In this document: one piece after another, positions 1-64,000 of the stretch
Position numbering within the stretch: the first letter of the stretch is position 1
Layout: each line of letters begins with the position of its first letter
DNA from: Lachnospiraceae bacterium
Lineage (GTDB): Bacteria; Bacillota; Clostridia; Lachnospirales; Lachnospiraceae
NCBI GenBank assembly: GCA_017621075.1
Contig: JAGATV010000057.1
Span: 43,038 to 107,037 of the forward strand
Direction: 5' to 3'
DNA: 64,000 nt
Notes under the pieces: generated by a model
The model's input: only the letters and a program-made list of their open reading frames with translations
Told to the model about the DNA's origin: nothing
Database searches by the model: none
Position numbers and translations under genes: made by a program

Positions 1-1
1 G

Positions 2-1084
2 AACGAAGAGTCCCTCCATCCGGAGATCAATCTGTTAAAACCCAGGGAGATCAAGACCTTTCTGGATGACTATGTCATCGGACAGGAGGAGGCCAAGAAA
101 GTTCTTTCGGTAGCCGTTTACAATCACTATAAGCGTGTCATGGCCCCCAAGGATCTGGATGATGTGGAATTGCAGAAGAGCAACATCATCATGGTGGGAC
201 CTACCGGCTCCGGCAAGACGTATCTGGCCCAGACTTTGGCTAAGATCATCAATGTTCCCTTTGCCATCGCAGATGCCACCACTCTGACAGAGGCAGGATA
301 TGTAGGAGAGGATGTGGAGAATATCCTCTTAAAGCTGATCCAGGCTGCTGATTATGATGTGGAGCGCGCACAGTACGGTATTGTCTATATTGATGAAATT
401 GATAAGATCACCAAGAAAAGTGAAAATGTGTCCATCACCCGTGATGTGTCCGGCGAGGGCGTGCAGCAGGCACTTTTGAAGATCGTAGAGGGAACTGTTG
501 CAAGCGTGCCTCCCCAGGGCGGCAGGAAGCATCCTCACCAGGAGCTGATCCAGATCGACACCACCAATATCCTCTTTATCTGCGGAGGTGCCTTCGACGG
601 ATTGGAGAAGATCGTAGAGTCCAGACTGGATCGCAAGGCTATCGGTTTCAACACCGAAGTGACCCAGAAATCCAATAAGGAGCTTTCTGACCTCCTTCAG
701 GAGGTGACGCCCCAGGATCTGGTAAAATATGGCCTGATCCCCGAATTTGTGGGACGTGTGCCTATCTGTGTATCTTTGCGGGGACTTGACAAGGAGGCTT
801 TGATCCGGATACTGCAGGAGCCCAAGAATGCTTTGATCAAGCAGTATCAGAAGCTGTTCGGAATGGATGATGTGGATCTTAGTTTTGAGAAAGATGCCAT
901 TGAAGCTATTGCAGACAAGGCATTTGAGAGAAAGACCGGCGCAAGGGGACTGCGTTCTATCATGGAGAGTGTCATGATGGATACCATGTATGAGATCCCT
1001 TCCGACGAGAGCGTGGAGTCCTGTGTGATAACCAAAGCTGCGGTAGAGGGCACGGGAGAACCTGTGATCATCCGCAGGGCATAG
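2..1084 (+). CDS. clpX: ATP-dependent Clp protease ATP-binding subunit ClpX (5' end outside window)
   Basis: ClpX is the AAA+ unfoldase that feeds tagged proteins to the ClpP protease. The reading frame is already open at base 2, so the N-terminus, including the zinc-binding domain, lies upstream of the window; 360 codons are visible. Seen: Walker A GPTGSGKT near base 197, the pore loop GYVG, Walker B VYIDEID near 380, the RKH loop (GGRKHPHQ), the arginine-finger region SRLDRK, and the ClpP-docking tripeptide IGF in KAIGFN. All the key residues of the AAA+ module are intact. It is followed after 20 bp by ysxC. In many Firmicutes lon lies between these two genes; here it does not. Confidence 0.97.
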
Positions 1085-1104
1085 ATGGCAGACAGGAGAG
1101 AAGA

Positions 1105-1716
1105 ATGATTATCAAGCAGGTAGGTCTGGAGACCGTGTGCGGCATCACCAGCAGGCTGCCGGAAAATATCCATCCGGAGGTTGCTTTTGCCGGCAAGAGC
1201 AACGTGGGGAAATCTTCCCTGATCAATGCCCTGATGAACCGCAAATCCCTGGCTCGTACCAGTGCCCAGCCGGGAAAGACCCAGACGATCAATTTTTATA
1301 ATGTCAATGATGCGATTTACTTTGTGGATCTGCCGGGGTATGGCTATGCCCGTGCCAACGAAGAGGTCAAGGCAAAATGGGGCAGGATGATCGAAAATTA
1401 TCTGCACCGGTCCAAGCAGCTCAAAAAGGTGTTTTTGCTGATCGATATACGGCATACTCCGTCAGAAAATGACTGTATCATGTACAGTTGGATCTGCAGT
1501 CAGGGATTTGAACCTATCATCATTGCCACCAAGCTGGATAAGGTCAAACGAAGCCAGGTCGCAAAACAGGTAAGTCAGATCCGGGAAACCTTGAAAGCAG
1601 GGGCGGAGACCATCATCATTCCTTTTTCGGCAGAAACCAAACAGGGACGGGATGAGATTTATGCCCTTCTGGATGAGATCGTGGAACAGGAGACGGATGC
1701 CTCGCAGACAGACTGA
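1105..1716 (+). CDS. ysxC: Ribosome biogenesis GTP-binding protein YsxC/EngB
   Basis: This is a 203-residue TRAFAC GTPase of the EngB/YihA/YsxC family, needed for late assembly of the 50S ribosomal subunit. Seen: G1 GKSNVGKSS near residue 30, a switch region with TSAQPGKTQT, G3 DLPGYGYA, G4 TKLDK and a G5-like PFSAE. Length is usual for the family. It starts 20 bp after clpX behind an AGGAGAGA ribosome site, so the two are probably co-transcribed. This is a standard clp-locus partner in Firmicutes. Confidence 0.97.
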   Translation: MIIKQVGLETVCGITSRLPENIHPEVAFAGKSNVGKSSLINALMNRKSLARTSAQPGKTQTINFYNVNDAIYFVDLPGYGYARANEEVKAKWGRMIENYLHRSKQLKKVFLLIDIRHTPSENDCIMYSWICSQGFEPIIIATKLDKVKRSQVAKQVSQIRETLKAGAETIIIPFSAETKQGRDEIYALLDEIVEQETDASQTD

Positions 1717-1736
1717 CAGGGCGGAGGCCTGAGTAT

Positions 1737-2912
1737 ATGAAAAAATATGTCAAGGCAGTTACAAATTTAGTGATAGCTCTGATGATATTGCTGTTGGTGG
1801 TGATCCTGGTGCCCAGGGTCCTGGTATTTTTTCTGCCTTTTGTAGTGGGCTGGATCATAGCCTGGATTGCCTCGCCGGTGGTCCGGTTCTTTGAGGAGAA
1901 GCTCAAGGTCCGGCGAAAGGCCAGCAGTGCGCTTGTGATTATAGTCGTTATCGGCCTGGTGGTGCTAGTGCTGTATCTGGCAGGTGCCAAGCTGGCTGAG
2001 GAAGTGATAGGACTGGTGGACTCCCTGCCTGTGATGTGGGAATCCGTGGAGGCGGAATTTGCAAAGATCGGTGAAAATCTGAATGTGATTTACAGGCGTC
2101 TTCCCCAGGATGCCCAGGTCAGCCTGAGCAACGTGATCGACCAGATCGCTGATTATCTGGGGGATTTTGTAGGACGGATCAGCAGCCCTACCATTACAGC
2201 GGTGGGTAATTTTGCAAAGCAGCTCCCTGCCATCCTGATCGGTGTGATCATGGCAATGTTGTCAGCTTACTTTTTTGTGTCGGACCGGCATCATATCAAT
2301 GCATGGTGTAAGGACCATATCCCTGCGGTAATCCAGAGACGCTGGCAGATGCTGCGCAACAGTCTGGTAAAGGCGGTAGGCGGCTATCTGAAAGCACAAC
2401 TGCGCATCGAAGTCTGGATGTACCTGCTCTTAGTCATCGGTCTGACTGTACTGCAGGTGGATTATGCCCTGTTGATCGCACTTGGGATTGCCTGTCTGGA
2501 CTTTCTGCCCTTTTTTGGCACAGGAACCGTAATGGTGCCCTGGGCCATTATCAAGATCCTGAGTTCCGATTACAAGATGGCGGTAGGCCTTTTGATTATA
2601 TGGGCGGTGGGACAGTTGGCCCGCCAGTTGATACAGCCCAAGATTGTTGGAGATTCGGTGGGAGTGCCCCCCTTGCCCACGCTGTTTTTACTCTATATCG
2701 GATATAAGCTTAGCGGTGTCATCGGCATGATCGTGGCTGTACCTATCGGTCTGATCGTTTTCACTCTGTATGAGGAAGGCGCTTTTGACACTACCAAGAA
2801 CAGTATACTGATCCTTTTGGCAGGCATCAACCGTTTCCGCAAGCTGACAGCGGAAGATATGGAAGTGGTGGAGGAGATGCGCACCGGAGAAAATGGGACG
2901 GTAACAAAATAA
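1737..2912 (+). CDS. AI-2E family (YtvI-like) integral membrane protein
   Basis: This is a 391-residue polytopic membrane protein of the AI-2E exporter family (PF01594). Two hydrophobic segments sit within the first 85 residues, a soluble stretch follows (about 85-160), and then there is a cluster of membrane spans with the family-typical segments around LGIACLDFLPFFGTG and QPKIVGDSVGVPPLPT. Members include the sporulation protein YtvI and export or ion-flux proteins, so the substrate cannot be inferred. It is preceded by GGAGG and lies 20 bp after ysxC, probably as the last gene of the clpX-ysxC transcript. A clear terminator follows. Confidence 0.85.
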   Translation: MKKYVKAVTNLVIALMILLLVVILVPRVLVFFLPFVVGWIIAWIASPVVRFFEEKLKVRRKASSALVIIVVIGLVVLVLYLAGAKLAEEVIGLVDSLPVMWESVEAEFAKIGENLNVIYRRLPQDAQVSLSNVIDQIADYLGDFVGRISSPTITAVGNFAKQLPAILIGVIMAMLSAYFFVSDRHHINAWCKDHIPAVIQRRWQMLRNSLVKAVGGYLKAQLRIEVWMYLLLVIGLTVLQVDYALLIALGIACLDFLPFFGTGTVMVPWAIIKILSSDYKMAVGLLIIWAVGQLARQLIQPKIVGDSVGVPPLPTLFLLYIGYKLSGVIGMIVAVPIGLIVFTLYEEGAFDTTKNSILILLAGINRFRKLTAEDMEVVEEMRTGENGTVTK

Positions 2913-2943
2913 ATCTGCCTAAATAAGAATAAAAATGAAACTT

Positions 2944-2987
2944 TTTGCCCTTGAAATGCGTCTATTATTTCAAAGGGCAAATTTTTT
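2944..2987 (+). terminator. Rho-independent terminator after the clpX-ysxC-ytvI-like unit
   Basis: A 14-bp stem (TTTGCCCTTGAAAT at 2944-2957 with its complement at 2967-2981, one bulged base) is followed by six T at 2982-2987. Confidence 0.85.
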
Positions 2988-3092
2988 GGCTTTTTTACAA
3001 AAAACAGGTCAAAAGTATGCAAAAAAGATGCAGACCACGATTAGGATAAAAATGTAAGACCGGGATATACAGGAAAGGAAGTTGGTGCTATT

Positions 3093-3791
3093 ATGGAAAA
3101 GACGATCTTAGTTTATGATAATCATACCAATATAGTGGAAAGCATGGTGCCGTTGCTGGCAGGGGAAGGGATCAGGATGATTGCGGCCACTACCCTTAAG
3201 GAGGTCTGTTCCCTTATGGAGAACGGCGACGTCCAGCTGCTTTTAATCGATGTGGAGCTTGGGCCGGAAGGCTGGGGCAGCGGCATCGAGCTGATCGCAG
3301 GACTTCGGAAGAAGAGCTGTATTCCCATCATGGTGGTTTCCGGGCAGACGGCAGAGACGGCAAAGATCATGGCACTGAATTCGGGAGCGGATGACTATGT
3401 GACCGCAGACTGTAATCCTTTGGAGCTGCTGGCCAGGGTGAAGTCCCAGCTTCGCAGGTATACTCAACTTGCCAGCATATCCAGAAATATAAGCAGGATC
3501 TATACCGTGGACGGTCTGGAAGTAAATGACCTTGAGAGGACTGTTTTTGTGGAGGGCAGGGAAGTGAAACTCACACCGATTGAATACAAGATCCTGCGCC
3601 TTTTGATAAGAGAGAGAGGAAAGGTATTTTCCATCAATCAGATCTATGAAGCAATCTGGAACATGCAGGCAATCGGTGCGGATAACACCATCGCGGTACA
3701 TATCCGGCACATCAGGGAGAAGATCGAAAGCAATCCCAAGGACCCCAGATACCTGAAAGTGGTGTGGGGAACCGGGTACAAAGTAGGCTGA
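3093..3791 (+). CDS. OmpR/PhoB-type response regulator with degenerate receiver domain
   Basis: The 232-residue protein has an N-terminal receiver domain (about 1-120) and a C-terminal winged-helix DNA-binding domain (about 135-232, with LTPIEYKILRLL and the final WGTGYKVG). The phospho-acceptor Asp is kept in LLIDVELG, but the rest of the pocket is unusual. The acidic pair after strand 1 reads YDNH instead of DD/DE, and the conserved Lys of the K-P motif is gone (YVTADCNP where YITKPF is usual). Phosphorylation may be altered or not needed; that is inference. No histidine kinase gene is adjacent. The closest general resemblance is to VanR-like regulators. Confidence 0.88.
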   Translation: MEKTILVYDNHTNIVESMVPLLAGEGIRMIAATTLKEVCSLMENGDVQLLLIDVELGPEGWGSGIELIAGLRKKSCIPIMVVSGQTAETAKIMALNSGADDYVTADCNPLELLARVKSQLRRYTQLASISRNISRIYTVDGLEVNDLERTVFVEGREVKLTPIEYKILRLLIRERGKVFSINQIYEAIWNMQAIGADNTIAVHIRHIREKIESNPKDPRYLKVVWGTGYKVG

Positions 3792-3822
3792 CGACAGGAA
3801 GAGTCGGCATTTTAGGAAAGGC

Positions 3823-4644
3823 ATGACAGAAATCGAAATGACAGACTTAGGAAAGAGGGGGCTTTCGGGCAGTACCTTAAAGATCATAGCCATCATCACC
3901 ATGTTCATCGATCATGTGGGAGCCACCATCCTGGCCAGGATGATCCGGGGCTACTGGCAGTTATCTGAGACGGTCACATGGGAGGGGCTGTGGAACTGTT
4001 TTCCATGGATGGCTTCTGCGGACCGGCTTCTTTCGGTATATGAGACCATGCGTGCCATCGGAAGAATCGCATTTCCCATCTACTGTTTTCTCCTGGTGGA
4101 GGGCTTTGAAAAGACAAGGAGCAGGAGGGGATATGCCATGCGCCTGGGAATCTTTGCCCTGATCTCGGAGGTGCCGTTTGACCTTGCATTTAACGGCAGG
4201 ATAATGGATCTTTCTTATCAGAATGTGTTCTTTACACTGTTTTTGGGACTTTTGACCATGGCTGCCTGTGAAAAGATCAGGATGCACCGATGGGGGAAGA
4301 CACCGATCATAGATCAGATCTTAAGATGCAGCTTCCTGTTCCTTGGGGTGGCAGCCGGAGCCCTGGCTGCCGAGCTGCTAAAATGTGATTACGGAGCCAG
4401 GGGTGTTTTTTGTATTTTGGCACTCTATCTGCTAAAACGTGATAAAGGTATGCAGATGGTGGGCGGTGCGGTCTCCTTTTGCTGGGAGATGCCTGCACCT
4501 CTGGCATTTCTGCCCATTGCCTGCTATAACGGTCGCAGGGGACTGAATCTGAAATATGTTTTTTATGCCTTTTACCCCCTGCATCTTTTTTTGCTCTATT
4601 TGCTCTGCACATGGATCGGCATAGAAGGTCTTCCGGCACTTTAA
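3823..4644 (+). CDS. TraX family membrane protein
   Basis: This is a 273-residue integral membrane protein with the TraX (PF05857) signature LKIIAIITMFIDHVGA near residue 21 and about seven to eight hydrophobic segments. TraX of the F plasmid acetylates pilin. Chromosomal members in Firmicutes have no settled role and are related to membrane acyltransferase-type proteins. There is no conjugation module nearby, so a surface-modification role is only a guess. The start is the ATG at 3823 behind AGGAAAGG. It follows the response regulator by 31 bp and may share its transcript. Confidence 0.82.
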   Translation: MTEIEMTDLGKRGLSGSTLKIIAIITMFIDHVGATILARMIRGYWQLSETVTWEGLWNCFPWMASADRLLSVYETMRAIGRIAFPIYCFLLVEGFEKTRSRRGYAMRLGIFALISEVPFDLAFNGRIMDLSYQNVFFTLFLGLLTMAACEKIRMHRWGKTPIIDQILRCSFLFLGVAAGALAAELLKCDYGARGVFCILALYLLKRDKGMQMVGGAVSFCWEMPAPLAFLPIACYNGRRGLNLKYVFYAFYPLHLFLLYLLCTWIGIEGLPAL

Positions 4645-4677
4645 GCCTATCAAGTCACAATCTGTAAAAAAGTAAAA

Positions 4678-4698
4678 ATTACATTAAGTAAATGTAAT
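4678..4698. promoter_or_regulatory. Palindrome upstream of the GH105 promoter
   Basis: A perfect 8-bp dyad, ATTACATT and AATGTAAT separated by AAGTA, lies 17 bp before the -35 box of the next gene. It could be an operator for a sugar-responsive regulator. The regulator is not in this window. Confidence 0.4.
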
Positions 4699-4715
4699 AA
4701 TTTGGTAATGAAAGA

Positions 4716-4744
4716 TTGACTACTGTCAGAAGATTGTGTACAAT
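4716..4744 (+). promoter_or_regulatory. Sigma-A type promoter for the GH105 gene
   Basis: TTGACT at 4716-4721 and TACAAT at 4739-4744 have a 17-bp spacer. The expected transcript start is about 30 bp before the ATG at 4783. Confidence 0.75.
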
Positions 4745-4782
4745 GAAAGGGAGTGTTGTAAAAACGAATGGAGGACCCCGAC

Positions 4783-5925
4783 ATGCAGATGCCGATTTTT
4801 GAAAAGTATATTGACGGATTGATTGAAAAGAGCACTCTTGATATTCCCGCCTGGAACATCGAGAATGCCAGAAAGGGAAAAGCAGCAGGATGGAACTATA
4901 TTGACGGATGCATGATCCTGGCACTTTTGGAAATCTATTCCGCAACCGGCGAAAAGAAGTATTATGAATTCGCAGATGCCTATATTGATCACAGAGTTAT
5001 GGAGGATGGCAGTATCAAGGGTTATTCTGTGGATGAATACAATATTGATAATGTAAATGCGGGCAAGACCCTGTTTGCACTGTATGAACTGAACGGGAAA
5101 GAAAAGTACCGCAAGGCGATCGATCTGATCTACAGTCAGGTACAGACACAGCCCAGGACTTTCGAGGGCAACTTCTGGCATAAGAAGATCTATCCCAACC
5201 AGGTATGGCTGGACGGTATGTATATGGGACAACCCTTTTACATGGAGTATGAGACCAAATTCAACGATAAGAAGAACTATAAGGATATCTTCAATCAGTT
5301 TGCAAATGTGGTAAAGCATTTAAGAGATGAGAAGACAGGTCTTTATTATCATGCTTATGATGCTTCCAAACAGGCTTTCTGGTGTGACAAGGAAACCGGC
5401 CTTTGCCAGAACTTCTGGCTGAGAGCTCTGGGCTGGTATTCCATGGCGCTTCTGGATACCCTGAGCAAGTGTGAGCCCGGAGAGGAATTCCAGGCTGATT
5501 ATGACAATCTGAAGAAAGTGTTTACAGATCTGATCGATTCCATGCTGAAATTCCAGGATGAGAGCGGTATGTGGTATCAGCTGCCTGCTCTTGGCGGTAA
5601 GGAGCCCAATTACCTGGAGACCAGCGGAAGCGCTATCATGGCTTACAGCCTGTTAAAGGGTGTGCGCCTCGGCTTCCTTCCTGAGAGTTACAGAGAGTAT
5701 GCGCTGAAAGCGTTTAACGGTATCTGCAACAGGTATCTGAAGGAAAAGGATGGGGAGCTGAGCTTAGGCGGTATCTGTCTGGTAGCAGGTCTGGGGCCTG
5801 AGAATAATCCGAGACGTGACGGAAGCTTTGAGTATTATATGTCAGAGCCTATCGTAGAAGATGACGCAAAGGGTGTTGGTCCACTGCTTTTGGCTTACAC
5901 AGAGCTGCGCAGACTTCCGGACTAA
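4783..5925 (+). CDS. Glycoside hydrolase family 105 (unsaturated rhamnogalacturonyl hydrolase type)
   Basis: This 380-residue (alpha/alpha)6-barrel enzyme of the GH105/GH88 group (YteR/YesR-like) hydrolyses the unsaturated uronic acid left at the end of pectin or polysaccharide-lyase fragments. Family features seen: W-x-DG-x-Y-M (VWLDGMYMGQPFY, carrying the catalytic Asp), LRALGWYSMAL, and GSFEYYMSEP near the end. I prefer the ATG at 4783 because GGAGG at 4770-4774 sits 8 bases before it; an in-frame ATG at 4768 overlaps that site and has no ribosome site of its own. There is no signal peptide, so it acts on imported oligosaccharides in the cytoplasm. It has its own promoter and terminator. 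Confidence 0.9.
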   Translation: MQMPIFEKYIDGLIEKSTLDIPAWNIENARKGKAAGWNYIDGCMILALLEIYSATGEKKYYEFADAYIDHRVMEDGSIKGYSVDEYNIDNVNAGKTLFALYELNGKEKYRKAIDLIYSQVQTQPRTFEGNFWHKKIYPNQVWLDGMYMGQPFYMEYETKFNDKKNYKDIFNQFANVVKHLRDEKTGLYYHAYDASKQAFWCDKETGLCQNFWLRALGWYSMALLDTLSKCEPGEEFQADYDNLKKVFTDLIDSMLKFQDESGMWYQLPALGGKEPNYLETSGSAIMAYSLLKGVRLGFLPESYREYALKAFNGICNRYLKEKDGELSLGGICLVAGLGPENNPRRDGSFEYYMSEPIVEDDAKGVGPLLLAYTELRRLPD

Positions 5926-5985
5926 GTGTTTTGGAAGTCCGTGGCAGACGGCAGATCAAACAAATCACAGAAAACAGAGCAATCA

Positions 5986-6013
5986 AAAAGCCGGTTCCTA
6001 AGAACCGGCTTTT
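5986..6013. terminator. Bidirectional terminator between GH105 and the cold-shock gene
   Basis: A perfect 12-bp stem (AAAAGCCGGTTC at 5986-5997 with its complement at 6002-6013) has a 4-base loop. A-rich and T-rich flanks serve both the plus-strand GH105 gene and the convergent minus-strand cold-shock gene. Confidence 0.9.
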
Positions 6014-6033
6014 CCTGTTTGTATGGGTTGCTA

Positions 6034-6249
6034 TTAAGCTACAACAGTAACGTTCACTGCACGAACCTTGCTACTGTTCTGAGGATCGGTCTCGGTGTCG
6101 AAAGTTACCTTCTGGCCTTCCTCTAAGGACTTGAAGCCTTCAGCGTTGATAGCGGAGAAATGTACGAATACTTCCTCTCCGTTAGCATCGTTGGTGATGA
6201 AACCATAACCCTTCTGTGCGTTGAACCATTTAACTGTACCGTTATTCAT
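6034..6249 (-). CDS. Cold-shock protein, CspA family
   Basis: This 71-residue single-domain OB-fold RNA chaperone has RNP1 KGYGFIT (about residue 13) and RNP2 VFVHFSAI (about residue 27), as in CspA/CspB. It melts RNA structure at low temperature or during growth shifts. The start is the ATG at 6249 behind a strong AAGGAGG ribosome site. A longer open frame extends upstream but has no ribosome site and runs through the leader hairpin. The gene is alone in its unit, with a leader of about 155 nt described separately. Confidence 0.95.
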
Positions 6250-6312
6250 TGTGGTACCTCCTTTTGATAATGCGGGCAAAGCCCAATTTGATGATTTGAA
6301 TTCTAAAACGTA

Positions 6313-6377
6313 GGACAAAAAAATCACATATTTTTGTAAACCATCATAAAAGAAACAATGACTTACAAAAATATGTG
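6313..6377 (-). promoter_or_regulatory. Terminator-like stem-loop in the cold-shock gene 5' leader
   Basis: On the minus strand a perfect 15-bp stem (CACATATTTTTGTAA at 6377-6363 with its complement at 6339-6325, 23-nt loop) is followed directly by a seven-T run (6323-6317). It lies between the promoter and the start codon. The stem is AU-rich, so its stability would depend strongly on temperature. It could be a thermosensitive attenuator or, less likely, only a folded leader. Confidence 0.6.
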
Positions 6378-6409
6378 AGTTCAATGACTTTCATTTAGAA
6401 TACGGTTAG

Positions 6410-6439
6410 AGTATACCATTGTCACAAGCTGTATGTCAA
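6410..6439 (-). promoter_or_regulatory. Promoter of the cold-shock gene
   Basis: Read on the minus strand, TTGACA (6439-6434) and TATACT (6415-6410) are separated by 18 bp. Transcription would start near 6403, giving a leader of about 155 nt. Confidence 0.8.
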
Positions 6440-6534
6440 TGGCTATTTTATGATTTTCTAAAGAAAAGTATCTCTTGATTTTGTACATTATTTGTGAAAG
6501 AATGGAAATAAGAAAAGAAAAGAGAGGGAATACC

Positions 6535-8079
6535 ATGGACAAGAACAATATTCAAAAGATGTGGATCGCCGATCAGGGTGACGGCACCTACAAAAACCCT
6601 ATCCTGTACACGGATTATTCCGATCCCGACGCTATCCGCATGGGGGAAGATTATTTTATGATCGCCTCCAGCTTCTGTAATTCGCCTGCGGTGCCTCTTT
6701 TGCACTCCAGGGATCTGGTGAACTGGAAGGTGATCAACTACATCATTGACAAGCTTCCGTTCCCTTATTATGACAAGCCAAAGCATGGTTGTGGCACCTG
6801 GGCGCCTTCCATCCGCTTCCACGAGGGAGTCTATTACGCTTTCATCCCCTTCCCGGATGAAGGGATCATGATGTGCAGTACCACAGATCCCTGGGGGAAA
6901 TGGAGCGAGCCCTCCTTTGTCCGTGAGGTGGTGGGCTGGATCGATCCCTGTCCTTTCTGGGATGATGACGGCAAGGCTTATATGGTCACTGCCTTTGCAA
7001 GAAGCCGTATCGGTTTTAAGAGTTTTCTCTATATGTCTCCCATAGAGCCGGACTGTTCCGGCGTGCTGGGTGACGGTCAGTTCATTTATGACGGACATGC
7101 TACCCAGCCTACCATCGAGGGTCCTAAGCTGTACAAGAGAAACGGATACTATTATATTTTTGCCCCGGCAGGCGGCGTCAAGCCCGGCTGGCAGGTGGTC
7201 TTGAGGTCTAAGAACATCTATGGCCCTTACGAGGAGAAAATCGTGCTTCATCAGGGGAACAGCCCCATCAACGGACCTCACCAGGGCGCATGGGTGGATA
7301 CCCCCAGTGGGGAGGACTGGTTCTTACACTTCCAGGATGTGGGAAATGCCGGACGCATTGTACATTTGCAGCCTATGAGATGGGTGGATGACTGGCCGGT
7401 GATCGGCGTCAATGATGTGGACGGCTGCGGTGAGCCGGTGCTGCGGTATCAGAAGCCGGATGTAGGGGCTGTTTATCCCATTGATGCACCGGAGGACAGT
7501 GATTTCTTTGAATCTGACAAGCTGGGACTCCAGTGGCAGTGGAATGCCAATTACAAAGAAGACTGGTACAGTGTCGGAGAGGGCAAACTCACCCTGTATG
7601 CAAAACCCTGCGATCCGGGGACTCAGCTCTGCGATGTGCCCAATCTGCTGATCCAGAAGTGGCCCGCACCGGAATTCAAGGTGACAGCCTGCCTGCATTT
7701 AGACCAGCTTGAAGAAGGGGATGTGGCCGGCATGGTCAGCCAGTGCGGCCACTATAACGGGCTTTTGGCGATAAAGCAGGATGGCAGGCTCACCTTGCAG
7801 CAGCGCACGGGGAACTGGACCAAGGATGATGAGATCCGGGCAGATTTGGGTGAAGTAGAGCAGGATACCCTTTATATCTGCATGAAAGTAAAGGATAGTC
7901 TGCTGGTGTCCTACGAGATCGGTTACGATGAGGCGCATCTTGAACCTGTAGGAGAGGTTTATGAGGCTTCCCCCGGCAGGTGGGTAGGCGTAAAGGTGGG
8001 ACTGGCTGCATTCAATGAGAAGAACACGGAGGGCGGGAAGATGACTGCCGATTATTTCGTGTTTGAATCCTTGGATTAA
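6535..8079 (+). CDS. Glycoside hydrolase family 43 (beta-xylosidase / alpha-arabinofuranosidase type)
   Basis: This 514-residue cytoplasmic enzyme has an N-terminal five-bladed propeller (about 1-320) and a C-terminal beta-sandwich of the GH43_C2 type (about 340-514). The catalytic base is likely the Asp of DYSDPDA near residue 30, the acid the Glu of IEGPKLY near residue 194, and the pKa-tuning Asp lies in VGWIDPCPFWDDDG. It probably releases xylose or arabinose from hemicellulose oligosaccharides; exact specificity cannot be read from sequence alone. I chose the ATG at 6535 because the family N-terminus begins just after it; an in-frame ATG at 6475 would add 20 atypical residues. No clear promoter or terminator was found. 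Confidence 0.9.
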   Translation: MDKNNIQKMWIADQGDGTYKNPILYTDYSDPDAIRMGEDYFMIASSFCNSPAVPLLHSRDLVNWKVINYIIDKLPFPYYDKPKHGCGTWAPSIRFHEGVYYAFIPFPDEGIMMCSTTDPWGKWSEPSFVREVVGWIDPCPFWDDDGKAYMVTAFARSRIGFKSFLYMSPIEPDCSGVLGDGQFIYDGHATQPTIEGPKLYKRNGYYYIFAPAGGVKPGWQVVLRSKNIYGPYEEKIVLHQGNSPINGPHQGAWVDTPSGEDWFLHFQDVGNAGRIVHLQPMRWVDDWPVIGVNDVDGCGEPVLRYQKPDVGAVYPIDAPEDSDFFESDKLGLQWQWNANYKEDWYSVGEGKLTLYAKPCDPGTQLCDVPNLLIQKWPAPEFKVTACLHLDQLEEGDVAGMVSQCGHYNGLLAIKQDGRLTLQQRTGNWTKDDEIRADLGEVEQDTLYICMKVKDSLLVSYEIGYDEAHLEPVGEVYEASPGRWVGVKVGLAAFNEKNTEGGKMTADYFVFESLD

Positions 8080-8126
8080 GAATATTTTATTGGTAAAAAT
8101 TGCACGATAAGCATGATGTATGATGC

Positions 8127-8155
8127 TTGACAAATACCCTGTGGGGGTATATGCT
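8127..8155 (+). promoter_or_regulatory. csoR-copA promoter with first copper operator
   Basis: TTGACA (8127-8132) and TATGCT (8150-8155) have a 17-bp spacer that is almost filled by the operator half-sites ATACCC and GGGTAT (8134-8150). A repressor bound here would block RNA polymerase directly. Confidence 0.8.
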
Positions 8156-8170
8156 GTAATCGGATACAGG

Positions 8171-8187
8171 ATACCCCTATGGGGTAT
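8171..8187. promoter_or_regulatory. Second CsoR-type operator
   Basis: A perfect palindrome, ATACCCC-TAT-GGGGTAT, lies 15 bp downstream of the -10 box. It matches the G-tract/C-tract form known for CsoR operators. Confidence 0.8.
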
Positions 8188-8213
8188 TTGTTTATAGGAA
8201 AGGAAGGAACAAT

Positions 8214-8522
8214 ATGGAGGAAATGCAGAAGCAGGCATGCTGTGCCCGCAAGAAAGAACGGACGCAGGAGGAATATAAGGATCTGATCAACCGTCTGAAC
8301 CGAATGGAGGGACAGATCAGGGGAATCCGCGGCATGTTGGAGAACGAGGTATACTGTACGGATATCCTGACCCAGGTGGCAGCGGTGAATTCTGCTTTGA
8401 ACAGTTTCAGCAGGGTGCTTTTGGAAAATCATATCCGAACCTGTGTCACAAGAGATATCAAAGAAGGTAAGGAGGAGTCAGTAGAGGAATTGCTGGCTAT
8501 CTTGAAAAAACTGATGAAGTGA
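8214..8522 (+). CDS. csoR: Copper-sensing transcriptional repressor, CsoR family
   Basis: This 102-residue all-helical repressor (PF02583) has the Cu(I) ligand set Cys-His-Cys visible as YCTDIL (Cys48), LLENHI (His73) and RTCV (Cys77). That set separates copper sensors from RcnR/FrmR relatives. Apo-CsoR binds the operators upstream; Cu(I) binding releases it and switches on csoR-copA. Two further cysteines near the N-terminus (QACCARKK) could bind metal weakly. The gene lies 10 bp before copA, in the usual operon order. Confidence 0.95.
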   Translation: MEEMQKQACCARKKERTQEEYKDLINRLNRMEGQIRGIRGMLENEVYCTDILTQVAAVNSALNSFSRVLLENHIRTCVTRDIKEGKEESVEELLAILKKLMK

Positions 8523-8532
8523 GGAGTAAGCT

Positions 8533-11055
8533 ATGAAACAATATACGGTAACAGGCATGAGCTGCGCAGCCTGCAGCGCCAGAGTGGAAAAGGCAGTGTC
8601 CGGGGTGCCCGGTGTCATCTCCTGCTCTGTGAGTCTTCTGACCCATTCCATGGGGGTGGAGGGAACCGCAGACGCCGGTGAGATCATCAGGGCGGTGGAG
8701 GGTGCAGGGTATGGTGCTTTTTTGAAAGAAGAGTCCCGGGCAGATTCCCTGGCAGATCATGAGACACCGGCCCTAAAAAGGCGTCTGTTGGTGTCTTTGG
8801 GATTTTTAGTGGTACTCATGTACTTTTCCATGGGGCATATGATGTGGGGCTGGCCTCTGCCCGCCTATTTTGAGGACAATCACATTGCCATGGGGCTTTT
8901 GCAGCTCCTTCTTACGGTGGCGATCATGGTCATCAACCGGAAATTTTTTGAAAACGGTCTAAGGAGCCTTCTTCACGGAGCTCCCAATATGGACACTTTG
9001 GTGGCACTGGGAGCGGGAGCTGCATTTGTCTACAGCACTTATGCGCTGTTTGCCATGACGGATGCCCAGGTCCATGGGGACATGGAAGGGGTCATGGCCT
9101 ATATGCATGAATTTTATTTTGAATCGGCAGCCATGATCCTGACACTGATCACTGTGGGCAAGATGTTGGAGGCACGTTCCAAAGGAAAGACCACCGATGC
9201 CCTAAGGGGGCTGATGAAGCTGGCCCCCAGGACGGCGGTGATCCTAAAGGACGGGGAGGAGCAGACTGTTCCCATTGAGCAGGTCCAAAAGGGAGATCTT
9301 TTTGTGGTCCGTCCCGGGGAACAGATACCGGTGGATGGTGTGGTGGAAGAAGGAAGCAGTGCTGTGAACGAAGCTGCCCTTACCGGGGAGAGCATTCCCG
9401 TGGACAAGGAAGCCGGGGACAGTGTCTTCGCGGCGACCCTGAACCAGTCGGGATTTTTGAAATGCTGCGCCTTGCGGGTGGGGGAGGACACCACCCTGTC
9501 CCAGATCATCCGCATGGTCAGCGATGCAGCGGCTACGAAGGCCCCCATTGCCAAGGTGGCAGACAGGGTTTCAGGGATATTCGTGCCTGCGGTCATCACC
9601 ATTGCAGTGATCACGGTGTTCGTGTGGCTGTTTGCCGGAGAAGGCATAGGATTTGCCCTGGCCAGAGGCATCTCGGTGTTAGTCATCAGCTGTCCCTGTG
9701 CACTGGGACTTGCCACCCCGGTGGCCATTATGGTAGGTAACGGTGTGGGTGCCAAAAACGGTATCCTATTCAAGACTGCGGTCTCTTTGGAGGAAGCCGG
9801 AAGAGTGGAGATTGTGGCCCTGGATAAGACAGGGACCATCACAAGCGGAGAACCCAGGGTGACGGATATCCTTCCGGCGGAGGATGTCACCGAAGATATG
9901 CTGTTATATCATGCCAATGCGCTGGAAAAAAAGAGCGAGCATCCCTTGGCAAAAGCGATCCTGGACTATGCGGTCAGACAGGGTGTGGAAGCGGCAGCAG
10001 TGGAAGATTTTGCGGCAAATCCCGGCAACGGTCTGTCAGCCGTCCTGAATGGGGAAAGGCTCACCGGCGGAAATCTGCGCTTTGTGGAGCAAACAGTACA
10101 GATCCCTGAAAGAGTGAGAGAGCAGTCGGAAATCCTTGCCGGGGAAGGAAAGACACCGCTGTTTTTTGCAAAAGGTCAACAGTTTCTGGGTATCATAGCG
10201 GTGGCCGATGTCATCAAGGAGGACAGCCCCGGGGCGGTGGAGGCACTTAAAAATATGGGTATCCGTGTAGTGATGCTCACGGGAGACAACGAGCGCACCG
10301 CAAAGGCGATCGGCCGTCAGGCCGGGGTGGATCAGGTCATCGCGGGAGTGCTGCCGGAGGGCAAGGAGGCGGCGATCCGCTCCTTAAAGGAGGAGGGCAG
10401 GGTCGCCATGGTGGGAGACGGCATCAATGATGCGCCGGCCCTTACCAGAGCAGATATGGGCATTGCCATCGGTGCAGGTACGGATATTGCCATTGATGCG
10501 GCGGACGTGGTGCTGATGAAGAGCAGGCTCAGCGATGTCCCTGCAATGATACGTTTAAGTCGTGCGACGCTTCGGAATATCCACCAGAACCTGTTCTGGG
10601 CATTCTTTTATAATGTCATTGGTATCCCGTTGGCTGCTGGAGTGTGGATCCCCATATTTGGCTGGAAACTGAATCCCATGTTCGGTGCGGCGGCCATGAG
10701 CCTGTCCAGTTTTTGCGTGGTTACCAATGCACTGCGCCTGAACCTGGTTCAGATCCATGATGGGGGTAAAGATAAAAAGAGAAGAAAGAGAGCCGGTAAA
10801 AGGCAGACAAAACCGGCAGAAGAAAAGAAAGCGGAGGAAAAGAAGATGACAAAGACCATGAAGATCGAAGGAATGATGTGCGGACACTGTGAGGCAAGAG
10901 TCAAGAAGTGTCTGGAGGCACTTGCCCAGGTGGAGGAGGCTTCAGTGAGCCATGAAGCGGGAACCGCAGTAGTCACCTTAAAGGAAGAACTGGCTGACGA
11001 AGTGCTGAAAAAGGCTGTTGAGGACCAGGACTACAAGGTGCTCCAGATCCGATAA
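8533..11055 (+). CDS. copA: Copper-exporting P1B-type ATPase CopA with N- and C-terminal metal-binding domains
   Basis: This 840-residue inner-membrane pump exports Cu(I). Order: N-terminal HMA domain (GMSCAACS, residues 1-70), membrane helices, actuator domain with TGES, the Cu transport motif CPC in ISCPCALGLATP, phosphorylation site DKTGTIT, nucleotide-binding HP in KKSEHPLAKA, GDGINDAPAL, and two last helices. A Lys/Glu-rich linker (about 735-771) then leads to a second HMA domain (GMMCGHCEARV) at the C-terminus. Most CopA proteins keep both HMA domains at the N-terminus, so the C-terminal one looks like a fused CopZ chaperone. An internal ribosome site precedes it (see next entry). Confidence 0.96.
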   Translation: MKQYTVTGMSCAACSARVEKAVSGVPGVISCSVSLLTHSMGVEGTADAGEIIRAVEGAGYGAFLKEESRADSLADHETPALKRRLLVSLGFLVVLMYFSMGHMMWGWPLPAYFEDNHIAMGLLQLLLTVAIMVINRKFFENGLRSLLHGAPNMDTLVALGAGAAFVYSTYALFAMTDAQVHGDMEGVMAYMHEFYFESAAMILTLITVGKMLEARSKGKTTDALRGLMKLAPRTAVILKDGEEQTVPIEQVQKGDLFVVRPGEQIPVDGVVEEGSSAVNEAALTGESIPVDKEAGDSVFAATLNQSGFLKCCALRVGEDTTLSQIIRMVSDAAATKAPIAKVADRVSGIFVPAVITIAVITVFVWLFAGEGIGFALARGISVLVISCPCALGLATPVAIMVGNGVGAKNGILFKTAVSLEEAGRVEIVALDKTGTITSGEPRVTDILPAEDVTEDMLLYHANALEKKSEHPLAKAILDYAVRQGVEAAAVEDFAANPGNGLSAVLNGERLTGGNLRFVEQTVQIPERVREQSEILAGEGKTPLFFAKGQQFLGIIAVADVIKEDSPGAVEALKNMGIRVVMLTGDNERTAKAIGRQAGVDQVIAGVLPEGKEAAIRSLKEEGRVAMVGDGINDAPALTRADMGIAIGAGTDIAIDAADVVLMKSRLSDVPAMIRLSRATLRNIHQNLFWAFFYNVIGIPLAAGVWIPIFGWKLNPMFGAAAMSLSSFCVVTNALRLNLVQIHDGGKDKKRRKRAGKRQTKPAEEKKAEEKKMTKTMKIEGMMCGHCEARVKKCLEALAQVEEASVSHEAGTAVVTLKEELADEVLKKAVEDQDYKVLQIR
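10846..11055 (+). CDS. Possible internal start producing a free CopZ-like copper chaperone
   Basis: Inside copA, GGAGG (10833-10837) lies 8 bases before an in-frame ATG (10846). Translation from there would give a 69-residue protein made of exactly the C-terminal HMA domain with its CGHC copper site. That is the size and fold of a stand-alone CopZ. Internal initiation is inference; the Lys/Glu-rich linker codons (AAG, GAA, GAG) could create such a site by chance. Confidence 0.4.
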   Translation: MTKTMKIEGMMCGHCEARVKKCLEALAQVEEASVSHEAGTAVVTLKEELADEVLKKAVEDQDYKVLQIR

Positions 11056-11122
11056 GGCATACCCGGTAGAGTATATTCCCAATCTGTTATATTTTGGAAA
11101 GAAAAAGTTTATACTTTCTTTA

Positions 11123-11150
11123 TTGATTTTTGTATTGTCTGTGTTATATT
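11123..11150 (+). promoter_or_regulatory. Probable clpB promoter
   Basis: TTGATT (11123-11128) and TATATT (11145-11150) have a 16-bp spacer, 50 bp before the clpB start. I see no CIRCE element or CtsR-type heptad repeat, so the heat-shock control is not explained by these. Confidence 0.5.
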
Positions 11151-11199
11151 AGTAATAGAACAAATAAACACTACAATGATCAATGAGGAGGCAGGCATT

Positions 11200-13782
11200 A
11201 TGAATATTCAAAAATTTACACAGAAATCCATGCAGGCCGTGGAAGGATGCGAAAAGCTGGCCTACGAATACGGAAATCAGGAGATAGAGCAGGAACACCT
11301 GCTGTACAGTCTACTGACCATAGAAGACAGCCTGATCTTAAAGCTGGTGGAAAAAATGGAGATCCAGAAGGAACATTTTGTAAACCGTGCAAGGCAGGCT
11401 CTGGAAAAGCGCGTGAAAGTGCAGGGCGGACAGGTCTATGTGGGGCAGTATCTGAATAAGGTGCTGACCTGTGCGGAGGATGAGGCAAAACAGCTGGGGG
11501 ATGAATATGTATCCGTGGAGCATCTGTTTCTTTCCATGCTGAAATATCCCAACAAGGAGATTGCAGAGATCTGGAAGGAGTACGGCATCAACAGGGAGAG
11601 ATTCTTAAAGGCCCTTTCCACTGTCCGTGGCAACCAGCGTGTGACCAGCGACAATCCGGAGGCCACATATGATACCCTGGAAAAATATGGGCAGGATCTG
11701 GTGGAGAAGGCCAGGAGTCAGAAGCTGGACCCTGTCATCGGACGTGACAGTGAGATCCGCAATGTGATCCGTATCCTCTCCCGTAAGACCAAGAATAATC
11801 CGGTGCTGATCGGGGAACCCGGTGTGGGCAAGACCGCCGTGGTGGAAGGCCTGGCACAACGGATTGTCCGCGGGGATGTGCCCCAGGGCTTAAAGGACAA
11901 GAAGATCTTTGCACTGGATATGGGAGCCCTGGTGGCAGGTGCCAAATACCGGGGTGAGTTTGAGGAACGTCTGAAGGCAGTGCTTGACGATGTGAAGAAC
12001 AGCGACGGACAGATCATTCTGTTCATCGATGAGCTCCATACCATCGTAGGTGCAGGAAAGACAGACGGCGCCCTGGATGCAGGCAATATGTTAAAGCCCA
12101 TGCTTGCCAGAGGAGAACTCCACTGTATCGGTGCAACCACTCTGGATGAGTACCGTCAGTATATTGAGAAGGATGCGGCGCTGGAACGTCGTTTCCAGCC
12201 GGTGATGGTGGAGGAGCCCACTGTGGAGGACACCATTTCCATCCTTCGAGGATTGAAGGAACGCTATGAGGTCTATCACGGTGTCAAGATCATGGATACT
12301 GCCTTGGTCAGCGCTGCCACTCTTTCCCACAGATATATCACGGACCGTTTCCTGCCGGATAAGGCCATCGATCTGGTGGATGAGGCCTGTGCCCTGATCA
12401 AGACAGAGTTGGACAGCATGCCCACAGAGCTGGATGAGCTGCAGCGGAAGATCATGCAGATGGAGATCGAGGAAGCTGCCCTCAAGAAAGAGGACGACCA
12501 GTTAAGCCGTGAGCGCCTGGAGGATCTGCAGAAGGAACTGGCAGAGCTAAAGGAGGAATTTGCCGCAAGGAAAGCCCAGTGGGACAATGAGAAGGCTTCC
12601 GTGGAGAAGCTTTCCAGGCTGCGTGAAGAGATCGACCAGGTAAACAGTGAGATCCAGATCGCCCAGAGAGAAGGCAATCTGGAGAAGGCGGCAGAATTAA
12701 GCTATGGCAAACTGCCTTCCTTAAAGAAACAGCTGGAGCAGGAGGAAGCCAAAGTAAATGCGGAAGATCTTTCACTGGTCCATGAGAAGGTATCCGATGA
12801 GGAGATCGCCAGGATCATTTCCCGGTGGACGGGTATTCCGGTAGCCAAGCTCACAGAGAGCGAGCGGAACAAGACCCTGCATCTGGACGAAGAACTGCAC
12901 AAACGGGTAATAGGACAGGAGGAAGGAGTCACCAAGGTGACGGAGGCCATCATCCGTTCCAAAGCCGGGATCAAGGACCCCACAAAGCCCATCGGTTCCT
13001 TCCTGTTTCTGGGGCCTACCGGAGTAGGTAAGACCGAACTGGCAAAATCCCTGGCAGCAGCCCTCTTTGACGATGAAAACAATATGGTGCGTATCGATAT
13101 GAGCGAGTATATGGAGAAATATTCCGTGTCCCGTCTGATCGGAGCGCCTCCCGGATATGTTGGCTATGAGGAGGGCGGACAACTGACGGAGGCTGTGCGC
13201 CGCAAACCTTACAGTGTGGTCCTGTTCGATGAGATCGAAAAAGCCCACCCGGATGTGTTCAATGTGCTGTTACAGGTGCTGGATGACGGACGTATCACGG
13301 ATTCCCAGGGCAGGACCGTGGACTTCAAAAATACGATCCTGATCATGACCTCCAATATCGGCGCAAATTATCTGCTGGAGGGCATCGGGGCGGACGGCAC
13401 CATCAAGCCGGAAGCAGAAGCTATGGTAATGAATGATCTGCGGGCTCATTTCAGGCCGGAGTTTTTGAACCGTCTGGATGAGACGATCCTGTTCAAACCT
13501 CTCACAAAGGATAATGTGGGCGGCATCGTCCACCTGATCATTGCCGACTTAAACAGGCGTCTGGCAGACCGGAATTTAAACATCGAGCTTTCGGAGGAAG
13601 CAACCGCATTGATCGTGGAGCAGGCTTATGATCCCGTATATGGCGCACGTCCCCTGAAGCGTTATATCCAGAAGTATGTGGAGACCCTTTCCGCAAGACT
13701 GATCCTGGAGGATAAAGTGAAGGCAGGCGATACCATACTGATCAGTGTGGAGAATGGCGGCTTGAAAGCCGGAGTGAAATAA
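11200..13782 (+). CDS. clpB: ATP-dependent disaggregase ClpB
   Basis: This 860-residue Hsp100 disaggregase works with DnaK to rescue aggregated proteins. Order: N-terminal repeat domain (1-145), AAA+ 1 with Walker A GEPGVGKT and Walker B LFIDELHT, a long coiled-coil middle domain (about 400-525, rich in E/K/L), AAA+ 2 with [12 protein letters not shown] and [13 protein letters not shown], and the C-terminal domain. The middle domain and absence of an IGF loop fit ClpB rather than ClpC/ClpA. The start at 11200 is preferred over an in-frame ATG at 11176, because the GAGGAGG site lies between the two ATGs. It is a single-gene unit with its own terminator. Confidence 0.96.
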
Positions 13783-13809
13783 CAGTAAAAATGGGTTGAT
13801 GTGAAGCAT

Positions 13810-13852
13810 GGCTGCACAGATTACTTTTACAGTAGTTTGTGCAGCCTTTTTT
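13810..13852 (+). terminator. clpB terminator
   Basis: A 9-bp stem (GGCTGCACA at 13810-13818 with TGTGCAGCC at 13838-13846) is followed by six T. Confidence 0.9.
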
Positions 13853-13991
13853 ATAGGGAAAAGTTTTGGGGTGTCCTGCGCAAAAACATTGACGGTATAG
13901 CTTACCGGGGATATGATATTTTATAAGGTATCCGTTTCGGCAGGAAGATTTTTGGGTCGAAGATGATAGATCACTAAAGGAGAAGGAAGAG

Positions 13992-15551
13992 ATGACAGCT
14001 GGTGAACTGAAAGAAAAGGGAATCAAGGGGGTAAAGACCATTATCTATGGCAGGACATTGTTTGTGGTGCTGGCATTTCTGATCCAGTTTGGGTTGATGA
14101 TCGCCACCTATATCTATCTTAGGGATTACAGCCTGGCTGTTTATGCCATATTTGTGATTTTGGGCATTTTGGTGGTACTCCATCTGTTCAACGGCAGGGA
14201 AAATCCCGATTTTAAGCTGGTCTGGATGCTGCCCATTTTGATGTTTCCCATATTTGGCGCACTTCTGTATCTGTATATTCTTATACAGCCGGGGACTAAG
14301 ATCATCAAAAAAAGGTTGGAAAGGCTTTCCGGAGAGACACAGAGTTATGTGAAGCAGGAGGAGAGTGTCAGGGCGGATCTGGAAGCGGAAAGCGGACAGA
14401 TGGGACGTTTTTCGGATTATATGTACCGTTTCGGTCATTGTCCCGTCTATGACAGGACGGAGGCAAAATTTTATCCTTTGGGAGACGACCAGTTTCAGGA
14501 TATTCTGGCAGAACTGAAAAAAGCGGAAAAATTTATTTTCCTGGAATTTTTTATTGTGGAAGAAGGTGTCTTCTGGAATTCCATTCTGGAAATCTTAAAA
14601 CAAAAAGCCAAGGAGGGGGTGGAGGTCCGGTTCATGTATGATGGGATGTGCGTGTTGGCCCTGCTGCCTTATTTCTATCCCAGACTCCTTCGGGAGGACG
14701 GCATCAAATGCAAGATGTTTTCGCCCATCAAGCCTTTATTTTCCTCCCATTATAATAACAGGGACCACAGGAAGATCCTGGTCATCGACGGCAAAGTAGC
14801 TTTTACCGGGGGAACCAATCTGGCAGACGAATATATCAACCAAAGGGAACGTTTTGGCCATTGGAAGGACACGGCAGTGATGCTGAAAGGCAAAGCGGTG
14901 GAGAAATTCACTTATCTGTTCCTGGAGATGTGGAATATATCGGAGCAGAAGCCGGAGGAGTATGAGAAATATCGCTCTCCGCATACAGATACCATCAGAC
15001 AGGACGGTTATTTTATTCCTTATGGAGTCAGCCCCTTCGGGGAGGAAAGGATCGGGAAAAGGGTCTATCTGGACATCTTGAACACGGCCCGGGATTATGT
15101 ACATATCATGACGCCATATCTGATCCTGGACTATGAGATGATGATGGCTTTGGTCTATGCGGCCAAGCGGGGAATTGATGTGAAGATCATCATGCCCCAT
15201 ATACCGGATAAGAAAGCGGCTTTTGCCCTGGCAAAGACATATTATAATGAACTGTTGGAAGCAGGAGTAGCCATATATGAGTATACGCCCGGCTTTGTCC
15301 ATGCCAAGATCTTTGTAAGCGATGATGAAAAGGCGGTGGTGGGAACAGTAAATCTGGATTACCGCAGCCTGTACCATCACTTTGAGTGCGGTGTCATACT
15401 TTATCGAAATTCGGAGATCAGTGCTGTGGAAGCTGATTATCAGAAAACCTTGGACAAATGCCAAACAGTGACCGAGAAAGATTATTTCCGTCAGAGTATC
15501 CCGGACAGGATCATAGGAAAGGTCTTAAGGATCTTTGCACCGCTGATGTGA
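13992..15551 (+). CDS. cls: Cardiolipin synthase
   Basis: This 519-residue membrane-bound phospholipase-D-family enzyme condenses two phosphatidylglycerols into cardiolipin. Three hydrophobic segments lie in the first 105 residues, followed by two HKD motifs: HRKILVIDG (about residue 258) and HAKIFVSDD (about 436). Both His-x-Lys-x4-Asp sets are complete. Length is usual for bacterial Cls. The start is the ATG behind AAGGAGAAGG. No partner gene is needed; the small DUF4250 gene follows. Confidence 0.95.
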   Translation: MTAGELKEKGIKGVKTIIYGRTLFVVLAFLIQFGLMIATYIYLRDYSLAVYAIFVILGILVVLHLFNGRENPDFKLVWMLPILMFPIFGALLYLYILIQPGTKIIKKRLERLSGETQSYVKQEESVRADLEAESGQMGRFSDYMYRFGHCPVYDRTEAKFYPLGDDQFQDILAELKKAEKFIFLEFFIVEEGVFWNSILEILKQKAKEGVEVRFMYDGMCVLALLPYFYPRLLREDGIKCKMFSPIKPLFSSHYNNRDHRKILVIDGKVAFTGGTNLADEYINQRERFGHWKDTAVMLKGKAVEKFTYLFLEMWNISEQKPEEYEKYRSPHTDTIRQDGYFIPYGVSPFGEERIGKRVYLDILNTARDYVHIMTPYLILDYEMMMALVYAAKRGIDVKIIMPHIPDKKAAFALAKTYYNELLEAGVAIYEYTPGFVHAKIFVSDDEKAVVGTVNLDYRSLYHHFECGVILYRNSEISAVEADYQKTLDKCQTVTEKDYFRQSIPDRIIGKVLRIFAPLM

Positions 15552-15658
15552 TGGATGTCTTTTGCGGTATGATCTGTCGGAAGATAAGTCACTTGGAAAC
15601 CGGACTGTTTCATGATATAATGGATAAAAACATGAATAAAAAGGAGCGGAGGCGGACC

Positions 15659-15832
15659 ATGATACCACAGGACCCGATAATGCTTTTGAGCTTTGTGAAC
15701 CTGAAACTGCGTGATTTTTACAGAAGCCTGGATGCCCTCTGTGAGGATCTGGATGCGGACAGGGAGGCAATCTTAAACAAGCTTGCCTCAATAGACTATC
15801 ATTACGATGAGGAGAAGAATCAATTTGTATGA
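15659..15832 (+). CDS. DUF4250 domain protein
   Basis: This 57-residue protein, MIPQDPIMLLSFVNLKLRD and onward, matches the small DUF4250 family (PF14056) common in Clostridia; function unknown. The ATG at 15659 sits behind AGGAGCGGAGG; longer in-frame extensions run back into cls and are not credible. The 3' end overlaps the next gene by 26 bp, which suggests translational coupling. Confidence 0.85.
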   Translation: MIPQDPIMLLSFVNLKLRDFYRSLDALCEDLDADREAILNKLASIDYHYDEEKNQFV

Positions 15833-17018
15833 ACAGAGAGGACGCCGGTGCAATGTATGTACCGGCTGTGGGAGATGCCCGGGCGTAAGACCGGGTATTT
15901 CCGTTATTATGAAACATGTAAGGAAGGCGGAAGTATTGCCCATACCGGATAGGGACGGAAGAAGACTGGTGACGGTGGATATCGGCACCACTACCATTGC
16001 CATGCAGCTCTATGGGGAGGATGGCAGGGTAAAAGACAGCTTTGCCTGTGTCAATCCCCAGACCGGGTACGGTGCGGATGTATTGTCCAGGATACGCAGG
16101 GCGGAACAGGAAGAGGCGGCCCGGGACATGGGCACTATGGTAAGAGAGGTATTGGGACGGGGGTTTGAACGTTTCAGAAAGCTGCTTTCGGAAGGGGAAA
16201 GTCTCTTTGCAGTGATCGCCGCCAATACCACCATGGTATATCTGCTCATGGGATATGATCCCCGGGAGTTGGGCCGAGCTCCCTTTCATGCCACATATCT
16301 GGAAGGAGGAGAGATTTCCGTAGCAGGGACATCCTGCGTGATCTTTCCGGGATTGTCGGCTTTTGTAGGAGGCGACATTGTGGCGGGTATCCACGCCTGC
16401 GGCATGGCAGAGAAGGAAGAACGGATGTTGCTTGTGGACCTGGGAACCAACGGGGAGATGGTCCTTGGAAACAAAAATGGGCTGATCGCCTGCGCCACAG
16501 CGGCGGGTCCGGCCTTTGAAGGCGGTGTGAACAGCGGGGTATGGGGATCTGATATGATCAGTATTCTCGCCAGGTTAAAGAAAGAGGGGCTTTTGGATGA
16601 TACGGGATTGATCGCAGAACCGTATTTTGAGACCGGCATCAGGATCGGGGATGTCCGTGTAACGCAGGAAGCGGTGCGTGCCATCCAGTTGGCCAAGGGA
16701 GCAGTGCGGGCAGGCATCGAGATTTTGGCAAAGCAGGCGGGCATCGGCTTTGAGGATATTGACAAGGTAGTGCTGGCAGGAGGCTTCGGATATTATCTGG
16801 ATCCGGAAGCTGCTGCCGGGATCGGACTGCTTCCACCCGAACTTGCGGGAAAGACAGTCACGGGAGGCAATACGGCACTGGCAGGAGCTCTGCGGCTGGG
16901 GCGGGAAATCCTTGTCACAGGAACATATCCCAAATTGCCCGGCTGTGATGCCAAGGTGATCAATCTGGCCGAGATTGCCGAATTTAAGGAGCGCTATATC
17001 GGCTATCTGAATTTGTAG
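15807..17018 (+). CDS. ASKHA-domain protein, DUF4445/RACo-like, with N-terminal Cys cluster
   Basis: This 403-residue protein has an ATPase fold of the actin/Hsp70/sugar-kinase type as in RACo/RamA, the reductive activators of corrinoid proteins. The phosphate-binding segment VDIGTTTIAMQ is at about residue 57, a second LVDLGTNGEMV near 212, and VLAGGFGYYLDP near 325. RACo proteins carry a 2Fe-2S ferredoxin domain at the N-terminus; here that is replaced by a short CNVCTGCGRC stretch with four Cys spaced C-x2-C-x2-C-x2-C (residues 15-24). The start is uncertain: no clear ribosome site before 15807, but a start at Met35 would lose the Cys cluster. No methyltransferase or corrinoid gene is nearby, so the partner is unknown. 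Confidence 0.8.
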   Translation: MRRRINLYEQRGRRCNVCTGCGRCPGVRPGISVIMKHVRKAEVLPIPDRDGRRLVTVDIGTTTIAMQLYGEDGRVKDSFACVNPQTGYGADVLSRIRRAEQEEAARDMGTMVREVLGRGFERFRKLLSEGESLFAVIAANTTMVYLLMGYDPRELGRAPFHATYLEGGEISVAGTSCVIFPGLSAFVGGDIVAGIHACGMAEKEERMLLVDLGTNGEMVLGNKNGLIACATAAGPAFEGGVNSGVWGSDMISILARLKKEGLLDDTGLIAEPYFETGIRIGDVRVTQEAVRAIQLAKGAVRAGIEILAKQAGIGFEDIDKVVLAGGFGYYLDPEAAAGIGLLPPELAGKTVTGGNTALAGALRLGREILVTGTYPKLPGCDAKVINLAEIAEFKERYIGYLNL

Positions 17019-17110
17019 AAACCTGTAAAATAAGGTTTCAAAACTTGTCAAAATAAGGTATACTGAACATAGAAGGAAACACGGGAGCAAAATGTCCGGA
17101 GGTGGAAAAT

Positions 17111-19201
17111 ATGCCGAAAAAGGGAAAGACAACACAAAAAACCAAAGTAAACTCTGCCTTGCTCTTCAGCATCAGGAACAAGATCATTCTTTGTTTTCTG
17201 ATCCCCATCCTGTTCATGATCGTCATTGGCGTGACAGCTTACCGGAAGGCGGCGGAAGGCATGAGCGAAAAGTATCGTACCTCTACCATGCAGACCTTGG
17301 AAATGGCTACGGATTATGTGGATGTAAGCTGCTCCTTCATTGAATCTGAGGGTATGAAGTATGCTTTCAATGAAAATCTGATAAAGTATGCCCGGGGTAC
17401 GGGCAAGGATGATATCGCTGCCCAGGCCGAGCTGATCAACAGCATCCGGTCGGACCTGATGTCCACGCAGATCTCCAATCCTTTTATTGCCAATATCCAT
17501 ATCGTTACCAAGAGTGGGATCAATATGTTCACCACCAAGACCAGCAGTAACACGGATGGCATATTTGAGGAGTACAAGGAGACGGTTGCAAGCGGAAGGG
17601 GGATTGAGAAGTGGATCGACAGCCATCCCCTGCTGGATGAATACCTGACATTAAATGCTCCTTCTGATGAGTATATCCTGTCTTATGAGATGATGGCACA
17701 GTCCAATAATGCCTGTGTGGTCATTGATGTAAAGACTTCCGCTATCCGGGAATTTTTGCAGGAGCTGGATCTGGGTGAAGGAAGCATCGTGGGCTTCGTC
17801 ACCGGTAGCGGCGGGGAGATTATCTGTGAGAATCTGCCGGAGGGGAAAGAGAGCATCCTGCCTAAGGACACAGCCGTATTTTACGGTCAGGAGTTCTTCG
17901 ACGGGGTGAATGAGGAAGAAGGGCTGCAGGGCTCTGAAAAAATCGATTATCTGGGAGAGGAGTACCTTTTCCTTTACAGTATCAGCGAAGAGACAGGGGC
18001 GGCAGTTTGTGCTCTGGTGCCCACAGCGGTGATAACCGGACAGGCACAGGAGATCAAGGCCCTGACCATCGGGCTGGTGATCCTGGCCTGTGTGCTTGCC
18101 GGCGTCATCGGAGTGATCATTGTCGTGGGAATACAGGGCAATATGAAGCGTATTTCCCGGAAATTCGGTGAGGTCGCACAGGGGGATCTGACCGTACAGG
18201 TAAATGCCAGGGGACGGGATGAGTTCAAGAGCCTGGCCGGATCTGCCACCGACATGATCACCAATACCAAGAATCTGGTAAACCGGGTGGGAAGTGCCAC
18301 CAGGCAGTTAGAGGCATCTTCCAGGGAGGTGGAGCAGGTGTCCGGCGTCATCGGCGAGTATTCCCGGGATATCACTGCAGCCATCAACGATATTAACGAG
18401 GGAATGTCCAGACAGTCGGAGCATGCGCAGGAATGCGTGGACAAGACAGACGTGCTGTCCCGGGAGATCCAGAATGTCAGTTGTATTGTGGACCGTGTAG
18501 AGAGACTGGTAAAAGAAACAGAGGAAATGATCAACCGGGGAATGGACATTGTGCAGATCCTTGGAGAGAGAGCAAAAGAGACTACCAGGATAACGGCAGA
18601 GGTGGGCGAGAGTATCGAGTCCCTGCGTCAGAAGTCGGAAACCATCAATTCCTTTGTGGGAATGATCACAGAAATTTCAAGGCAGACAAATCTGCTCTCC
18701 CTGAATGCGTCCATTGAGGCGGCAAGAGCGGGAGAAGCCGGAAGAGGGTTTGCGGTAGTTGCGGAAGAGATCCGCAAACTGGCGGATGATGCGGCCAATG
18801 CAGCCGGAGAGATCAGCAATAATGTGGGACAGATTTCAGCCCAGACCATGGACAGTGTGGACAGTGCCAACAGGGCAAGCCAGATGGTAGGTCTGCAGAC
18901 ACAGGCTGTGGAGCAGGCGGTGGATGTATTCCGCCAGATGCAGCAGAGAATGAACGCATTGGTAGACGGGCTGAAGGAAATCGTAGTAGGGACAGAAAGA
19001 GCCGATCATGAGCGAAGTGCTGCTGTGGAAGCCGTAAAGAATATTTCCGATATCATAGAGGAGACGGCGGGCAATGCAGAGACTGTGCGGGATGTGGCCG
19101 GAAGGCTGCTTCAGAATGTGGAGAATCTGAACAGGACAGCCAGCGTACTGGGTGAGAACATGGAAGGCTTAAAGAGTGAGATCTCCGTATTCAAAACTTG
19201 A
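17111..19201 (+). CDS. Methyl-accepting chemotaxis protein
   Basis: This 696-residue transmembrane receptor has a first membrane helix at about 20-42 ([17 protein letters not shown]), an extracellular sensor domain of about 250 residues (Cache-like size), a second helix at about 318-342, a HAMP domain, and a long signalling coiled coil with the conserved tip [20 protein letters not shown] followed by [15 protein letters not shown]. It would signal to CheA/CheW and the flagellar motor. The ligand is not predictable. The ATG at 17111 is 8 bases after GGAGG, so it is preferred over an in-frame GTG at 17102 that overlaps the ribosome site. No che genes are adjacent. Confidence 0.95.
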
Positions 19202-19216
19202 TGATAGGATGTAACG

Positions 19217-20992
19217 ATGAAACAACTGATCATGCGCTATCTGAAACCCTACTTCCCAAGGATGGGAGTAGGGTTCCTTATTAAATTCACGGGAACTATC
19301 ATGGATCTGTGTATTCCGTACATTTTGGCTTACATTATCGATACTGTGATCCCCGCGGGACAAAAGAATATGGTTTTTGCCTGGGGTATGCTGATGATCG
19401 CATGTTCCTTTTTGGCGGTCATCTTTAATATTCTGGCAAACCGCATGGCTTCCAAGGTGGCCAGTGATGCTACCAGGGAGATCCGCAATGATCTTTTCCA
19501 TAAGATCATGTATCTTTCCAGCCGTCAGACAGACGACTTCACCAAGCCCTCCCTGATTTCCCGGATGACTACGGATACTTACAATATGCATCAGATGATC
19601 GGGCGTATCCAGCGTCTTGGCGTGCGTGCTCCCATCCTTTTGATCGGAGGCATCTGTGTGACCTTTACACTGGATGCGGCAATGGCCTGCGTGTTGTTGG
19701 CTACACTGCCATTGCTGGCACTGATTACCTTTGTTGTCTCCAAAAAGAGCATCCCCCTGTACGGCCGCCTGCAGGAGGCTTATGACCGATTTGTGCGCAT
19801 GGTGCGGGAATCCATAGGGGGCATCCGTGTGATCAAGGCTTTGTCAAAATCGGATTATGAGGCGGAGAAATTCCGGCAGATCAATCATGAGGTAGTGGCG
19901 CGGGAGAGGAAGAACGGCATGGTCATGGCTGTCATCAACCCATCCATGAACATTTTGCTGAATCTGGGTATGGTGCTGGTGATCGTGGTGGGAGCCTGCA
20001 GAGTGAACGCAGGAGATGCAGAAGTGGGAGAGATCCTGGCATTTACCACCTACTTTACCATTATCCTGAATGCAGTGCTGTCCATCTCCAAAATGTTTAC
20101 GATCCTTTCCAAAGCCATTGCTTCCGGCAACCGGATCTGGCAGGTGTTAAGCTGCACAGAAGATATGCAGGTACTGGAAGAGACGGAGGTACAGGAAGAG
20201 ACGGAGGTACAGGAAGAGAGGAAGGAACCCTGTGTGGATGAGAGTATTGTTTTTGAGCATGTGACTTTTTCCTATACAGAAACCGGTGAGGATATACAGA
20301 AAGCCAATATCCGGGATCTGAGTTTTCGGATCAGGAAGGGTGAGACTCTGGGCATCATCGGCGAGATCGGTTCCGGCAAGAGTACAGTATTGAATCTTAT
20401 GATGCGGGTTTATGATGTGAACAGCGGCCGGATACTGGTGGACGGCAGGGATGTGAGATGTTATCGCTCAGAGGAGTTAAAAGCCAAATTTGGCGTGGTA
20501 TTTCAAAATGATACCATCTTTGAGGATACTATTGCGGGCAACGTGTCCCTGGGCAGGAAACTTACAAAGGAACAGATAAGGGAGGCCCTTTTCTATGCAA
20601 AAGCCAGTGAATTTGTGGAAAGGCGCGAGGGAAAGGAGGCAGAGAGCCTGAATATCAAGGGTGCCAATTTAAGCGGTGGACAGAAGCAGAGAGTGCTGAT
20701 CGCAAGGGCGCTGGCGCATGCTCCGAAGATCCTGATCCTGGACGATTCCTCCAGCGCACTGGATTATAAGACAGATGCTGCCTTGAGAAAGGGTATTCGG
20801 GAATATCTCCCGGATACGACCATGGTGATCGTGGCGCAGAGAGTCAGCTCTATCCGGAATGCCGACCATATTCTGGTATTGGAGGATGGAAATGCCATCG
20901 GATACGGCACCCATGAGGAACTTATGGCTGACTGCAGTGTCTACCGTGAGATCGCCGGCACACAGATGGGGGAGGTGGCTGCAAATGGCTGA
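19217..20992 (+). CDS. ABC exporter subunit with degenerate catalytic site (heterodimer partner A)
   Basis: This 591-residue half-transporter has six membrane helices (about 15-300) and an ATPase domain with Walker A GEIGSGKST, signature LSGGQKQR and Walker B ILILDDSSSALD. The residue after Walker B is Asp instead of the catalytic Glu. This is the hallmark of the non-hydrolysing site in heterodimeric exporters such as TM287/288. A Glu-rich duplicated stretch (EETEVQ twice) links the two domains. It overlaps the partner gene by 8 bp. The substrate is unknown; drugs, lipids or peptides are possible. Confidence 0.92.
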   Translation: MKQLIMRYLKPYFPRMGVGFLIKFTGTIMDLCIPYILAYIIDTVIPAGQKNMVFAWGMLMIACSFLAVIFNILANRMASKVASDATREIRNDLFHKIMYLSSRQTDDFTKPSLISRMTTDTYNMHQMIGRIQRLGVRAPILLIGGICVTFTLDAAMACVLLATLPLLALITFVVSKKSIPLYGRLQEAYDRFVRMVRESIGGIRVIKALSKSDYEAEKFRQINHEVVARERKNGMVMAVINPSMNILLNLGMVLVIVVGACRVNAGDAEVGEILAFTTYFTIILNAVLSISKMFTILSKAIASGNRIWQVLSCTEDMQVLEETEVQEETEVQEERKEPCVDESIVFEHVTFSYTETGEDIQKANIRDLSFRIRKGETLGIIGEIGSGKSTVLNLMMRVYDVNSGRILVDGRDVRCYRSEELKAKFGVVFQNDTIFEDTIAGNVSLGRKLTKEQIREALFYAKASEFVERREGKEAESLNIKGANLSGGQKQRVLIARALAHAPKILILDDSSSALDYKTDAALRKGIREYLPDTTMVIVAQRVSSIRNADHILVLEDGNAIGYGTHEELMADCSVYREIAGTQMGEVAANG

Positions 20993-22745
20993 GAAACGAC
21001 GTTATTCCAAGAGTACCATCCTGCGTCTGGGCAAATATCTTTTTTATTATAAGGGGCTGTTGTTTTTGGCAATCGTCTGTACCCTGGGGAGCAATCTGTT
21101 TTCTCTGATAGGCCCCAGGCTTACCGGTTATGCCATCAGTGCCATTGAACCGGGAAGGGGAAAGGTGGATTTTGCTGTTGTATTTTACTATGCGGCCTGG
21201 ATGGCAGGCTTCTATGCAGCTTCCGGACTGATGGCTTATGGCCTGCAGGTGCTGATGCTGACCATCAGCCGCAGGGTGGTGTACCGGATGCGTCAGGACG
21301 TTTTTGAAAAGCTTTTGACTCTTCCGGTGGGATATTTTGATACTCACCAGACCGGGGACATCATCAGCCGGATCTCTTACGATATCGACACGGTGAATAC
21401 CTCCTTGTCCAATGATCTGGTGCAGCTTTGCACCACCGTTATCACGGTAGTGGGTGCTCTGGGCATGATGCTGTCCATCTCGCCGAAGCTGCTTTTGGTA
21501 TTTGCTTTTACGGTGCCGTTGTCCCTTCTGTTGACCAAGACCATCACCGGCAGGACCAGACCTCTTTTCAGGGAGCGTTCCGCCAAGCTGGGACAGATGA
21601 ACGGATTTGTGGAGGAGATGATCTCAGGGCAGAAGACCCTTAAGGCTTACGGACAGGAGGACCATATCATAGAGCGATTTGGGGAAAAGAATAAGGAGGC
21701 GGTGGATGCCTATTACCGTGCGGAATATTACGGGAGTATCGTAGGACCGTGCGTCAACTTTGTGAATAATCTTTCCCTGTCATTGATCAGCGTGTTCGGA
21801 GCGCTTCTGTATCTGGCAGGCAGCATGACCATAGGGGATATTTCCTCCTTTGTATTGTACTCCAGAAAGTTTTCAGGCCCCATCAATGAAGCGGCCAATA
21901 TTATGAGCGAACTGCAGTCGGCGCTGGCTGCGGCAGAACGGGTATTCCGTCTTTTGGAGGAAACGCCGGAGCCTGAGGATGCGCCGGATGCGGTGGAACT
22001 GGGACAGAAGGGTGAAGTCCGGGGGGATGTGCGGATGGACCGGGTGGCCTTCGGGTATCTGCCGGATACGCTCATCATACATGATCTGAGCTTTCACGCC
22101 GCTACGGGGCAGCTCATTGCCATCGTGGGCCCTACCGGAGCCGGCAAGACCACTCTCATCAATCTGCTGATGCGCTTTTATGATACGGATGCAGGGCAGA
22201 TCCTTGTGGATGGAAAAGATATCAAAGAGATCACCAGAAAGAGCCTTAGGAAGGCCTACGCCATGGTGCTTCAGGATACCTGGCTCTTTTATGGCACGGT
22301 CTATGAGAATCTGGCTTACGGGAAAGAAGGTGCTTCCAGGGAAGAGGTGGTGAAGGCGGCCAAGGCTGCCCATATCCATTCCTTTATCGAGAGACTTCCA
22401 CAGGGATACGACACCCTGCTTACAGACGAGGGGACTAATATTTCCAAAGGGCAGAAACAACTGCTTACCATTGCCAGGGCTATGCTCCTGGATGCCAAAA
22501 TGCTGATCCTGGACGAGGCCACTTCCAATGTGGACACCCGTACGGAACAGAAGATTCAAAAGGCCATGCGGAAATTGATGGAACATAAGACGTGCTTCGT
22601 GATCGCCCACAGGCTTTCCACCATTCAGAACGCAGATCTGATCCTTGTAGTGAATGGCGGAGAAGTAGTGGAGCAGGGTACTCACAGGGAGCTTATGGAA
22701 ATGGGCGGCATGTACCGCCAGCTATATGAGGCCCAGTTTGAATAA
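20985..22745 (+). CDS. ABC exporter subunit with intact catalytic Glu (heterodimer partner B)
   Basis: This 586-residue half-transporter has six membrane helices and an ATPase domain with Walker A GPTGAGKTT and Walker [13 protein letters not shown] with its catalytic Glu. The signature motif is altered to ISKGQKQ where LSGGQ is usual, the mirror image of partner A. Together the pair keeps one complete ATPase site (Walker A/B of this subunit plus LSGGQ of the other) and one impaired site. The start is the ATG at 20985, overlapping the stop of partner A behind GGGGGAGG. Confidence 0.93.
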   Translation: MAEKRRYSKSTILRLGKYLFYYKGLLFLAIVCTLGSNLFSLIGPRLTGYAISAIEPGRGKVDFAVVFYYAAWMAGFYAASGLMAYGLQVLMLTISRRVVYRMRQDVFEKLLTLPVGYFDTHQTGDIISRISYDIDTVNTSLSNDLVQLCTTVITVVGALGMMLSISPKLLLVFAFTVPLSLLLTKTITGRTRPLFRERSAKLGQMNGFVEEMISGQKTLKAYGQEDHIIERFGEKNKEAVDAYYRAEYYGSIVGPCVNFVNNLSLSLISVFGALLYLAGSMTIGDISSFVLYSRKFSGPINEAANIMSELQSALAAAERVFRLLEETPEPEDAPDAVELGQKGEVRGDVRMDRVAFGYLPDTLIIHDLSFHAATGQLIAIVGPTGAGKTTLINLLMRFYDTDAGQILVDGKDIKEITRKSLRKAYAMVLQDTWLFYGTVYENLAYGKEGASREEVVKAAKAAHIHSFIERLPQGYDTLLTDEGTNISKGQKQLLTIARAMLLDAKMLILDEATSNVDTRTEQKIQKAMRKLMEHKTCFVIAHRLSTIQNADLILVVNGGEVVEQGTHRELMEMGGMYRQLYEAQFE

Positions 22746-22756
22746 AAGATAAGAGC

Positions 22757-23677
22757 TTATATCTGTGCGGTGCCTTCCTGGGAATGCTGGAACAGGTTTT
22801 TGAACTTGGAGGACAGTTTGCAGAGCTTGTCATACAGGTCAAAGGTCAGTTCCGTGGAAGGTGCGGTCTCCATGTAGGAGCATACCATGCATACCATGGC
22901 ATAGCTGTCCATGAATGCAGATTTTACAACGATAACGGTCAGCAATGTGATGATCATGGAGATAAAGAATGCTCCAAATCCGGGTATGCCCGTTGCAACG
23001 AGGATGCCCACTGTCACAACCATCAAAATCACCCATGCAAGACCGGAGATGATAAAGGTGATAAAGGTGACTTTCAGGGCTGCTTTCAGAACGGTCTTCC
23101 AGTTCTGAAAATAGATGACTACTCCGTCTGCGGCGCTCTTGAAGGCGGACTGGTCTTCCTTGTAAAAGGTGTAGGCCAGACAGCATTCATCCACATTGCC
23201 CAGAGCGATATTTACGAAGGATTGGGCAAAGGAGACTACGGAATCCATGCCGGGGATCTTGCCCAGCAGATTTCCTACAATGTCAAGGCCGCTGTTGATC
23301 TGCTTTACGGCGCCGGCTACCAGTCTGTCCACCGCAAAATAGGCGGCAGTGGTAGGAAACCTCCTTGTAACCATTTCCTTGCCGTAGGCAAGCTGGTTTT
23401 CGGGAACCTTACCGTTTGTGACGATGGAGGTAACCACCGCAATATGTCCTGCTTTGAGGATGTAGCCTACAAAATGCTGGGCGATCCCAAGACAGGCTGC
23501 CGACAGGATGCACCATACAAACAGCATCATGGGGAAGAGGTCTGCGTTCCCGGACAGTGTGGTAATACCCAACAGGATCAGGGCAAGCAGTGCGGAAAAG
23601 GCGATGACGCACCCTCCCAAAGCCAGTTTCAGCCACACGAATTTCATAGTCTTTGAGTATACTTCATTTGCTTTCAT
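22757..23677 (-). CDS. Conserved membrane protein of unknown function
   Basis: This 306-residue protein, which I do not recognise as a named family, has hydrophobic spans at about 15-40, 50-80, 195-225 and 225-255, a Gly-rich amphipathic middle (GLDIVGNLLGKIPGMDSV), and a soluble C-terminus. The layout resembles choline-transporter-like or other small polytopic proteins, but I cannot assign it. The start is behind GGGAG. It converges with the ABC exporter genes with only 11 bp between the stop codons, and is divergent from the deacetylase gene. Confidence 0.75.
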   Translation of the reverse strand: MKANEVYSKTMKFVWLKLALGGCVIAFSALLALILLGITTLSGNADLFPMMLFVWCILSAACLGIAQHFVGYILKAGHIAVVTSIVTNGKVPENQLAYGKEMVTRRFPTTAAYFAVDRLVAGAVKQINSGLDIVGNLLGKIPGMDSVVSFAQSFVNIALGNVDECCLAYTFYKEDQSAFKSAADGVVIYFQNWKTVLKAALKVTFITFIISGLAWVILMVVTVGILVATGIPGFGAFFISMIITLLTVIVVKSAFMDSYAMVCMVCSYMETAPSTELTFDLYDKLCKLSSKFKNLFQHSQEGTAQI

Positions 23678-23855
23678 TTGTATCTCCCTTCATAAGCGTA
23701 ATTTTATTTATTATATCATACTCACAAAACAAAGAGTAGAATATGTTACGAACGGTGGCTTTTTTGAGGTAAGCGGTATCCGATATTTTCTTCTACCGGA
23801 GAAAAAACAGACATATAATGAGCTAAGGACTGAGCAGAAGGGCGAGTGTCTGAAA

Positions 23856-24602
23856 ATGAAAAGACTTGCGGCAGCAATCCTGATCTTTGATGTGGTGATG
23901 GGATTGCTGATTTTGTGCGTATATGAAAACAAGCAAGTGGGCAATTGGGTAAATGAGGAGCAGAACGGACCCGGCACACAAGGAGCGCAGACGGCGGTTT
24001 CGAAGGATATCCGGCAGGCGGATGGCGGGAATGTTGACAGCACGGAGGAAAAGAAGATTGCCCTTACTTTTGACGACGGCCCCCACCCCTCCTACACAGA
24101 GCAGCTTCTGGACGGGTTAAAGGAGAGGGGGGTGCACGCAACGTTCTTCGTCACAGGGGAACACGCCAAGCTGCACCCGGATATCATCAAGCGGATGCAG
24201 GAAGAGGGACATCTCATAGGAAACCACACCTACAGCCATATCCAGCTTCGCAAAAACAACCGGGACCAATTCCGGGAGGAACTGATATTGACCAATAAAG
24301 TTATTACAGAGATCACCGGGGAGGAGGTTCAATATGTCCGACCGCCCTACGGCACCTGGGACAAGAAATTCGAGACGGAGCTGAACATGTTCCCGGTGCT
24401 TTGGACCATCGATCCCTTGGACTGGTGCTCCAGCAATGCGGACTGTATTGCCGGCAAGGTGGTGGAGAAGGCGCAGGAAAATGATATCATTCTGATGCAT
24501 GACTATTATGAGTCCAGTGTGGAGGCGGCACTGGAGGTGGTGGATGAGCTGCAGGCAAAAGGATATACTTTTGTGACGGTGGAGGAGATATTGTTCGACT
24601 GA
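23856..24602 (+). CDS. Polysaccharide deacetylase (peptidoglycan/chitin deacetylase, NodB domain)
   Basis: This 248-residue membrane-anchored protein has an N-terminal hydrophobic helix (about 4-25), an extracytoplasmic linker, then a NodB/CE4 domain with all five motifs: TFDDGPHP (metal Asp pair), HTYSH (metal His pair), RPPYG, WTIDPLDW and ILMHD. It probably removes acetyl groups from GlcNAc or MurNAc of peptidoglycan outside the cell. I start at the ATG at 23856, where the signal/anchor helix begins; the longer open frame has no ribosome site. The last codons form the left copy of a 25-bp repeat, and the MutS2-like gene ends only 3 bp later. It has no terminator of its own. Confidence 0.93.
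   Translation: MKRLAAAILIFDVVMGLLILCVYENKQVGNWVNEEQNGPGTQGAQTAVSKDIRQADGGNVDSTEEKKIALTFDDGPHPSYTEQLLDGLKERGVHATFFVTGEHAKLHPDIIKRMQEEGHLIGNHTYSHIQLRKNNRDQFREELILTNKVITEITGEEVQYVRPPYGTWDKKFETELNMFPVLWTIDPLDWCSSNADCIAGKVVEKAQENDIILMHDYYESSVEAALEVVDELQAKGYTFVTVEEILFD
24578..24602 (+). repeat. Left copy of 25-bp imperfect direct repeat flanking the MutS2-like cassette
   Basis: These bases encode the end of the deacetylase (V-E-E-I-L-F-D-stop). They match bases 26880-26904 at 21 of 25 positions, in the same orientation and in the same reading frame. Confidence 0.6.
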
Positions 24603-24605
24603 TAT

Positions 24606-26507
24606 CTATTCGTCTGACTCTATTACAGCATCTGTATATTTCCGTTGCATATCGTGTCGCTTTTTTCGATTCTCTACGGTTTCAAATATGATTGAAAAAT
24701 CATAATCCTCAGGATAGAGCTCTGTGGCTGCAACATGGAGTTTTACCCGCTTATGATTGATCCAAATCTTTTTATTTGGCAACTGTACCCTTAACACGCC
24801 TTTTTCGTTAATGGGAACGCACACTATCCCTATCTTTTTTTCGGGATAAACCATTACACTATCACCAATTTTGTACTTGGTGCTAAGCTTTGCATGATCC
24901 GTTCCCACTTTAGCTTTGGAAATCTTAGCGGTGTTTCTCTTCATGAGGTTGCTTTCAGGATTTTGAAACAGATAAGACTTCACTGCATCTTCGCCATATG
25001 CAGCACGAATTGCCACTTTTAACATTTCGTTTGGCATCCCCAGCCTGTCTGCAATATAAAATGCGCAGCTTTCTCCTGCTTCGCCAATGATCATTTGATA
25101 AGTAGGACTTAATGTTTCTTTGTCAAAAGCCATCCTTGCATTGACGATATCCTCTGTCTTTGCTGCATATTCCTTGATCTCCGGATAGTGGGTTGTCACC
25201 AGAAAAATAGCACCACTTTTTCTAAGTTCCTCCAATATTGCAATGGCAATCCCCATGCCTTCTGTAGGATCTGTGCCGGAGCCTAATTCGTCCATAATCA
25301 CAAAGCTATCCTTATTTGCCTCCCTTAAGACTTCCAGCACATTGGTTATGTGTGCGGAAAAGGTAGACAGATTTTCAGATAAATTCTGCCCATCGCCAAT
25401 ATCACATAGATAAGAACTATTCATACAGATATCTGCCTGTTTACATGTTACATGCAAGCCGCATTGTGCCATGATGCAATTTAGCATAACCGTTTTGATT
25501 GCTACCGTTTTCCCTCCCGTGTTAGGACCTGTTATCACAATACCGCGCACTTTTTGCCCTATATCAAACTGTAATGGCACAGCTATCGTTTTATCCATCA
25601 AAGGATGTCGTGCATTTGTGAGTCTGATTCGGCGGTCTGTATTGATCGTCGGCTCTATGGCGTCCATTTCCAGGCTTAATTTACCTTTGGAGAAGATAAA
25701 ATCCAACTTTTCGATCATTGTCAGATTTTCGTGCAATATAGGTGCTGATGCCAATACGATCGATGATAAAGTATACAAAATACGATATACTTCATTTTCT
25801 TCACTGATTTTCAGCAACTCCAATTCTTCATAATATTTGGCGACACTTGACGGTTCCATAAAAAGGGTGCTGCCCGTGGAAGACTTGTCAATGACGCTGC
25901 CGGATATCTTCAGTCGATATTCCTTTTTCACGGGGAGACAAATTCGTCCATTTCTAAACGTGCAGTAGCTGTCAGCCATGCAGGCCTTATAAGAACGCAT
26001 GATTTGTTCCGCCTTCTGTTTCATATGTTCTTCACATTTTATGATCTGATTTCGAATCTGTCCTAATTCCTTTGATGCGTAATCATCCACAGCGCCGTTT
26101 CGGATTTTATTACATATCTCTTGGCGCAATTCCACAAGCGCATCCAGATTTTCTTCATAATATGCCAAGGAATTATGATGGATTTTCCCTTTTTCCAAAT
26201 AATCCTTCAGCCGTTTTATCGCAGCCAAAACTCTCTCTACTCGTTCTAACTGATATGGCGTCAGGCAATCCCCCTTCTCTGCGATCAACAGAATATCTTT
26301 TATCTCAGAAATGTTTTGCAGAGGCGGTGTCCCTATTTTTTCAATCAGGTTTCTGGCATCTGTGGTATCTCTTAACTGTTTTCTCAACTCATTTTCAGAA
26401 AAGTACAAGGAAGCTTCGCTGATTTTTTCTTTTGCCCGATCGGTAATGGCTAAGCCGGCCCATATTTCTTTGACCTTATCAAATTCTATCTGTCTGTCAA
26501 TATTCAT
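24606..26507 (-). CDS. MutS2-like ATPase lacking the Smr domain
   Basis: This 633-residue protein has a MutS2-type core: clamp/lever helices (about 1-290), Walker A GPNTGGKTV near 323, Walker B FVIMDELGSGTDPTEG near 400, and VTTHYPE. After a long helix there is a small beta-rich segment, KIGDSVMVYPEKKIGIV to INHKRVKL (about 542-590), resembling the KOW domain of MutS2. The usual C-terminal Smr nuclease domain is absent; typical MutS2 is near 785 residues. In Bacillus subtilis, MutS2 splits collided ribosomes, using KOW to contact them. A ribosome-rescue role here is inferred. Base composition is clearly more AT-rich than neighbours. Weak ribosome site AAAGGA. Expression is probably controlled by the leader described next. 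Confidence 0.9.
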   Translation of the reverse strand: MNIDRQIEFDKVKEIWAGLAITDRAKEKISEASLYFSENELRKQLRDTTDARNLIEKIGTPPLQNISEIKDILLIAEKGDCLTPYQLERVERVLAAIKRLKDYLEKGKIHHNSLAYYEENLDALVELRQEICNKIRNGAVDDYASKELGQIRNQIIKCEEHMKQKAEQIMRSYKACMADSYCTFRNGRICLPVKKEYRLKISGSVIDKSSTGSTLFMEPSSVAKYYEELELLKISEENEVYRILYTLSSIVLASAPILHENLTMIEKLDFIFSKGKLSLEMDAIEPTINTDRRIRLTNARHPLMDKTIAVPLQFDIGQKVRGIVITGPNTGGKTVAIKTVMLNCIMAQCGLHVTCKQADICMNSSYLCDIGDGQNLSENLSTFSAHITNVLEVLREANKDSFVIMDELGSGTDPTEGMGIAIAILEELRKSGAIFLVTTHYPEIKEYAAKTEDIVNARMAFDKETLSPTYQMIIGEAGESCAFYIADRLGMPNEMLKVAIRAAYGEDAVKSYLFQNPESNLMKRNTAKISKAKVGTDHAKLSTKYKIGDSVMVYPEKKIGIVCVPINEKGVLRVQLPNKKIWINHKRVKLHVAATELYPEDYDFSIIFETVENRKKRHDMQRKYTDAVIESDE

Positions 26508-26532
26508 TTTTTTAATCCTTTCCCTCTAAACT

Positions 26533-26562
26533 ATGGTATCGCCTGAAACGCAAAAGTACCAT
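26533..26562 (-). promoter_or_regulatory. Second hairpin in the MutS2-like leader, close to the start codon
   Basis: A 6-bp stem (ATGGTA at 26533-26538 with TACCAT at 26557-26562) has extra G/C pairs inside. It lies between the terminator-like hairpin and the ribosome site of the MutS2-like gene and could affect translation. Confidence 0.35.
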
Positions 26563-26581
26563 GGATACTCCAAGAAGGAAT

Positions 26582-26610
26582 AAAAATAGCATGACCATAC
26601 AGTCATGCTA
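26582..26610 (-). terminator. Terminator-like attenuator in the leader of the MutS2-like gene
   Basis: On the minus strand, a perfect 9-bp stem (TAGCATGAC, 6-nt loop, GTCATGCTA; 26610-26602 and 26595-26587) is followed by TTTTTATT-type T-rich sequence. It lies about 180 nt after the promoter and 75 nt before the start codon, inside the transcript of the gene it precedes. That position is expected for conditional termination. Confidence 0.65.
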
Positions 26611-26667
26611 ATATCATCTATGGAAATATAGTTACCACAATATTAAGCGATCGTAAGGCGAAAACGC

Positions 26668-26685
26668 TGACAACGCATGTTGTCA
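26668..26685 (-). promoter_or_regulatory. Leader hairpin between leader peptide and attenuator
   Basis: A perfect 7-bp palindrome (TGACAAC, loop, GTTGTCA) about 50 nt after the leader-peptide stop. It could form part of an antiterminator/pausing structure. I cannot fold the whole leader by eye. Confidence 0.4.
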
Positions 26686-26733
26686 ACAAATGGGTAGACT
26701 CCCAGTGTGAACTAAAAATCACCCTTGCAGTAT

Positions 26734-26772
26734 TTATTTTGCAATTTTCTCCATTACAATAACACTTAACAT
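26734..26772 (-). CDS. 12-residue leader peptide MLSVIVMEKIAK
   Basis: Starting at the ATG at 26772 with AGGAGG (26785-26780) 7 bases upstream, this 13-codon frame encodes M-L-S-V-I-V-M-E-K-I-A-K and a TAA stop. The ribosome site is far better than that of the MutS2-like gene behind it. Short, strongly translated leader peptides before a terminator hairpin are the usual form of ribosome-stalling control for antibiotic-resistance genes (erm, ABC-F genes). It is not rich in one amino acid, so amino-acid starvation sensing is unlikely. Confidence 0.6.
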   Translation of the reverse strand: MLSVIVMEKIAK

Positions 26773-26798
26773 GCAGAATCCTCCTAAAACTTTTATTT

Positions 26799-26827
26799 AT
26801 TATACATCATCCTGTGTTGATATTCAA
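26799..26827 (-). promoter_or_regulatory. Promoter of the MutS2-like gene and its leader
   Basis: On the minus strand, TTGAAT (26827-26822) and TATAAT (26804-26799) have a 17-bp spacer. Transcription would start near 26792, giving a leader of about 285 nt before the MutS2-like ATG. Confidence 0.7.
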
Positions 26828-26879
26828 GTCCCAGTTGAGCTTGACTTTGCAGCTTACGACTATTTTTTGTCAACAAGTT

Positions 26880-26904
26880 GGTGAAGGAGGTATTGTTTGA
26901 CGGA
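26880..26904 (+). repeat. Right copy of the 25-bp imperfect direct repeat
   Basis: It matches 24578-24602 at 21 of 25 bases. The frame continues as V-K-E-V-L-F-D-G-K-Y-K and stops at 26956-26958, just at the terminator. This looks like a leftover 3' end of a deacetylase-like gene, without the rest of the gene. Confidence 0.55.
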
Positions 26905-26957
26905 AAATACAAGTCACTCCGGTTTACAACTATGATTCATCTATGTGCCAATATGTA

Positions 26958-27004
26958 ACATCCCCCGGATATGATAGATATTGTCATATCCGGGGGATGT
27001 TTTT
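26958..27004 (+). terminator. Strong terminator now without a gene in front of it
   Basis: A perfect 17-bp stem (26958-26974 with 26984-27000, 9-nt loop, GC-rich core CCCCCGG) is followed by T residues. The nearest plus-strand gene upstream is the deacetylase, 2.3 kb away across the MutS2-like cassette. I infer that this was its original terminator. Confidence 0.85.
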
Positions 27005-27048
27005 GATCTCACCCGGAGGAAATAACAGGCAGAGAAGAAGGTGGCGGC

Positions 27049-27842
27049 ATGAGAGATACTATGCAGTACAAAAGGATGAGGAAGGAACAGAAAAGGAGAA
27101 GGAGGATGGTGGTTGTGACCGTCATTTCATGGGTACTTTTGCTTGTAAATATCCTATTGCTGCTGGACGTGAGGAGGTCGCTTCAAAAGCCGGATGCTGC
27201 AGACCATCAGCCGACAGATTATCAGGAAGAGGGTGAAAGCGTCCCTGTGGGCGGCATAAGCGGAATCGGAAACGGACAGCAGGCTGAGGAAGTGGATTAT
27301 GTGGAGCTCTGTGGTCTTTCCAAGGTGGACAGGCCCATAGAGAGAACCGTTTACGAGGTGGAAAAGAGACTGTCGGAGCTGGCGCAGGAGAATGAGATCA
27401 TTGCCCAAATCTGTAAAAACAGGAAGGCTTATCCGGCTGCGGGCCCACCTGCTTATCTATGGCACTTTATTATCTGACAAGGGATGAGGGCCTGACACCT
27501 GCTGCCATTGCGGAATATAGCATGAAAAACGGATATTATGTGAAAGAAACGGGGACAGCATGGGCTTTGATCGAAGACGTCCCCGTTTTGTACGGGATTT
27601 CGGTGGAGGCAGTACCGGTCAGGCAGCAGGATATGCAAGAGGCACTGGAGCGGGGGGATATCCTGATCTGCTCCATGAAAGCGGGAGATTTTATGGTCTC
27701 AGGACATTTTATCGTCATTTACGGATCTGATGAGGAGGGGTTTGGGGTCAATGATTCCAACTGTGTGGCAAGGAGCAGACAGAGTTGGACCTTTGAGCAG
27801 TTGAAAGATCAGATCAAGAAAATTTGGGCCTTGGGAAAATAA
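27049..27842 (+). pseudogene. C39-family peptidase, inactivated by internal deletion and frameshift
   Basis: The first part (27049-27477) encodes a basic N-terminus, a membrane helix (VVVTVISWVLLLVNILLLL) and a linker ending QICKNRKAYP. The second part (from about 27426 to 27842), in another frame, encodes GLSGCGPTCLSMALYYLTRD to QIKKIWALGK, the papain-like C39 fold with Cys in GCGPTC and His in SGHFIVIYG. The segment that should join them is missing. The bases GGCTTATCCGG at 27426-27436 read sensibly in both frames, as expected if a deletion occurred between two copies of this sequence. Intact relatives would be anchored, extracytoplasmic Cys peptidases of unknown substrate. Confidence 0.8.
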
Positions 27843-27912
27843 TTGTCGAATACCATACCTTTATTCCCGGCGTATACTATAATGACAGTAAACTATAAAG
27901 GTATGAGCATTC

Positions 27913-28815
27913 ATGGAAAATTATGCAGTATTATCTTTGGAAACACATTTATTTTTTGCGAGGATCATGAAGGAGCACGGTCTGTTTCTGGAAGCGGGAT
28001 TTCCCTGCGCCGATGCGGCGTGGATGGAACGGGCAGATTGGTTTCGCAGGCAGTTTGAGGACCTGCTAAGAGACACCGTGGAACTTAGCGACGGCAGGGT
28101 AAATCCCCTGATCCTGGATTCTCAGGAATTGGTAACGGAATTTACCATACCGGCAGAACGGCGCACGGAGCGCTTGAGCGGAGTGACCATTGACAGCAGG
28201 ATATCGGTCGCAGAGCAGGAACTGCACCCCGGATGTCCCATCAGGAGTGACAGGGAACTGACCGGAGCCGTTCACGGAATCAACCGCAGAGCATTACAGC
28301 TTTTGGACGGTTTTATCGACTTTAAGGAAAATATTCTGGAAGAGGTAGGCAGGTGCAGACTTTTTACTGCCAACTATCCCCTGCTTATCAAGCATATCCT
28401 CAGGGAGGCAAAGCTGTATCGTGCCACTGTGCAGGAATTGCTGGAAGACAGGGAGCTTTCCTACAAGAATCTGACAGAGACAGAAGAATTCTGGAACCGG
28501 ATCATGATGGAGCATGCCCTGTTCATCAGAGGACTGTTAGATCCCTCGGAAGTGAAACTGATAGAGACGGCGGATCAGTTCGCAACGGAATATCAGGAAC
28601 TTTTGGAAAGAGCCAGACGACAGGATTGCAAGGCTCTCGGCCTGACGGAGGAAACACTGGCAGAGACCTTGAAATACCGGGATTTCAAAGCAGCCGGGGC
28701 GGAAGGGATCCTGGACTGTAAGATTGCATCCATTATCCTGCCGCTATTGGCGGACCATGTGCTGCGGGAGGCCAATCACTATATCCGTCTGTTACAGGCA
28801 GATAGCAGGGAATAG
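27913..28815 (+). CDS. DUF2935 family protein (ferritin-like helical bundle)
   Basis: This 300-residue, helix-rich protein matches DUF2935 (PF11155), a duplicated ferritin-like four-helix domain. The two halves start with similar E-H-x2-F segments: KEHGLFLEAG near residue 19 and MEHALFIRGLL near 198. Conserved Glu and His such as ILREAKLY and HVLREANHY could bind metal. Function is unknown. It lies directly before the multicopper oxidase gene (13 bp), so the two are probably one unit, hinting at metal handling. Start ATG at 27913. Confidence 0.85.
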   Translation: MENYAVLSLETHLFFARIMKEHGLFLEAGFPCADAAWMERADWFRRQFEDLLRDTVELSDGRVNPLILDSQELVTEFTIPAERRTERLSGVTIDSRISVAEQELHPGCPIRSDRELTGAVHGINRRALQLLDGFIDFKENILEEVGRCRLFTANYPLLIKHILREAKLYRATVQELLEDRELSYKNLTETEEFWNRIMMEHALFIRGLLDPSEVKLIETADQFATEYQELLERARRQDCKALGLTEETLAETLKYRDFKAAGAEGILDCKIASIILPLLADHVLREANHYIRLLQADSRE

Positions 28816-28828
28816 GGGGTGAGGAAGG

Positions 28829-31800
28829 ATGGAACTAGGTCATTACCCCGATCAGGGAAAATGTCGTTTCTATGAGATAGAAGCCATTGAAATCCCTATT
28901 GTCTACAACAAGTACGGGGATCATGATCCCAATGGGCTTTTGTATGTGCTAAAGAAGGATGCCGAAAGGATACGGGAAGGGGCGTTAGCGCATTTTGCCA
29001 TGGACCCGCCGTAACCCTATAAAGAAGTGCAGCCGTTAGTCATCCGGGCCAATGTGGGGGATACTGTAAAGATTGCCTTCAGCCATTCCCTGAACCGTGC
29101 CCTGTCCATCCATGTACAGGGCCTCAGATATGACGTGCAGACGTCAGACGGCGCCAGTGTAGGTTTTAATAAGGATTCTACAACTAAAGGCCATATCCTC
29201 TATACCTGGTACGCAGACAGGGAGGGAGTCTATTCCTTCCAGGATATGGGAGATACCAGGAGCAGTGAAGAAGGAACCAATATCCACGGATTGTTTGGTG
29301 CGATCATTGTGGAGGCGGCAGAATCCACTTGGCTTCACCCGGAGACGGGAGAGGAAATGGAAAGCGGCCTGTTTGCCGATATCTATCATCCGGTGTTCCC
29401 GGCGTTCAGGGAGTATGCAGTCTTCTTCCACGATGAGCTGGAAATAAAGAATAAGGACGGCGATCAGCCGATAGATCCGCACACGGGGCTTGCATCTGCC
29501 ACCACGGCCATCAGCTATCGTTCGGAACCTATGAGGAACCGCCCTCCCCTGACCCATGACCACAGTGATTCCGGGGAGGATATTTCCATGAGTTCCTGGG
29601 TGTATGGAGATCCGGCACCGCCCATTTTGCGGGCTTATGTGGGGGATTCTGCCAAGATCAGGCTGATCCACGGCGGAGTCAAGGAGACTCATGTGTTCCA
29701 CCTGCACAACCACCAGTGGCGACTCCAGGGGGATAATCCCAATTCCACGATTATCGACTCTATTTCCATCAGCCCCCAGGAATGTTATACCCTGGATATC
29801 CTCCATGGGGCAGGCAGCCTGAATGGGACTATCGGGGATGTGATCTTCCACTGCCATCTTTACCCTCACTTTCATGAGGGAATGTGGACCCTCTGGAGGA
29901 TTCATGACAGGCTGGAGGATGGAACGGGCACCCTGCCGGACGGAACGGCTATACCGCCGTTGATGCCGCTAAAAGACAGGGTAAGGCCGCCCCAAAAAGA
30001 TAAACGTCATCCGGGCTATCCCGGCTTCATTCACGGGACCTACAAAGAAGTTCCCCTGCAGCCGCCTTTGGGTGTCTTAAACCCTGATGGCAGTTTAAAG
30101 CGGCAGCCGACAGAACTGGAGCAGGACAATTTTGTGGAGGAGTTTGCACCGGGCGCACTGTACTGTGAGACCTGTCCCTGTTATACGGACGGGGAGAGGG
30201 AACGGGATTGCTGCACGCCCTGTGGCTGTCTGGAAGAGGATAAGGTAAAGGTGTTTGAAATCGCCCTGATACAGGCCAAGGTCATTTACAACAGCTATGG
30301 CTGGCACGACCCTCAGGGAAGATTTTTCGTGATGAAGGAGGATCTGGAAAAGCACGGTGGTCTGGATGCCTATATCGAAAAGGTGGAAAAGGGCATCATA
30401 TGTGCAGAACCCCTTGTGCTCCGTGCCCATGCGGGAGACTGCGTGGAAGTGAGACTGACCAACCTGCTTCCGGAATTTTTGGAGGAGAGCCCCTTCCAGA
30501 TGAAGACCAGAACGGATATCGCAGGCTATCATATCCACCTTGTGAAATTTGATACCATTGTTTCGGACGGAGCGGCCAACGGCTGGAATAATATTGCGGG
30601 GGCCGGAAGATATGAGACCCTGATAGAGAGGTTTTTCCTGGATACAGAGTTAAGGACGGTATTTTTCCACGATCATCTGTTTGCCAATTCCCATCAGCAG
30701 CACGGGGTGTTCGGTGCGCTTTTCGTGGAAGAAGCCGGGGCCACCTTCCATGACGTCCGCACGGGAGAAGAGATCGATCATGGCACCAGGGCAGTCATTC
30801 GCAGGAGGGACGGCACCTCTTTCCGGGAATTTGCGCTGTTTGTCCATGACTTTGCTCTATTGTTTGACAAAAATGGCAAGCCCTTAAATCCTCCTGAGGT
30901 TCCGGGCTCCCATGATGATCCCGGGGTCATGGGGATCAATTACCGTTCGGAGCCCATGCGGGAGCGCTTGAAGGATCACAGCGATCCGGCCTATATCTTC
31001 AGTTCCATCGCCCATGGAGACCCTGCCACACCGATTCTGGAAACTTATCCCGGAGAGGAATTGATGATCCGCCTTTTAGACGGCGCCCATGAGGAGCAGC
31101 ATGCTTTCAACCTTACGGGAATGAGCTGGAAAAAGGAGATTGCCAATCCCACATCCCCGGATGTGGCATCCCAGACCCTGGGAATATCGGAGGCTTTTAA
31201 CATCCATGTCACAAAGCAGTACGGTGCCGGGGATTATCTCTATTATTTCGGGGGTATCGATGATGTCTGGCTGGGGCTTTGGGGCATCATCAGAGTGTAT
31301 GACTGCCCCAGGGAATGTCTGAAGCCCTTGTGTAAAGGTGCGGGACAGATCCTGCCCCTTCCGCCCTGCCCCGGAAAGGATGCAGTCATCCGCAGATATC
31401 AGGTGGCGGCTGTTCAGAGCAAAATACGCTATAACCGGCATGGGGACCATGATCCCGACGGGCTGATCTTTGTGCCTCTTGCGGAAGCAGATCGGGCCCT
31501 GTGCGGGGATTATCAGCCCAAACCGCTGATCCTGCGGGCAAATGCAGGTGACTGGATAGAGGTTACCCTCCACAATCTCTTTGATGAAAACCACCCGGTT
31601 CCCTATTTTGATTATCCGAAAGTACCGCTGGATCTGCCCCACAAACCCTCCATGCGGGTGTCTTTAAATCCGCAGTTTTTGTACTATGATCCTGTCTGCG
31701 ATTCCGGCATCAATGTGGGTTACAACAACAGGGAGCAGACGGTGGGACCGGGTGAGAGCAAAAAGTATCTGTGGTACGCAGATAAGGAATACGGTCCCTG

Positions 31801-32530
31801 CATCATACAGTCCTTTGGGGATATGCGCAACCACAGATATCACGGACTGTTTGGCGCGGTGATCATCGAGCCTCCGGGGGCGAAATGGTATCGGAATTTT
31901 TCCCTGGCAATGGCAGCCCATGAGGAGGAAGTGGTCATTACAGCTCCCGGAACAGAGCACTTCCGGGAATGTGTCCTGATGATCCAGAACGGTATCCGGA
32001 TGTTGGATAAGGATGGCCGTCTGGTTCAGACCACGGCGTCTGAGGAGGCAGAAGCGCCGGATGCCGAAGATACGGGAGAGAAGGGGTATAACTACCGTTC
32101 CGAGCGGTTTGCCAACCGGTTGAAAAAAGATGGCAGGATCTCCAAGATCTTTAACAGCAGGATACATGGTGATCCCGCGACCCCTGTTTTTAAGGCATAT
32201 ACAGGGGAAAGAGTGATCTTTCGTACCATGATGCCCGGGGATAAACCCCGCAATACCGGTCTGGTGATCCATGGAAACAGCTGGAAGAGACAGCCGCAGG
32301 ACCCTTACTCGGAAAGGATCCCCATGCAGGGGGCCGTCAGTGTGGGAAATACCTTCAATATGGAACTGAAGGATGGCGCCTGCTGTCCCGGCGATTACCT
32401 GTATCGTTCGGGAAGCTTGAGATGGGATGTGGAATCAGGTATGTGGGGGATCCTTCGCATAATGAAGCAGGGGATCGGATGTAAATGCAGGAATGCCTGC
32501 AGGAAGATCATGCACTGCGTGGGAAGATAG
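28829..32530 (+). pseudogene. Large six-cupredoxin multicopper oxidase (MnxG-like size), interrupted by an in-frame TAA
   Basis: One continuous frame of 1234 codons carries a single stop, TAA at 29012-29014, between MDPP and PYKEVQPLVIRAN; a C-to-T change of a CAA Gln codon would explain it. The protein is three tandem two-domain units, each with an R-A-N/H-A/V-G-D strand. Copper ligands are uneven: HLHNHQW and HCHLYPHFHEGMW (type 1 and type 3 ligands, axial Met) are in unit 1, while YHIHLVKFD and FFHDHLF are at the start of unit 2. Other domains have lost their ligands. Length and six-domain plan recall MnxG manganese oxidase and ceruloplasmin. No export signal is seen. The downstream frame opens at a GTG (29027) without a ribosome site. 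Confidence 0.8.
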
Positions 32531-32547
32531 AAGAGAGTCGGAAAAAA

Positions 32548-32572
32548 GGGGGCATGCTTTAGTCATGCCCCC
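32548..32572. terminator. Hairpin after the multicopper oxidase gene
   Basis: A perfect 9-bp stem (GGGGGCATG, 7-nt loop, CATGCCCCC). Only two T follow, so it is a weak terminator on the plus strand; six A precede it. Confidence 0.55.
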
Positions 32573-32603
32573 TTAGCTGTGTATATTTTGCGATGATGCT
32601 GTC

Positions 32604-32632
32604 TCGACTTTTCCTGCAGAATGTGCTATGAT
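32604..32632 (+). promoter_or_regulatory. Promoter of murL-murD2
   Basis: TCGACT (32604-32609) and TATGAT (32627-32632) have a 17-bp spacer. The -10 box lies downstream of an in-frame ATG at 32621, which argues that the ATG is not the start of murL. Confidence 0.55.
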
Positions 32633-32683
32633 AAAAAATACGAAATTCATCGGAACAAGAATATCGGCAGGAGGAATCACATT

Positions 32684-34009
32684 TTGTCAAGGTTCGACGA
32701 ACTCAGAGAACAATTTGGAACATTTCAGTATAAAGAGTATGTGGTGGAGCGTCAGGATGACTCTTATCGCGTGGTTTTTCGGTTCAGTATTCCGGGATTG
32801 AGTGATTTTGAGTCAAAGTGGGAATTTCCGGTCAGGATCCCACAGGTGGATGAGGAGCTGCTTCGCAGATTATGCTTCCATCTTGGCATGGTGGAAACCA
32901 TCAGCTACTACAAGTGTGCCTGCCCTAAGATCGTGGAGGTGCAGTGCGGTTCTTTATCGGAGGAACAATGTCTCTGGTGGCAGAAACTGTATTATAACGG
33001 ACTGGGCGAATTTATGTACCGGAACGGGATTGAGGTGAGTCTGCCAGAGCTTATGGAGATTAGGTGTGACCGCAGGGATACGGCACCTTCCCATGACAGC
33101 CATAGCTACAGCGGATGCCTGGTCTCTGTGGGCGGAGGCAAGGATTCCGTGGTGTCCTTAGAGCTGTTGAAGGGACAGAGGATCACCACCTACAGCGTAA
33201 ACGGCAATGAGACCACCCGGAACGTCATAGATGTCTGTGATTACAAAGCCGGGGATTATGTGGCTAAGCGTATTTTGGACAAAAGGCTTCTGGAGCTGAA
33301 CGCCCGGGGGTATTTGAACGGACATATCCCCTTCTCGGCGGTGGTGGCTTTCTCTTCCGTGATCTCTGCTTATTTGAGCGGGAATCAATATATCGTGCTC
33401 TCCAATGAGACCAGTGCCAATGAGACCACGGTAAAGGATTCCTTTGTAAATCACCAGTATTCCAAGAGTTTTGAGTTTGAGCAGGATTTCACCCGGTATT
33501 TTGAGACTCTGACGGATTCTGATATCCATTATTTCAGCTTTTTGCGGCCCTTGACGGAACTGCAGATCGCCTGGCTCTTTTCAAGATGCACCGCTTACCA
33601 CAAGGTATTCCGCAGTTGCAATGCAGGAAGCAAGCAGGGGATTTGGTGCTGTAACTGCCCGAAATGCCTGTTTGTGTACATTATTCTGACGCCTTTTTTG
33701 GAGGAGGGCGCCCTGACAGATATTTTCGGGGAAAAGCTGCTTGACAAGGAGTCCCTGGATAAGGATTTCCGGGAACTTACAGGGATCGAGGAGAACAAGC
33801 CCTTTGAGTGTGTGGGCACCAGAAAGGAAGTATTGGCGTCCTTAAAATGTTTTGTGGAAAAGGGAGGGAGGAGCCTGCTTACGGACAGATATCGTAAGGA
33901 GATCCTGGCTGAGCCTTCCAGAGTGGATGATATGCTGAATGAATGGGTGGAGGAGAATCATGTTCCCAAAGCCTTTCAGGAAATTCTTAAGGGGTACATG
34001 AAACAGTGA
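32684..34009 (+). CDS. murL: UDP-MurNAc-L-Ala-L-Glu epimerase MurL
   Basis: MurL is the ATP-dependent epimerase that turns the L-Glu of UDP-MurNAc-L-Ala-L-Glu into D-Glu, releasing AMP and pyrophosphate, as shown for Xanthomonas oryzae. The 441-residue protein has an ATP-pyrophosphatase loop, SVGGGKDSVVS, near residue 148, and Cys-rich CCNCPKCLFV near 325. The assignment rests on this pattern and on the MurD-like gene that overlaps its end by 4 bp, the same pairing as murD2-murL. I choose the TTG at 32684 because AGGAGG (32669-32674) lies 9 bases before it; the in-frame ATG at 32621 has no ribosome site and lies in the promoter. Confidence 0.82.
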   Translation: MSRFDELREQFGTFQYKEYVVERQDDSYRVVFRFSIPGLSDFESKWEFPVRIPQVDEELLRRLCFHLGMVETISYYKCACPKIVEVQCGSLSEEQCLWWQKLYYNGLGEFMYRNGIEVSLPELMEIRCDRRDTAPSHDSHSYSGCLVSVGGGKDSVVSLELLKGQRITTYSVNGNETTRNVIDVCDYKAGDYVAKRILDKRLLELNARGYLNGHIPFSAVVAFSSVISAYLSGNQYIVLSNETSANETTVKDSFVNHQYSKSFEFEQDFTRYFETLTDSDIHYFSFLRPLTELQIAWLFSRCTAYHKVFRSCNAGSKQGIWCCNCPKCLFVYIILTPFLEEGALTDIFGEKLLDKESLDKDFRELTGIEENKPFECVGTRKEVLASLKCFVEKGGRSLLTDRYRKEILAEPSRVDDMLNEWVEENHVPKAFQEILKGYMKQ

Positions 34010-35202
34010 GCATAGTAGAGAAGATGAACGGCAAGAGAATACTGATCTGGGGCTACGGTCGGGAAGGAAAATCCACGGAGCGCTTTCTTGAAAGGTGCTG
34101 TAAGCCTGCCTCAGTCGGCATATTTGAAGGAAAAAGGGAAGAGATCCGGGAAGAGGATTATGACCTTATCATCAAGAGTCCCGGCATCATCATGAAAGAG
34201 GATCATCCCAAGTATACCTCCCAGACGGAGTTGTTTTTAGAGGAATTCAGAGACCGGGTGATCGGTGTCACGGGCACTAAGGGAAAGAGCACCACATCGG
34301 CCATGCTGCAAGTGGTCCTAAGCGCCTGCAGCGGAAGAAATGTGATCCTGCTTGGCAATATCGGGCTTCCCTGCCTGGATTATTTTGAACAGATAACCCG
34401 GGATACTGTCGTGGTATATGAAATGTCCTGCCATCAGTTGGCACATACCAGGGTTTCCCCGCACATAGCGGTGTTTTTAAATCTGTATGAGGAACACCTG
34501 GACTATTACGGTACGGTAGAAGCGTATTTTGCGGCAAAGAGCAATATCACCCGCTATCAGAAAGAGGGGGACTATGTGTTCCTGGGGGATAATGTGCCCT
34601 ATATTGAAACGAAAGCAGAACGTATCGTTTTAGACCGGGAGAAGCATTGCAGGTATCAAATACATATCATGGGTGAACATAACCAGTACAATGCGGAGTT
34701 CGTGCATGAGATCGCAGTAAAGCTCTTTGGCTGTGATGAGGCGGCGGTCATGGAAAGCCTGAAAGGATTTGAGGGACTTCCCCACAGACTTCAGTATATA
34801 GGGGAAAAGGGCGGCGTCCGCTATTATGATGATTCCATTTCCACCATTCCGGAGGCGGCCATCAGTGCAGTGAACAGTATTCCAAAGGTGCAGACCATCC
34901 TTATCGGAGGCATGGACCGCAAGATCAATTATGATATCCTGATTGCGTTTATCAGGGAGCGCAGGGATATCCGGTTTATCTGTGCTTATGCATCGGGAAA
35001 GCGGATTTATGATGCTGTGGGCGATTGTGACAATTGTTTTTACAGAGAAGACCTGAAGCAGGCTGTAGAGCTTGCAAAACAGATCACCCAAAATGGCAGG
35101 GCGTGTGTACTTTCGCCGGCGGCTGCTTCTTATGGCTACTTCAAGAATTTTGAAGAGCGTGGGGATGCCTTTCGCAGGCTTGTTATGGAGGGTTCATGTT
35201 AA
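34006..35202 (+). CDS. murD2: MurD-type ligase, probably MurD2 (UDP-MurNAc-L-Ala:L-Glu ligase)
   Basis: This 398-residue Mur ligase has an N-terminal Rossmann-like domain with [10 protein letters not shown], a central ATPase domain with [15 protein letters not shown] (P-loop), the metal/carbamate region [13 protein letters not shown], and a C-terminal domain with [11 protein letters not shown] and [11 protein letters not shown]. It is shorter than housekeeping MurD (about 450). Next to MurL it would add L-Glu instead of D-Glu, making UDP-MurNAc-L-Ala-L-Glu for MurL to epimerise. The GTG start overlaps the murL stop (GTGA), so it is translationally coupled. It could instead be an ordinary MurD; the neighbour decides. 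Confidence 0.85.
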
Positions 35203-35777
35203 AGTATTTAAAGAAGTACTGGCTGTTTGCGATCCTGGCACCTTTGTTCATGCTGGGCGAGGTGTCCATGGATCTGGTGCAGCCGAGGATGATGAGCACC
35301 ATTGTAGATGACGGTGTTTTGGGTTTGCATAACGGCGGTGTGGGAGATCTGGAACTTGTTATATGCACCGGGCTTCAGATGATCGGTCTGGTGGCAATAG
35401 GCGGATTCTGTGGAGTGATGTCGGGAGTATTTGCCAATCTGTGCAGCCAACAGTTTGGAAATGATGTCAGAAAGAGACAGCTTCTTGCTATTGCCAGGGC
35501 CTTCCTGGCACAGCCAAAGATCCTGATCCTGGATGAAGCTACTTCCAGTGTGGATACCCGCACCGAAAAGAGGATTCAGGATGCCATGATGAAGCTGATG
35601 GAGAACAGGACCAGTCTGATTATTGCCCACAGGCTCTCCACCATCCGTGATGCGGACTGCATCGTCGTCATGGAACAGGGACGTATCATTGATACAGGCA
35701 ATCATCGGGAACTGATCAAGAAGAAGGGAAAATATTACGAGTTATATATGACCCAGTTTGCGGGTCAGGCAACCTAG
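35196..35777 (+). pseudogene. ABC exporter remnant with large in-frame internal deletion
   Basis: The 193-codon frame starts like a multidrug ABC half-transporter ([20 protein letters not shown], first two membrane helices, then [15 protein letters not shown]). It jumps near 35469-35480 straight to [27 protein letters not shown], the end of an ATPase domain. About 380 residues, including four helices, Walker A and the signature, are missing, so it cannot work as a transporter. Because such genes normally come in tandem pairs and only one is present, the deletion may have fused the start of the first gene to the end of the second. It is still in frame and overlaps murD2 by 7 bp. Confidence 0.85.
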
Positions 35778-35785
35778 GAGCTGTT

Positions 35786-36955
35786 ATGATCATAAAAAAC
35801 GGCATGGTCTTCGGCGAAGATCAGACTTTTACCAGAAGAGATCTGTATATAGAAAAGGGAAAGATCGTGGAAAGCGTAGACTGCCTCACGGATCTTGGGG
35901 AAGTGGATGCGCAAAATCTGTATGTGCTTCCGGGACTCATCGACATTCACAGCCACGGGGCCGCAGGACATGACTTTTCGGACGGTGATCCCAAAGGGCT
36001 GGAGGCCATCCTTGCCTACCAGTATGCCCATGGGATCACCGGTTATGTGCCCACTACCATGTCCCTCCCCCAAGAAAAGCTGTTGGAGGTCTTAGGAAGC
36101 GTGGAGAAGTCAAAAGAGAGAGAATGGTTTGAACTGGCAGGGAGGCGTCCCGGACTTGCCAGGCTTCTGGGCATCCATCTGGAAGGCCCCTTTCTGGACC
36201 CGTCCAAAAGAGGCGCCCACAGGGAGGAGGCGCTGTGTCCTCCCGATGTTGATTTTCTGAAAGCCTGTGACAGGGCCTGCGGAGGCAGGATAAGGCTCTT
36301 GACCCTGTCCCCCAATCTGGAAGGCGCCCCGGAATTGATCCGTGCCTTAAAGGGGGCGGCCAGGACAGGCACAGATCGGAAAGATATCTGTGAGAGGCTG
36401 CATATCTCCCTGGGGCATACCGCAGCAGATTATGAAACCTGCAGACGCGCCTTTGAAGCCGGGGCAGATCATGTGACCCACCTGTTCAATGCCATGAATC
36501 CGTTCCATCACAGAGAACCGGGGCTGATCGGAGCAGCGGCAGAGGCAGACTGCATGGTGGAGCTGATCGCAGACGGCATTCATGTACACGAAAGTGCGGT
36601 ACGGGCAGCTTTCAGACTGTTTCCGGACAGGGTGGTGCTTGTGAGTGATTCCATGCGCGGCACGGGACTGAAAGACGGCATGTATGACCTGGGCGGCAGA
36701 CAGGTACAGGTGCAGGGAAGCCGTGCCGCTCTGCAGGACGGCACCATTGCAGGCTCCGTGACCAACCTGTTTGACTGTATGAAGAAGGCTGTCTCCTTTG
36801 GCATCCCTTTGGAGGAAGCTGTGGCAGCAGCCACCATCCATCCCGCAAGGGCCATCGGCCTTGCGGACAGAGTCGGTTCCCTGGCACCGGGGAAGGATGC
36901 GGATGTTTTGTTGGTGAATCAAAAATTGGAACTGGTGAGTGTGAATCCGGTTTGA
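35786..36955 (+). CDS. nagA: N-acetylglucosamine-6-phosphate deacetylase
   Basis: This 389-residue amidohydrolase removes the acetyl group from GlcNAc-6-P, the first step of amino-sugar recycling from cell wall or mucin. Seen: DIHSHGAAGHDF (metal His residues), GIHLEGPFLDP with the metal Glu, SLGHTAADYE, VTHLFNAMNPFHHREPG, and VSDSMRGTG with the catalytic Asp. Length is normal. The start at 35786 is behind AGGAG, 8 bp after the ABC remnant. No nagB lies nearby. Confidence 0.95.
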   Translation: MIIKNGMVFGEDQTFTRRDLYIEKGKIVESVDCLTDLGEVDAQNLYVLPGLIDIHSHGAAGHDFSDGDPKGLEAILAYQYAHGITGYVPTTMSLPQEKLLEVLGSVEKSKEREWFELAGRRPGLARLLGIHLEGPFLDPSKRGAHREEALCPPDVDFLKACDRACGGRIRLLTLSPNLEGAPELIRALKGAARTGTDRKDICERLHISLGHTAADYETCRRAFEAGADHVTHLFNAMNPFHHREPGLIGAAAEADCMVELIADGIHVHESAVRAAFRLFPDRVVLVSDSMRGTGLKDGMYDLGGRQVQVQGSRAALQDGTIAGSVTNLFDCMKKAVSFGIPLEEAVAAATIHPARAIGLADRVGSLAPGKDADVLLVNQKLELVSVNPV

Positions 36956-36971
36956 CGAAAAGAGGAGTCTT

Positions 36972-38321
36972 ATGGATCTGTTTGAATATATGAGAAGTAC
37001 AAATATGGAGAAGGAATCGCCACTGGCGGCCAGGATGCGCCCCCGCACCCTGGATGAGGTGGTAGGTCAGGAGCATATCATCGGAAAGGATAAGCTGCTT
37101 TACCGTGCCATCAAGGCGGACAAGATCAGTTCCATCATCTTTTACGGGCCGCCGGGGACCGGCAAGACCACCCTTGCGAAAGTCATTGCCAATACTACCA
37201 GTGCGGAGTTTACCCAGATCAATGCCACGGTGTCCGGCAAGAAGGACATGGAGGAGGTAGTGGCAAAGGCCAAGGAACTTCAGGGGATGTACGGTAAACG
37301 CACCATCCTTTTCATCGATGAGATCCACCGTTTTAACAAAGGACAGCAGGACTATCTGCTTCCGTTCGTGGAGGACGGCACCATCATTCTGATCGGGGCA
37401 ACCACGGAGAATCCTTATTTTGAGGTGAACGGGGCGCTGATCTCCCGGTCTGTGATCTTTGAACTGAAACCGATTCCTAAGGAAGCCATCAAAGAACTTT
37501 TAAAAAAGGCAGTGTATGATACAGAGAGAGGCATGGGCTCTTACAATGCGGAAATTGATGAGGAAGCCTTGGATTTTTTGGCGGATATCTCAGGAGGAGA
37601 TGCCAGACATGCCTTAAATGCCATTGAGCTGGGTGTGATGACTACGGAGCGGTCAGAGGATGGCAGGATACACATTACCCTGGATGTGGCTCAGGAGTGT
37701 ATCCAGAAGCGTGCGGTGCGATATGACAAGAATGGTGACAGTCATTACGACACGGTTTCCGCCTTTATCAAGAGCATGCGGGGATCGGACCCGGATGCGG
37801 CGGTGTATTACCTTGCAAGGATGCTCTATGCCGGGGAGAGTGTGACTTTTATTGCAAGGCGCATCATGATCTGTGCTTCCGAGGATGTGGGGAATGCAGA
37901 TCCCCAGGCGCTTTTGGTGGCAGTCAGCGCTTCCCAGGCAGTGGAGCGCATCGGCATGCCTGAGGCACAGATCATTCTGTCCCAGGCGGCAGCTTATGTG
38001 GCGAGCGCTCCCAAGAGCAACGCCAGCTACAATGCGGTATTTGAGGCCATGCAGGAGGTGGAGAGGACAGGAAACCTCCCCATTCCTCCACACTTGCAGG
38101 ATGCACATTATAAAGGAGCGGCAAAATTGGGACACGGAACAGGTTATAAATATGCACATGATTACCCCAACAATTATGTGGAACAGCAGTATCTGCCTTA
38201 TGAGCTTTCCGGCAGGGAGTTTTACCGCCCCAGTGGAAACGGGTATGAGGTCAAGATAAAGGAGCATATGAAGCGCCTCAGGGAGGAAGCGAGGAGTGGA
38301 AATGCGGTAAACAAAGAGTAA
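36972..38321 (+). CDS. rarA: Replication-associated recombination protein RarA (MgsA)
   Basis: This 449-residue clamp-loader-like AAA+ ATPase acts at stalled replication forks. Seen: Walker A GPPGTGKTT near residue 60, Walker B LFIDEIHRFNKGQQD near 114, sensor GATTENPYFEVN, SGGDARHALNAIE, and the C-terminal tetramerisation region YHYDTVSAFIKSMRGSD-type and ARRIMICASEDVGNADP. It matches the family over the full length. The start is behind AGAGGAG. Confidence 0.96.
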   Translation: MDLFEYMRSTNMEKESPLAARMRPRTLDEVVGQEHIIGKDKLLYRAIKADKISSIIFYGPPGTGKTTLAKVIANTTSAEFTQINATVSGKKDMEEVVAKAKELQGMYGKRTILFIDEIHRFNKGQQDYLLPFVEDGTIILIGATTENPYFEVNGALISRSVIFELKPIPKEAIKELLKKAVYDTERGMGSYNAEIDEEALDFLADISGGDARHALNAIELGVMTTERSEDGRIHITLDVAQECIQKRAVRYDKNGDSHYDTVSAFIKSMRGSDPDAAVYYLARMLYAGESVTFIARRIMICASEDVGNADPQALLVAVSASQAVERIGMPEAQIILSQAAAYVASAPKSNASYNAVFEAMQEVERTGNLPIPPHLQDAHYKGAAKLGHGTGYKYAHDYPNNYVEQQYLPYELSGREFYRPSGNGYEVKIKEHMKRLREEARSGNAVNKE

Positions 38322-38415
38322 ACCGTCTGTCTACCCTTCTAAACTAACGGTCGGTTGAGTAAATTACGGTAGGAGTGATATCATGCAGTCATCAAACAAG
38401 GAGAGGAAAGAAGAT

Positions 38416-38817
38416 ATGAAAAAAATAACGCTTGGAACGATGATTGCGACCCTAAGGAAAGAACAGGGCATGACACAGCTGGAGCTGGCAGAAAAAATGG
38501 GCGTGACAGATAAGGCAGTGTCAAAATGGGAGAGGGATCTTTCCTGCCCGGATGTCAATTCTCTGCCGAAACTGGCAGAGATATTTGGCGTAACGGTGGA
38601 TGAACTGATGCAGGTAAAGCGGGAAGCCCGGGAGAATATAGGCAGTCAGGGAGTGGTAGACATGATTACCCTGGTCTGCAAGGCAATCCCTTTGGCCATG
38701 GGCGTGTCCGTGGCGGTGCTGTCCATCCTGAAGGAAATAGATCTCTATTCTGCCCTGATCATGCTGGGAACCGGTATGGCATGTATCGGAATGGTGCTGC
38801 TTCGGAACAAGGAGTAG
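38416..38817 (+). CDS. Membrane-linked Xre-family HTH regulator
   Basis: This 133-residue protein has an N-terminal helix-turn-helix (about 7-60, GMTQLELAEKMGVTDKAVSKWER) and a C-terminal half with two hydrophobic segments (about 90-130). It is probably a membrane-tethered DNA-binding protein or a sensor of membrane stress; target and signal are unknown. The ATG at 38416 follows GGAGAGG by 9 bases and is preferred to an in-frame ATG at 38383. It is a single gene with a shared terminator. Confidence 0.85.
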   Translation: MKKITLGTMIATLRKEQGMTQLELAEKMGVTDKAVSKWERDLSCPDVNSLPKLAEIFGVTVDELMQVKREARENIGSQGVVDMITLVCKAIPLAMGVSVAVLSILKEIDLYSALIMLGTGMACIGMVLLRNKE

Positions 38818-38849
38818 TGCAGGGACAATTTCAAAATAGCAATCATTGA

Positions 38850-38882
38850 AAAAGAGCTGTTCTGGTCTAGAACAGCTCTTTT
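38850..38882. terminator. Bidirectional terminator between the HTH gene and DUF4364
   Basis: A 14-bp stem (AAAAGAGCTGTTCT with its complement, 5-nt loop) has A- and T-rich flanks. It overlaps the last five codons of the convergent DUF4364 gene. Confidence 0.85.
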
Positions 38883-39382
38883 GTGAGATATCCGTAAATT
38901 TCCTGATTTTTCTTCTGCCAGTTGTCACAGATAGCAGCCGCCATCTCCTCGCTGGGAACCGACAGCGTCAGGTCGATCAGATTGATCCCCCGTTCCTTTG
39001 CCACAAGATGGGCCTCGTATTCCCCGGAGGTGGACTTGTAATAGTCGCCCAGCACGGAGGTTTCATTTCGCAGGGAAAATTCATTTTCCCTGAAATAGGT
39101 GTTGATATCATCCTTGATGGCATCGCTGATCCTGTTTTCAAAGAAGTGCAGGGTTTCCCGGCCTTCCTCTGTGATGGTCAGGTGGGTGCGGTTTCTGATG
39201 GTCTGGCAGGAAATCATATCTGCGTCCGTAAGCTCGCTGATGACCTGTTGCAGAGTTAAGAAGCTGGTATATTCCTTTTCCAGGATAAAATCGCTGACCT
39301 GGGCAGTGGTCAGTGGGAAGGTCACCCGGTTCAGCATATAGAGTACGATCAGTTTGTATAATGTCAGAGGGTCCTGCAGCAT
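38867..39382 (-). CDS. DUF4364 family protein
   Basis: This 171-residue protein matches the DUF4364 family (PF14277) of Clostridia. The N-terminal half (about 1-80) looks like a winged helix (LTLYKLIVLYMLNRV, LTTAQVSDFILE, THLTITEEGRETL), so a transcriptional role is likely but not shown. The C-terminal half is a mixed alpha/beta domain of unknown function. It lies downstream of the radical SAM gene on the same strand, 36 bp away. Confidence 0.85.
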   Translation of the reverse strand: MLQDPLTLYKLIVLYMLNRVTFPLTTAQVSDFILEKEYTSFLTLQQVISELTDADMISCQTIRNRTHLTITEEGRETLHFFENRISDAIKDDINTYFRENEFSLRNETSVLGDYYKSTSGEYEAHLVAKERGINLIDLTLSVPSEEMAAAICDNWQKKNQEIYGYLTKELF

Positions 39383-39418
39383 AATTCTTCCTTTCTGATC
39401 TGATAGATTTTGCGGTCG

Positions 39419-40405
39419 CTATGATGGGGAGAAACATTTCCCCTGAAACAGGTCTTCGTCCCGCATCTTTTTGTGCAGGGAATTTAACACATCCCGCTTA
39501 TTGCAACTCCACAGCGGAGCGATCAACAGTTCTTTCGGACCGTCTCCCGTGACCCTGTGCACCACGATATCCGGGGAAAGGTGGACCAGGCAGTCGGTCA
39601 AAAGCTCCAGGTATTCTTCTTTGGACAGTGTTTGCAATGCTTCGCACTGATAGTACCATGCCAGATCCGTATCCTTCAGGATATGGAGGAGCTGGAGCTT
39701 GATGCCGAAGGGGATTAAGCGGTTCAGGTACTGGATGGTTTCCAAAAGCTTTTCCCGGTCCTCCCCCGGCAGCCCCAGTATCACATGTACGATCACCGGG
39801 ATATTGCAGGATTTCAGCCGCTGAAAACAGTCATCAAAGCAGGAGAGGGGATAGCCTCTGCGGAGAAAGGCTGCAGTACGTTCGTGAATGGTCTGCAGTC
39901 CCAACTCTATCCAGATAAATTTGTCGGGGTAATCCGTGCGCAGCCGACACAAAAGGTCAAGTACCTCATCGGGGATACAGTCCGGTCTGGTGGCGATGGA
40001 AATGCCGCATATCTGAGGGTGATCAAGGGCCTGCCGATACACTGTTTCCAGGTAAGCAACCGGGGCATAAGTGTTGGTGTAGGCCTGGAAATAAGCAATG
40101 AAATGTCTGCCGGTCTCTTTGCTGCCAAAAAGGGTAAGCCCGGTCCTGATCTGTTCCTCCATGCTTTTTCCCTCGGTGGAAACGGCAAAGTCCCCGCTTC
40201 CGCCGCAGCTGCAGAAGATACAGCCCCGAGTGCCCAAAGACCCGTCTCTGTTGGGACAGGTCATATGGGCATTCAGGGCTATTTTATAACACTTATGCCG
40301 GAAGGTATTTTTACAGTATGCATCCAGGGAGTAGTAAGGTTTTCCGTGCCAATTGGACGGTAAGGATGCATTTGTTTGTATCTTGGATGCCGGTTTGTAC
40401 TTCAT
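39419..40405 (-). CDS. TIGR01212-type radical SAM protein (YhcC-like)
   Basis: This 328-residue radical SAM protein carries its cluster cysteines in CPNRDGSLGTRGCIFCSCGG (C-x12-C-x2-C spacing), followed by the TIM-barrel core (WIELGLQTIHERTAAF, VHVILGLPGEDREKLLET). This subfamily, related to Elp3-like enzymes, has no firmly known substrate; a role in tRNA or rRNA modification is possible. I start at the ATG at 40405, which has GGCAGGA upstream and lies 19 bp after the malic enzyme stop. An in-frame ATG at 40471 would overlap that gene by 47 bp. Confidence 0.87.
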   Translation of the reverse strand: MKYKPASKIQTNASLPSNWHGKPYYSLDAYCKNTFRHKCYKIALNAHMTCPNRDGSLGTRGCIFCSCGGSGDFAVSTEGKSMEEQIRTGLTLFGSKETGRHFIAYFQAYTNTYAPVAYLETVYRQALDHPQICGISIATRPDCIPDEVLDLLCRLRTDYPDKFIWIELGLQTIHERTAAFLRRGYPLSCFDDCFQRLKSCNIPVIVHVILGLPGEDREKLLETIQYLNRLIPFGIKLQLLHILKDTDLAWYYQCEALQTLSKEEYLELLTDCLVHLSPDIVVHRVTGDGPKELLIAPLWSCNKRDVLNSLHKKMRDEDLFQGKCFSPS

Positions 40406-40424
40406 GGTGGAATCCTGCCTGCGA

Positions 40425-41579
40425 TTATCTGCGGATATGGGATTTGACTGCTTCTGCCACCAGTTCGGCAACTTTGGGATTGAATGCCTCAGGCATGATA
40501 TTATCCTCGTTCAATTCTTCGGCGGGCACCAGACCGGCAATGGCCTCAGCGGCAGCCAGTTTCATTTCCTCTGTGATCTGGGTGGCCCGGCCTTCTAAAG
40601 CGCCTTTGAAGATGCCGGGGAAAGCGACCACGTTGTTCACCTGGTTGGGAAAATCGCTGCGCCCGGTGCCGACGACTTTTGCACCGGCAGCTTTTGCCAC
40701 GTCAGGCATGATCTCAGGCACAGGATTGGCCATGGCGAACAGGATGGAGTCGTGGTTCATGGAAGCTACCATCTCGGGGGTCACGATATTGGGGGCGGAT
40801 ACGCCCACAAAGATATCGGCGCCCTTCAGAGCGTCTGCCAGAGTTCCGGTCTCGTTATTTAGATTGGTGACTTCTGTCATTTTCTGTTGCATCCAGTTCA
40901 GACCCGGGGTATCCTTTGATACGATGCCGACCTTATCACATAAGATGATATTGGGAAAACCGTAGGTAAGGAGCAGCTTGGTGATGGCTACGCCGGCACT
41001 TCCGGCACCGTTTACTACCACCCGGCAGTCTTCTTTTTTCTTGCCGACCACCTTCAGGGCATTGATGATGCCTGCAAGCACCACGATGGCAGTGCCGTGC
41101 TGGTCATCATGGAAGACAGGAATGTCCAGGGTGGCTTTTAAACGCTCTTCGATCTCAAAACAGCGGGGGGCACTGATATCCTCCAGGTTGATGCCGCCAA
41201 ATCCGGGAGCCAGCCAGGTCACAGCCTTGATGATCTCCTCGGTGTCCTGGGTGTCCAGACAGATGGGAACTGCGTTCACACCGCCAAACTCTTTGAACAG
41301 GACGGCCTTTCCTTCCATAACGGGCATGGCGGCATGGGGCCCGATATTGCCCAGCCCCAGGACCGCGCTTCCGTCGGATACCACAGCGACGGTATTGGCC
41401 TTCATGGTATATTTGTAAGCGGCCTCCTTATCCTGGGCGATGACCTTGCAGGGTTCTGCTACGCCTGGGGTATAAGCGATGGCCAGATCTTCACGGGATT
41501 TTACGGGAGTCTTGGATACGGTTTCGATCTTTCCGTTCCACTCCTCATGCATCTTCAGTGCTTTTTCACTTGTTGTCAT
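40425..41579 (-). CDS. NAD(P)-dependent malic enzyme (oxaloacetate-decarboxylating)
   Basis: This 384-residue short-form bacterial malic enzyme converts malate to pyruvate and CO2 with reduction of NAD(P). Seen: the N-terminal domain with SREDLAIAYTPGVAEPC, VSDGSAVLGLGNIGP, the metal Glu-Asp region NLEDISAPRCFEIE, FHDDQHGTAIV, the nucleotide-binding VVNGAGSAGVAI, and FAMANPVPEIMPD. It is complete in length. It is first in a minus-strand group with the radical SAM and DUF4364 genes. Confidence 0.95.
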   Translation of the reverse strand: MTTSEKALKMHEEWNGKIETVSKTPVKSREDLAIAYTPGVAEPCKVIAQDKEAAYKYTMKANTVAVVSDGSAVLGLGNIGPHAAMPVMEGKAVLFKEFGGVNAVPICLDTQDTEEIIKAVTWLAPGFGGINLEDISAPRCFEIEERLKATLDIPVFHDDQHGTAIVVLAGIINALKVVGKKKEDCRVVVNGAGSAGVAITKLLLTYGFPNIILCDKVGIVSKDTPGLNWMQQKMTEVTNLNNETGTLADALKGADIFVGVSAPNIVTPEMVASMNHDSILFAMANPVPEIMPDVAKAAGAKVVGTGRSDFPNQVNNVVAFPGIFKGALEGRATQITEEMKLAAAEAIAGLVPAEELNEDNIMPEAFNPKVAELVAEAVKSHIRR

Positions 41580-41874
41580 GATGACACCTCTTTCTGAATT
41601 CGGTTAAAAGAACAAATCATTATCATCATATATGTAGGAAATGGACTTGTCAAGAAGCCCCCAGAATATTAAGATAAGAAAATAAGATTTTGGGACTTCC
41701 TATTTTCGAAAAAGTGTATTATAATGCATTTAGGAACAAAAACAGTAGGTTCCGTCACAAGAGTCAGGGAATCACGTCCGTTGACATGTCTTTATATAAA
41801 TCCCAGAGGAACAGACGAATAATTTAGCATAGTAGAACACCGAGAAAATGATTTTGCCGACGCAGGAGGTATTT

Positions 41875-43410
41875 ATGAGAGAAAAGTATGAATCACTGGC
41901 TTTATTGCAACTGAAAGAGCTGGCAAAGGTACGGGGGCTGAAAGGCACTTCCACCATGAAGAAGGCAGAGCTGGTAGAGGCCATGCTGGCTGAGGACGAG
42001 CGCCTGAAAAAGGAAGAGGCCGGTCGTGAAAGCAGGCCGGAACCGAAGGCGGAGCCCAGGGCGGAAGCCGGGGCAGAGCGAAAGGAAGAATCCAGGACGG
42101 AGGCAAGACCCCGTGTAAGCTACCGCAACGAACGTCCCCCAAGGCCGGAATACAGCCCATCTCCTTCCCGTGTGGAGAGTGGTATGACAGGTGACGGCAA
42201 CTATGTGAAACAGGAGAACAGAGAGCAACGCACCTATCGCCCCAATGAAGTCTATGATGAGAATCAGTATCCTAAGGAGCTGGACAGCGGAGAGGAAGCG
42301 AGCGGCATCCTGGAAGTCATGCCTGACGGATATGGTTTCATCCGCTGTGAGAATTATCTGCCCGGGGAGAACGACGTATATGTGGCACCCAGCCAGATCC
42401 GTCGTTTTGGCCTGAAGACCGGCGATATCCTTAAGGGTAATAAACGTGTCAAGACCCAGCAGGAAAAGTTCAGTGCCCTGCTGTTCATCCGTACCATCAA
42501 CGGGTACACTACGGAGGAGTCCGCCAAGCGTACCGCATTTGAGGACATGACGCCCATCTTCCCGGATGAACGTATCAGCCTGGAGACCCCCGGCTGCAGC
42601 GTGGCTATGCGTGTCATGGACCTGGTGAGCCCTGTGGGCAAGGGACAGCGTGGTATGATCGTATCTCCGCCCAAGGCAGGTAAGACCACTCTGTTGAAAG
42701 AGGTGGCCAAGTCCGTTCTGAGAAATGACCCCAAAATGCATCTTTTGATCCTGCTCATCGATGAGCGCCCCGAGGAGGTTACCGATATCAATGAAGCCAT
42801 TCAGGGAGAGCATGTGGAGGTGATCTATTCCACCTTTGATGAACTCCCGGAACATCACAAGCGGGTTTCGGAGATGGTGATCGAGCGTGCGAAGCGTCTG
42901 GTAGAGCACGGCAAAGATGTGGTGATCCTGTTGGACAGCATTACCCGTCTGACCAGGGCTTACAACCAGATAGTGCCCCCCAGCGGACGTACCCTGTCCG
43001 GCGGTCTGGACCCTTCCGCACTTCACATGCCCAAGAGATTTTTCGGTGCAGCCCGCAATATGCGTGAGGGCGGAAGCCTGACGATCCTGGCGACGGCGCT
43101 GGTAGATACCGGAAGTAAGATGGATGATGTGGTATATGAGGAATTTAAGGGCACCGGCAATATGGAAATGGTGCTGGACAGAAGACTTTCCGAAAAGCGT
43201 ATCTTCCCGGCAATCGACCTGGCCAAATCCGGCACCAGAAGAGAGGATCTGCTCTTATCCCCGGAGGAGCTGGAGGCCATCAATATCATGCGCAAGGCAT
43301 TAAACGGCTTAAAGCCTGATGAGGCAACAGACCGCATTCTGGACATGTTCGCACGGACCAGGAATAATGCGGAATTCGTCAATATGGTGAAAAAGAACAA
43401 ATTTATTTAA
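41875..43410 (+). CDS. rho: Transcription termination factor Rho with charged insertion
   Basis: This 511-residue hexameric RNA helicase ends transcription. It has an N-terminal SAP-like helical part (about 1-45), then a 100-residue low-complexity insert rich in E, R, K, P (about 45-140), the RNA-binding cold-shock fold (EVMPDGYGFIRCENYLPGENDVYV), and the ATPase with P-loop PPKAGKTTLLK, Walker B VVILLDSIT and the secondary RNA site. Such inserts occur in some Firmicutes, Bacteroides and Actinobacteria and can change RNA specificity. The ATG at 41875 with AGGAGG 5 bases upstream is preferred to an in-frame ATG at 41848. The 295-bp region before the gene is AT-rich with no clear hairpin. Confidence 0.96.
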   Translation: MREKYESLALLQLKELAKVRGLKGTSTMKKAELVEAMLAEDERLKKEEAGRESRPEPKAEPRAEAGAERKEESRTEARPRVSYRNERPPRPEYSPSPSRVESGMTGDGNYVKQENREQRTYRPNEVYDENQYPKELDSGEEASGILEVMPDGYGFIRCENYLPGENDVYVAPSQIRRFGLKTGDILKGNKRVKTQQEKFSALLFIRTINGYTTEESAKRTAFEDMTPIFPDERISLETPGCSVAMRVMDLVSPVGKGQRGMIVSPPKAGKTTLLKEVAKSVLRNDPKMHLLILLIDERPEEVTDINEAIQGEHVEVIYSTFDELPEHHKRVSEMVIERAKRLVEHGKDVVILLDSITRLTRAYNQIVPPSGRTLSGGLDPSALHMPKRFFGAARNMREGGSLTILATALVDTGSKMDDVVYEEFKGTGNMEMVLDRRLSEKRIFPAIDLAKSGTRREDLLLSPEELEAINIMRKALNGLKPDEATDRILDMFARTRNNAEFVNMVKKNKFI

Positions 43411-43428
43411 AATAATTTCATTTAATGC

Positions 43429-43457
43429 TTGCAAGCCTTGTCTGCTTATGTTACAAT
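43429..43457 (+). promoter_or_regulatory. rpmE promoter
   Basis: TTGCAA (43429-43434) and TACAAT (43452-43457) have a 17-bp spacer. No terminator is visible after rho, so some read-through is also possible. Confidence 0.7.
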
Positions 43458-43540
43458 AATACCGCTGTTTGTGGTTCCATAAGCAGTGCGGATGAGAACA
43501 TAGAACTAATACAGGAACAAAATATAGAGAGGTGAAAGTA

Positions 43541-43741
43541 ATGAAAGAAGGAATCCATCCCCAGTACTATCAGGCAACTGTAACCTGCAACTGTGGCAAC
43601 ACATTCGTAACCGGTTCTACCAAGCCTGAGATCCACGTAGAAGTTTGCTCCAAGTGCCATTCATTCTACACAGGCCAGCAGAAGTCTGCTAGAGCCGATG
43701 GTCGTGTTGATAAGTTCAACAAGAAATACGGCATGAAATAA
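43541..43741 (+). CDS. rpmE: 50S ribosomal protein L31
   Basis: This 66-residue L31 is of the zinc-binding (type A) form, with cysteines in TCNCGN and EVCSKCH. It is a component of the large subunit at the subunit interface. Start ATG at 43541 behind GAGAGGTGA. It is followed by DUF1385-prmC-prfA, a common order in Clostridia. Confidence 0.96.
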
Positions 43742-43803
43742 GAGTTCGGACAAAAGGTTGAGGTAATGCTATCTCAACCTTTCCTAATATCTGAGGGAAA
43801 AAT

Positions 43804-44805
43804 ATGGCAAGGAAAAAGAAGACCCGTTATTCCGGCATCGGCGGACAGGCTGTGCTGGAAGGCGTTATGATGAAAAATGGTGAAAAGTATGCGGTGGCCG
43901 TCAGAAAACCGGACGGCGAGATCTCCGTGGAACTGGAGAATTTCCAGGGAGTCGTAAACGGCAACAAGATAAAGAACCTGCCTTTTATCCGCGGTATCTT
44001 TAATTTTGTGGACTCTATGATACTGGGGACCAGAGCATTAAACTATTCCGCTGCTTTTTTTGAGGAAGAAGAGGAAGAGAGCAATTTTGACAAGACCGTG
44101 GATAAGCTGACCGGGGGCAAATCGGAAAAGGTCATGACCACGCTGGTGACGGTCTTTTCCATTGTGTTGGCGGTAGGTATTTTTGTGGTGTTGCCCTACT
44201 TCATTTCCTCTTTGTTTGAGGGATATATCAGGAACAGGTCTCTTCTTACCATCCTGGAGGGCGTACTGCGCATCCTGATCTTTTTGCTTTATGTGGTGGG
44301 CATCGGTACGATGAATGATATCAAGAGACTGTACCGGTATCACGGGGCAGAGCATAAGTGCATCAACTGTATCGAGAAGGGCAGACCTTTGACGGTACAC
44401 AATGTCATGCGAAGCTCCAGGCTCCACAGACGGTGTGGCACCAGCTTTATCTTTCTGGTGCTGTTCTTAAGCATTGTGCTGTTCTTCTTTATCAGAGTGG
44501 ATAATGTGGTGGAGAAAGTGCTTTTGAGACTGGCACTGATGCCGGTAGTGGCAGGCATTTCTTATGAGATCATCAGACTTGCGGGTCGCAGTGACAATAT
44601 ACTGGTAAAGATCATCTCAGCACCGGGAATGCTGATACAGCGGCTTACTACCAAGGAGCCGGATGAGAGCATGGTGGAGGTGGCCATCGCTTCCGTGGAA
44701 GCTGTTTTTGACTGGAAGAAATATCTGTACGATACCTTTGGCTACGAAGTGGATGACTCCTGGATGGATGACGGTGACAAGAAGGAAGAGGACTTGGACG
44801 AATGA
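43804..44805 (+). CDS. DUF1385 membrane protein
   Basis: This 333-residue protein (PF07136) begins with the family signature GIGGQAVLEGVMMKNG, and has helices at about 115-135, 150-180 and 215-260 and HHAEHK-like metal candidates in RYHGAEHKCINC. Function is unknown, though the gene is very often found before prmC-prfA in Clostridia, as here (4-bp overlap with prmC). It ends with an acidic tail. Confidence 0.9.
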   Translation: MARKKKTRYSGIGGQAVLEGVMMKNGEKYAVAVRKPDGEISVELENFQGVVNGNKIKNLPFIRGIFNFVDSMILGTRALNYSAAFFEEEEEESNFDKTVDKLTGGKSEKVMTTLVTVFSIVLAVGIFVVLPYFISSLFEGYIRNRSLLTILEGVLRILIFLLYVVGIGTMNDIKRLYRYHGAEHKCINCIEKGRPLTVHNVMRSSRLHRRCGTSFIFLVLFLSIVLFFFIRVDNVVEKVLLRLALMPVVAGISYEIIRLAGRSDNILVKIISAPGMLIQRLTTKEPDESMVEVAIASVEAVFDWKKYLYDTFGYEVDDSWMDDGDKKEEDLDE

Positions 44806-45644
44806 CCTACCGGGAATTGTTTGAACAGGGGCGGGCAGCCCTGAAAACCGCAGGAGTGGAGGAGGCAGATCTGGATGCCAGGCTTTTGCTGGAATCCGTT
44901 TGCCATACGGACCGCAATGACCTGCTGGTGCATGGGGACAGAACGGTGGAAGAAACAGACCGGGAAAGTTACTTGGATCTGATACGCAGGCGCAGAAGCC
45001 ATATCCCGCTACAGTATCTCACCGGAGTACAGGAATTTATGGGACTGGCGTTTTCGGTCAATGAAAATGTGCTGATCCCCAGGCAGGATACGGAGATCCT
45101 GGTGGAAGAGGTGCTCCGGGAGCTTCATGACGGTATGCGCATCCTGGATATGTGTACCGGTTCCGGGTGCATCCTGATCAGTCTGCTGCACTACAGCAAT
45201 GACTGCAGGGGAACAGGGGTGGACATTTCCCCAAAAGCACTGGAGACAGCCCGAAGGAATGGGGAAGTCTTGTTAAAGGCTTCCGATTCTGCAACATGGA
45301 TACAGAGCGACTTGTTTGAGAATGTCAGCGGCAAATATGAGTTTATTGTATCCAATCCGCCCTATATAAAAAGTGATGTGATCCCAACGCTGATGCCGGA
45401 GGTAAAGGACCATGAGCCCATCCTGGCACTTTGCGGTTATGAGGATGGTCTGCATTTTTACCGAAGGATTGCAACGGACTGCAGGGAATATCTGGTAAGC
45501 GGCGGTATGCTCTATTTTGAAATCGGATCTGACCAGGCAGAAGCGGTGAGTGCTATTCTGGCGGAAGCAGGATTTCGGGAAATAAATGTGGTAAAAGACT
45601 ATGCAGGACTTGACAGGGTCGTGTATGGTACTTATATAGCATGA
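44802..45644 (+). CDS. prmC: Release factor glutamine methyltransferase PrmC
   Basis: This 280-residue SAM-dependent enzyme methylates the Gln of the GGQ motif of release factors. It has an N-terminal helical domain, the SAM-binding motif ILDMCTGSGCILISL, the catalytic SNPPYI near residue 182 and a typical C-terminus. It lies directly before its substrate gene prfA and overlaps DUF1385 by ATGA. Confidence 0.96.
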   Translation: MTYRELFEQGRAALKTAGVEEADLDARLLLESVCHTDRNDLLVHGDRTVEETDRESYLDLIRRRRSHIPLQYLTGVQEFMGLAFSVNENVLIPRQDTEILVEEVLRELHDGMRILDMCTGSGCILISLLHYSNDCRGTGVDISPKALETARRNGEVLLKASDSATWIQSDLFENVSGKYEFIVSNPPYIKSDVIPTLMPEVKDHEPILALCGYEDGLHFYRRIATDCREYLVSGGMLYFEIGSDQAEAVSAILAEAGFREINVVKDYAGLDRVVYGTYIA

Positions 45645-45671
45645 TTTTATGTGAGAGAGTGAGAGACTGAT

Positions 45672-46745
45672 ATGTTTGATAAGTTAGAGGATTTACTGAT
45701 TCGTTTTGAGGAGATCATGGGTGAACTCCATGAGCCAACCGTGACCAACAATCCGGAACGTTTCCGCAAGCTCATGAAGGAACAGAGTGATCTGACACCT
45801 ATCGTGGAGGCTTACACAGAGTACAAGAAGTGCAAGCAGGATATCGAGGACTCCCTGGCAATGCTGGATGAGGAAAACGATGAAGAGATGCGTGACATGA
45901 TCAAGGAGACCTTAAGTGACAGCAAGAAGCGCATGGAAGAGCTGGAACAGGAGTTGAAGATCCTTCTTCTGCCCAAGGACCCCAACGATGACAAGAATGT
46001 TATCGTGGAGATCCGTGCTGGTGCCGGCGGTGATGAGGCAGCGCTCTTTGCCGCTGAAATATACCGTATGTATGTGCATTATGCGGAGAGCCAGCGCTGG
46101 AAGGTGGAGACCATGAACGTGGACGAGATCGGCATTGGCGGTATGAAAGAAGTGCAGTTCATGATCAATGGTCAGGGCGCTTACTCCAAGATGAAATACG
46201 AGAGCGGTGTGCATCGTGTGCAGCGTGTACCGGAAACTGAGAGCGGCGGGCGTATCCACACCTCCACCATCAGTGTGGCAGTGATGCCGGAGGTGGACGA
46301 GGACATCGACATTGTCATCGACGAAAAGGATATCCGTATCGACGTCATGCGTGCGTCCGGTAACGGCGGTCAGTGCGTCAATACCACGGACTCTGCGGTG
46401 CGTCTGACTCACTATCCCACAGGTATCGTGGTGTACAGCCAGACGGAGAAATCCCAGTTGCAGAATAAGGCAAAGGCATTTGCGCTGCTGAAGGCAAAAC
46501 TGTACGATATGGAGCAGCAGCAGAGACATGACGCAGAGGCTGAGATGAGAAGGAGCCAGATCGGTACGGGGGACCGCTCCGAGAAGATCAGGACCTACAA
46601 TTTCCCCCAGGGACGTGTCACTGACCACCGCATCGGCCTGACCATCTACAAGCTGGATAAGGTCATGAACGGCGACATTGAGGAAATTATAGATGCATGT
46701 ATTGCAGCCGATCAGGCAAAGAAACTGGCAAAGATGAACGAATAG
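45672..46745 (+). CDS. prfA: Peptide chain release factor 1
   Basis: This 357-residue RF1 recognises UAA and UAG stop codons. Seen: the codon-recognition tripeptide region [14 protein letters not shown] (P-E-T), the catalytic GGQ in [16 protein letters not shown], and the helical N-terminal domain. It ends an operon with a strong terminator. Confidence 0.97.
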
Positions 46746-46764
46746 CACAAATGCGACAGATGAT

Positions 46765-46805
46765 AAAAATAGAGGCTGCAAGCTTGCTTGTAAGCCTCTA
46801 TTTTT
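46765..46805 (+). terminator. prfA terminator
   Basis: A perfect 13-bp stem (AAAAATAGAGGCT with its complement at 46793-46805) whose 3' arm ends in five T. Confidence 0.9.
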
Positions 46806-46840
46806 GGCAGATGGCATGTTCGTGCTATTCGTGTTCGAAG

Positions 46841-47032
46841 ATGGTCCTGCTCTTCCTGTTTGCCATGGGAATGCCGGCAGGTATGCAGATCGCGAATCAA
46901 AGCAAGAAGGTCGCACGGGCAGGCACACTTGTTGTATTTGTGGCAACTTACATACCTCTGATGGCCAAATATCTGTCGGTAGTCCGTGACAAATACAACT
47001 GCCGGGAAGGAGGGGCAGAATTTGTTTGCTAA
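46841..47032 (+). CDS. Doubtful small ORF (63 codons) with hydrophobic content
   Basis: This frame encodes two hydrophobic stretches (MVLLFLFAMGMPAGM, GTLVVFVATYIPLMAKYL). There is no good ribosome site or promoter, and I do not recognise it. It may be a decayed fragment or chance. It fills the only 330-bp stretch in this part without a firm gene. Confidence 0.2.
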   Translation: MVLLFLFAMGMPAGMQIANQSKKVARAGTLVVFVATYIPLMAKYLSVVRDKYNCREGGAEFVC

Positions 47033-47078
47033 GCCGTGCACAATATGGTAAACTAATTACAAACGATTGTGGAGAATT

Positions 47079-48668
47079 ATGGAAATGAGCACAAAGCGGG
47101 AACTGTTTTGGAAAGTGGCGGTATTATTGCTGCTTGTGACATATCTTGGAACCTTTGCATATCTGAACCTGGCAAAATGGACCCAGCATGTGGATTCTGA
47201 TATTGCGGCGGAGGCGCTTCTTGCCAGGGAGATCTGGGAGCAGAAGAATCTGACGCCGGATGACTGGATTGCCAGCACGGAGCGATATATTTTCGGCATG
47301 CCCATGATAGCGGCGCTGTTCTATGGCATGACCGGAAGTATGAGTCTTGGGACAGGCATTGCCTGCGTGATCATCGGTGCGGCGTTTACCGCAGCATTAT
47401 ATTGGTTCCTACGGAAACTGGGATTGTCTAAGATAGCCAGCCTGACGTCGGTTCTGGCGCTCTGTGCGGTCCCCGTCAACGGAATCCGGAACGAGGGGCA
47501 GATGGTGCCCTTTGTGATGCTTTTGCTGTTTACCTTTGCGGATTATTATGCCCTGCACAGTATCCTGATGTTTTTGACCATCCTGTTCTACTTGCACTTA
47601 AAGAAAGGGAAGGCAGGACGGAAGGAACTGGCGGCATGGCTTTTTATGTTTGGTTTTACCACTCTGCTGACCCTGGGCGGACAGCGGTGCCTGCAGATGG
47701 TGATCCTGCCCATGGTGGTAGTGGAATTGATTTCCCTGTTCATAGAATCAGAGCATTTTTCCAAGAGGCTTTCCGGAGAAAGGTTTTTGGCTACGGGTTA
47801 TGTGGGCACCATGATCCTGGCGTTTTTCATTGCAGGCCTGCACAAAGGACAGGCTGATTATGCCATGTTTTTGTTGAAACCGTCAGAGGTTATGGAACGG
47901 ATCTGCATTACGGTCCCTGCGGCTATATTGGAGGGCTTTGGCATTGCAGGGGAGGCGAGAGTGGGCAGCTTTGCCTCTCTGATGCAGATGCTTGTCTGGG
48001 CGTTCCTGATCCTTATAGGCTATGGACTGGTCATGGTTTTTGGAAAAGGCAGCAAAGTACCCAAGGAACAGAAGAGTGCCATTGGCATTCTGGCGGTGTC
48101 GGTAGGGATCACGGCGTTCATCATTGCTTTTACCACAGCAGAGCCGGCGCACAATTATTTTTTGTTTTCCTGGTTTGTTGCCATTGTGACTTTGGGAGTG
48201 CTGATAGACAGCCTCCGGGAGAAAAGGTCTTGCTTTGCGGACGTGATCCTTTTGGCAGTCTGCGTATTCGCGGTCCTGAACATGAAATATACTTATGTGG
48301 ATGCTGTTACCACCACAGATAATCTAAGAGAATATGAAGAGGTGGCCGACTTTATGATCGAGGAAGGCATCTCATACGGATATGCGGAATTCTGGGATGC
48401 GGAGAGGATCTGCCTCGTAAGGGACGGTGCCGTCACTATGGGACATTCCTATGTGATGGAGGATCTGGGGATGTATTGGTGGCTGACCTCCACCAAGTGG
48501 TATCCTCCCAATCTGCCAAGGCAGATGCGGACAGCTTATGTGGTCAAGGTGCCCAAAAAGGAAGCGTTTGTGGCACAATTCGAAGATCCCGGTGCGGTAG
48601 AGCTGGCTTTTGAAAATGAAATGTTTGCAGTATATCTCAGCGATACGAACTATGTTTCCATGAGATGA
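47079..48668 (+). CDS. Polytopic membrane protein, GT-C glycosyltransferase-like
   Basis: This protein of about 529 residues has at least ten hydrophobic segments. An acidic pair lies after the first helix (VDSDIAAEALLAREIWEQ), the place where GT-C enzymes such as GT39/PMT carry a catalytic Asp or Glu. A short C-terminal soluble domain follows. The family is not certain. The neighbour gene has the same general plan, so they may act together in building or modifying a surface glycan with lipid-linked sugars. The start is the ATG at 47079 or 47085; GGAG at 47071 allows both. Confidence 0.65.
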   Translation: MEMSTKRELFWKVAVLLLLVTYLGTFAYLNLAKWTQHVDSDIAAEALLAREIWEQKNLTPDDWIASTERYIFGMPMIAALFYGMTGSMSLGTGIACVIIGAAFTAALYWFLRKLGLSKIASLTSVLALCAVPVNGIRNEGQMVPFVMLLLFTFADYYALHSILMFLTILFYLHLKKGKAGRKELAAWLFMFGFTTLLTLGGQRCLQMVILPMVVVELISLFIESEHFSKRLSGERFLATGYVGTMILAFFIAGLHKGQADYAMFLLKPSEVMERICITVPAAILEGFGIAGEARVGSFASLMQMLVWAFLILIGYGLVMVFGKGSKVPKEQKSAIGILAVSVGITAFIIAFTTAEPAHNYFLFSWFVAIVTLGVLIDSLREKRSCFADVILLAVCVFAVLNMKYTYVDAVTTTDNLREYEEVADFMIEEGISYGYAEFWDAERICLVRDGAVTMGHSYVMEDLGMYWWLTSTKWYPPNLPRQMRTAYVVKVPKKEAFVAQFEDPGAVELAFENEMFAVYLSDTNYVSMR

Positions 48669-48711
48669 CCATACAAAAGAGAATGATACAAAAGCAGGAG
48701 CAGTACGAAAG

Positions 48712-50340
48712 ATGATCTTACAATCTGATACCCCGGTAGGAGAAAACGGCAGAATACGCACGCTTGGCAGGATCGCAATATACATCCTGCAGGTGTGCCT
48801 GTTGTTGGTGACCGCTTTTTTGGCATACCAGGGGGTCAGATTTTCTTTTTATTCTTCAACAGTCTATGAACAGCCCATTTATGAGTTGCGCGATTCTACC
48901 TTTGCCCACCTTTTGTTTTTGGGGGCAGTATGTCTTGGAGCGGCACTTTTTTACAAAATTCTGGAAAGGCTGAAACCATATCAGGAAAAGATATGTACCG
49001 GAGTACTCATTTTTGCGGCAGTCTGGCTTTTGACGCTGGGATTTCTTTATGTCAGGGAGCATCCTTATTATCCGGTGGGGGATCAGTTGAATGCCACGGC
49101 GGGAGCGGCTTATGCCAGACAGGAAAATTTCCTGATGTTTGACAGAGGCGGGTACATCGGCCTTTATGAACAGCAGAAAGGTCTGGTGTTCCTGTATGAG
49201 ATCCTGTTTACTTTGTTTGGGGACTTTAGCTACAGAGCAGTTTCAGGGATCCATGTATGTCTTAGCGTGGTGACGTTGGTGTCGGGGTACGGATTTTTGA
49301 AGATTGCCAGTAAAAAGCCTTTTTACCGCATTTTGTATTGTGGAATGATGATGTTATGTATGCCATATTTTCTGTATCTGCCCTATGCTTACGGGGACCT
49401 GCCGTCCATTGCCTTCAGTTCGGTGCTGTTCTGGGCTTTGGCTGCTTACGGAAAGAGAGCGAAGAAGCGCTATATTGCCATCGGGGCCGTCTCGGCAGCG
49501 CTTGCGCTTCTGGTAAGGATGAACATTTTGATCGTATTGATCGCTGTGGCGATCGGCATGATCCTTCTGGCGGTGGAAAAGGGAAGCTTAAGGCCCATAC
49601 TGGCAGGTCTGTGTGTGATCCTGGCGGCTTGGGGAAGCGTCAGGGCAGTGGATGCCATGTATGAATGGCGTTCCGGCTATGAGAGCGGGGTGGGGATCCC
49701 CAGCATTCTCTGGGTGGCCATGGGGCTTCAGGAGACAGAAGGCAATCCCGGTGTTTACAATCGATATCAACAGAGTGTATTTGAAGAGTGCGGTTTTGAG
49801 CAGGGGCCTGCAAAGGAAATCGGGAAAGAGTACATAAAGGACCGGCTGCGGGAAATGCTGAATTATCCCGGATATACAAAAGACTTTTTTGTGAAAAAGG
49901 TCAAGATGCAGTGGCTGGAGCCTTTGTTTGAAAGCCTGTATGCCACAGGAACCTTTGATGATGAGGCTTACGTTCCCTGGTGGGCCGGAAGCTTGTATTA
50001 CGGAAAACTCCATGACACAGTGTGGAAGGCTGCCAATTATTATCAGAGCATGATCTATCTTGCGGCGTTCGCCTTTGTAGCGGGAAGTCTGGTGAAAAGA
50101 GATCGAAGAACAGAGAATGGAACGATGTGGATTCCTTTGATCGCAGTGGTGGGAGGATTCCTGTTCAGTATGATCTGGGAGAATCAGTGCAGATACGTTC
50201 TGCCCTATTATGTTTATCTGGTGATGTACGCACCTTTGGGAATCGGGAGGATTGCCGAAGCCGTCAGCGGAATCGGAACCAGGATCACCGGAAAGAGCCG
50301 GGAAGAGGATACGGAGGAATCCGCTGAGGCTGCAGCATAA
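48712..50340 (+). CDS. Polytopic membrane protein, GT39/PMT-like glycosyltransferase
   Basis: This 542-residue membrane protein with about eleven helices has a first large loop containing YYPVGDQLNATAGAAYARQENF, with the Asp expected for lipid-linked-sugar glycosyltransferases, and FDRGGYIGLYEQQKGLVFLYE, as in dolichol-phosphate-mannose mannosyltransferase-like proteins of Firmicutes. The C-terminus is soluble and acidic (EEDTEESAEAAA). The acceptor is unknown. It lies 43 bp after the related gene before it, probably in the same unit. No terminator is seen before the convergent degV gene. Confidence 0.72.
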   Translation: MILQSDTPVGENGRIRTLGRIAIYILQVCLLLVTAFLAYQGVRFSFYSSTVYEQPIYELRDSTFAHLLFLGAVCLGAALFYKILERLKPYQEKICTGVLIFAAVWLLTLGFLYVREHPYYPVGDQLNATAGAAYARQENFLMFDRGGYIGLYEQQKGLVFLYEILFTLFGDFSYRAVSGIHVCLSVVTLVSGYGFLKIASKKPFYRILYCGMMMLCMPYFLYLPYAYGDLPSIAFSSVLFWALAAYGKRAKKRYIAIGAVSAALALLVRMNILIVLIAVAIGMILLAVEKGSLRPILAGLCVILAAWGSVRAVDAMYEWRSGYESGVGIPSILWVAMGLQETEGNPGVYNRYQQSVFEECGFEQGPAKEIGKEYIKDRLREMLNYPGYTKDFFVKKVKMQWLEPLFESLYATGTFDDEAYVPWWAGSLYYGKLHDTVWKAANYYQSMIYLAAFAFVAGSLVKRDRRTENGTMWIPLIAVVGGFLFSMIWENQCRYVLPYYVYLVMYAPLGIGRIAEAVSGIGTRITGKSREEDTEESAEAAA

Positions 50341-50355
50341 TCAGAACACCATAGA

Positions 50356-51192
50356 TCATTTACTTACGAAGATAACGCCGAAGGCTTCGGGCCCGATATG
50401 TGTTCCAATGGTGGGTCCGATCTGACGGCGCTCTTCTATGGAAAAATTCTCGGCCTTCAGGTGTTCTTCAAAACGTTCGCAGTTGACAGTTCCGTAAGAA
50501 TAGATAGGATAGATGGGAAAACTGTCATCTATGGTAAACTGATGTAAATGCTGGAGGACCAGAGACCCTGCTTTGTTGCGCCCCAGGGCTTTGCCCAGCA
50601 CACTGATGCCACCGTCGCCGGAAAGGGCGATCACCGGCTTGATGTTGGCGAGATTGCCGATGGCTGCCACGCCCTTATTAAGCCTTCCGCCTTTTGCCAG
50701 ATATTCCAAAGTATCCAGTGCGGCAAGGACTTTGACATGAGATTTCAGGGCTTCGATCCGGAAGACGATCTCGGGAGCGGAAACTCCCTGCCCCACCAAG
50801 GCACGGGCATGATCCGCCATCACTTTGATGGCAAAGGTGGCAGTGAGAGAATCAATGATATAAATATTTTCGTAGCCAACCATATTCTTTGCCATCATGG
50901 CAGTCTGATAGGTGCCGCTGAGGCCGGAGGAGAGCGCAATGTAGATCAGATCATCTCCTTTTTGTTTTGCATCTTCGAAGATATCGAGAAATATCTGGGG
51001 AGAAGGCTGGGAGGTTTTGGGAAACTCCCTGCTGTTTATCAGCAATTCAAAAAAGTCGTTGCGTGTGATATTCTGGCCGTCTATGTAGGTGCATTCTCCC
51101 ACAGTGATGCTGATGGGAATCATTTCGATATTGTTGTTTAGTGCTTCCTCCACCAGGTAATCGGAGGAAGAATCTACCAATATTCTGATCAT
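50356..51192 (-). CDS. DegV family fatty-acid-binding protein
   Basis: This 278-residue protein has the DegV (PF02645) start IRILVDSSSDYLVEEAL, FPKTSQPSPQIF and the lipid-contact segment IALSSGLSGTYQTA. Members (FakB) bind a fatty acid for phosphorylation by FakA, feeding exogenous fatty acids into phospholipid. It overlaps the upstream marR gene by 4 bp, so the two are coupled. A lipid-responsive MarR regulator would make sense but is inference. Confidence 0.93.
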   Translation of the reverse strand: MIRILVDSSSDYLVEEALNNNIEMIPISITVGECTYIDGQNITRNDFFELLINSREFPKTSQPSPQIFLDIFEDAKQKGDDLIYIALSSGLSGTYQTAMMAKNMVGYENIYIIDSLTATFAIKVMADHARALVGQGVSAPEIVFRIEALKSHVKVLAALDTLEYLAKGGRLNKGVAAIGNLANIKPVIALSGDGGISVLGKALGRNKAGSLVLQHLHQFTIDDSFPIYPIYSYGTVNCERFEEHLKAENFSIEERRQIGPTIGTHIGPEAFGVIFVSK

Positions 51193-51629
51193 ATTATCAT
51201 ATCCTCTGCGGAATCTGCTATCTGGTGGAATAATTCCAGCGCTTCCACAGCTTTTTCCTTTCCTATTTTATCGACCAGCTGATTGATGAAACACAGGACT
51301 TTCAGGTGCTGTTTTTTGTAGATCCTGGATTGTTCCGGATTCAGGGTGATGAACACCTTGCGCTTGTCCTCCGTGCAGCGTGTGCGGAGGATGAGACCTT
51401 TTGCTTCCATGCTGTTTAAGGTACGGTTCATCTGGGATTTCAGCATCCTGGTCTCCCGGCACAGATCAGTGGCCGTCAGAGCATGATCGGGGTCTGTTTG
51501 CTGACTGTTGTACAGAATGTTGCAGATCCTGGATTCATTGTAGGGCATGTCTGACATGATCTTTCTGGCAGAAACGTTGGTACACAGCCGTAACCAGCTA
51601 TCCAGTAAAGCTTCTTCAAGACTTTCCAT
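51189..51629 (-). CDS. MarR family transcriptional regulator
   Basis: This 146-residue winged-helix regulator has a recognition region LTATDLCRETRMLKSQMNRTLN and a wing LRTRCTEDKRKVFITL. It is likely a repressor that responds to a small ligand. The start is the ATG at 51629 with AAAGGAGA upstream; the frame extends further but through the promoter. It is co-transcribed with degV and faces the CarD gene divergently. A near-perfect dyad upstream suggests autoregulation. Confidence 0.9.
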   Translation of the reverse strand: MESLEEALLDSWLRLCTNVSARKIMSDMPYNESRICNILYNSQQTDPDHALTATDLCRETRMLKSQMNRTLNSMEAKGLILRTRCTEDKRKVFITLNPEQSRIYKKQHLKVLCFINQLVDKIGKEKAVEALELFHQIADSAEDMII

Positions 51630-51675
51630 GAAAAGTTCTCCTTTCTGTTTCGTATTGTTATCAAACTGCAGGAAA

Positions 51676-51734
51676 ATAGTACACATTATGAAAAGTTTAC
51701 AATGTATACTATCATAAGAAAATAATTCTGTCAA
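51676..51734 (-). promoter_or_regulatory. marR-degV promoter with overlapping dyad operator
   Basis: The minus-strand promoter TTGACA (51734-51729), 17-bp spacer, TAGTAT (51711-51706) overlaps one arm of an inverted repeat: ATAGTACACATT (51676-51687) and AATGTATACTAT (51701-51712), matching at 11 of 12 positions. The arms are 25 bp apart centre to centre, which suits two bound dimers or one looped site. Confidence 0.6.
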
Positions 51735-51850
51735 CATTCCCCAAAAAAATGCACAAACAATATCCGCAGGTATATGAGCAAACTGCACGAAAATGCGTTG
51801 TAAAGATAAAATTAACTGACATTTTACGGTTTATTCTGTTAAAATGTGGT

Positions 51851-51856
51851 TATAAT
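51851..51856 (+). promoter_or_regulatory. -10 box for the CarD gene
   Basis: TATAAT at 51851-51856, 52 bp before the start codon. No good -35 box is found at 16-18 bp, which fits a promoter needing an activator. Confidence 0.4.
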
Positions 51857-51907
51857 ATTTTATGTAAACAAAGTCACTCTAAGGTCAGTTGAGAAAGGGA
51901 GAAAGTC

Positions 51908-52405
51908 GTGTTTGAGAAAGGCGAATATGTAGTGTGCGGAAATAAGGGAGTATGTCTGGTGGAGGATATTACCACTCTGAATATTTCCGGGGTGGACAGG
52001 GAGAGAAAATATTACATCCTGAAACCGGTATATGTGGCGGCAAGCACTGTTTATGTTCCGGTGGATGCCGCCAAAGAATCCATGCGGAGGATACTCAACA
52101 GCCGGGAAGCAAAAGAACTGATTCAGGTGATTCCGGATATTCCGCTGATCAACATTTCCAATGATAAGCTTCTGGAGCAGGAATATCGGGGCTGTATCAG
52201 ATCCAATGACTGTCAGGAGTGGGTCCGAATCATTAAGACGATCTACCTGCGCAGACAGAAACGGATAGAGGCCGGGCGTAAGGTCACGGCTGTGGATGCC
52301 AAGTACTTTCGACTGGCGGAAGATAACCTCTACGGGGAACTGGCGATCTCCCTGAATATGCCCAGAGAAGAAGTGGAACATTATATAGCGGAAGAGATCG
52401 GATGA
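51908..52405 (+). CDS. CarD family transcriptional regulator
   Basis: This 165-residue protein has an N-terminal CarD/CdnL Tudor-like RNA-polymerase-interaction domain (about 1-65: FEKGEYVVCGNKGVCLVEDI, KYYILKPVY) and a helical C-terminal domain. CarD proteins bind the beta subunit and stabilise open complexes at weak promoters. The start is GTG at 51908 behind GAAAGGGAG. Length matches the family. Confidence 0.92.
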   Translation: MFEKGEYVVCGNKGVCLVEDITTLNISGVDRERKYYILKPVYVAASTVYVPVDAAKESMRRILNSREAKELIQVIPDIPLINISNDKLLEQEYRGCIRSNDCQEWVRIIKTIYLRRQKRIEAGRKVTAVDAKYFRLAEDNLYGELAISLNMPREEVEHYIAEEIG

Positions 52406-52418
52406 AAGTAAAAAAGGC

Positions 52419-52446
52419 TTTACAACTGAAAAAAAAGTACTATAAT
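52419..52446 (+). promoter_or_regulatory. thrS promoter
   Basis: TTTACA (52419-52424) and TATAAT (52441-52446) have a 16-bp spacer. The transcript would begin near 52453 at the T-box leader. Confidence 0.75.
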
Positions 52447-52452
52447 AAGAAT

Positions 52453-52751
52453 CGTAAGCTCTTGCAATAGTGAAAACGTTGAAGAGAACAGTACGCTGTG
52501 GCGGACATCAGAGAGAACCGCCCTGCTTATGGAGAGCAGGTGCTGCAAGCGGTTTTGTTTCAAAACAGGGGAAGACCATCTCGGAGTGGCTTTAATACAG
52601 CCCGGAAGCTCCCGTTATGAGCAAATGAAGGTGGCAGGAAGGCTTTCCGGTATCCGTGGCGGATCTGTGGGGAAGGAGTACTGCAACAAGGGTGGAACCG
52701 CGTATCTTACGTCCCTTGCAATGAAAATTGCAAGGGACTTTCTTATTTTGT
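52453..52751 (+). ncRNA. T-box riboswitch (threonine) upstream of thrS
   Basis: This leader senses uncharged tRNA-Thr. Seen: Stem I with an AGAGAG motif (52510-52515), a likely specifier ACC (52575-52577, a Thr codon followed by A), the conserved T-box AGGGTGGAACCGCG (52689-52702) that pairs with the tRNA acceptor end, and a competing terminator (12-bp stem at 52711-52722 and 52727-52738, then a T-rich tail). When Thr-tRNA is uncharged, the antiterminator forms and thrS is transcribed. Confidence 0.95.
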
Positions 52752-52775
52752 CGCAGATAAGGAAAGGAGAAAATT

Positions 52776-54736
52776 ATGAAGATCACGTTAAAAGACGGCT
52801 CCGTTAAGGAGTACGCAGAGAGCAAAAGCGTGTATGACATTGCCATGGATATCAGTGAAGGACTGGCAAGGGCAGCCTGTTGCGGTAAAGTGGACGGCAA
52901 GGTGGTAGATCTGCGCACCGTGCTGGACCATGACTGCGAACTGAGCATCTGTACCGCCAATGACAAGGAAGGTCTTTCGACCATCAGGCACACGGCTTCC
53001 CATGTCCTGGCGGAGGCGGTGAAGAATCTGTACCCGGAAGCCAAGCTGACCATCGGTCCCAGTATCGAGAACGGCTTCTATTATGATTTTGACCATGCCC
53101 CCTTTTCCAGAGAGGAACTGGATGCTCTGGAAGCTGAGATGAAGAAGATCATCAAAAAAGGTGCAAAACTGGAGAAGTTTACCCTGCCCAGGGAAGAAGC
53201 AATCAAGTTCATGGAAGAGAAGGGTGAGCCTTATAAGGTGGAGCTGATCCGTGACCTGCCGGAGGACGCAGAGATTTCCTTCTACAGTCAGGGAGATTTC
53301 GTGGATCTGTGCGCAGGACCCCACCTGATGAGCACCAAGGGGATCAAGGCATTCAAGCTGACGTCTTCCTCCGGCGCTTATTGGAGAGGAAAATCCGAGA
53401 ATGCCATGCTTCAGCGTATCTACGGTACTGCTTTCAACAAAAAGGAAGAGCTGGAGGAGTATCTGGCTTACTGGGAGAATGTAAAAAACCGTGATCACAA
53501 CAAGCTGGGACGTGAAATGGAACTGTTCACCACCGTGGACGTCATCGGCCAGGGTCTGCCCCTTCTGATGCCCAAGGGTGCCAAGATCATTCAGACACTG
53601 CAGCGATGGATCGAGGATGAGGAAGAGAAGCGCGGTTATGTGCGCACCAAGACGCCTCTTATGGCCAAGAGTGATCTGTACAAAATGTCCGGGCACTGGG
53701 ACCATTATAAGGAAGGCATGTTCGTATTGGGAGATGAGGAGAAAGACAAAGAGGTGTTTGCACTCCGTCCCATGACCTGTCCTTTCCAGTATTTTGTGTA
53801 CAAGGCAACCCAGCATTCTTACCGTGATCTGCCTCTGCGCTACGGTGAGACATCCACGCTTTTCAGAAATGAAGATTCCGGTGAAATGCACGGTCTGACC
53901 CGTGTGCGCCAGTTCACCATTTCCGAGGGACACCTGATCGTGAGGCCCGATCAGATGGTAGAAGAGTTCAAGGGCTGTCTGGCACTGGCAAAATACTGTC
54001 TGGATACCTTGGGAGTGGGGGATGATGTCACTTACCGTCTGTCCAGGTGGGACCCTGACAATAAAGAAAAGTATATCGGGGATGCCGAGGTTTGGGAAGA
54101 GACCGAGAATCATATCCGCAATGTGCTGAATGAACTGGGCATTCCTTTCTATGAAGGGATCGGAGAGGCTGCTTTTTATGGCCCCAAGGTGGACATCCAG
54201 GCAAAGAATGTGTACGGCAAGGAAGACACCATGATCACCATTCAGTGGGATGCCCTGCTGGCTGAACAGTTTGATATGTACTATATCGATCAGAACGGTG
54301 ACAAGGTACGTCCCTACATTATCCACAGAACCTCTATGGGCTGCTATGAGAGAACTCTGGCATGGCTGATCGAGAAATATGAGGGCAAATTCCCTACCTG
54401 GCTGTGCCCTGAACAGGTGCGCATTCTGCCCATTTCCGAAAAATATGCTGACTATGCGGCAAAGGTGGAGGCTGAGCTGAAAGAGAACGGTATCCTGGCA
54501 ACCACTGACAATCGTTCCGAGAAGATCGGCTTAAGATCCGGGAAGCAAGACTGGACAAGATCCCTTATATGCTGGTAGTGGGACAGAAGGAAGAGGAAGA
54601 AAAGCTGGTATCTGTAAGAAGCCGTTTTGCAGGCGATGAAGGGCAGAAAACATTGTCAGAGTTCATCGACCAGATCTGTAAGGAGATCCGTACCAAGGAA
54701 ATCCGCAAAGAGGTCGTTTTGGAAGAAAAAAAGTAA
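52776..54736 (+). pseudogene. thrS: Threonyl-tRNA synthetase ThrRS, with -1 frameshift near the 3' end
   Basis: The protein would be about 653 residues: TGS domain, editing domain with HTASH and CAGPH, catalytic core (FRNEDSGEMHGL, GCYERTLAWLIE), and anticodon-binding domain. The frame breaks after DNRSEKIG at 54531-54532, where one base seems missing from a codon before AAG. The original frame then stops at 54576-54578. From 54533 another frame continues perfectly (KIREARLDKIPYMLVVGQ to KEVVLEEKK) to a TAA at 54734. This could be a sequencing error or a true mutation; the gene is normally essential unless a second copy exists. No slippery site fits. Confidence 0.9.
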
Positions 54737-54825
54737 AAAGTGTATTGTGCAGGGAATATCCCGGACAGTGAACGGACAAACTAATCCTGCGCTTCTTATT
54801 TCAAGCAGTGCAGAAGGAGGTTTGT

Positions 54826-55146
54826 ATGGCTGATTTAAAGTGTGTAGTGGAAAATTGTACCTACAACAAGGACTGCCTCTGTTCCAAGGGAGATATCATG
54901 GTGGGCGGCAAGCATGCCTGCAACTGTGAGGAGACCTGCTGTGAGAGCTTTGCACAGCAGAGAGAGGGACACAATGTGTTTACGAGTTCTCTGGCACATC
55001 CCAGCAGGACCATCAGTATTGACTGCGAAGCAGTGAAATGTATCTACAACAGCAATTACAAATGCAATGCGGAACATGTGGATATCAAAGGCTGTGGCGC
55101 ATGTGACTGCAGGGAAACGGCCTGTGCTACTTTTACCGAACGATAG
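54826..55146 (+). CDS. DUF1540 protein with two Cys-rich repeats
   Basis: This 106-residue protein holds two DUF1540 (PF07561) units, each with a C-x5-C-x5-C or similar pattern (KCVVENCTYNKDCLCSKG and AVKCIYNSNYKCNAEHVDI). It has 15 cysteines in all, suggesting metal binding, probably zinc. Function is unknown. The ATG at 54826 is behind AAGGAGG. Confidence 0.88.
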   Translation: MADLKCVVENCTYNKDCLCSKGDIMVGGKHACNCEETCCESFAQQREGHNVFTSSLAHPSRTISIDCEAVKCIYNSNYKCNAEHVDIKGCGACDCRETACATFTER

Positions 55147-55279
55147 GTCAGAGGGAGCGCGGTTATGGCGAAGAGCGATCCCCGGACTGCCTGTGGCGGT
55201 TTTGGGATCGCAGTATTCGCTACCCGGGAGCGGGGACGTAAGAAAAACTGTAAAAACTGTAAAAAGTGAAAAAATGTAG

Positions 55280-55308
55280 TTGACAGGAAGGAAAACGTGT
55301 GGTATCCT
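55280..55308 (+). promoter_or_regulatory. Promoter of the infC-rpmI-rplT operon
   Basis: TTGACA (55280-55285) and TATCCT (55303-55308) have a 17-bp spacer. The transcript would start near 55315. Confidence 0.75.
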
Positions 55309-55314
55309 ACATAA

Positions 55315-55480
55315 GCGTGTGAATAACACGAGCGAGCAAGCAGAGTATCCACTCTCACCTTACGGCAATAGGGCTGGTAAGCGTTGATATCGTTTCAGGA
55401 CGGTCATACAGGTATCTGTACCGGGATTGTGTCTGGATTGGATTTTCAGTGGATAGTTATGCTATCCACTTTTATTTTGT
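55315..55480 (+). ncRNA. L20-type ribosomal protein leader with terminator/antiterminator switch
   Basis: A terminator hairpin (AGTGGATAG at 55448-55456, CTATCCACT at 55462-55470, then a T-rich run) sits 44 bp before the infC start. An upstream TATCCACT (55346-55353) can pair with the same 5' arm and would prevent the hairpin. In Firmicutes this leader is bound by ribosomal protein L20, made from the third gene of the operon, giving feedback control. Confidence 0.8.
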
Positions 55481-55513
55481 ACGCAATTGATTTTCTTATG
55501 GAGGTGCAAGACC

Positions 55514-56020
55514 ATTAGCGATTTAATGATTAATGAACAAATCAGGGATAAGGAAGTACGCTTGATAGGAGCGGAAGGACAGCAGTTAGGGATCATGTCT
55601 TCCAGGGAAGCGCTGAAGCTTGCCGAAGAAGCTGAACTGGATCTGGTAAAGATCGCACCCACTGCCAATCCTCCTGTTTGTAAGATTGTTGATTATGGTA
55701 AGTACAAGTACGAACAGCTCCGCAAGGAGAAGGAAGCCAAGAAGAAACAGAAAGTCATTGAGATCAAGGAAATCCGGCTGTCTCCCAACATTGACACCAA
55801 TGACCTGAATACCAAGGTGGGTGCGGCACGCAAATTCCTGGCAAAGGGAAACAAAGTAAAAGTGACGCTGCGTTTCCGTGGCCGTGAGATGGCGCATATG
55901 AACAACAGCAAACACATTCTGGATGATTTTGCCGAGAACCTTTCCGACATTGCAGTTGTAGAGAAAGCTCCCAAGGTAGAAGGCAGAAGTATGACCATGT
56001 TTTTAACTGAGAAGCGTTAA
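55514..56020 (+). CDS. infC: Translation initiation factor IF-3 (AUU start)
   Basis: This protein of about 168 residues has an N-terminal domain (MINEQIRDKEVRLIGAEGQ), a Lys-rich linker and a C-terminal domain (DTNDLNTKVGAARKFL, VTLRFRGREM). GGAGG (55500-55504) lies 9 bases before ATT (55514). The family N-terminus starts there, so the start codon is the rare AUU, as known for infC in Escherichia coli and Bacillus. IF-3 discriminates against AUU, giving autoregulation. The first in-frame ATG, at 55526, has no ribosome site. Confidence 0.93.
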   Translation: MSDLMINEQIRDKEVRLIGAEGQQLGIMSSREALKLAEEAELDLVKIAPTANPPVCKIVDYGKYKYEQLRKEKEAKKKQKVIEIKEIRLSPNIDTNDLNTKVGAARKFLAKGNKVKVTLRFRGREMAHMNNSKHILDDFAENLSDIAVVEKAPKVEGRSMTMFLTEKR

Positions 56021-56066
56021 ATCGTGCAGTTAAAATAGATTAAGAAAAATTTAGGAGGAACTCGTC

Positions 56067-56264
56067 ATGCCAAAAATGAAGACAAGCAGAGCAGCAGCTA
56101 AGCGCTTTAAAGTAACAGGAACAGGTAAGTTAAAGAGATCAAAAGCTTACAAGAGCCATATCTTGACCAAGAAGACTACTAAGAGAAAACGTAATCTTAG
56201 AAAGCCTGCTATCACCGATGCAACCAACGTAAAGAATATGAAGAAGATTTTGCCCTATTTATAA
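56067..56264 (+). CDS. rpmI: 50S ribosomal protein L35
   Basis: This 65-residue basic protein has the L35 start [21 protein letters not shown] and the [18 protein letters not shown] block. Ribosome site AGGAGG. It is the second gene of infC-rpmI-rplT. Confidence 0.97.
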
Positions 56265-56289
56265 TTTCGGGTAAGGAGGAGAACAAGAA

Positions 56290-56646
56290 ATGGCAAGAAT
56301 TAAAGGTGGCTTGAATGCCAAAAAGAAACATAATAGAGTATTGAAGCTTGCAAAGGGTTACAGAGGCGCCAGAAGCAAGCAGTACAGAGTTGCAAAGCAG
56401 TCAGTGATGAGAGCGCTGACCAGCTCTTATGCAGGCAGAAAAGAGAGAAAGCGTCAGTTCAGACAGCTTTGGATCGCTCGTATCAATGCAGCAGCACGTA
56501 TCAACGGTTTATCCTACAGCAAGTTCATGTACGGCCTGAAGTTAGCAGGTGTAGATATGAACAGAAAGATGCTGGCTGAGCTTGCAGTAAACGACGCAGA
56601 GGGCTTCAAGACCCTGGCTGAGCTTGCAAAGTCTAAGATTGCATAA
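56290..56646 (+). CDS. rplT: 50S ribosomal protein L20
   Basis: This 118-residue protein has L20 features: a long basic N-terminal helix ([22 protein letters not shown]) and [18 protein letters not shown]. It is an early assembly protein of the 50S subunit and the likely repressor of its own operon through the leader upstream. Confidence 0.97.
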
Positions 56647-56665
56647 GCACATAGAGAAGCAATCG

Positions 56666-56697
56666 AAACCCCGACGGAGAAATCTGCCGGGGTTTTT
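56666..56697 (+). terminator. Terminator of infC-rpmI-rplT
   Basis: A GC-rich stem (AAACCCCG at 56666-56673 with CGGGGTTT at 56688-56695, plus inner pairs) runs into TTTTT. Confidence 0.85.
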
Positions 56698-56779
56698 GTA
56701 AACTTTTTCTTTTATATCGGTGCAAATGAGGTATAATAAAAGAAAAGACATTGAGACAAAAGAAAAAGGAGGCTGTGGT

Positions 56780-57661
56780 ATGAATCTGAAACAATTTCTG
56801 TATACCGGACAGAGACCGGATCTGGACAAGCTGCCGGAGAATGCTTACGGTTTTGGGGTAAAAAAGGAAGAGAAGACGCACTATATAGAAAAGACCAGGG
56901 CGAACGTGGAAAAGATCGCCCTGCTCCAGGATAAGCTCTATGCAGAGGGCAGGGAGGGGGTTATCGTGGCTTTGCAGGCTATGGATGCTGCCGGTAAGGA
57001 TGGGACCGTCAAGCATGTGTTCAGCGGTGTGAATCCCCAGGGAGTGAATGTGGTGAGCTTCAAACAGCCCACCAGCGAGGAACTTGCCCATGATTACCTG
57101 TGGCGTGTGAATAAGGCTCTGCCGGAGAGGGGTAAGATCGCAGTGTTCAACAGGTCCCATTATGAGGATGTGCTGGTTACCCGGATCTATGGCATGGAGA
57201 AGAATTATCACATAGCAGAGCGCTGCCTGAAGGATGGTTCCCGCAAGTTTTATGAAAACCGCTACCGTCAGATCCGAAATTATGAAGAATATCTCTATGA
57301 GAACAGCTACCGGATGGTAAAGATCTTTTTGAATATTTCCAAAGACGAGCAGAAGAAACGTTTTCTGGAGCGTATTGACACAGAGGAAAAGAACTGGAAG
57401 TTTTCTGCGGGAGATCTGGCTGACAGGGAGAAGTGGGACAAGTATCACAAGCTGTATGAGGAGATCATCGAACAGACCGGAACTGATCACAGTCCCTGGT
57501 ATATCGTGCCTGCAGATCAGAAGTGGTTTGCGAGATATCTGGTGTCGGAGATCGTGATAAAGGTTTTAGAGGAGTGCAATTCGGAATATCCTGAGCTTCC
57601 AAAAGCGCAGCAGGATCTGCTGGCAGATTGCAAGAGGCGCCTGATGGAAGAAAAGGATTGA
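56780..57661 (+). CDS. Polyphosphate kinase 2 family protein
   Basis: This 293-residue PPK2 enzyme transfers phosphate between polyphosphate and nucleotides. Seen: Walker A in AMDAAGKDGTVKHVF near residue 69, the lid/Walker B region FNRSHYEDVLVTRIYG, and RRFLERIDTEEKNWKFS-like segments. Single-domain PPK2 of this length (class I or III) often makes ADP or ATP from AMP or ADP; the class cannot be settled from motifs alone. The ATG at 56780 follows AAAGGAGG. Confidence 0.93.
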   Translation: MNLKQFLYTGQRPDLDKLPENAYGFGVKKEEKTHYIEKTRANVEKIALLQDKLYAEGREGVIVALQAMDAAGKDGTVKHVFSGVNPQGVNVVSFKQPTSEELAHDYLWRVNKALPERGKIAVFNRSHYEDVLVTRIYGMEKNYHIAERCLKDGSRKFYENRYRQIRNYEEYLYENSYRMVKIFLNISKDEQKKRFLERIDTEEKNWKFSAGDLADREKWDKYHKLYEEIIEQTGTDHSPWYIVPADQKWFARYLVSEIVIKVLEECNSEYPELPKAQQDLLADCKRRLMEEKD

Positions 57662-57709
57662 AAATCTCACATAAGATCAAAACAAAAGTCAGAATAGGAG
57701 AGAAGGACT

Positions 57710-57946
57710 ATGAACATGAATCCGGCTGCACTGATGAAGCTGATGAAAGCTAAAAATGATTTTACCGCCAATCACCCCAAGGTAGTGGCATTTATCAATG
57801 CTGTATTTCGCGGGGGAAGCGGTATCCCGGAGGGGACGGTGATCGAGATTACCGTGACGAAACCGGGAGAGGAACCCATTTCCACCAATATGAAGGTGCT
57901 GCATTCCGATCTGGAACTGGTGGAGGAGTTGAAGAACCTGGCATAA
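57710..57946 (+). CDS. Small conserved hypothetical protein
   Basis: This 78-residue protein (MNMNPAALMKLMKAKNDF and onward) has a helical N-terminus, a beta segment IEITVTKPGEEPISTNMKV, and a helical end DLELVEELKNL. I do not recognise a named family, but the ribosome site GGAGAGAAGGA is good and the composition is coding-like. It may be co-transcribed with the PPK2 gene 48 bp upstream. Confidence 0.75.
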   Translation: MNMNPAALMKLMKAKNDFTANHPKVVAFINAVFRGGSGIPEGTVIEITVTKPGEEPISTNMKVLHSDLELVEELKNLA

Positions 57947-58029
57947 CGGGAGCAGAATTTGGGCGCTCCTGCGAATATTTTTCCAAAGACGGGATAGAAT
58001 AAGGATAAGAGCGAAGATAAATTGACCTC

Positions 58030-58058
58030 TTGACAAAAGGAAATGAAGTAACTATACT
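58030..58058 (+). promoter_or_regulatory. Promoter of tRNA-Asn
   Basis: TTGACA (58030-58035) and TATACT (58053-58058) have a 17-bp spacer. Confidence 0.85.
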
Positions 58059-58075
58059 TGAGTTTGGTAAAATAA

Positions 58076-58147
58076 TCCTCTATAGCTCAATGGTAGAGCA
58101 CTCGGCTGTTAACCGAGTTGTTGTAGGTTCGAGCCCTACTCGGGGAG
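58076..58147 (+). tRNA. tRNA-Asn (anticodon GTT)
   Basis: A 72-nt cloverleaf: anticodon stem CTCGG/CCGAG with loop CTGTTAA (anticodon GTT at 58108-58110), T-arm GTAGG-TTCGAGC-CCTAC, discriminator G. The 3' CCA is not encoded. The acceptor stem has one mismatch (T6:C67) and one wobble pair; otherwise it looks functional. Confidence 0.96.
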
Positions 58148-58152
58148 CGCAA

Positions 58153-58178
58153 GGGAAGTCTGATGACTTCCCTTTTTT
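58153..58178 (+). terminator. tRNA-Asn terminator
   Basis: A perfect 8-bp stem (GGGAAGTC, loop TGAT, GACTTCCC) is followed by six T. Confidence 0.9.
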
Positions 58179-58206
58179 GAGATTTTTGGGCAGAACGGAG
58201 GCAAAT

Positions 58207-59691
58207 ATGAGCGTTTTATCAGGATTGGAACCGAAGAAGGTCTTTCACTATTTTGAGGAGATCACAAAGATTCCTCATGGTTCGGGCAATATGCAGCAGA
58301 TCAGTGATTATCTGGTGCAGTTTGCGCAGGAGAGACAGCTTTTTTGTATACAGGATGAGTGGAAGAATGTCATCATCATAAAGGAGGCAACCCCCGGTTA
58401 TGAGGAGGAGCCTGCGCTCATCCTGCAGGGCCATATGGATATGGTGGCAGTAAAGAAGCCGGACTGTGACATTGATATGGAGACGGAGGGACTGAAGGTT
58501 GCCGTACAGGGAGATCTGATCTATGCACAAGGCACCAGCCTTGGGGGAGATGACGGCATCGCAGTGGCATATGCCCTGGCGATCCTGGATTCCGATACGA
58601 TCAGACATCCCCGTCTTGAGGTAGTGCTGACGGTGGAAGAAGAAGTAGGAATGGATGGCGCCAGGAAGGTCGACCTTTCCATGCTGAAAGGAAACCGCCT
58701 TCTGAATCTGGATTCGGAGGAAGAAGGAATCTTTCTTGCCAGTTGTGCCGGTGGAGCCAGAGTGGATTGCAGGGTGCCCGTGAAGGAAACCATGATGTCG
58801 GGTGTTTTCTGCGAAGTGCTGGTAGGCGGATTACAGGGCGGACATTCCGGCGGAGAGATCCACAAGGAGCGGGGAAATTCCAACTGCCTGTTTGGAAGAC
58901 TTCTTAAGGAGCTTGGAGAGAAACTGCCCGTGGGTCTGGTCTGTGTAAACGGGGGTCTGGCGGACAATGCTATCCCCAGGGAAACCAAGGCATTATTGGT
59001 CATCCGGCCGGAAGACGTCAGTGAATTTGAACGAATCGTCTCAGAGACGGAGGCGCAGATCGCAGGGGAACTGGCAGGGAAGGATAAGGGAATCTATATT
59101 CACAGGCGCAAGACAGGCGAAGGCACAGTGGCTGCCATGACCATAGAAGACACCAAAAAGCTGGCAGGTTATCTTTTCCTGGTGCCCAACGGAGTGCAGG
59201 CTATGAGTGCGGACATTCCGGGTCTGGTGGAAACTTCCCTGAATCTGGGGGTTTTGAAGTATGACGCCCAAGCTGTATCGGATGCAGCCCATGCGCCGAA
59301 TACCCTGATGGCAAGATTTTCCGTAAGGAGCAGTGTGGAAAGTGCAAAATATGTATTGATCGGGAAATTGAAAGTGCTTACTGAGCTTTGCGGCGGAAAT
59401 ATTGAAGTGAGCGGAGATTATCCCGGCTGGAAATATCGCACAGATTCGCCCCTGCGGGATAAGATGGTGGCACTGTATGAGCATATGTATGGACAAAAGC
59501 CCAAGGTGGAAGCTATTCATGCAGGGCTTGAGTGCGGGATACTGGGAAGCAAGATCCATGATCTGGACTGCATTTCTTTTGGCCCCGATATGAAAGACAT
59601 CCATACCACGGAGGAGACCCTGAGTATTTCTTCTACCGCAAGGGTGTGGGATTATCTGGTAAGACTTTTGGAGGAAAAGGATGAGCGATAA
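58207..59691 (+). CDS. pepD: Aminoacyl-histidine dipeptidase (PepD, M20C family)
   Basis: This 494-residue zinc dipeptidase cleaves dipeptides such as Xaa-His (carnosine type). Seen: HMDMVAVK (metal His and Asp), LGGDDGIAVAYA, VEEEVGMDGA (catalytic Glu), LNLDSEEEG and HAGLECGIL. Length is usual for PepD. The ATG at 58207 follows GGAGG by 7 bases; an open frame further upstream runs through the tRNA gene and is not real. It overlaps the next gene by 11 bp. Confidence 0.94.
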   Translation: MSVLSGLEPKKVFHYFEEITKIPHGSGNMQQISDYLVQFAQERQLFCIQDEWKNVIIIKEATPGYEEEPALILQGHMDMVAVKKPDCDIDMETEGLKVAVQGDLIYAQGTSLGGDDGIAVAYALAILDSDTIRHPRLEVVLTVEEEVGMDGARKVDLSMLKGNRLLNLDSEEEGIFLASCAGGARVDCRVPVKETMMSGVFCEVLVGGLQGGHSGGEIHKERGNSNCLFGRLLKELGEKLPVGLVCVNGGLADNAIPRETKALLVIRPEDVSEFERIVSETEAQIAGELAGKDKGIYIHRRKTGEGTVAAMTIEDTKKLAGYLFLVPNGVQAMSADIPGLVETSLNLGVLKYDAQAVSDAAHAPNTLMARFSVRSSVESAKYVLIGKLKVLTELCGGNIEVSGDYPGWKYRTDSPLRDKMVALYEHMYGQKPKVEAIHAGLECGILGSKIHDLDCISFGPDMKDIHTTEETLSISSTARVWDYLVRLLEEKDER

Positions 59692-60724
59692 GATCCTGTT
59701 TCAATGTGATTATAATGAAGGAGCCCATCCGAAGATCATGGAGCGCCTGTTAGAGACCAATATGGAGCAGACCGTAGGCTACGGTGAGGACCCTTATTGT
59801 GCCCGGGCAGCAGAAAAGATCCGGCAAGCCTGTGGCAGGGAGGATCTGGCGGTACATTTCCTGGTGGGAGGAACCCAGACTAATATGACAGTGATCGATG
59901 CGGCCCTGCGTTCCCATCAGGGGGTACTGTGTGCCGAAACCGGGCATATCAACGTACATGAGACCGGTGCGGTGGAGGCCTGCGGACATAAAGTGCTGGG
60001 GGTTCCCGGCACTGACGGGAAGATCACGGCAGACCGGGTGGAGGCTGCATGGCTTTCCCATATCCATAATGACAGCTTTGAGCATATTGTGCAGCCCAAA
60101 ATGGTATACATCTCAAATCCCACAGAGCTGGGAACCATCTATAGCAGGGAAGAACTTACCGCTCTTTCCAAAGTGTGCCATAGATATGGCCTTTACCTGT
60201 TCCTGGACGGAGCGCGCCTGGGCTATGGACTGACAGCACCGGACAATGATCTGACGCTGGAGGACATTGCAAGGCTCTGTGATGTATTTTACATCGGCGG
60301 CACCAAGGTGGGAGCGCTTTTTGGTGAGGCGGTAGTGATTTCCCATGAGGAGCTGAAAAGGGACTTCAGATATTTCATCAAACAGAAGGGCGGAATGCTG
60401 GCAAAGGGACGCCTCTTAGGTATACAGTTTGACACCTTGTTTACGGATGATCTGTATTTTGAGATTTCACGTCATGCAATTAGGCTGGCGGAGAAATTGA
60501 GGGCGGCTTTTGAGCGGAAAGGATATCCTTATTTGGTAGAAAACCGCACCAATCAGATCTTTGTGATCCTGCCGGATGCAGATTTGGAAGCACTTTCCGA
60601 GGACTTTGGTTATTGCTATGACCATCGGGTGGATGAGAGCCATAGCGCAGTGCGTTTCTGTACCAGTTGGGCTACCAGGGAAGAAAACGTGGATGCCTTG
60701 ACGAACGCGATTTTTAAGTTGTAA
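59681..60724 (+). CDS. Low-specificity threonine aldolase family (PLP enzyme)
   Basis: This 347-residue fold-type I PLP enzyme of the beta-eliminating lyase/threonine aldolase family splits threonine to glycine and acetaldehyde. Seen: GYGEDPYCARAAEKIR, VHFLVGGTQTNMTV, FLDGARLGYGL (PLP-contact Asp), and FYIGGTKVGALFGEAVV with the Schiff-base Lys. It is co-translated with pepD (11-bp overlap), consistent with amino-acid scavenging. Confidence 0.92.
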   Translation: MSDKILFQCDYNEGAHPKIMERLLETNMEQTVGYGEDPYCARAAEKIRQACGREDLAVHFLVGGTQTNMTVIDAALRSHQGVLCAETGHINVHETGAVEACGHKVLGVPGTDGKITADRVEAAWLSHIHNDSFEHIVQPKMVYISNPTELGTIYSREELTALSKVCHRYGLYLFLDGARLGYGLTAPDNDLTLEDIARLCDVFYIGGTKVGALFGEAVVISHEELKRDFRYFIKQKGGMLAKGRLLGIQFDTLFTDDLYFEISRHAIRLAEKLRAAFERKGYPYLVENRTNQIFVILPDADLEALSEDFGYCYDHRVDESHSAVRFCTSWATREENVDALTNAIFKL

Positions 60725-60754
60725 CAAAAATTTCTACAATTTAGAAAAAAACAG

Positions 60755-60783
60755 TTGCTTTTTCTTTTAAGACGTGTTATGAT
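60755..60783 (+). promoter_or_regulatory. Promoter of tRNA-Pro
   Basis: TTGCTT (60755-60760) and TATGAT (60778-60783) have a 17-bp spacer, 13 bp before the tRNA. Confidence 0.65.
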
Positions 60784-60796
60784 ACTACATGTGTTG

Positions 60797-60871
60797 CGGG
60801 GTGTGGCTCAGTTTGGTTAGAGCGCCGTCTTAGGGAGGCGGAGGCCGCAAGTTCGAATCTTGTCACTCCGA
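60797..60871 (+). tRNA. tRNA-Pro (anticodon AGG)
   Basis: A 75-nt cloverleaf: acceptor CGGGGTG/CACTCCG with discriminator A, the identity set of tRNA-Pro; D-arm GCTC/GAGC; anticodon stem CCGTC/GGCGG with loop TTAGGGA (anticodon AGG at 60832-60834); T-arm GCAAG-TTCGAAT-CTTGT. No CCA is encoded. An A at position 34 is rare in bacteria outside tRNA-Arg(ACG) and would normally be converted to inosine by TadA. Confidence 0.94.
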
Positions 60872-60874
60872 TAA

Positions 60875-60910
60875 TAAAGGTCTGAAACCTGTCAAGGTTT
60901 TGGACTTTTT
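60875..60910 (+). terminator. Probable tRNA-Pro terminator
   Basis: An imperfect hairpin (AAAGGTCTGAAACC and GGTTTTGGACTTTTT arms, 6-nt loop) ends in five T. Confidence 0.6.
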
Positions 60911-60927
60911 GCGTTAAGGAGAAAATT

Positions 60928-62067
60928 ATGAATGCAGAATGTCCCGTATCTAAAAAATGTGGCGGATGCAGCTGGATCGGAAAGTCTTATGAAGAACAGC
61001 TTGCCCAGAAGACAAGGAACCTGAAAAAGCTCCTGAGTCCTTTTTGCAGAATAGAATCTGTCATTGCCATGGAGGAACCCCTTCACTACCGCAATAAGGT
61101 GCATGCAGTATTCGGAGAGGACCGCAAACACAACGTCATATCAGGCATTTATGAAGCAGGCAGCCACAGGATCGTTCCGGTGGACGGATGCCTTTTGGAG
61201 AATGAGAAGGCGGATCAGATCATCGTTTCCATCAGGGGACTTTTGAAATCCTTCAAGATCAGACCCTACAATGAAGATACCGGCTACGGACTGTTGCGCC
61301 ATGTGCTGGTGCGGGTAGGACATGCTACAGGACAGATCATGGTAGTCCTGGTGCTGGCTTCTCCTGTCATGCCCTCCAAGAATAATTTTGTAAAGGCTCT
61401 TTTAAAGCTGCACCCGGAGATTTCCACTGTTGTGGTGAATGTAAACAACCGCAGTACCAGCATGGTGCTGGGTGACAAAGAGCAGGTCATTTACGGAAAA
61501 GGCTATATTGAAGATATCCTTTGCGGCAAGACCTTCCGTATCTCCCCGAAATCTTTCTATCAGGTGAATCCCATGCAGACTGAAAAGCTGTATGCCAAAG
61601 CCATGGAATATGCGGCACTGACCGGCAGGGAAACGGTGATAGATGCCTATTGTGGCACGGGCACCATTGGCCTGATCGCCAGCGATCAGGCGGCACAAGT
61701 CATTGGTGTGGAGCTGAATGCGGACGCAGTAAGGGATGCTGTAAATAATGCGAAAAGAAACGGCGTGAAGAATATCCGATTTTACAAGAATGATGCAGGC
61801 CGATTCCTGCTGGAAATGGCAGAGCAGCAGGCCAAAGCAGACGTGCTTTTCCTGGACCCGCCCAGGTCCGGCAGCAGTGAAGAATTCCTCCGGGCGGTTT
61901 CTGTGATGAAACCGGATCGGATCGTCTATATCTCCTGTAATCCACAGACCCTGGTGAGGGATCTTAAGATCCTGGCCAAGTATGGTTACCGGGCCCGGAA
62001 GGGCGTGGGAGTGGACATGTTCCCCTGGACAGAATGCATGGAGGCGGTGGTTCTCTTGTCCCAATAA
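60928..62067 (+). CDS. rlmD: 23S rRNA (uracil-C5)-methyltransferase RlmD (RumA family)
   Basis: This 379-residue enzyme makes m5U in 23S rRNA. It lacks the N-terminal TRAM domain of E. coli RlmD, as many Firmicutes members do. Seen: Fe-S cysteines CPVSKKCGGCSW with a fourth in PVDGCLLEN, the SAM site VIDAYCGTGTIGLIA, DPPRSGSSEEF, and the catalytic Cys in VYISCNPQTL. It stops at 62065, but relatives often carry a C-terminal tail whose decayed remains follow (next entry). Confidence 0.92.
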   Translation: MNAECPVSKKCGGCSWIGKSYEEQLAQKTRNLKKLLSPFCRIESVIAMEEPLHYRNKVHAVFGEDRKHNVISGIYEAGSHRIVPVDGCLLENEKADQIIVSIRGLLKSFKIRPYNEDTGYGLLRHVLVRVGHATGQIMVVLVLASPVMPSKNNFVKALLKLHPEISTVVVNVNNRSTSMVLGDKEQVIYGKGYIEDILCGKTFRISPKSFYQVNPMQTEKLYAKAMEYAALTGRETVIDAYCGTGTIGLIASDQAAQVIGVELNADAVRDAVNNAKRNGVKNIRFYKNDAGRFLLEMAEQQAKADVLFLDPPRSGSSEEFLRAVSVMKPDRIVYISCNPQTLVRDLKILAKYGYRARKGVGVDMFPWTECMEAVVLLSQ

Positions 62068-62190
62068 AAAGCGGATGATTATATAGAGGTTGAGTTGGAA
62101 TTAGATGAGATGGATTTGACAGTTGCAGAGAGTAAGTGACATATGAAGAGATAAAGAAGTATGTGGCTGAGCATAGTGAGGGGATGAAGG
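62068..62190 (+). pseudogene. Decayed C-terminal tail of rlmD
   Basis: Directly after the rlmD stop and in the same frame is KADDYIEVELELDEMDLTVA, then ESK. After a stop the adjacent frame reads VTYEEIKKYVAEHSEGMKV. This matches the tail pattern (IEVELELDELDLT..AESK.TYEEIK.YV) that I recall from Lachnospiraceae RlmD-like proteins. One stop and one frameshift interrupt it, and it ends where the AT-rich cas1 segment begins. Confidence 0.6.
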
Positions 62191-62196
62191 TAAGAA

Positions 62197-63102
62197 ATGG
62201 GATTTAGAACACTTGAAATAAGCTCGGCCTGCGAGATACATATCAAAGAAGGGCAGCTAGAAATTACATCAGAGAATGGAGTTGCATTAATTCCAATAGA
62301 AGATCTTAATCAAATAATGATGCATGGGGCAAACATAAGACTTTCAACAATGGATTTGTCCATATTAAGTCAAAATAAAGTTTCTGTTATGACTTTGGAT
62401 GAAAAGTATTTGCCAACTGCTATTGTACTTCCATTTGAGGGACATACAAGACAGTCAAAATTAATGCATGCGCAGATTTCAACTTATGAAGAATTATATT
62501 TGGATTTGTGGATTCAGATTATCAGACAAAAGATTAGTAATCAGTCAAGAGCTTTATCTATTATGGGAATGAGTGGAGCAGAAAATGTCAGCAAATATCT
62601 TGACGATATTTCTAAAGAAAATGTTGATATAACTGAGGCACTGGCTGCAAAGGATTATTTTGCATATTATCACGAAGGTTTGAATCGACGAGGAGATGAC
62701 CCAATCAATAGTAGATTGAACTATGGATATGCAGTTGTTAGAAGTTCTATTGCCAGAAGTCTGGTAGCGGCAGGATTTCATCCGACCTTTGGAATACATC
62801 ATGACAGCCAGCTAAATGCATTCAATCTTGCTGATGATCTTATAGAACCTTACCGTGCTATTGTGGATATAGTGGCTCATGATAATATTGGTTCAAATGT
62901 GCAGCTTTCCAAGAATGAACGAAGAGCAATTGCTCATGTCCTACACAATGCTTGTATGATGGATGGTGCAAAAGTTAATGTGATGTCTGCCATTGATATG
63001 ATGGTTGAAAGTCTAAAACGAATCATCTTGGATAAATCAAATGAAAAGCTGATGCTTCCAGTAATTTTACCAGTAGAGAGCCTGGAGGGAATCACGGAAT
63101 GA
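62197..63102 (+). CDS. cas1: CRISPR-associated endonuclease Cas1 (type II form)
   Basis: This 301-residue integrase of the CRISPR adaptation complex inserts new spacers together with Cas2. It resembles type II Cas1: catalytic Glu in TEALAAKDYF (near 147), the DDPINSRLNYGYAVV motif, His in FGIHHDSQLNAFNLADD, and Glu in LIEPYR. All three metal ligands are present. It is AT-rich and unlike its rlmD neighbour in base use, suggesting transfer. No cas9 precedes it, which is the normal type II order. Confidence 0.93.
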   Translation: MGFRTLEISSACEIHIKEGQLEITSENGVALIPIEDLNQIMMHGANIRLSTMDLSILSQNKVSVMTLDEKYLPTAIVLPFEGHTRQSKLMHAQISTYEELYLDLWIQIIRQKISNQSRALSIMGMSGAENVSKYLDDISKENVDITEALAAKDYFAYYHEGLNRRGDDPINSRLNYGYAVVRSSIARSLVAAGFHPTFGIHHDSQLNAFNLADDLIEPYRAIVDIVAHDNIGSNVQLSKNERRAIAHVLHNACMMDGAKVNVMSAIDMMVESLKRIILDKSNEKLMLPVILPVESLEGITE

Positions 63103-63404
63103 GATTAATAGTGATCCTTAGTCCAACAGATAAATGGGGAACAAAGACAGAATATACAAAGATTCGAAGATTTCTTCAGAAGGATGGTTATATACGAATT
63201 GCTCCAGAAGTGTTTATGAGAGTGGTTCAAAATAGAAAAGCCTCGGAGAAACATTATAGAAGAATAGAAGAAGTTGCACCCAAAACTGGGGTTGTAAGAT
63301 TGCTCAGACTTACAGAAAATCAATATAATAATATTTATATGGTGACAGGAGATGTCGATTATCAGGAAAAAACAGTTGGAACAAACTGCCATATAATGAT
63401 ATAA
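63099..63404 (+). CDS. cas2: Cas2 (type II form) lacking the conserved Asp
   Basis: This 101-residue Cas2 has a ferredoxin-like fold: strand 1 LIVILSPTDKW, helix KTEYTKIRRFLQKDGYI, VFMRVVQNRKASEKH. In typical members strand 1 ends in FDLP with a conserved Asp; here the sequence is ILSP, so that Asp is gone. Cas2 acts mainly as the central scaffold of the Cas1-Cas2 integrase, so this may not matter for adaptation. It overlaps cas1 by 4 bp. Confidence 0.9.
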   Translation: MRLIVILSPTDKWGTKTEYTKIRRFLQKDGYIRIAPEVFMRVVQNRKASEKHYRRIEEVAPKTGVVRLLRLTENQYNNIYMVTGDVDYQEKTVGTNCHIMI

Positions 63405-63500
63405 TTTAAGTGTTATGAAGAATGCATCTTTACAAAAACAATATATAGTGGTATTGATTTGACAAGGTACAAAATGTAATACTTGAACGACCCGCCAAAA
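63405..63500 (+). other. AT-rich stretch after cas2; possible CRISPR leader, no repeats seen
   Basis: This is where a type II array and its leader would start. I find no repeated unit in these 96 bp. The IS256 element begins immediately afterwards and may have cut off or displaced an array that lies beyond the window. Confidence 0.3.
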
Positions 63501-63501
63501 A

Positions 63502-64000
63502 GAGTCTGTGAAAGTTTTTCTGTAAATAAGTGTTGGTCAGTAGGTCTTCTATGATAAAATCTAAATCATAGGAGGCCTATTATCATGGCAAGAGAAAAGA
63601 AACCCGTTCACAAAGTACAAATGACTGAAGGAAAGAGAAACATCATCCACCAGCTTCTGGAAGAATACGACATCCAGACAGCAGAGGATATTCAGGATGC
63701 TCTGAAAGACCTACTGGGTGGTACCATCAAGGAAATGATGGAAGCAGAGATGGAGGACCATCTGGGTTACGAAAAATCAGAGCGTTCTGACAGTGACGAT
63801 TACCGGAATGGCTACAAAGCGAAACGTGTTAACAGTAGCTATGGAACAATGGAAATCGAAGTGCCGCAGGATCGCAAATCTACTTTTGAACCCAAGGTAG
63901 TCCGAAAGCGTCAGAAAGATATTTCTGACATCGACCAGAAGATCATCTCCATGTATGCCAAAGGCATGACTACCCGTCAGATTTCGGAAACGATTGAAGA
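63502..64000 (+). mobile_element. IS256-family insertion sequence, left part
   Basis: The transposase below belongs to the IS256 family, and the non-coding lead GAGTCTGTGAAAGTTTTTC (from 63502) looks like an IS256-type left inverted repeat. The exact end is uncertain because the right end and target duplication lie outside the window. Confidence 0.7.
63585..64000 (+). CDS. IS256-family (mutator-type) transposase, 3' end outside window
   Basis: The frame is open from the ATG at 63585 (AGGAGG upstream) to the window end, 138 codons. The visible N-terminal part includes KDLLGGTIKEMMEAEMEDHLGY, ERSDSDDYRNGYKAKRVNSS and the IEVPQDRKSTFEPKVVRKRQ block that is typical for this family. The DDE catalytic residues would lie further downstream. 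Confidence 0.93.
   Translation, partial: MAREKKPVHKVQMTEGKRNIIHQLLEEYDIQTAEDIQDALKDLLGGTIKEMMEAEMEDHLGYEKSERSDSDDYRNGYKAKRVNSSYGTMEIEVPQDRKSTFEPKVVRKRQKDISDIDQKIISMYAKGMTTRQISETIE

Follow-up and report, generated by a model that had tools for sequence, protein, structure and literature searches.

In the attenuators of erm and ABC-F genes, expression of the resistance gene depends on whether a ribosome stalls on a short peptide. Unlike the system considered here, those effectors methylate or protect the ribosome, and many of the attenuators act on translation, not transcription. A closer counterpart is HflXr of Listeria monocytogenes (lmo0762), a paralog of a ribosome-splitting factor that lies under the attenuator rli80. 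In the parts of its description that were available, a leader ORF of 14 amino acids overlaps an anti-antiterminator, which is followed by an antiterminator and a terminator, and control is by premature transcription termination (PMC6310831). It was the only attenuator-controlled ribosome-splitting resistance factor found in the open-licence PMC literature. In Bacillus subtilis, according to the available portion of the EMBO J report on MutS2, Walker mutants lose splitting, a Walker B mutant is erythromycin-sensitive and KOW and Smr mutants are very modestly so, and the KOW and especially the Smr domain promote binding to collided ribosomes (PMC10897456). Further splitting factors besides MutS2 are suggested by other B. 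subtilis work, as far as its accessible text goes (PMC11633108). Escherichia coli toiL is a single leader ORF with many stall positions, which senses at least five drug classes in the available account (PMC12121999).

The window, the whole stretch of DNA analysed, comprises 64,000 nt from a gut Lachnospiraceae bacterium (GCA_017621075.1, contig JAGATV010000057.1, 43,038-107,037, forward strand). On its minus strand, to which all features below belong, a promoter, a leader ORF, a structured RNA, an intrinsic terminator and a short mutS2 gene occupy 24606..26827. The first-pass annotation had listed a promoter, an AGGAGG, a leader ORF, hairpins, a terminator and a gene of 633 residues, and all are present at the minus-strand positions it gave; its terminator hairpin is correctly placed at 26610-26587, but has ten pairs, not the nine claimed. 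The sigma-70-type promoter (TTGAAT-17-TATAAT, 26799..26827) matches 10 of 12 consensus positions and alone is at chance level, with 10 promoter-like sites observed in the region against 6.9 expected. Among related leaders, however, a promoter with at least 10/12 matches lies within 80 bases upstream in 83 of 97, compared with 5.8% of shuffles. The Shine-Dalgarno sequence AGGAGG (26780..26785), kept in alignment A1, precedes the 12-codon leader ORF MLSVIVMEKIAK (26734..26772), close in length to the 14 amino acids of HflXr. An ORF of 12 codons was assigned in 64/100 related leaders; automatic ORF choice was wrong for ten UUG-start leaders, where an overlapping frame was picked, and gave none for L064.

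Downstream of this ORF, folding places hairpin P1 (26692..26724; missing from leader L085) and the spacer hairpin P2 (26665..26688; not in L074 or L085). P2 shows compensatory changes in RNAalifold, e.g., 12 both-sided changes among 40 sequences at columns 112-135. The switch core CGCCTTACGATCGCTTAATATTGTGG (26635..26660) follows, and then the antiterminator target (26603..26622), made up of the 5' arm of the terminator and its upstream flank, as seen in folding with a masked leader ORF. The intrinsic terminator T1 (26582..26610) is the ten-pair hairpin followed by TTTTT; five terminator-like sites were found in the region against 3.2 expected, and the T1 site by itself is therefore not beyond chance. 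T1 was recognised by motif in 69/100 related leaders, and a predicted terminator lies within 330 nt after the core in 99 of 100, often as two in tandem. Many relatives keep a second terminator, whose 5' arm seems to have been lost from the leader in the window: the motif search found no second terminator at the expected place, and terminator prediction gave a weak hairpin only. That prediction counted three terminators for the window, P1 and the weak hairpin included, of which only T1 is meant here. The whole leader (26792-26508) has a folding energy of -88.7 kcal/mol, compared with -63.0 for shuffles (z -5.45; 0/200 shuffles equally stable). An Rfam 15 scan of the window returned two tRNAs only and no family on the leader at gathering score, and a known Rfam leader family was rejected.

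The core strand is complementary to the leader ORF and also to terminator 5' arms, of which there are one or two, and these partners are fitted to one another. Over 100 leaders the native pairing of ORF and core reaches -17.7 kcal/mol against -14.6 for swapped partners, and 0/5000 permutations equal the native value; pairing of the core with terminator T2 (72 leaders) is matched by 0/5000 and with T1 (69 leaders) by 5/5000, compared with 1684/5000 for a random downstream control, counts that are not strict probabilities because relatedness makes the leaders non-independent. These swap tests omitted 31/100 leaders for T1 and 28/100 for T2, in which no terminator had the expected motif. Masking the leader ORF raises core:T1 pairs from 2.7 to 9.2 (n=69; 4.4 for shuffled targets) and core:T2 pairs from 3.0 to 9.7 (n=72; 2.5 for shuffled targets), the targets having been shuffled by single bases, not dinucleotides. 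In the window leader, a ribosome placed at codon 7 gives 11-13 expected pairs between core and target, against 0.1-0.2 with no ribosome (transcripts of 194-202 nt). Both early positions tried, the start codon and codon 7, release the core, and with a ribosome on the leader stop codon it mostly stays paired. An antiterminator exclusive with 26610-26587, which the first-pass annotation proposed to look for, is thus present in folding, where the core pairs with the terminator's 5' side. The complete terminator nevertheless prevails at equilibrium even when the leader ORF is masked, and the switch must therefore act kinetically. Pairs between leader ORF and core are nearly invariant in alignment A1 (no pair with more than one both-sided change), so that the case for this helix depends on the wider swap test.

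The leader is conserved well beyond the window. Among 80 homologous loci, covariance model R1 matched the leader in 65 at E <= 0.01; 31 of the 65 belonged to the training set and five are duplicates of training loci; outside these, 29 of 44 loci carry it. The 15 loci lacking an R1 match include two with little or no upstream DNA. Scans of 397 Lachnospiraceae genomes made independently of the protein were positive in 40 (R1) and 49 (R2), and a short MutS2 lies within 1.5 kb downstream in 25 of 30 leader loci retrieved in the R1 scan, the window's own counted. One R2 hit, L162 (E 0.007), looks false, with neither a leader nor a gene of that kind there. Flanking DNA in common with the window was found by blastn in 5/80 loci, each compared with up to 4 kb per side, and a conserved chromosomal locus was rejected. 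Carriage by plasmids or viruses was likewise rejected, as one exact pattern and one 219-base query gave no match there. The homologue search that had been suggested thus finds leader ORF, pairing partner and terminators conserved within Lachnospirales, where the regulatory half of the original proposal, a leader-ORF attenuator, is strongly supported by ORFs, cores and terminators that beat swapped ones. The HflXr-type layout, with a leader ORF over an anti-antiterminator, an antiterminator and an intrinsic terminator, is found computationally, and anatomy, conservation, mutually fitted pairings and alternative folds are established by computation.

What does this switch control, and in response to what? 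The locus is probably a transcription unit that is induced by translation stress through a stall-sensing attenuator and encodes a MutS2 paralog able to split ribosomes. In the off state, the leader ORF would be freely translated or untranslated, its codons would pair with the core, and the terminator at 26610-26587 would halt RNA polymerase. In the on state, a ribosome, presumably arrested by a drug that targets it, would stall at about codons 1-8 of the leader ORF and cover it; the released core would capture the terminator's 5' side while the hairpin is still incomplete, allowing read-through into the short mutS2. The protein, an ATPase whose KOW tail could touch uS10, would then split stalled ribosomes into subunits. 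We infer the stall as signal, drugs as its cause, ribosome splitting and a role in tolerance or resistance.

The genes behind related leaders bear on the nature of the signal. ABC exporters and GNAT acetyltransferases also stand behind this leader, some with mutS2 and some without it, and so does a methyltransferase with mutS2 after it; resistance-type partner genes occur in 27/80 loci. A general translation-stress response, in which a multipurpose stall sensor like toiL answers starvation, translation shut-off by phage or toxin, and drugs alike, is unlikely but a serious contender: the release of the core by a ribosome at either early position and the breadth of drug classes sensed by toiL are in its favour, but exporter and acetyltransferase partners indicate small molecules. 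The PADLOC 2.0 matches also count against it, being generic for both the exporter ATPase (ATPase-type, best mad3, E 5e-24) and the methyltransferase (methylase-type, best mad2, E 4e-14); the window protein gave one weak match (mad8, E 3e-5). No specific anti-phage system model was matched, and an anti-phage system was rejected on these weak or generic matches. A narrower sensor of amino-acid starvation, in which a shortage of charged tRNA would stall ribosomes on Val, Ile and Leu codons and the rescue factor would serve starvation-stalled ribosomes, is improbable. The peptides read in Lachnospirales and in distant forms are rich in these residues (MLSVIVMEK, MLSVVK, MLGVVLN), and any stall within the first codons suffices for the switch. 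However, peptide position 5 varies (I, V, F, D, L, S) with no single-residue run kept, and the downstream genes encode exporter, GNATs, methyltransferase and MutS2, not branched-chain amino-acid synthesis; no amino-acid biosynthetic operon was found downstream of the leader among the loci inspected. Conservation of the peptide is in part confounded with RNA pairing. We take MLSVIVMEKIAK to resemble ErmAL1, a likeness kept as a lead only; neither MLSVIVMEKIAK nor MLSVVK was found in the open-licence PMC literature searched on erm and ABC-F leaders.

The product of the drug-responsive unit proposed here is a 633-residue short MutS2 (24606..26507) with a MutS core, an ATPase and a KOW-like tail. 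Its TIGR01069 score of 540 bits (curated cut-off 400) places it in the MutS2 family, and the match spans only profile positions 6-510 of 790; the Smr end is therefore missing, and a domain search gave no Smr match. MutS_V (PF00488) scores 126 bits with intact Walker A (TGPNTGGKT, residues 326-334, 25506..25532) and Walker B (DELGSGTDP, residues 406-414, 25266..25292), in each of which eight of nine residues are invariant in 62 homologues. A DNA role, in recombination or repair, has been proposed for some MutS2 proteins, and a real attenuator might then link DNA metabolism to growth state; we consider this quite improbable. The MutS_V domain is related to that of MutS, Msh2 and Msh3, but residues 6-498 align to solved MutS2 chains (E 7e-101), with 7qv3 and 8qpp as the best PDB matches, the tail is homologous to the KOW of canonical MutS2, and no repair genes occur among the partners. 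We take 7qv3, 8qpp and 8r55 to be B. subtilis MutS2 entries.

The KOW-like domain (about residues 541-592, 24732..24887) was recognised by profile-profile comparison. The hhalign match of the tail to canonical MutS2 KOW has a probability of 94.4% (E 9.2e-8, 65 columns; reversed decoy E 0.3), and a smaller comparison is weaker (35%, E 4e-4). The tail profile matched no MutS2 chain in the PDB, and since the AlphaFold model has pLDDT <50 across 525-609, the fold stands on the profile match; the KOW-like tail and lacking Smr of the first-pass annotation are both borne out. By eye, the uS10-contacting Q668xxILK of B. subtilis MutS2 is partly matched (Q..NKK). The coiled-coil linker is absent, the ATPase leading to KOW in about 40 residues, and six canonical ORFs have a long charged linker (coiled coil judged by reading). 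In place of Smr stands the short-form signature ELYPEDYDFSIIFETVENRKKRHDMQRKYT (24633..24719), part of a tail strongly conserved among homologues, with similar ends in distant short forms. Compared with B. subtilis MutS2, as far as its report was available, the short form shares MutS core, ATPase and KOW (PMC10897456), but lacks the coiled coil of about 115 residues and Smr, has a new C-terminal signature, falls outside the canonical clade and sits behind an attenuator. Given the promotion of collided-ribosome binding by KOW and especially Smr in that report, loss of Smr may leave the short form with weak binding or a different binding site (PMC10897456). The Walker motifs, the KOW homologue, the available B. 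subtilis MutS2 data and the resistance-type partners give good grounds for proposing that it serves in ribosome rescue or antibiotic tolerance.

In a phylum-wide sample grouped by the tree, upstream terminators precede 18/18 complete short forms and 2/11 canonical genes, although a terminator upstream of a monocistronic gene can belong to the preceding gene; none was found at L198, a cut gene that groups with the short forms. A tiny ORF with a Shine-Dalgarno sequence precedes 16/21 distant short forms against 2/11 canonical genes, but its pairing with downstream RNA goes beyond shuffles (z <= -2.5) in only 3/21, against 0/11. That this is a housekeeping MutS2 whose tail has decayed, with a terminator upstream by chance, is very improbable. 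No other MutS2 was seen in the window genome (87% complete), so that this is possibly its sole copy, and promoter and terminator score near chance taken singly, but the canonical proteins form a clade of their own with full support, some relatives (e.g., G002 and G008) carry both forms, the tail and the leader with its fitted parts are conserved, and upstream terminators go with the short form.

The stall-sensing unit is best read as analogous in logic to HflXr, with an unrelated effector. Within what its source describes, HflXr is an HflX-family GTPase, here replaced by a MutS-type ATPase, and its leader carries RLR, absent from the leader peptides of the window and its relatives; its drug induction and resistance are demonstrated (PMC6310831), and those of the window unit are predicted. 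Here, two tandem terminators are frequent and the leader is common to exporter, GNAT and methyltransferase operons. The toiL-topAI system shares the single ORF with many stall positions and differs, in the available text, in its translational repression with Rho and its control of a toxin-antitoxin pair (PMC12121999). As the first-pass annotation had supposed, no MutS2-type effector behind such a leader was found in the open-licence PMC literature.

In related bacteria the leader also stands before other genes of resistance type, which points to a drug-response regulon not described so far. A broader version, which we put at somewhat below even, is a Lachnospirales antibiotic-response regulon with older Bacillota roots, in which collision-proof leaders would run short MutS2, an ABC exporter, two GNAT families and a methyltransferase. 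Its leader ORFs, mostly of 6-13 codons with single or tandem terminators, would leave no room for a second ribosome to queue behind the stall; short MutS2, being collision-dependent in this proposal, would be unable to clear the sensor ribosome, and would relate to canonical MutS2 as HflXr does to HflX, as its inducible counterpart. If an unrelated ATPase does work under HflXr logic, inducible ribosome splitting would have evolved at least twice, and the shared leader flags candidate drug-response exporters, acetyltransferases and methyltransferases in gut commensals.

The monocistronic unit lies on the window's minus strand (26827-24606) and comprises a promoter, a 12-codon leader ORF with AGGAGG, a structured leader, an intrinsic terminator and a 633-aa gene. 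These features were all described in the first-pass annotation and were found at their places. The downstream neighbour, a polysaccharide deacetylase gene, is convergent and the upstream neighbours are divergent. The leader fold is more stable than its shuffles (z -5.45; 0/200 equally stable). Scored alone, the promoter and the terminator are each near chance level for the region, and the evidential weight for both is their conservation, not the single-site scores. Between the unit's promoter and the divergent genes lies a near-perfect 20-pair palindrome with a CCCCCGG arm (26957-27001), after which the plus strand has a T run, and 27913-32530 encodes a DUF2935 protein and then a 1167-aa multicopper-oxidase-like protein.

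A leader strand, hereafter the core (CCTTACAATTGCTTAATATTGTGG; 26635-26660, minus strand), is the pairing partner of the leader ORF. Its alternative partner is the 5′ side of the terminator T1 (26582-26610, minus strand), and in relatives it can also pair with the 5′ arm (CCATAGTATC) of a second terminator, T2. Native ORF:core pairing has an energy of -17.7 vs -14.6 when swapped (100 leaders; 0/5000 permutations as good), compared with -11.5 vs -10.5 for core:T2 (72 leaders; 0/5000) and -8.6 vs -7.9 for core:T1 (69 leaders; 5/5000). Swapping random downstream segments had no effect (1684/5000 as good).

Folding of the window transcript without a ribosome gave at least 19 ORF:core pairs, and the terminator stayed intact. 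Placing a ribosome at codon 7 removed all ORF:core pairs and let 11-13 core:T1 pairs form while the terminator was incomplete, supplying the antiterminator that the first-pass annotation had proposed looking for. A ribosome at the start codon gave 10-14 core:T1 and about 3 ORF:core pairs, while one at the stop codon left 8-15 ORF:core pairs and 0.1-1.6 core:T1 pairs; ordinary termination should therefore mostly leave the switch closed, and an early stall should open it. Complete T1 wins at equilibrium in every case folded, so the choice must be kinetic. Across leaders, masking the ORF raised core:T1 pairs from 2.7 to 9.2 (n = 69; shuffled targets 4.4) and core:T2 pairs from 3.0 to 9.7 (n = 72; shuffled targets 2.5). 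At least six core:T1 pairs were present in 53/69 masked leaders (11 unmasked, 24 shuffled), and at least six core:T2 pairs in 56/72 (17 unmasked, 13 shuffled). The attenuator is well supported as a computed structure; the earlier reading as an inducible unit is partly supported, with its inducer and effector function as proposals.

The leader is conserved among homologues: a covariance model from 40 leaders (R1) matched upstream on the same strand at 65/80 homologous loci (E ≤ 0.01), or at 29/44 once the 31 loci used for training and the 5 that duplicate them are set aside. R1 found 42 places in 40/397 Lachnospiraceae genomes. A wider model, R2, matched in 49/397 and, across the order, in 19/392 genomes, which adds four further families if one doubtful match is left uncounted. 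Hairpin P2 (26665-26688) shows compensatory changes, and within the same alignment the ORF:core pairs are near-invariant. The ORF has 12 codons in 64/100 leaders, mostly encoding MLSV[IV]VMEKIAK-type peptides; others encode MLSVVK, MLSVVR, MLSVVIN and similar. Starts of the 12-codon ORFs are ATG, TTG or GTG, and all three stop types occur. A strong promoter match lies directly upstream in 83/97 leaders. In 99/100 leaders the core has at least one predicted terminator no more than 330 nt away, and in 80/100 two or more, some of which may fall in coding DNA; the sole leader without one is at locus L010. The window leader has T1 only, its T2 seemingly deleted on the 5′ side, and the L009 leader is the reverse, with T2 kept and T1 lost. 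The L085 leader lacks both middle hairpins, and at L064:3458-3808 an insertion with a direct repeat interrupts the leader after its ORF.

Among 30 leader loci taken from the R1 scan, short MutS2 lies downstream in 25; at L138 a methyltransferase gene stands first with short MutS2 after it, and L117 ends at a contig edge with the start of the short MutS2 gene visible. In two of the 30 the leader stands before an ABC exporter (DrrA-like ATPase, ABC2_membrane_6 permease), and in two more before GNAT acetyltransferase genes. In longer stretches (L207-L213) the leader precedes exporter operons in five cases and GNAT genes in two, and a search of these stretches found no mutS2. Genes of these exporter, GNAT and methyltransferase families adjoin short mutS2 on the same strand, before or after it, in 27/80 loci, the methyltransferase and longer GNAT being seen only together with mutS2. 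At L036, L037 and L042 a GNAT gene of the same family comes shortly after mutS2 instead of before, as does, at L037 and L042, a methyltransferase gene of the family seen elsewhere. DNA flanking the window unit is common to only 5/80 loci, which suggests that the leader-mutS2 unit moves as a cassette; a search for plasmid or viral copies of the leader found none. Three short-MutS2 loci (L048, L051, L108) carry, about 1 kb past mutS2, a segment that matches window 36972-38203 or beyond at about 71% identity; in the window this stretch is >10 kb from mutS2.

The window protein scores 540 bits against the TIGR01069 mutS2 profile (cut-off 400), and the match ends at position 510 of 790, bearing out the absence of Smr. 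Its nearest solved chains are MutS2 7qv3 and 8qpp (E 7e-101), and Walker A and Walker B are almost invariant across 62 homologues. In six canonical MutS2 proteins of relatives, by reading, a long coiled-coil-like stretch, KOW and Smr come after the ATPase; in the short form a short linker leads from the ATPase to a KOW-like tail and then to LYPEDYDF...RK..H.M.RK, a new signature. The tail had been called KOW-like from the start, and profile alignment of 37 short and 15 canonical proteins pairs it with the canonical KOW region (94.4% probability, E 9.2e-8; weaker with fewer sequences, 35%, E 4e-4). Reversed decoys gave no alignment with the tail, and a PDB search with the tail profile retrieved no MutS2 chain. 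The AlphaFold model (mean pLDDT 79, pTM 0.69) is mostly good over residues 11-370, fair until about 520 and poor at 525-609. Short MutS2 is 714 aa, ~80 residues longer than the window's, at L018, L019 and L088, the last two being one and the same locus.

A FastTree built on the shared core groups the canonical proteins in one clade (support 1.0) and places 37/37 complete short forms used outside it. Matches below E 1e-139, the short-form level, occur in 36/91 genomes (own or same genus), canonical copies scoring about 1e-91 to 1e-100. Both forms can coexist, e.g., in genomes G002 and G008; no canonical copy was found in the window genome, which is 87% complete and whose closest named relatives are Lachnospiraceae. 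One canonical mutS2 (L204) carries an internal TGA. Beyond Lachnospirales, short forms occur in Acetoanaerobium, Cytobacillus and Paenibacillus, and 17 more in genomes from other classes of the phylum.

Terminators precede short mutS2 in these three genera, as do tiny ORFs: MLGVVLN, MTTGVLN (by reading), MSVNVLN and MSVIVLL. In the three Bacilli, the tiny ORF's own end (GTTCTTAACTAA) recurs upstream of the gene as an exact inverted repeat of 10-12 bases. In a phylum-wide sample, one or more predicted terminators lie ≤420 nt upstream of 18/18 complete short forms, the window's among them (two or more in 16/18), vs 2/11 canonical genes with one, a contrast that may be inflated because canonical mutS2 genes often lie inside operons. 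Outside these 18, a cut gene (L198) that groups with short forms lacks an upstream terminator. A tiny ORF with Shine-Dalgarno precedes 16/21 distant short forms vs 2/11 canonical genes; ten of the 16 end in Asn (MLGVVLN, VLEVVLN, MSVSVLN, LLNVSVMVIFN, others), as does MLSVVIN in Lachnospirales. Pairing of the tiny ORF with downstream RNA exceeds shuffles (z ≤ -2.5) in just 3/21 (canonical 0/11). Leader and terminator are therefore supported in distant forms, the same switch not yet.

Searches of open-licence PMC papers turned up no MutS2 paralog described as controlled by attenuation. The closest known system is HflXr with rli80, which follows the same logic but has an unrelated effector and a different leader peptide; there induction and resistance are demonstrated (PMC6310831). 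A single leader ORF can sense many drugs, as toiL shows (PMC12121999). In the most likely mechanism, a ribosome stalling in the first leader-ORF codons would set the core free, and the freed core would capture the terminator's 5′ side and so allow transcription of mutS2-short. Queued ribosomes are spaced about 28 nt apart, and a ribosome stalled at codon 7 of an ORF of 6-13 codons would probably leave no space for another to follow it; a collision-dependent factor would therefore not clear its own sensor.

For B. subtilis MutS2, one study describes binding of collided ribosomes as promoted by KOW and especially Smr (PMC10897456), so recruitment of the short form must differ. The same study reports ATP-driven splitting of stalled ribosomes that Walker mutants abolish, erythromycin sensitivity of a Walker B mutant and only very modest sensitivity of KOW or Smr mutants (PMC10897456). 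On these mutant data, a short MutS2 that keeps the ATPase and KOW could yet be functional.
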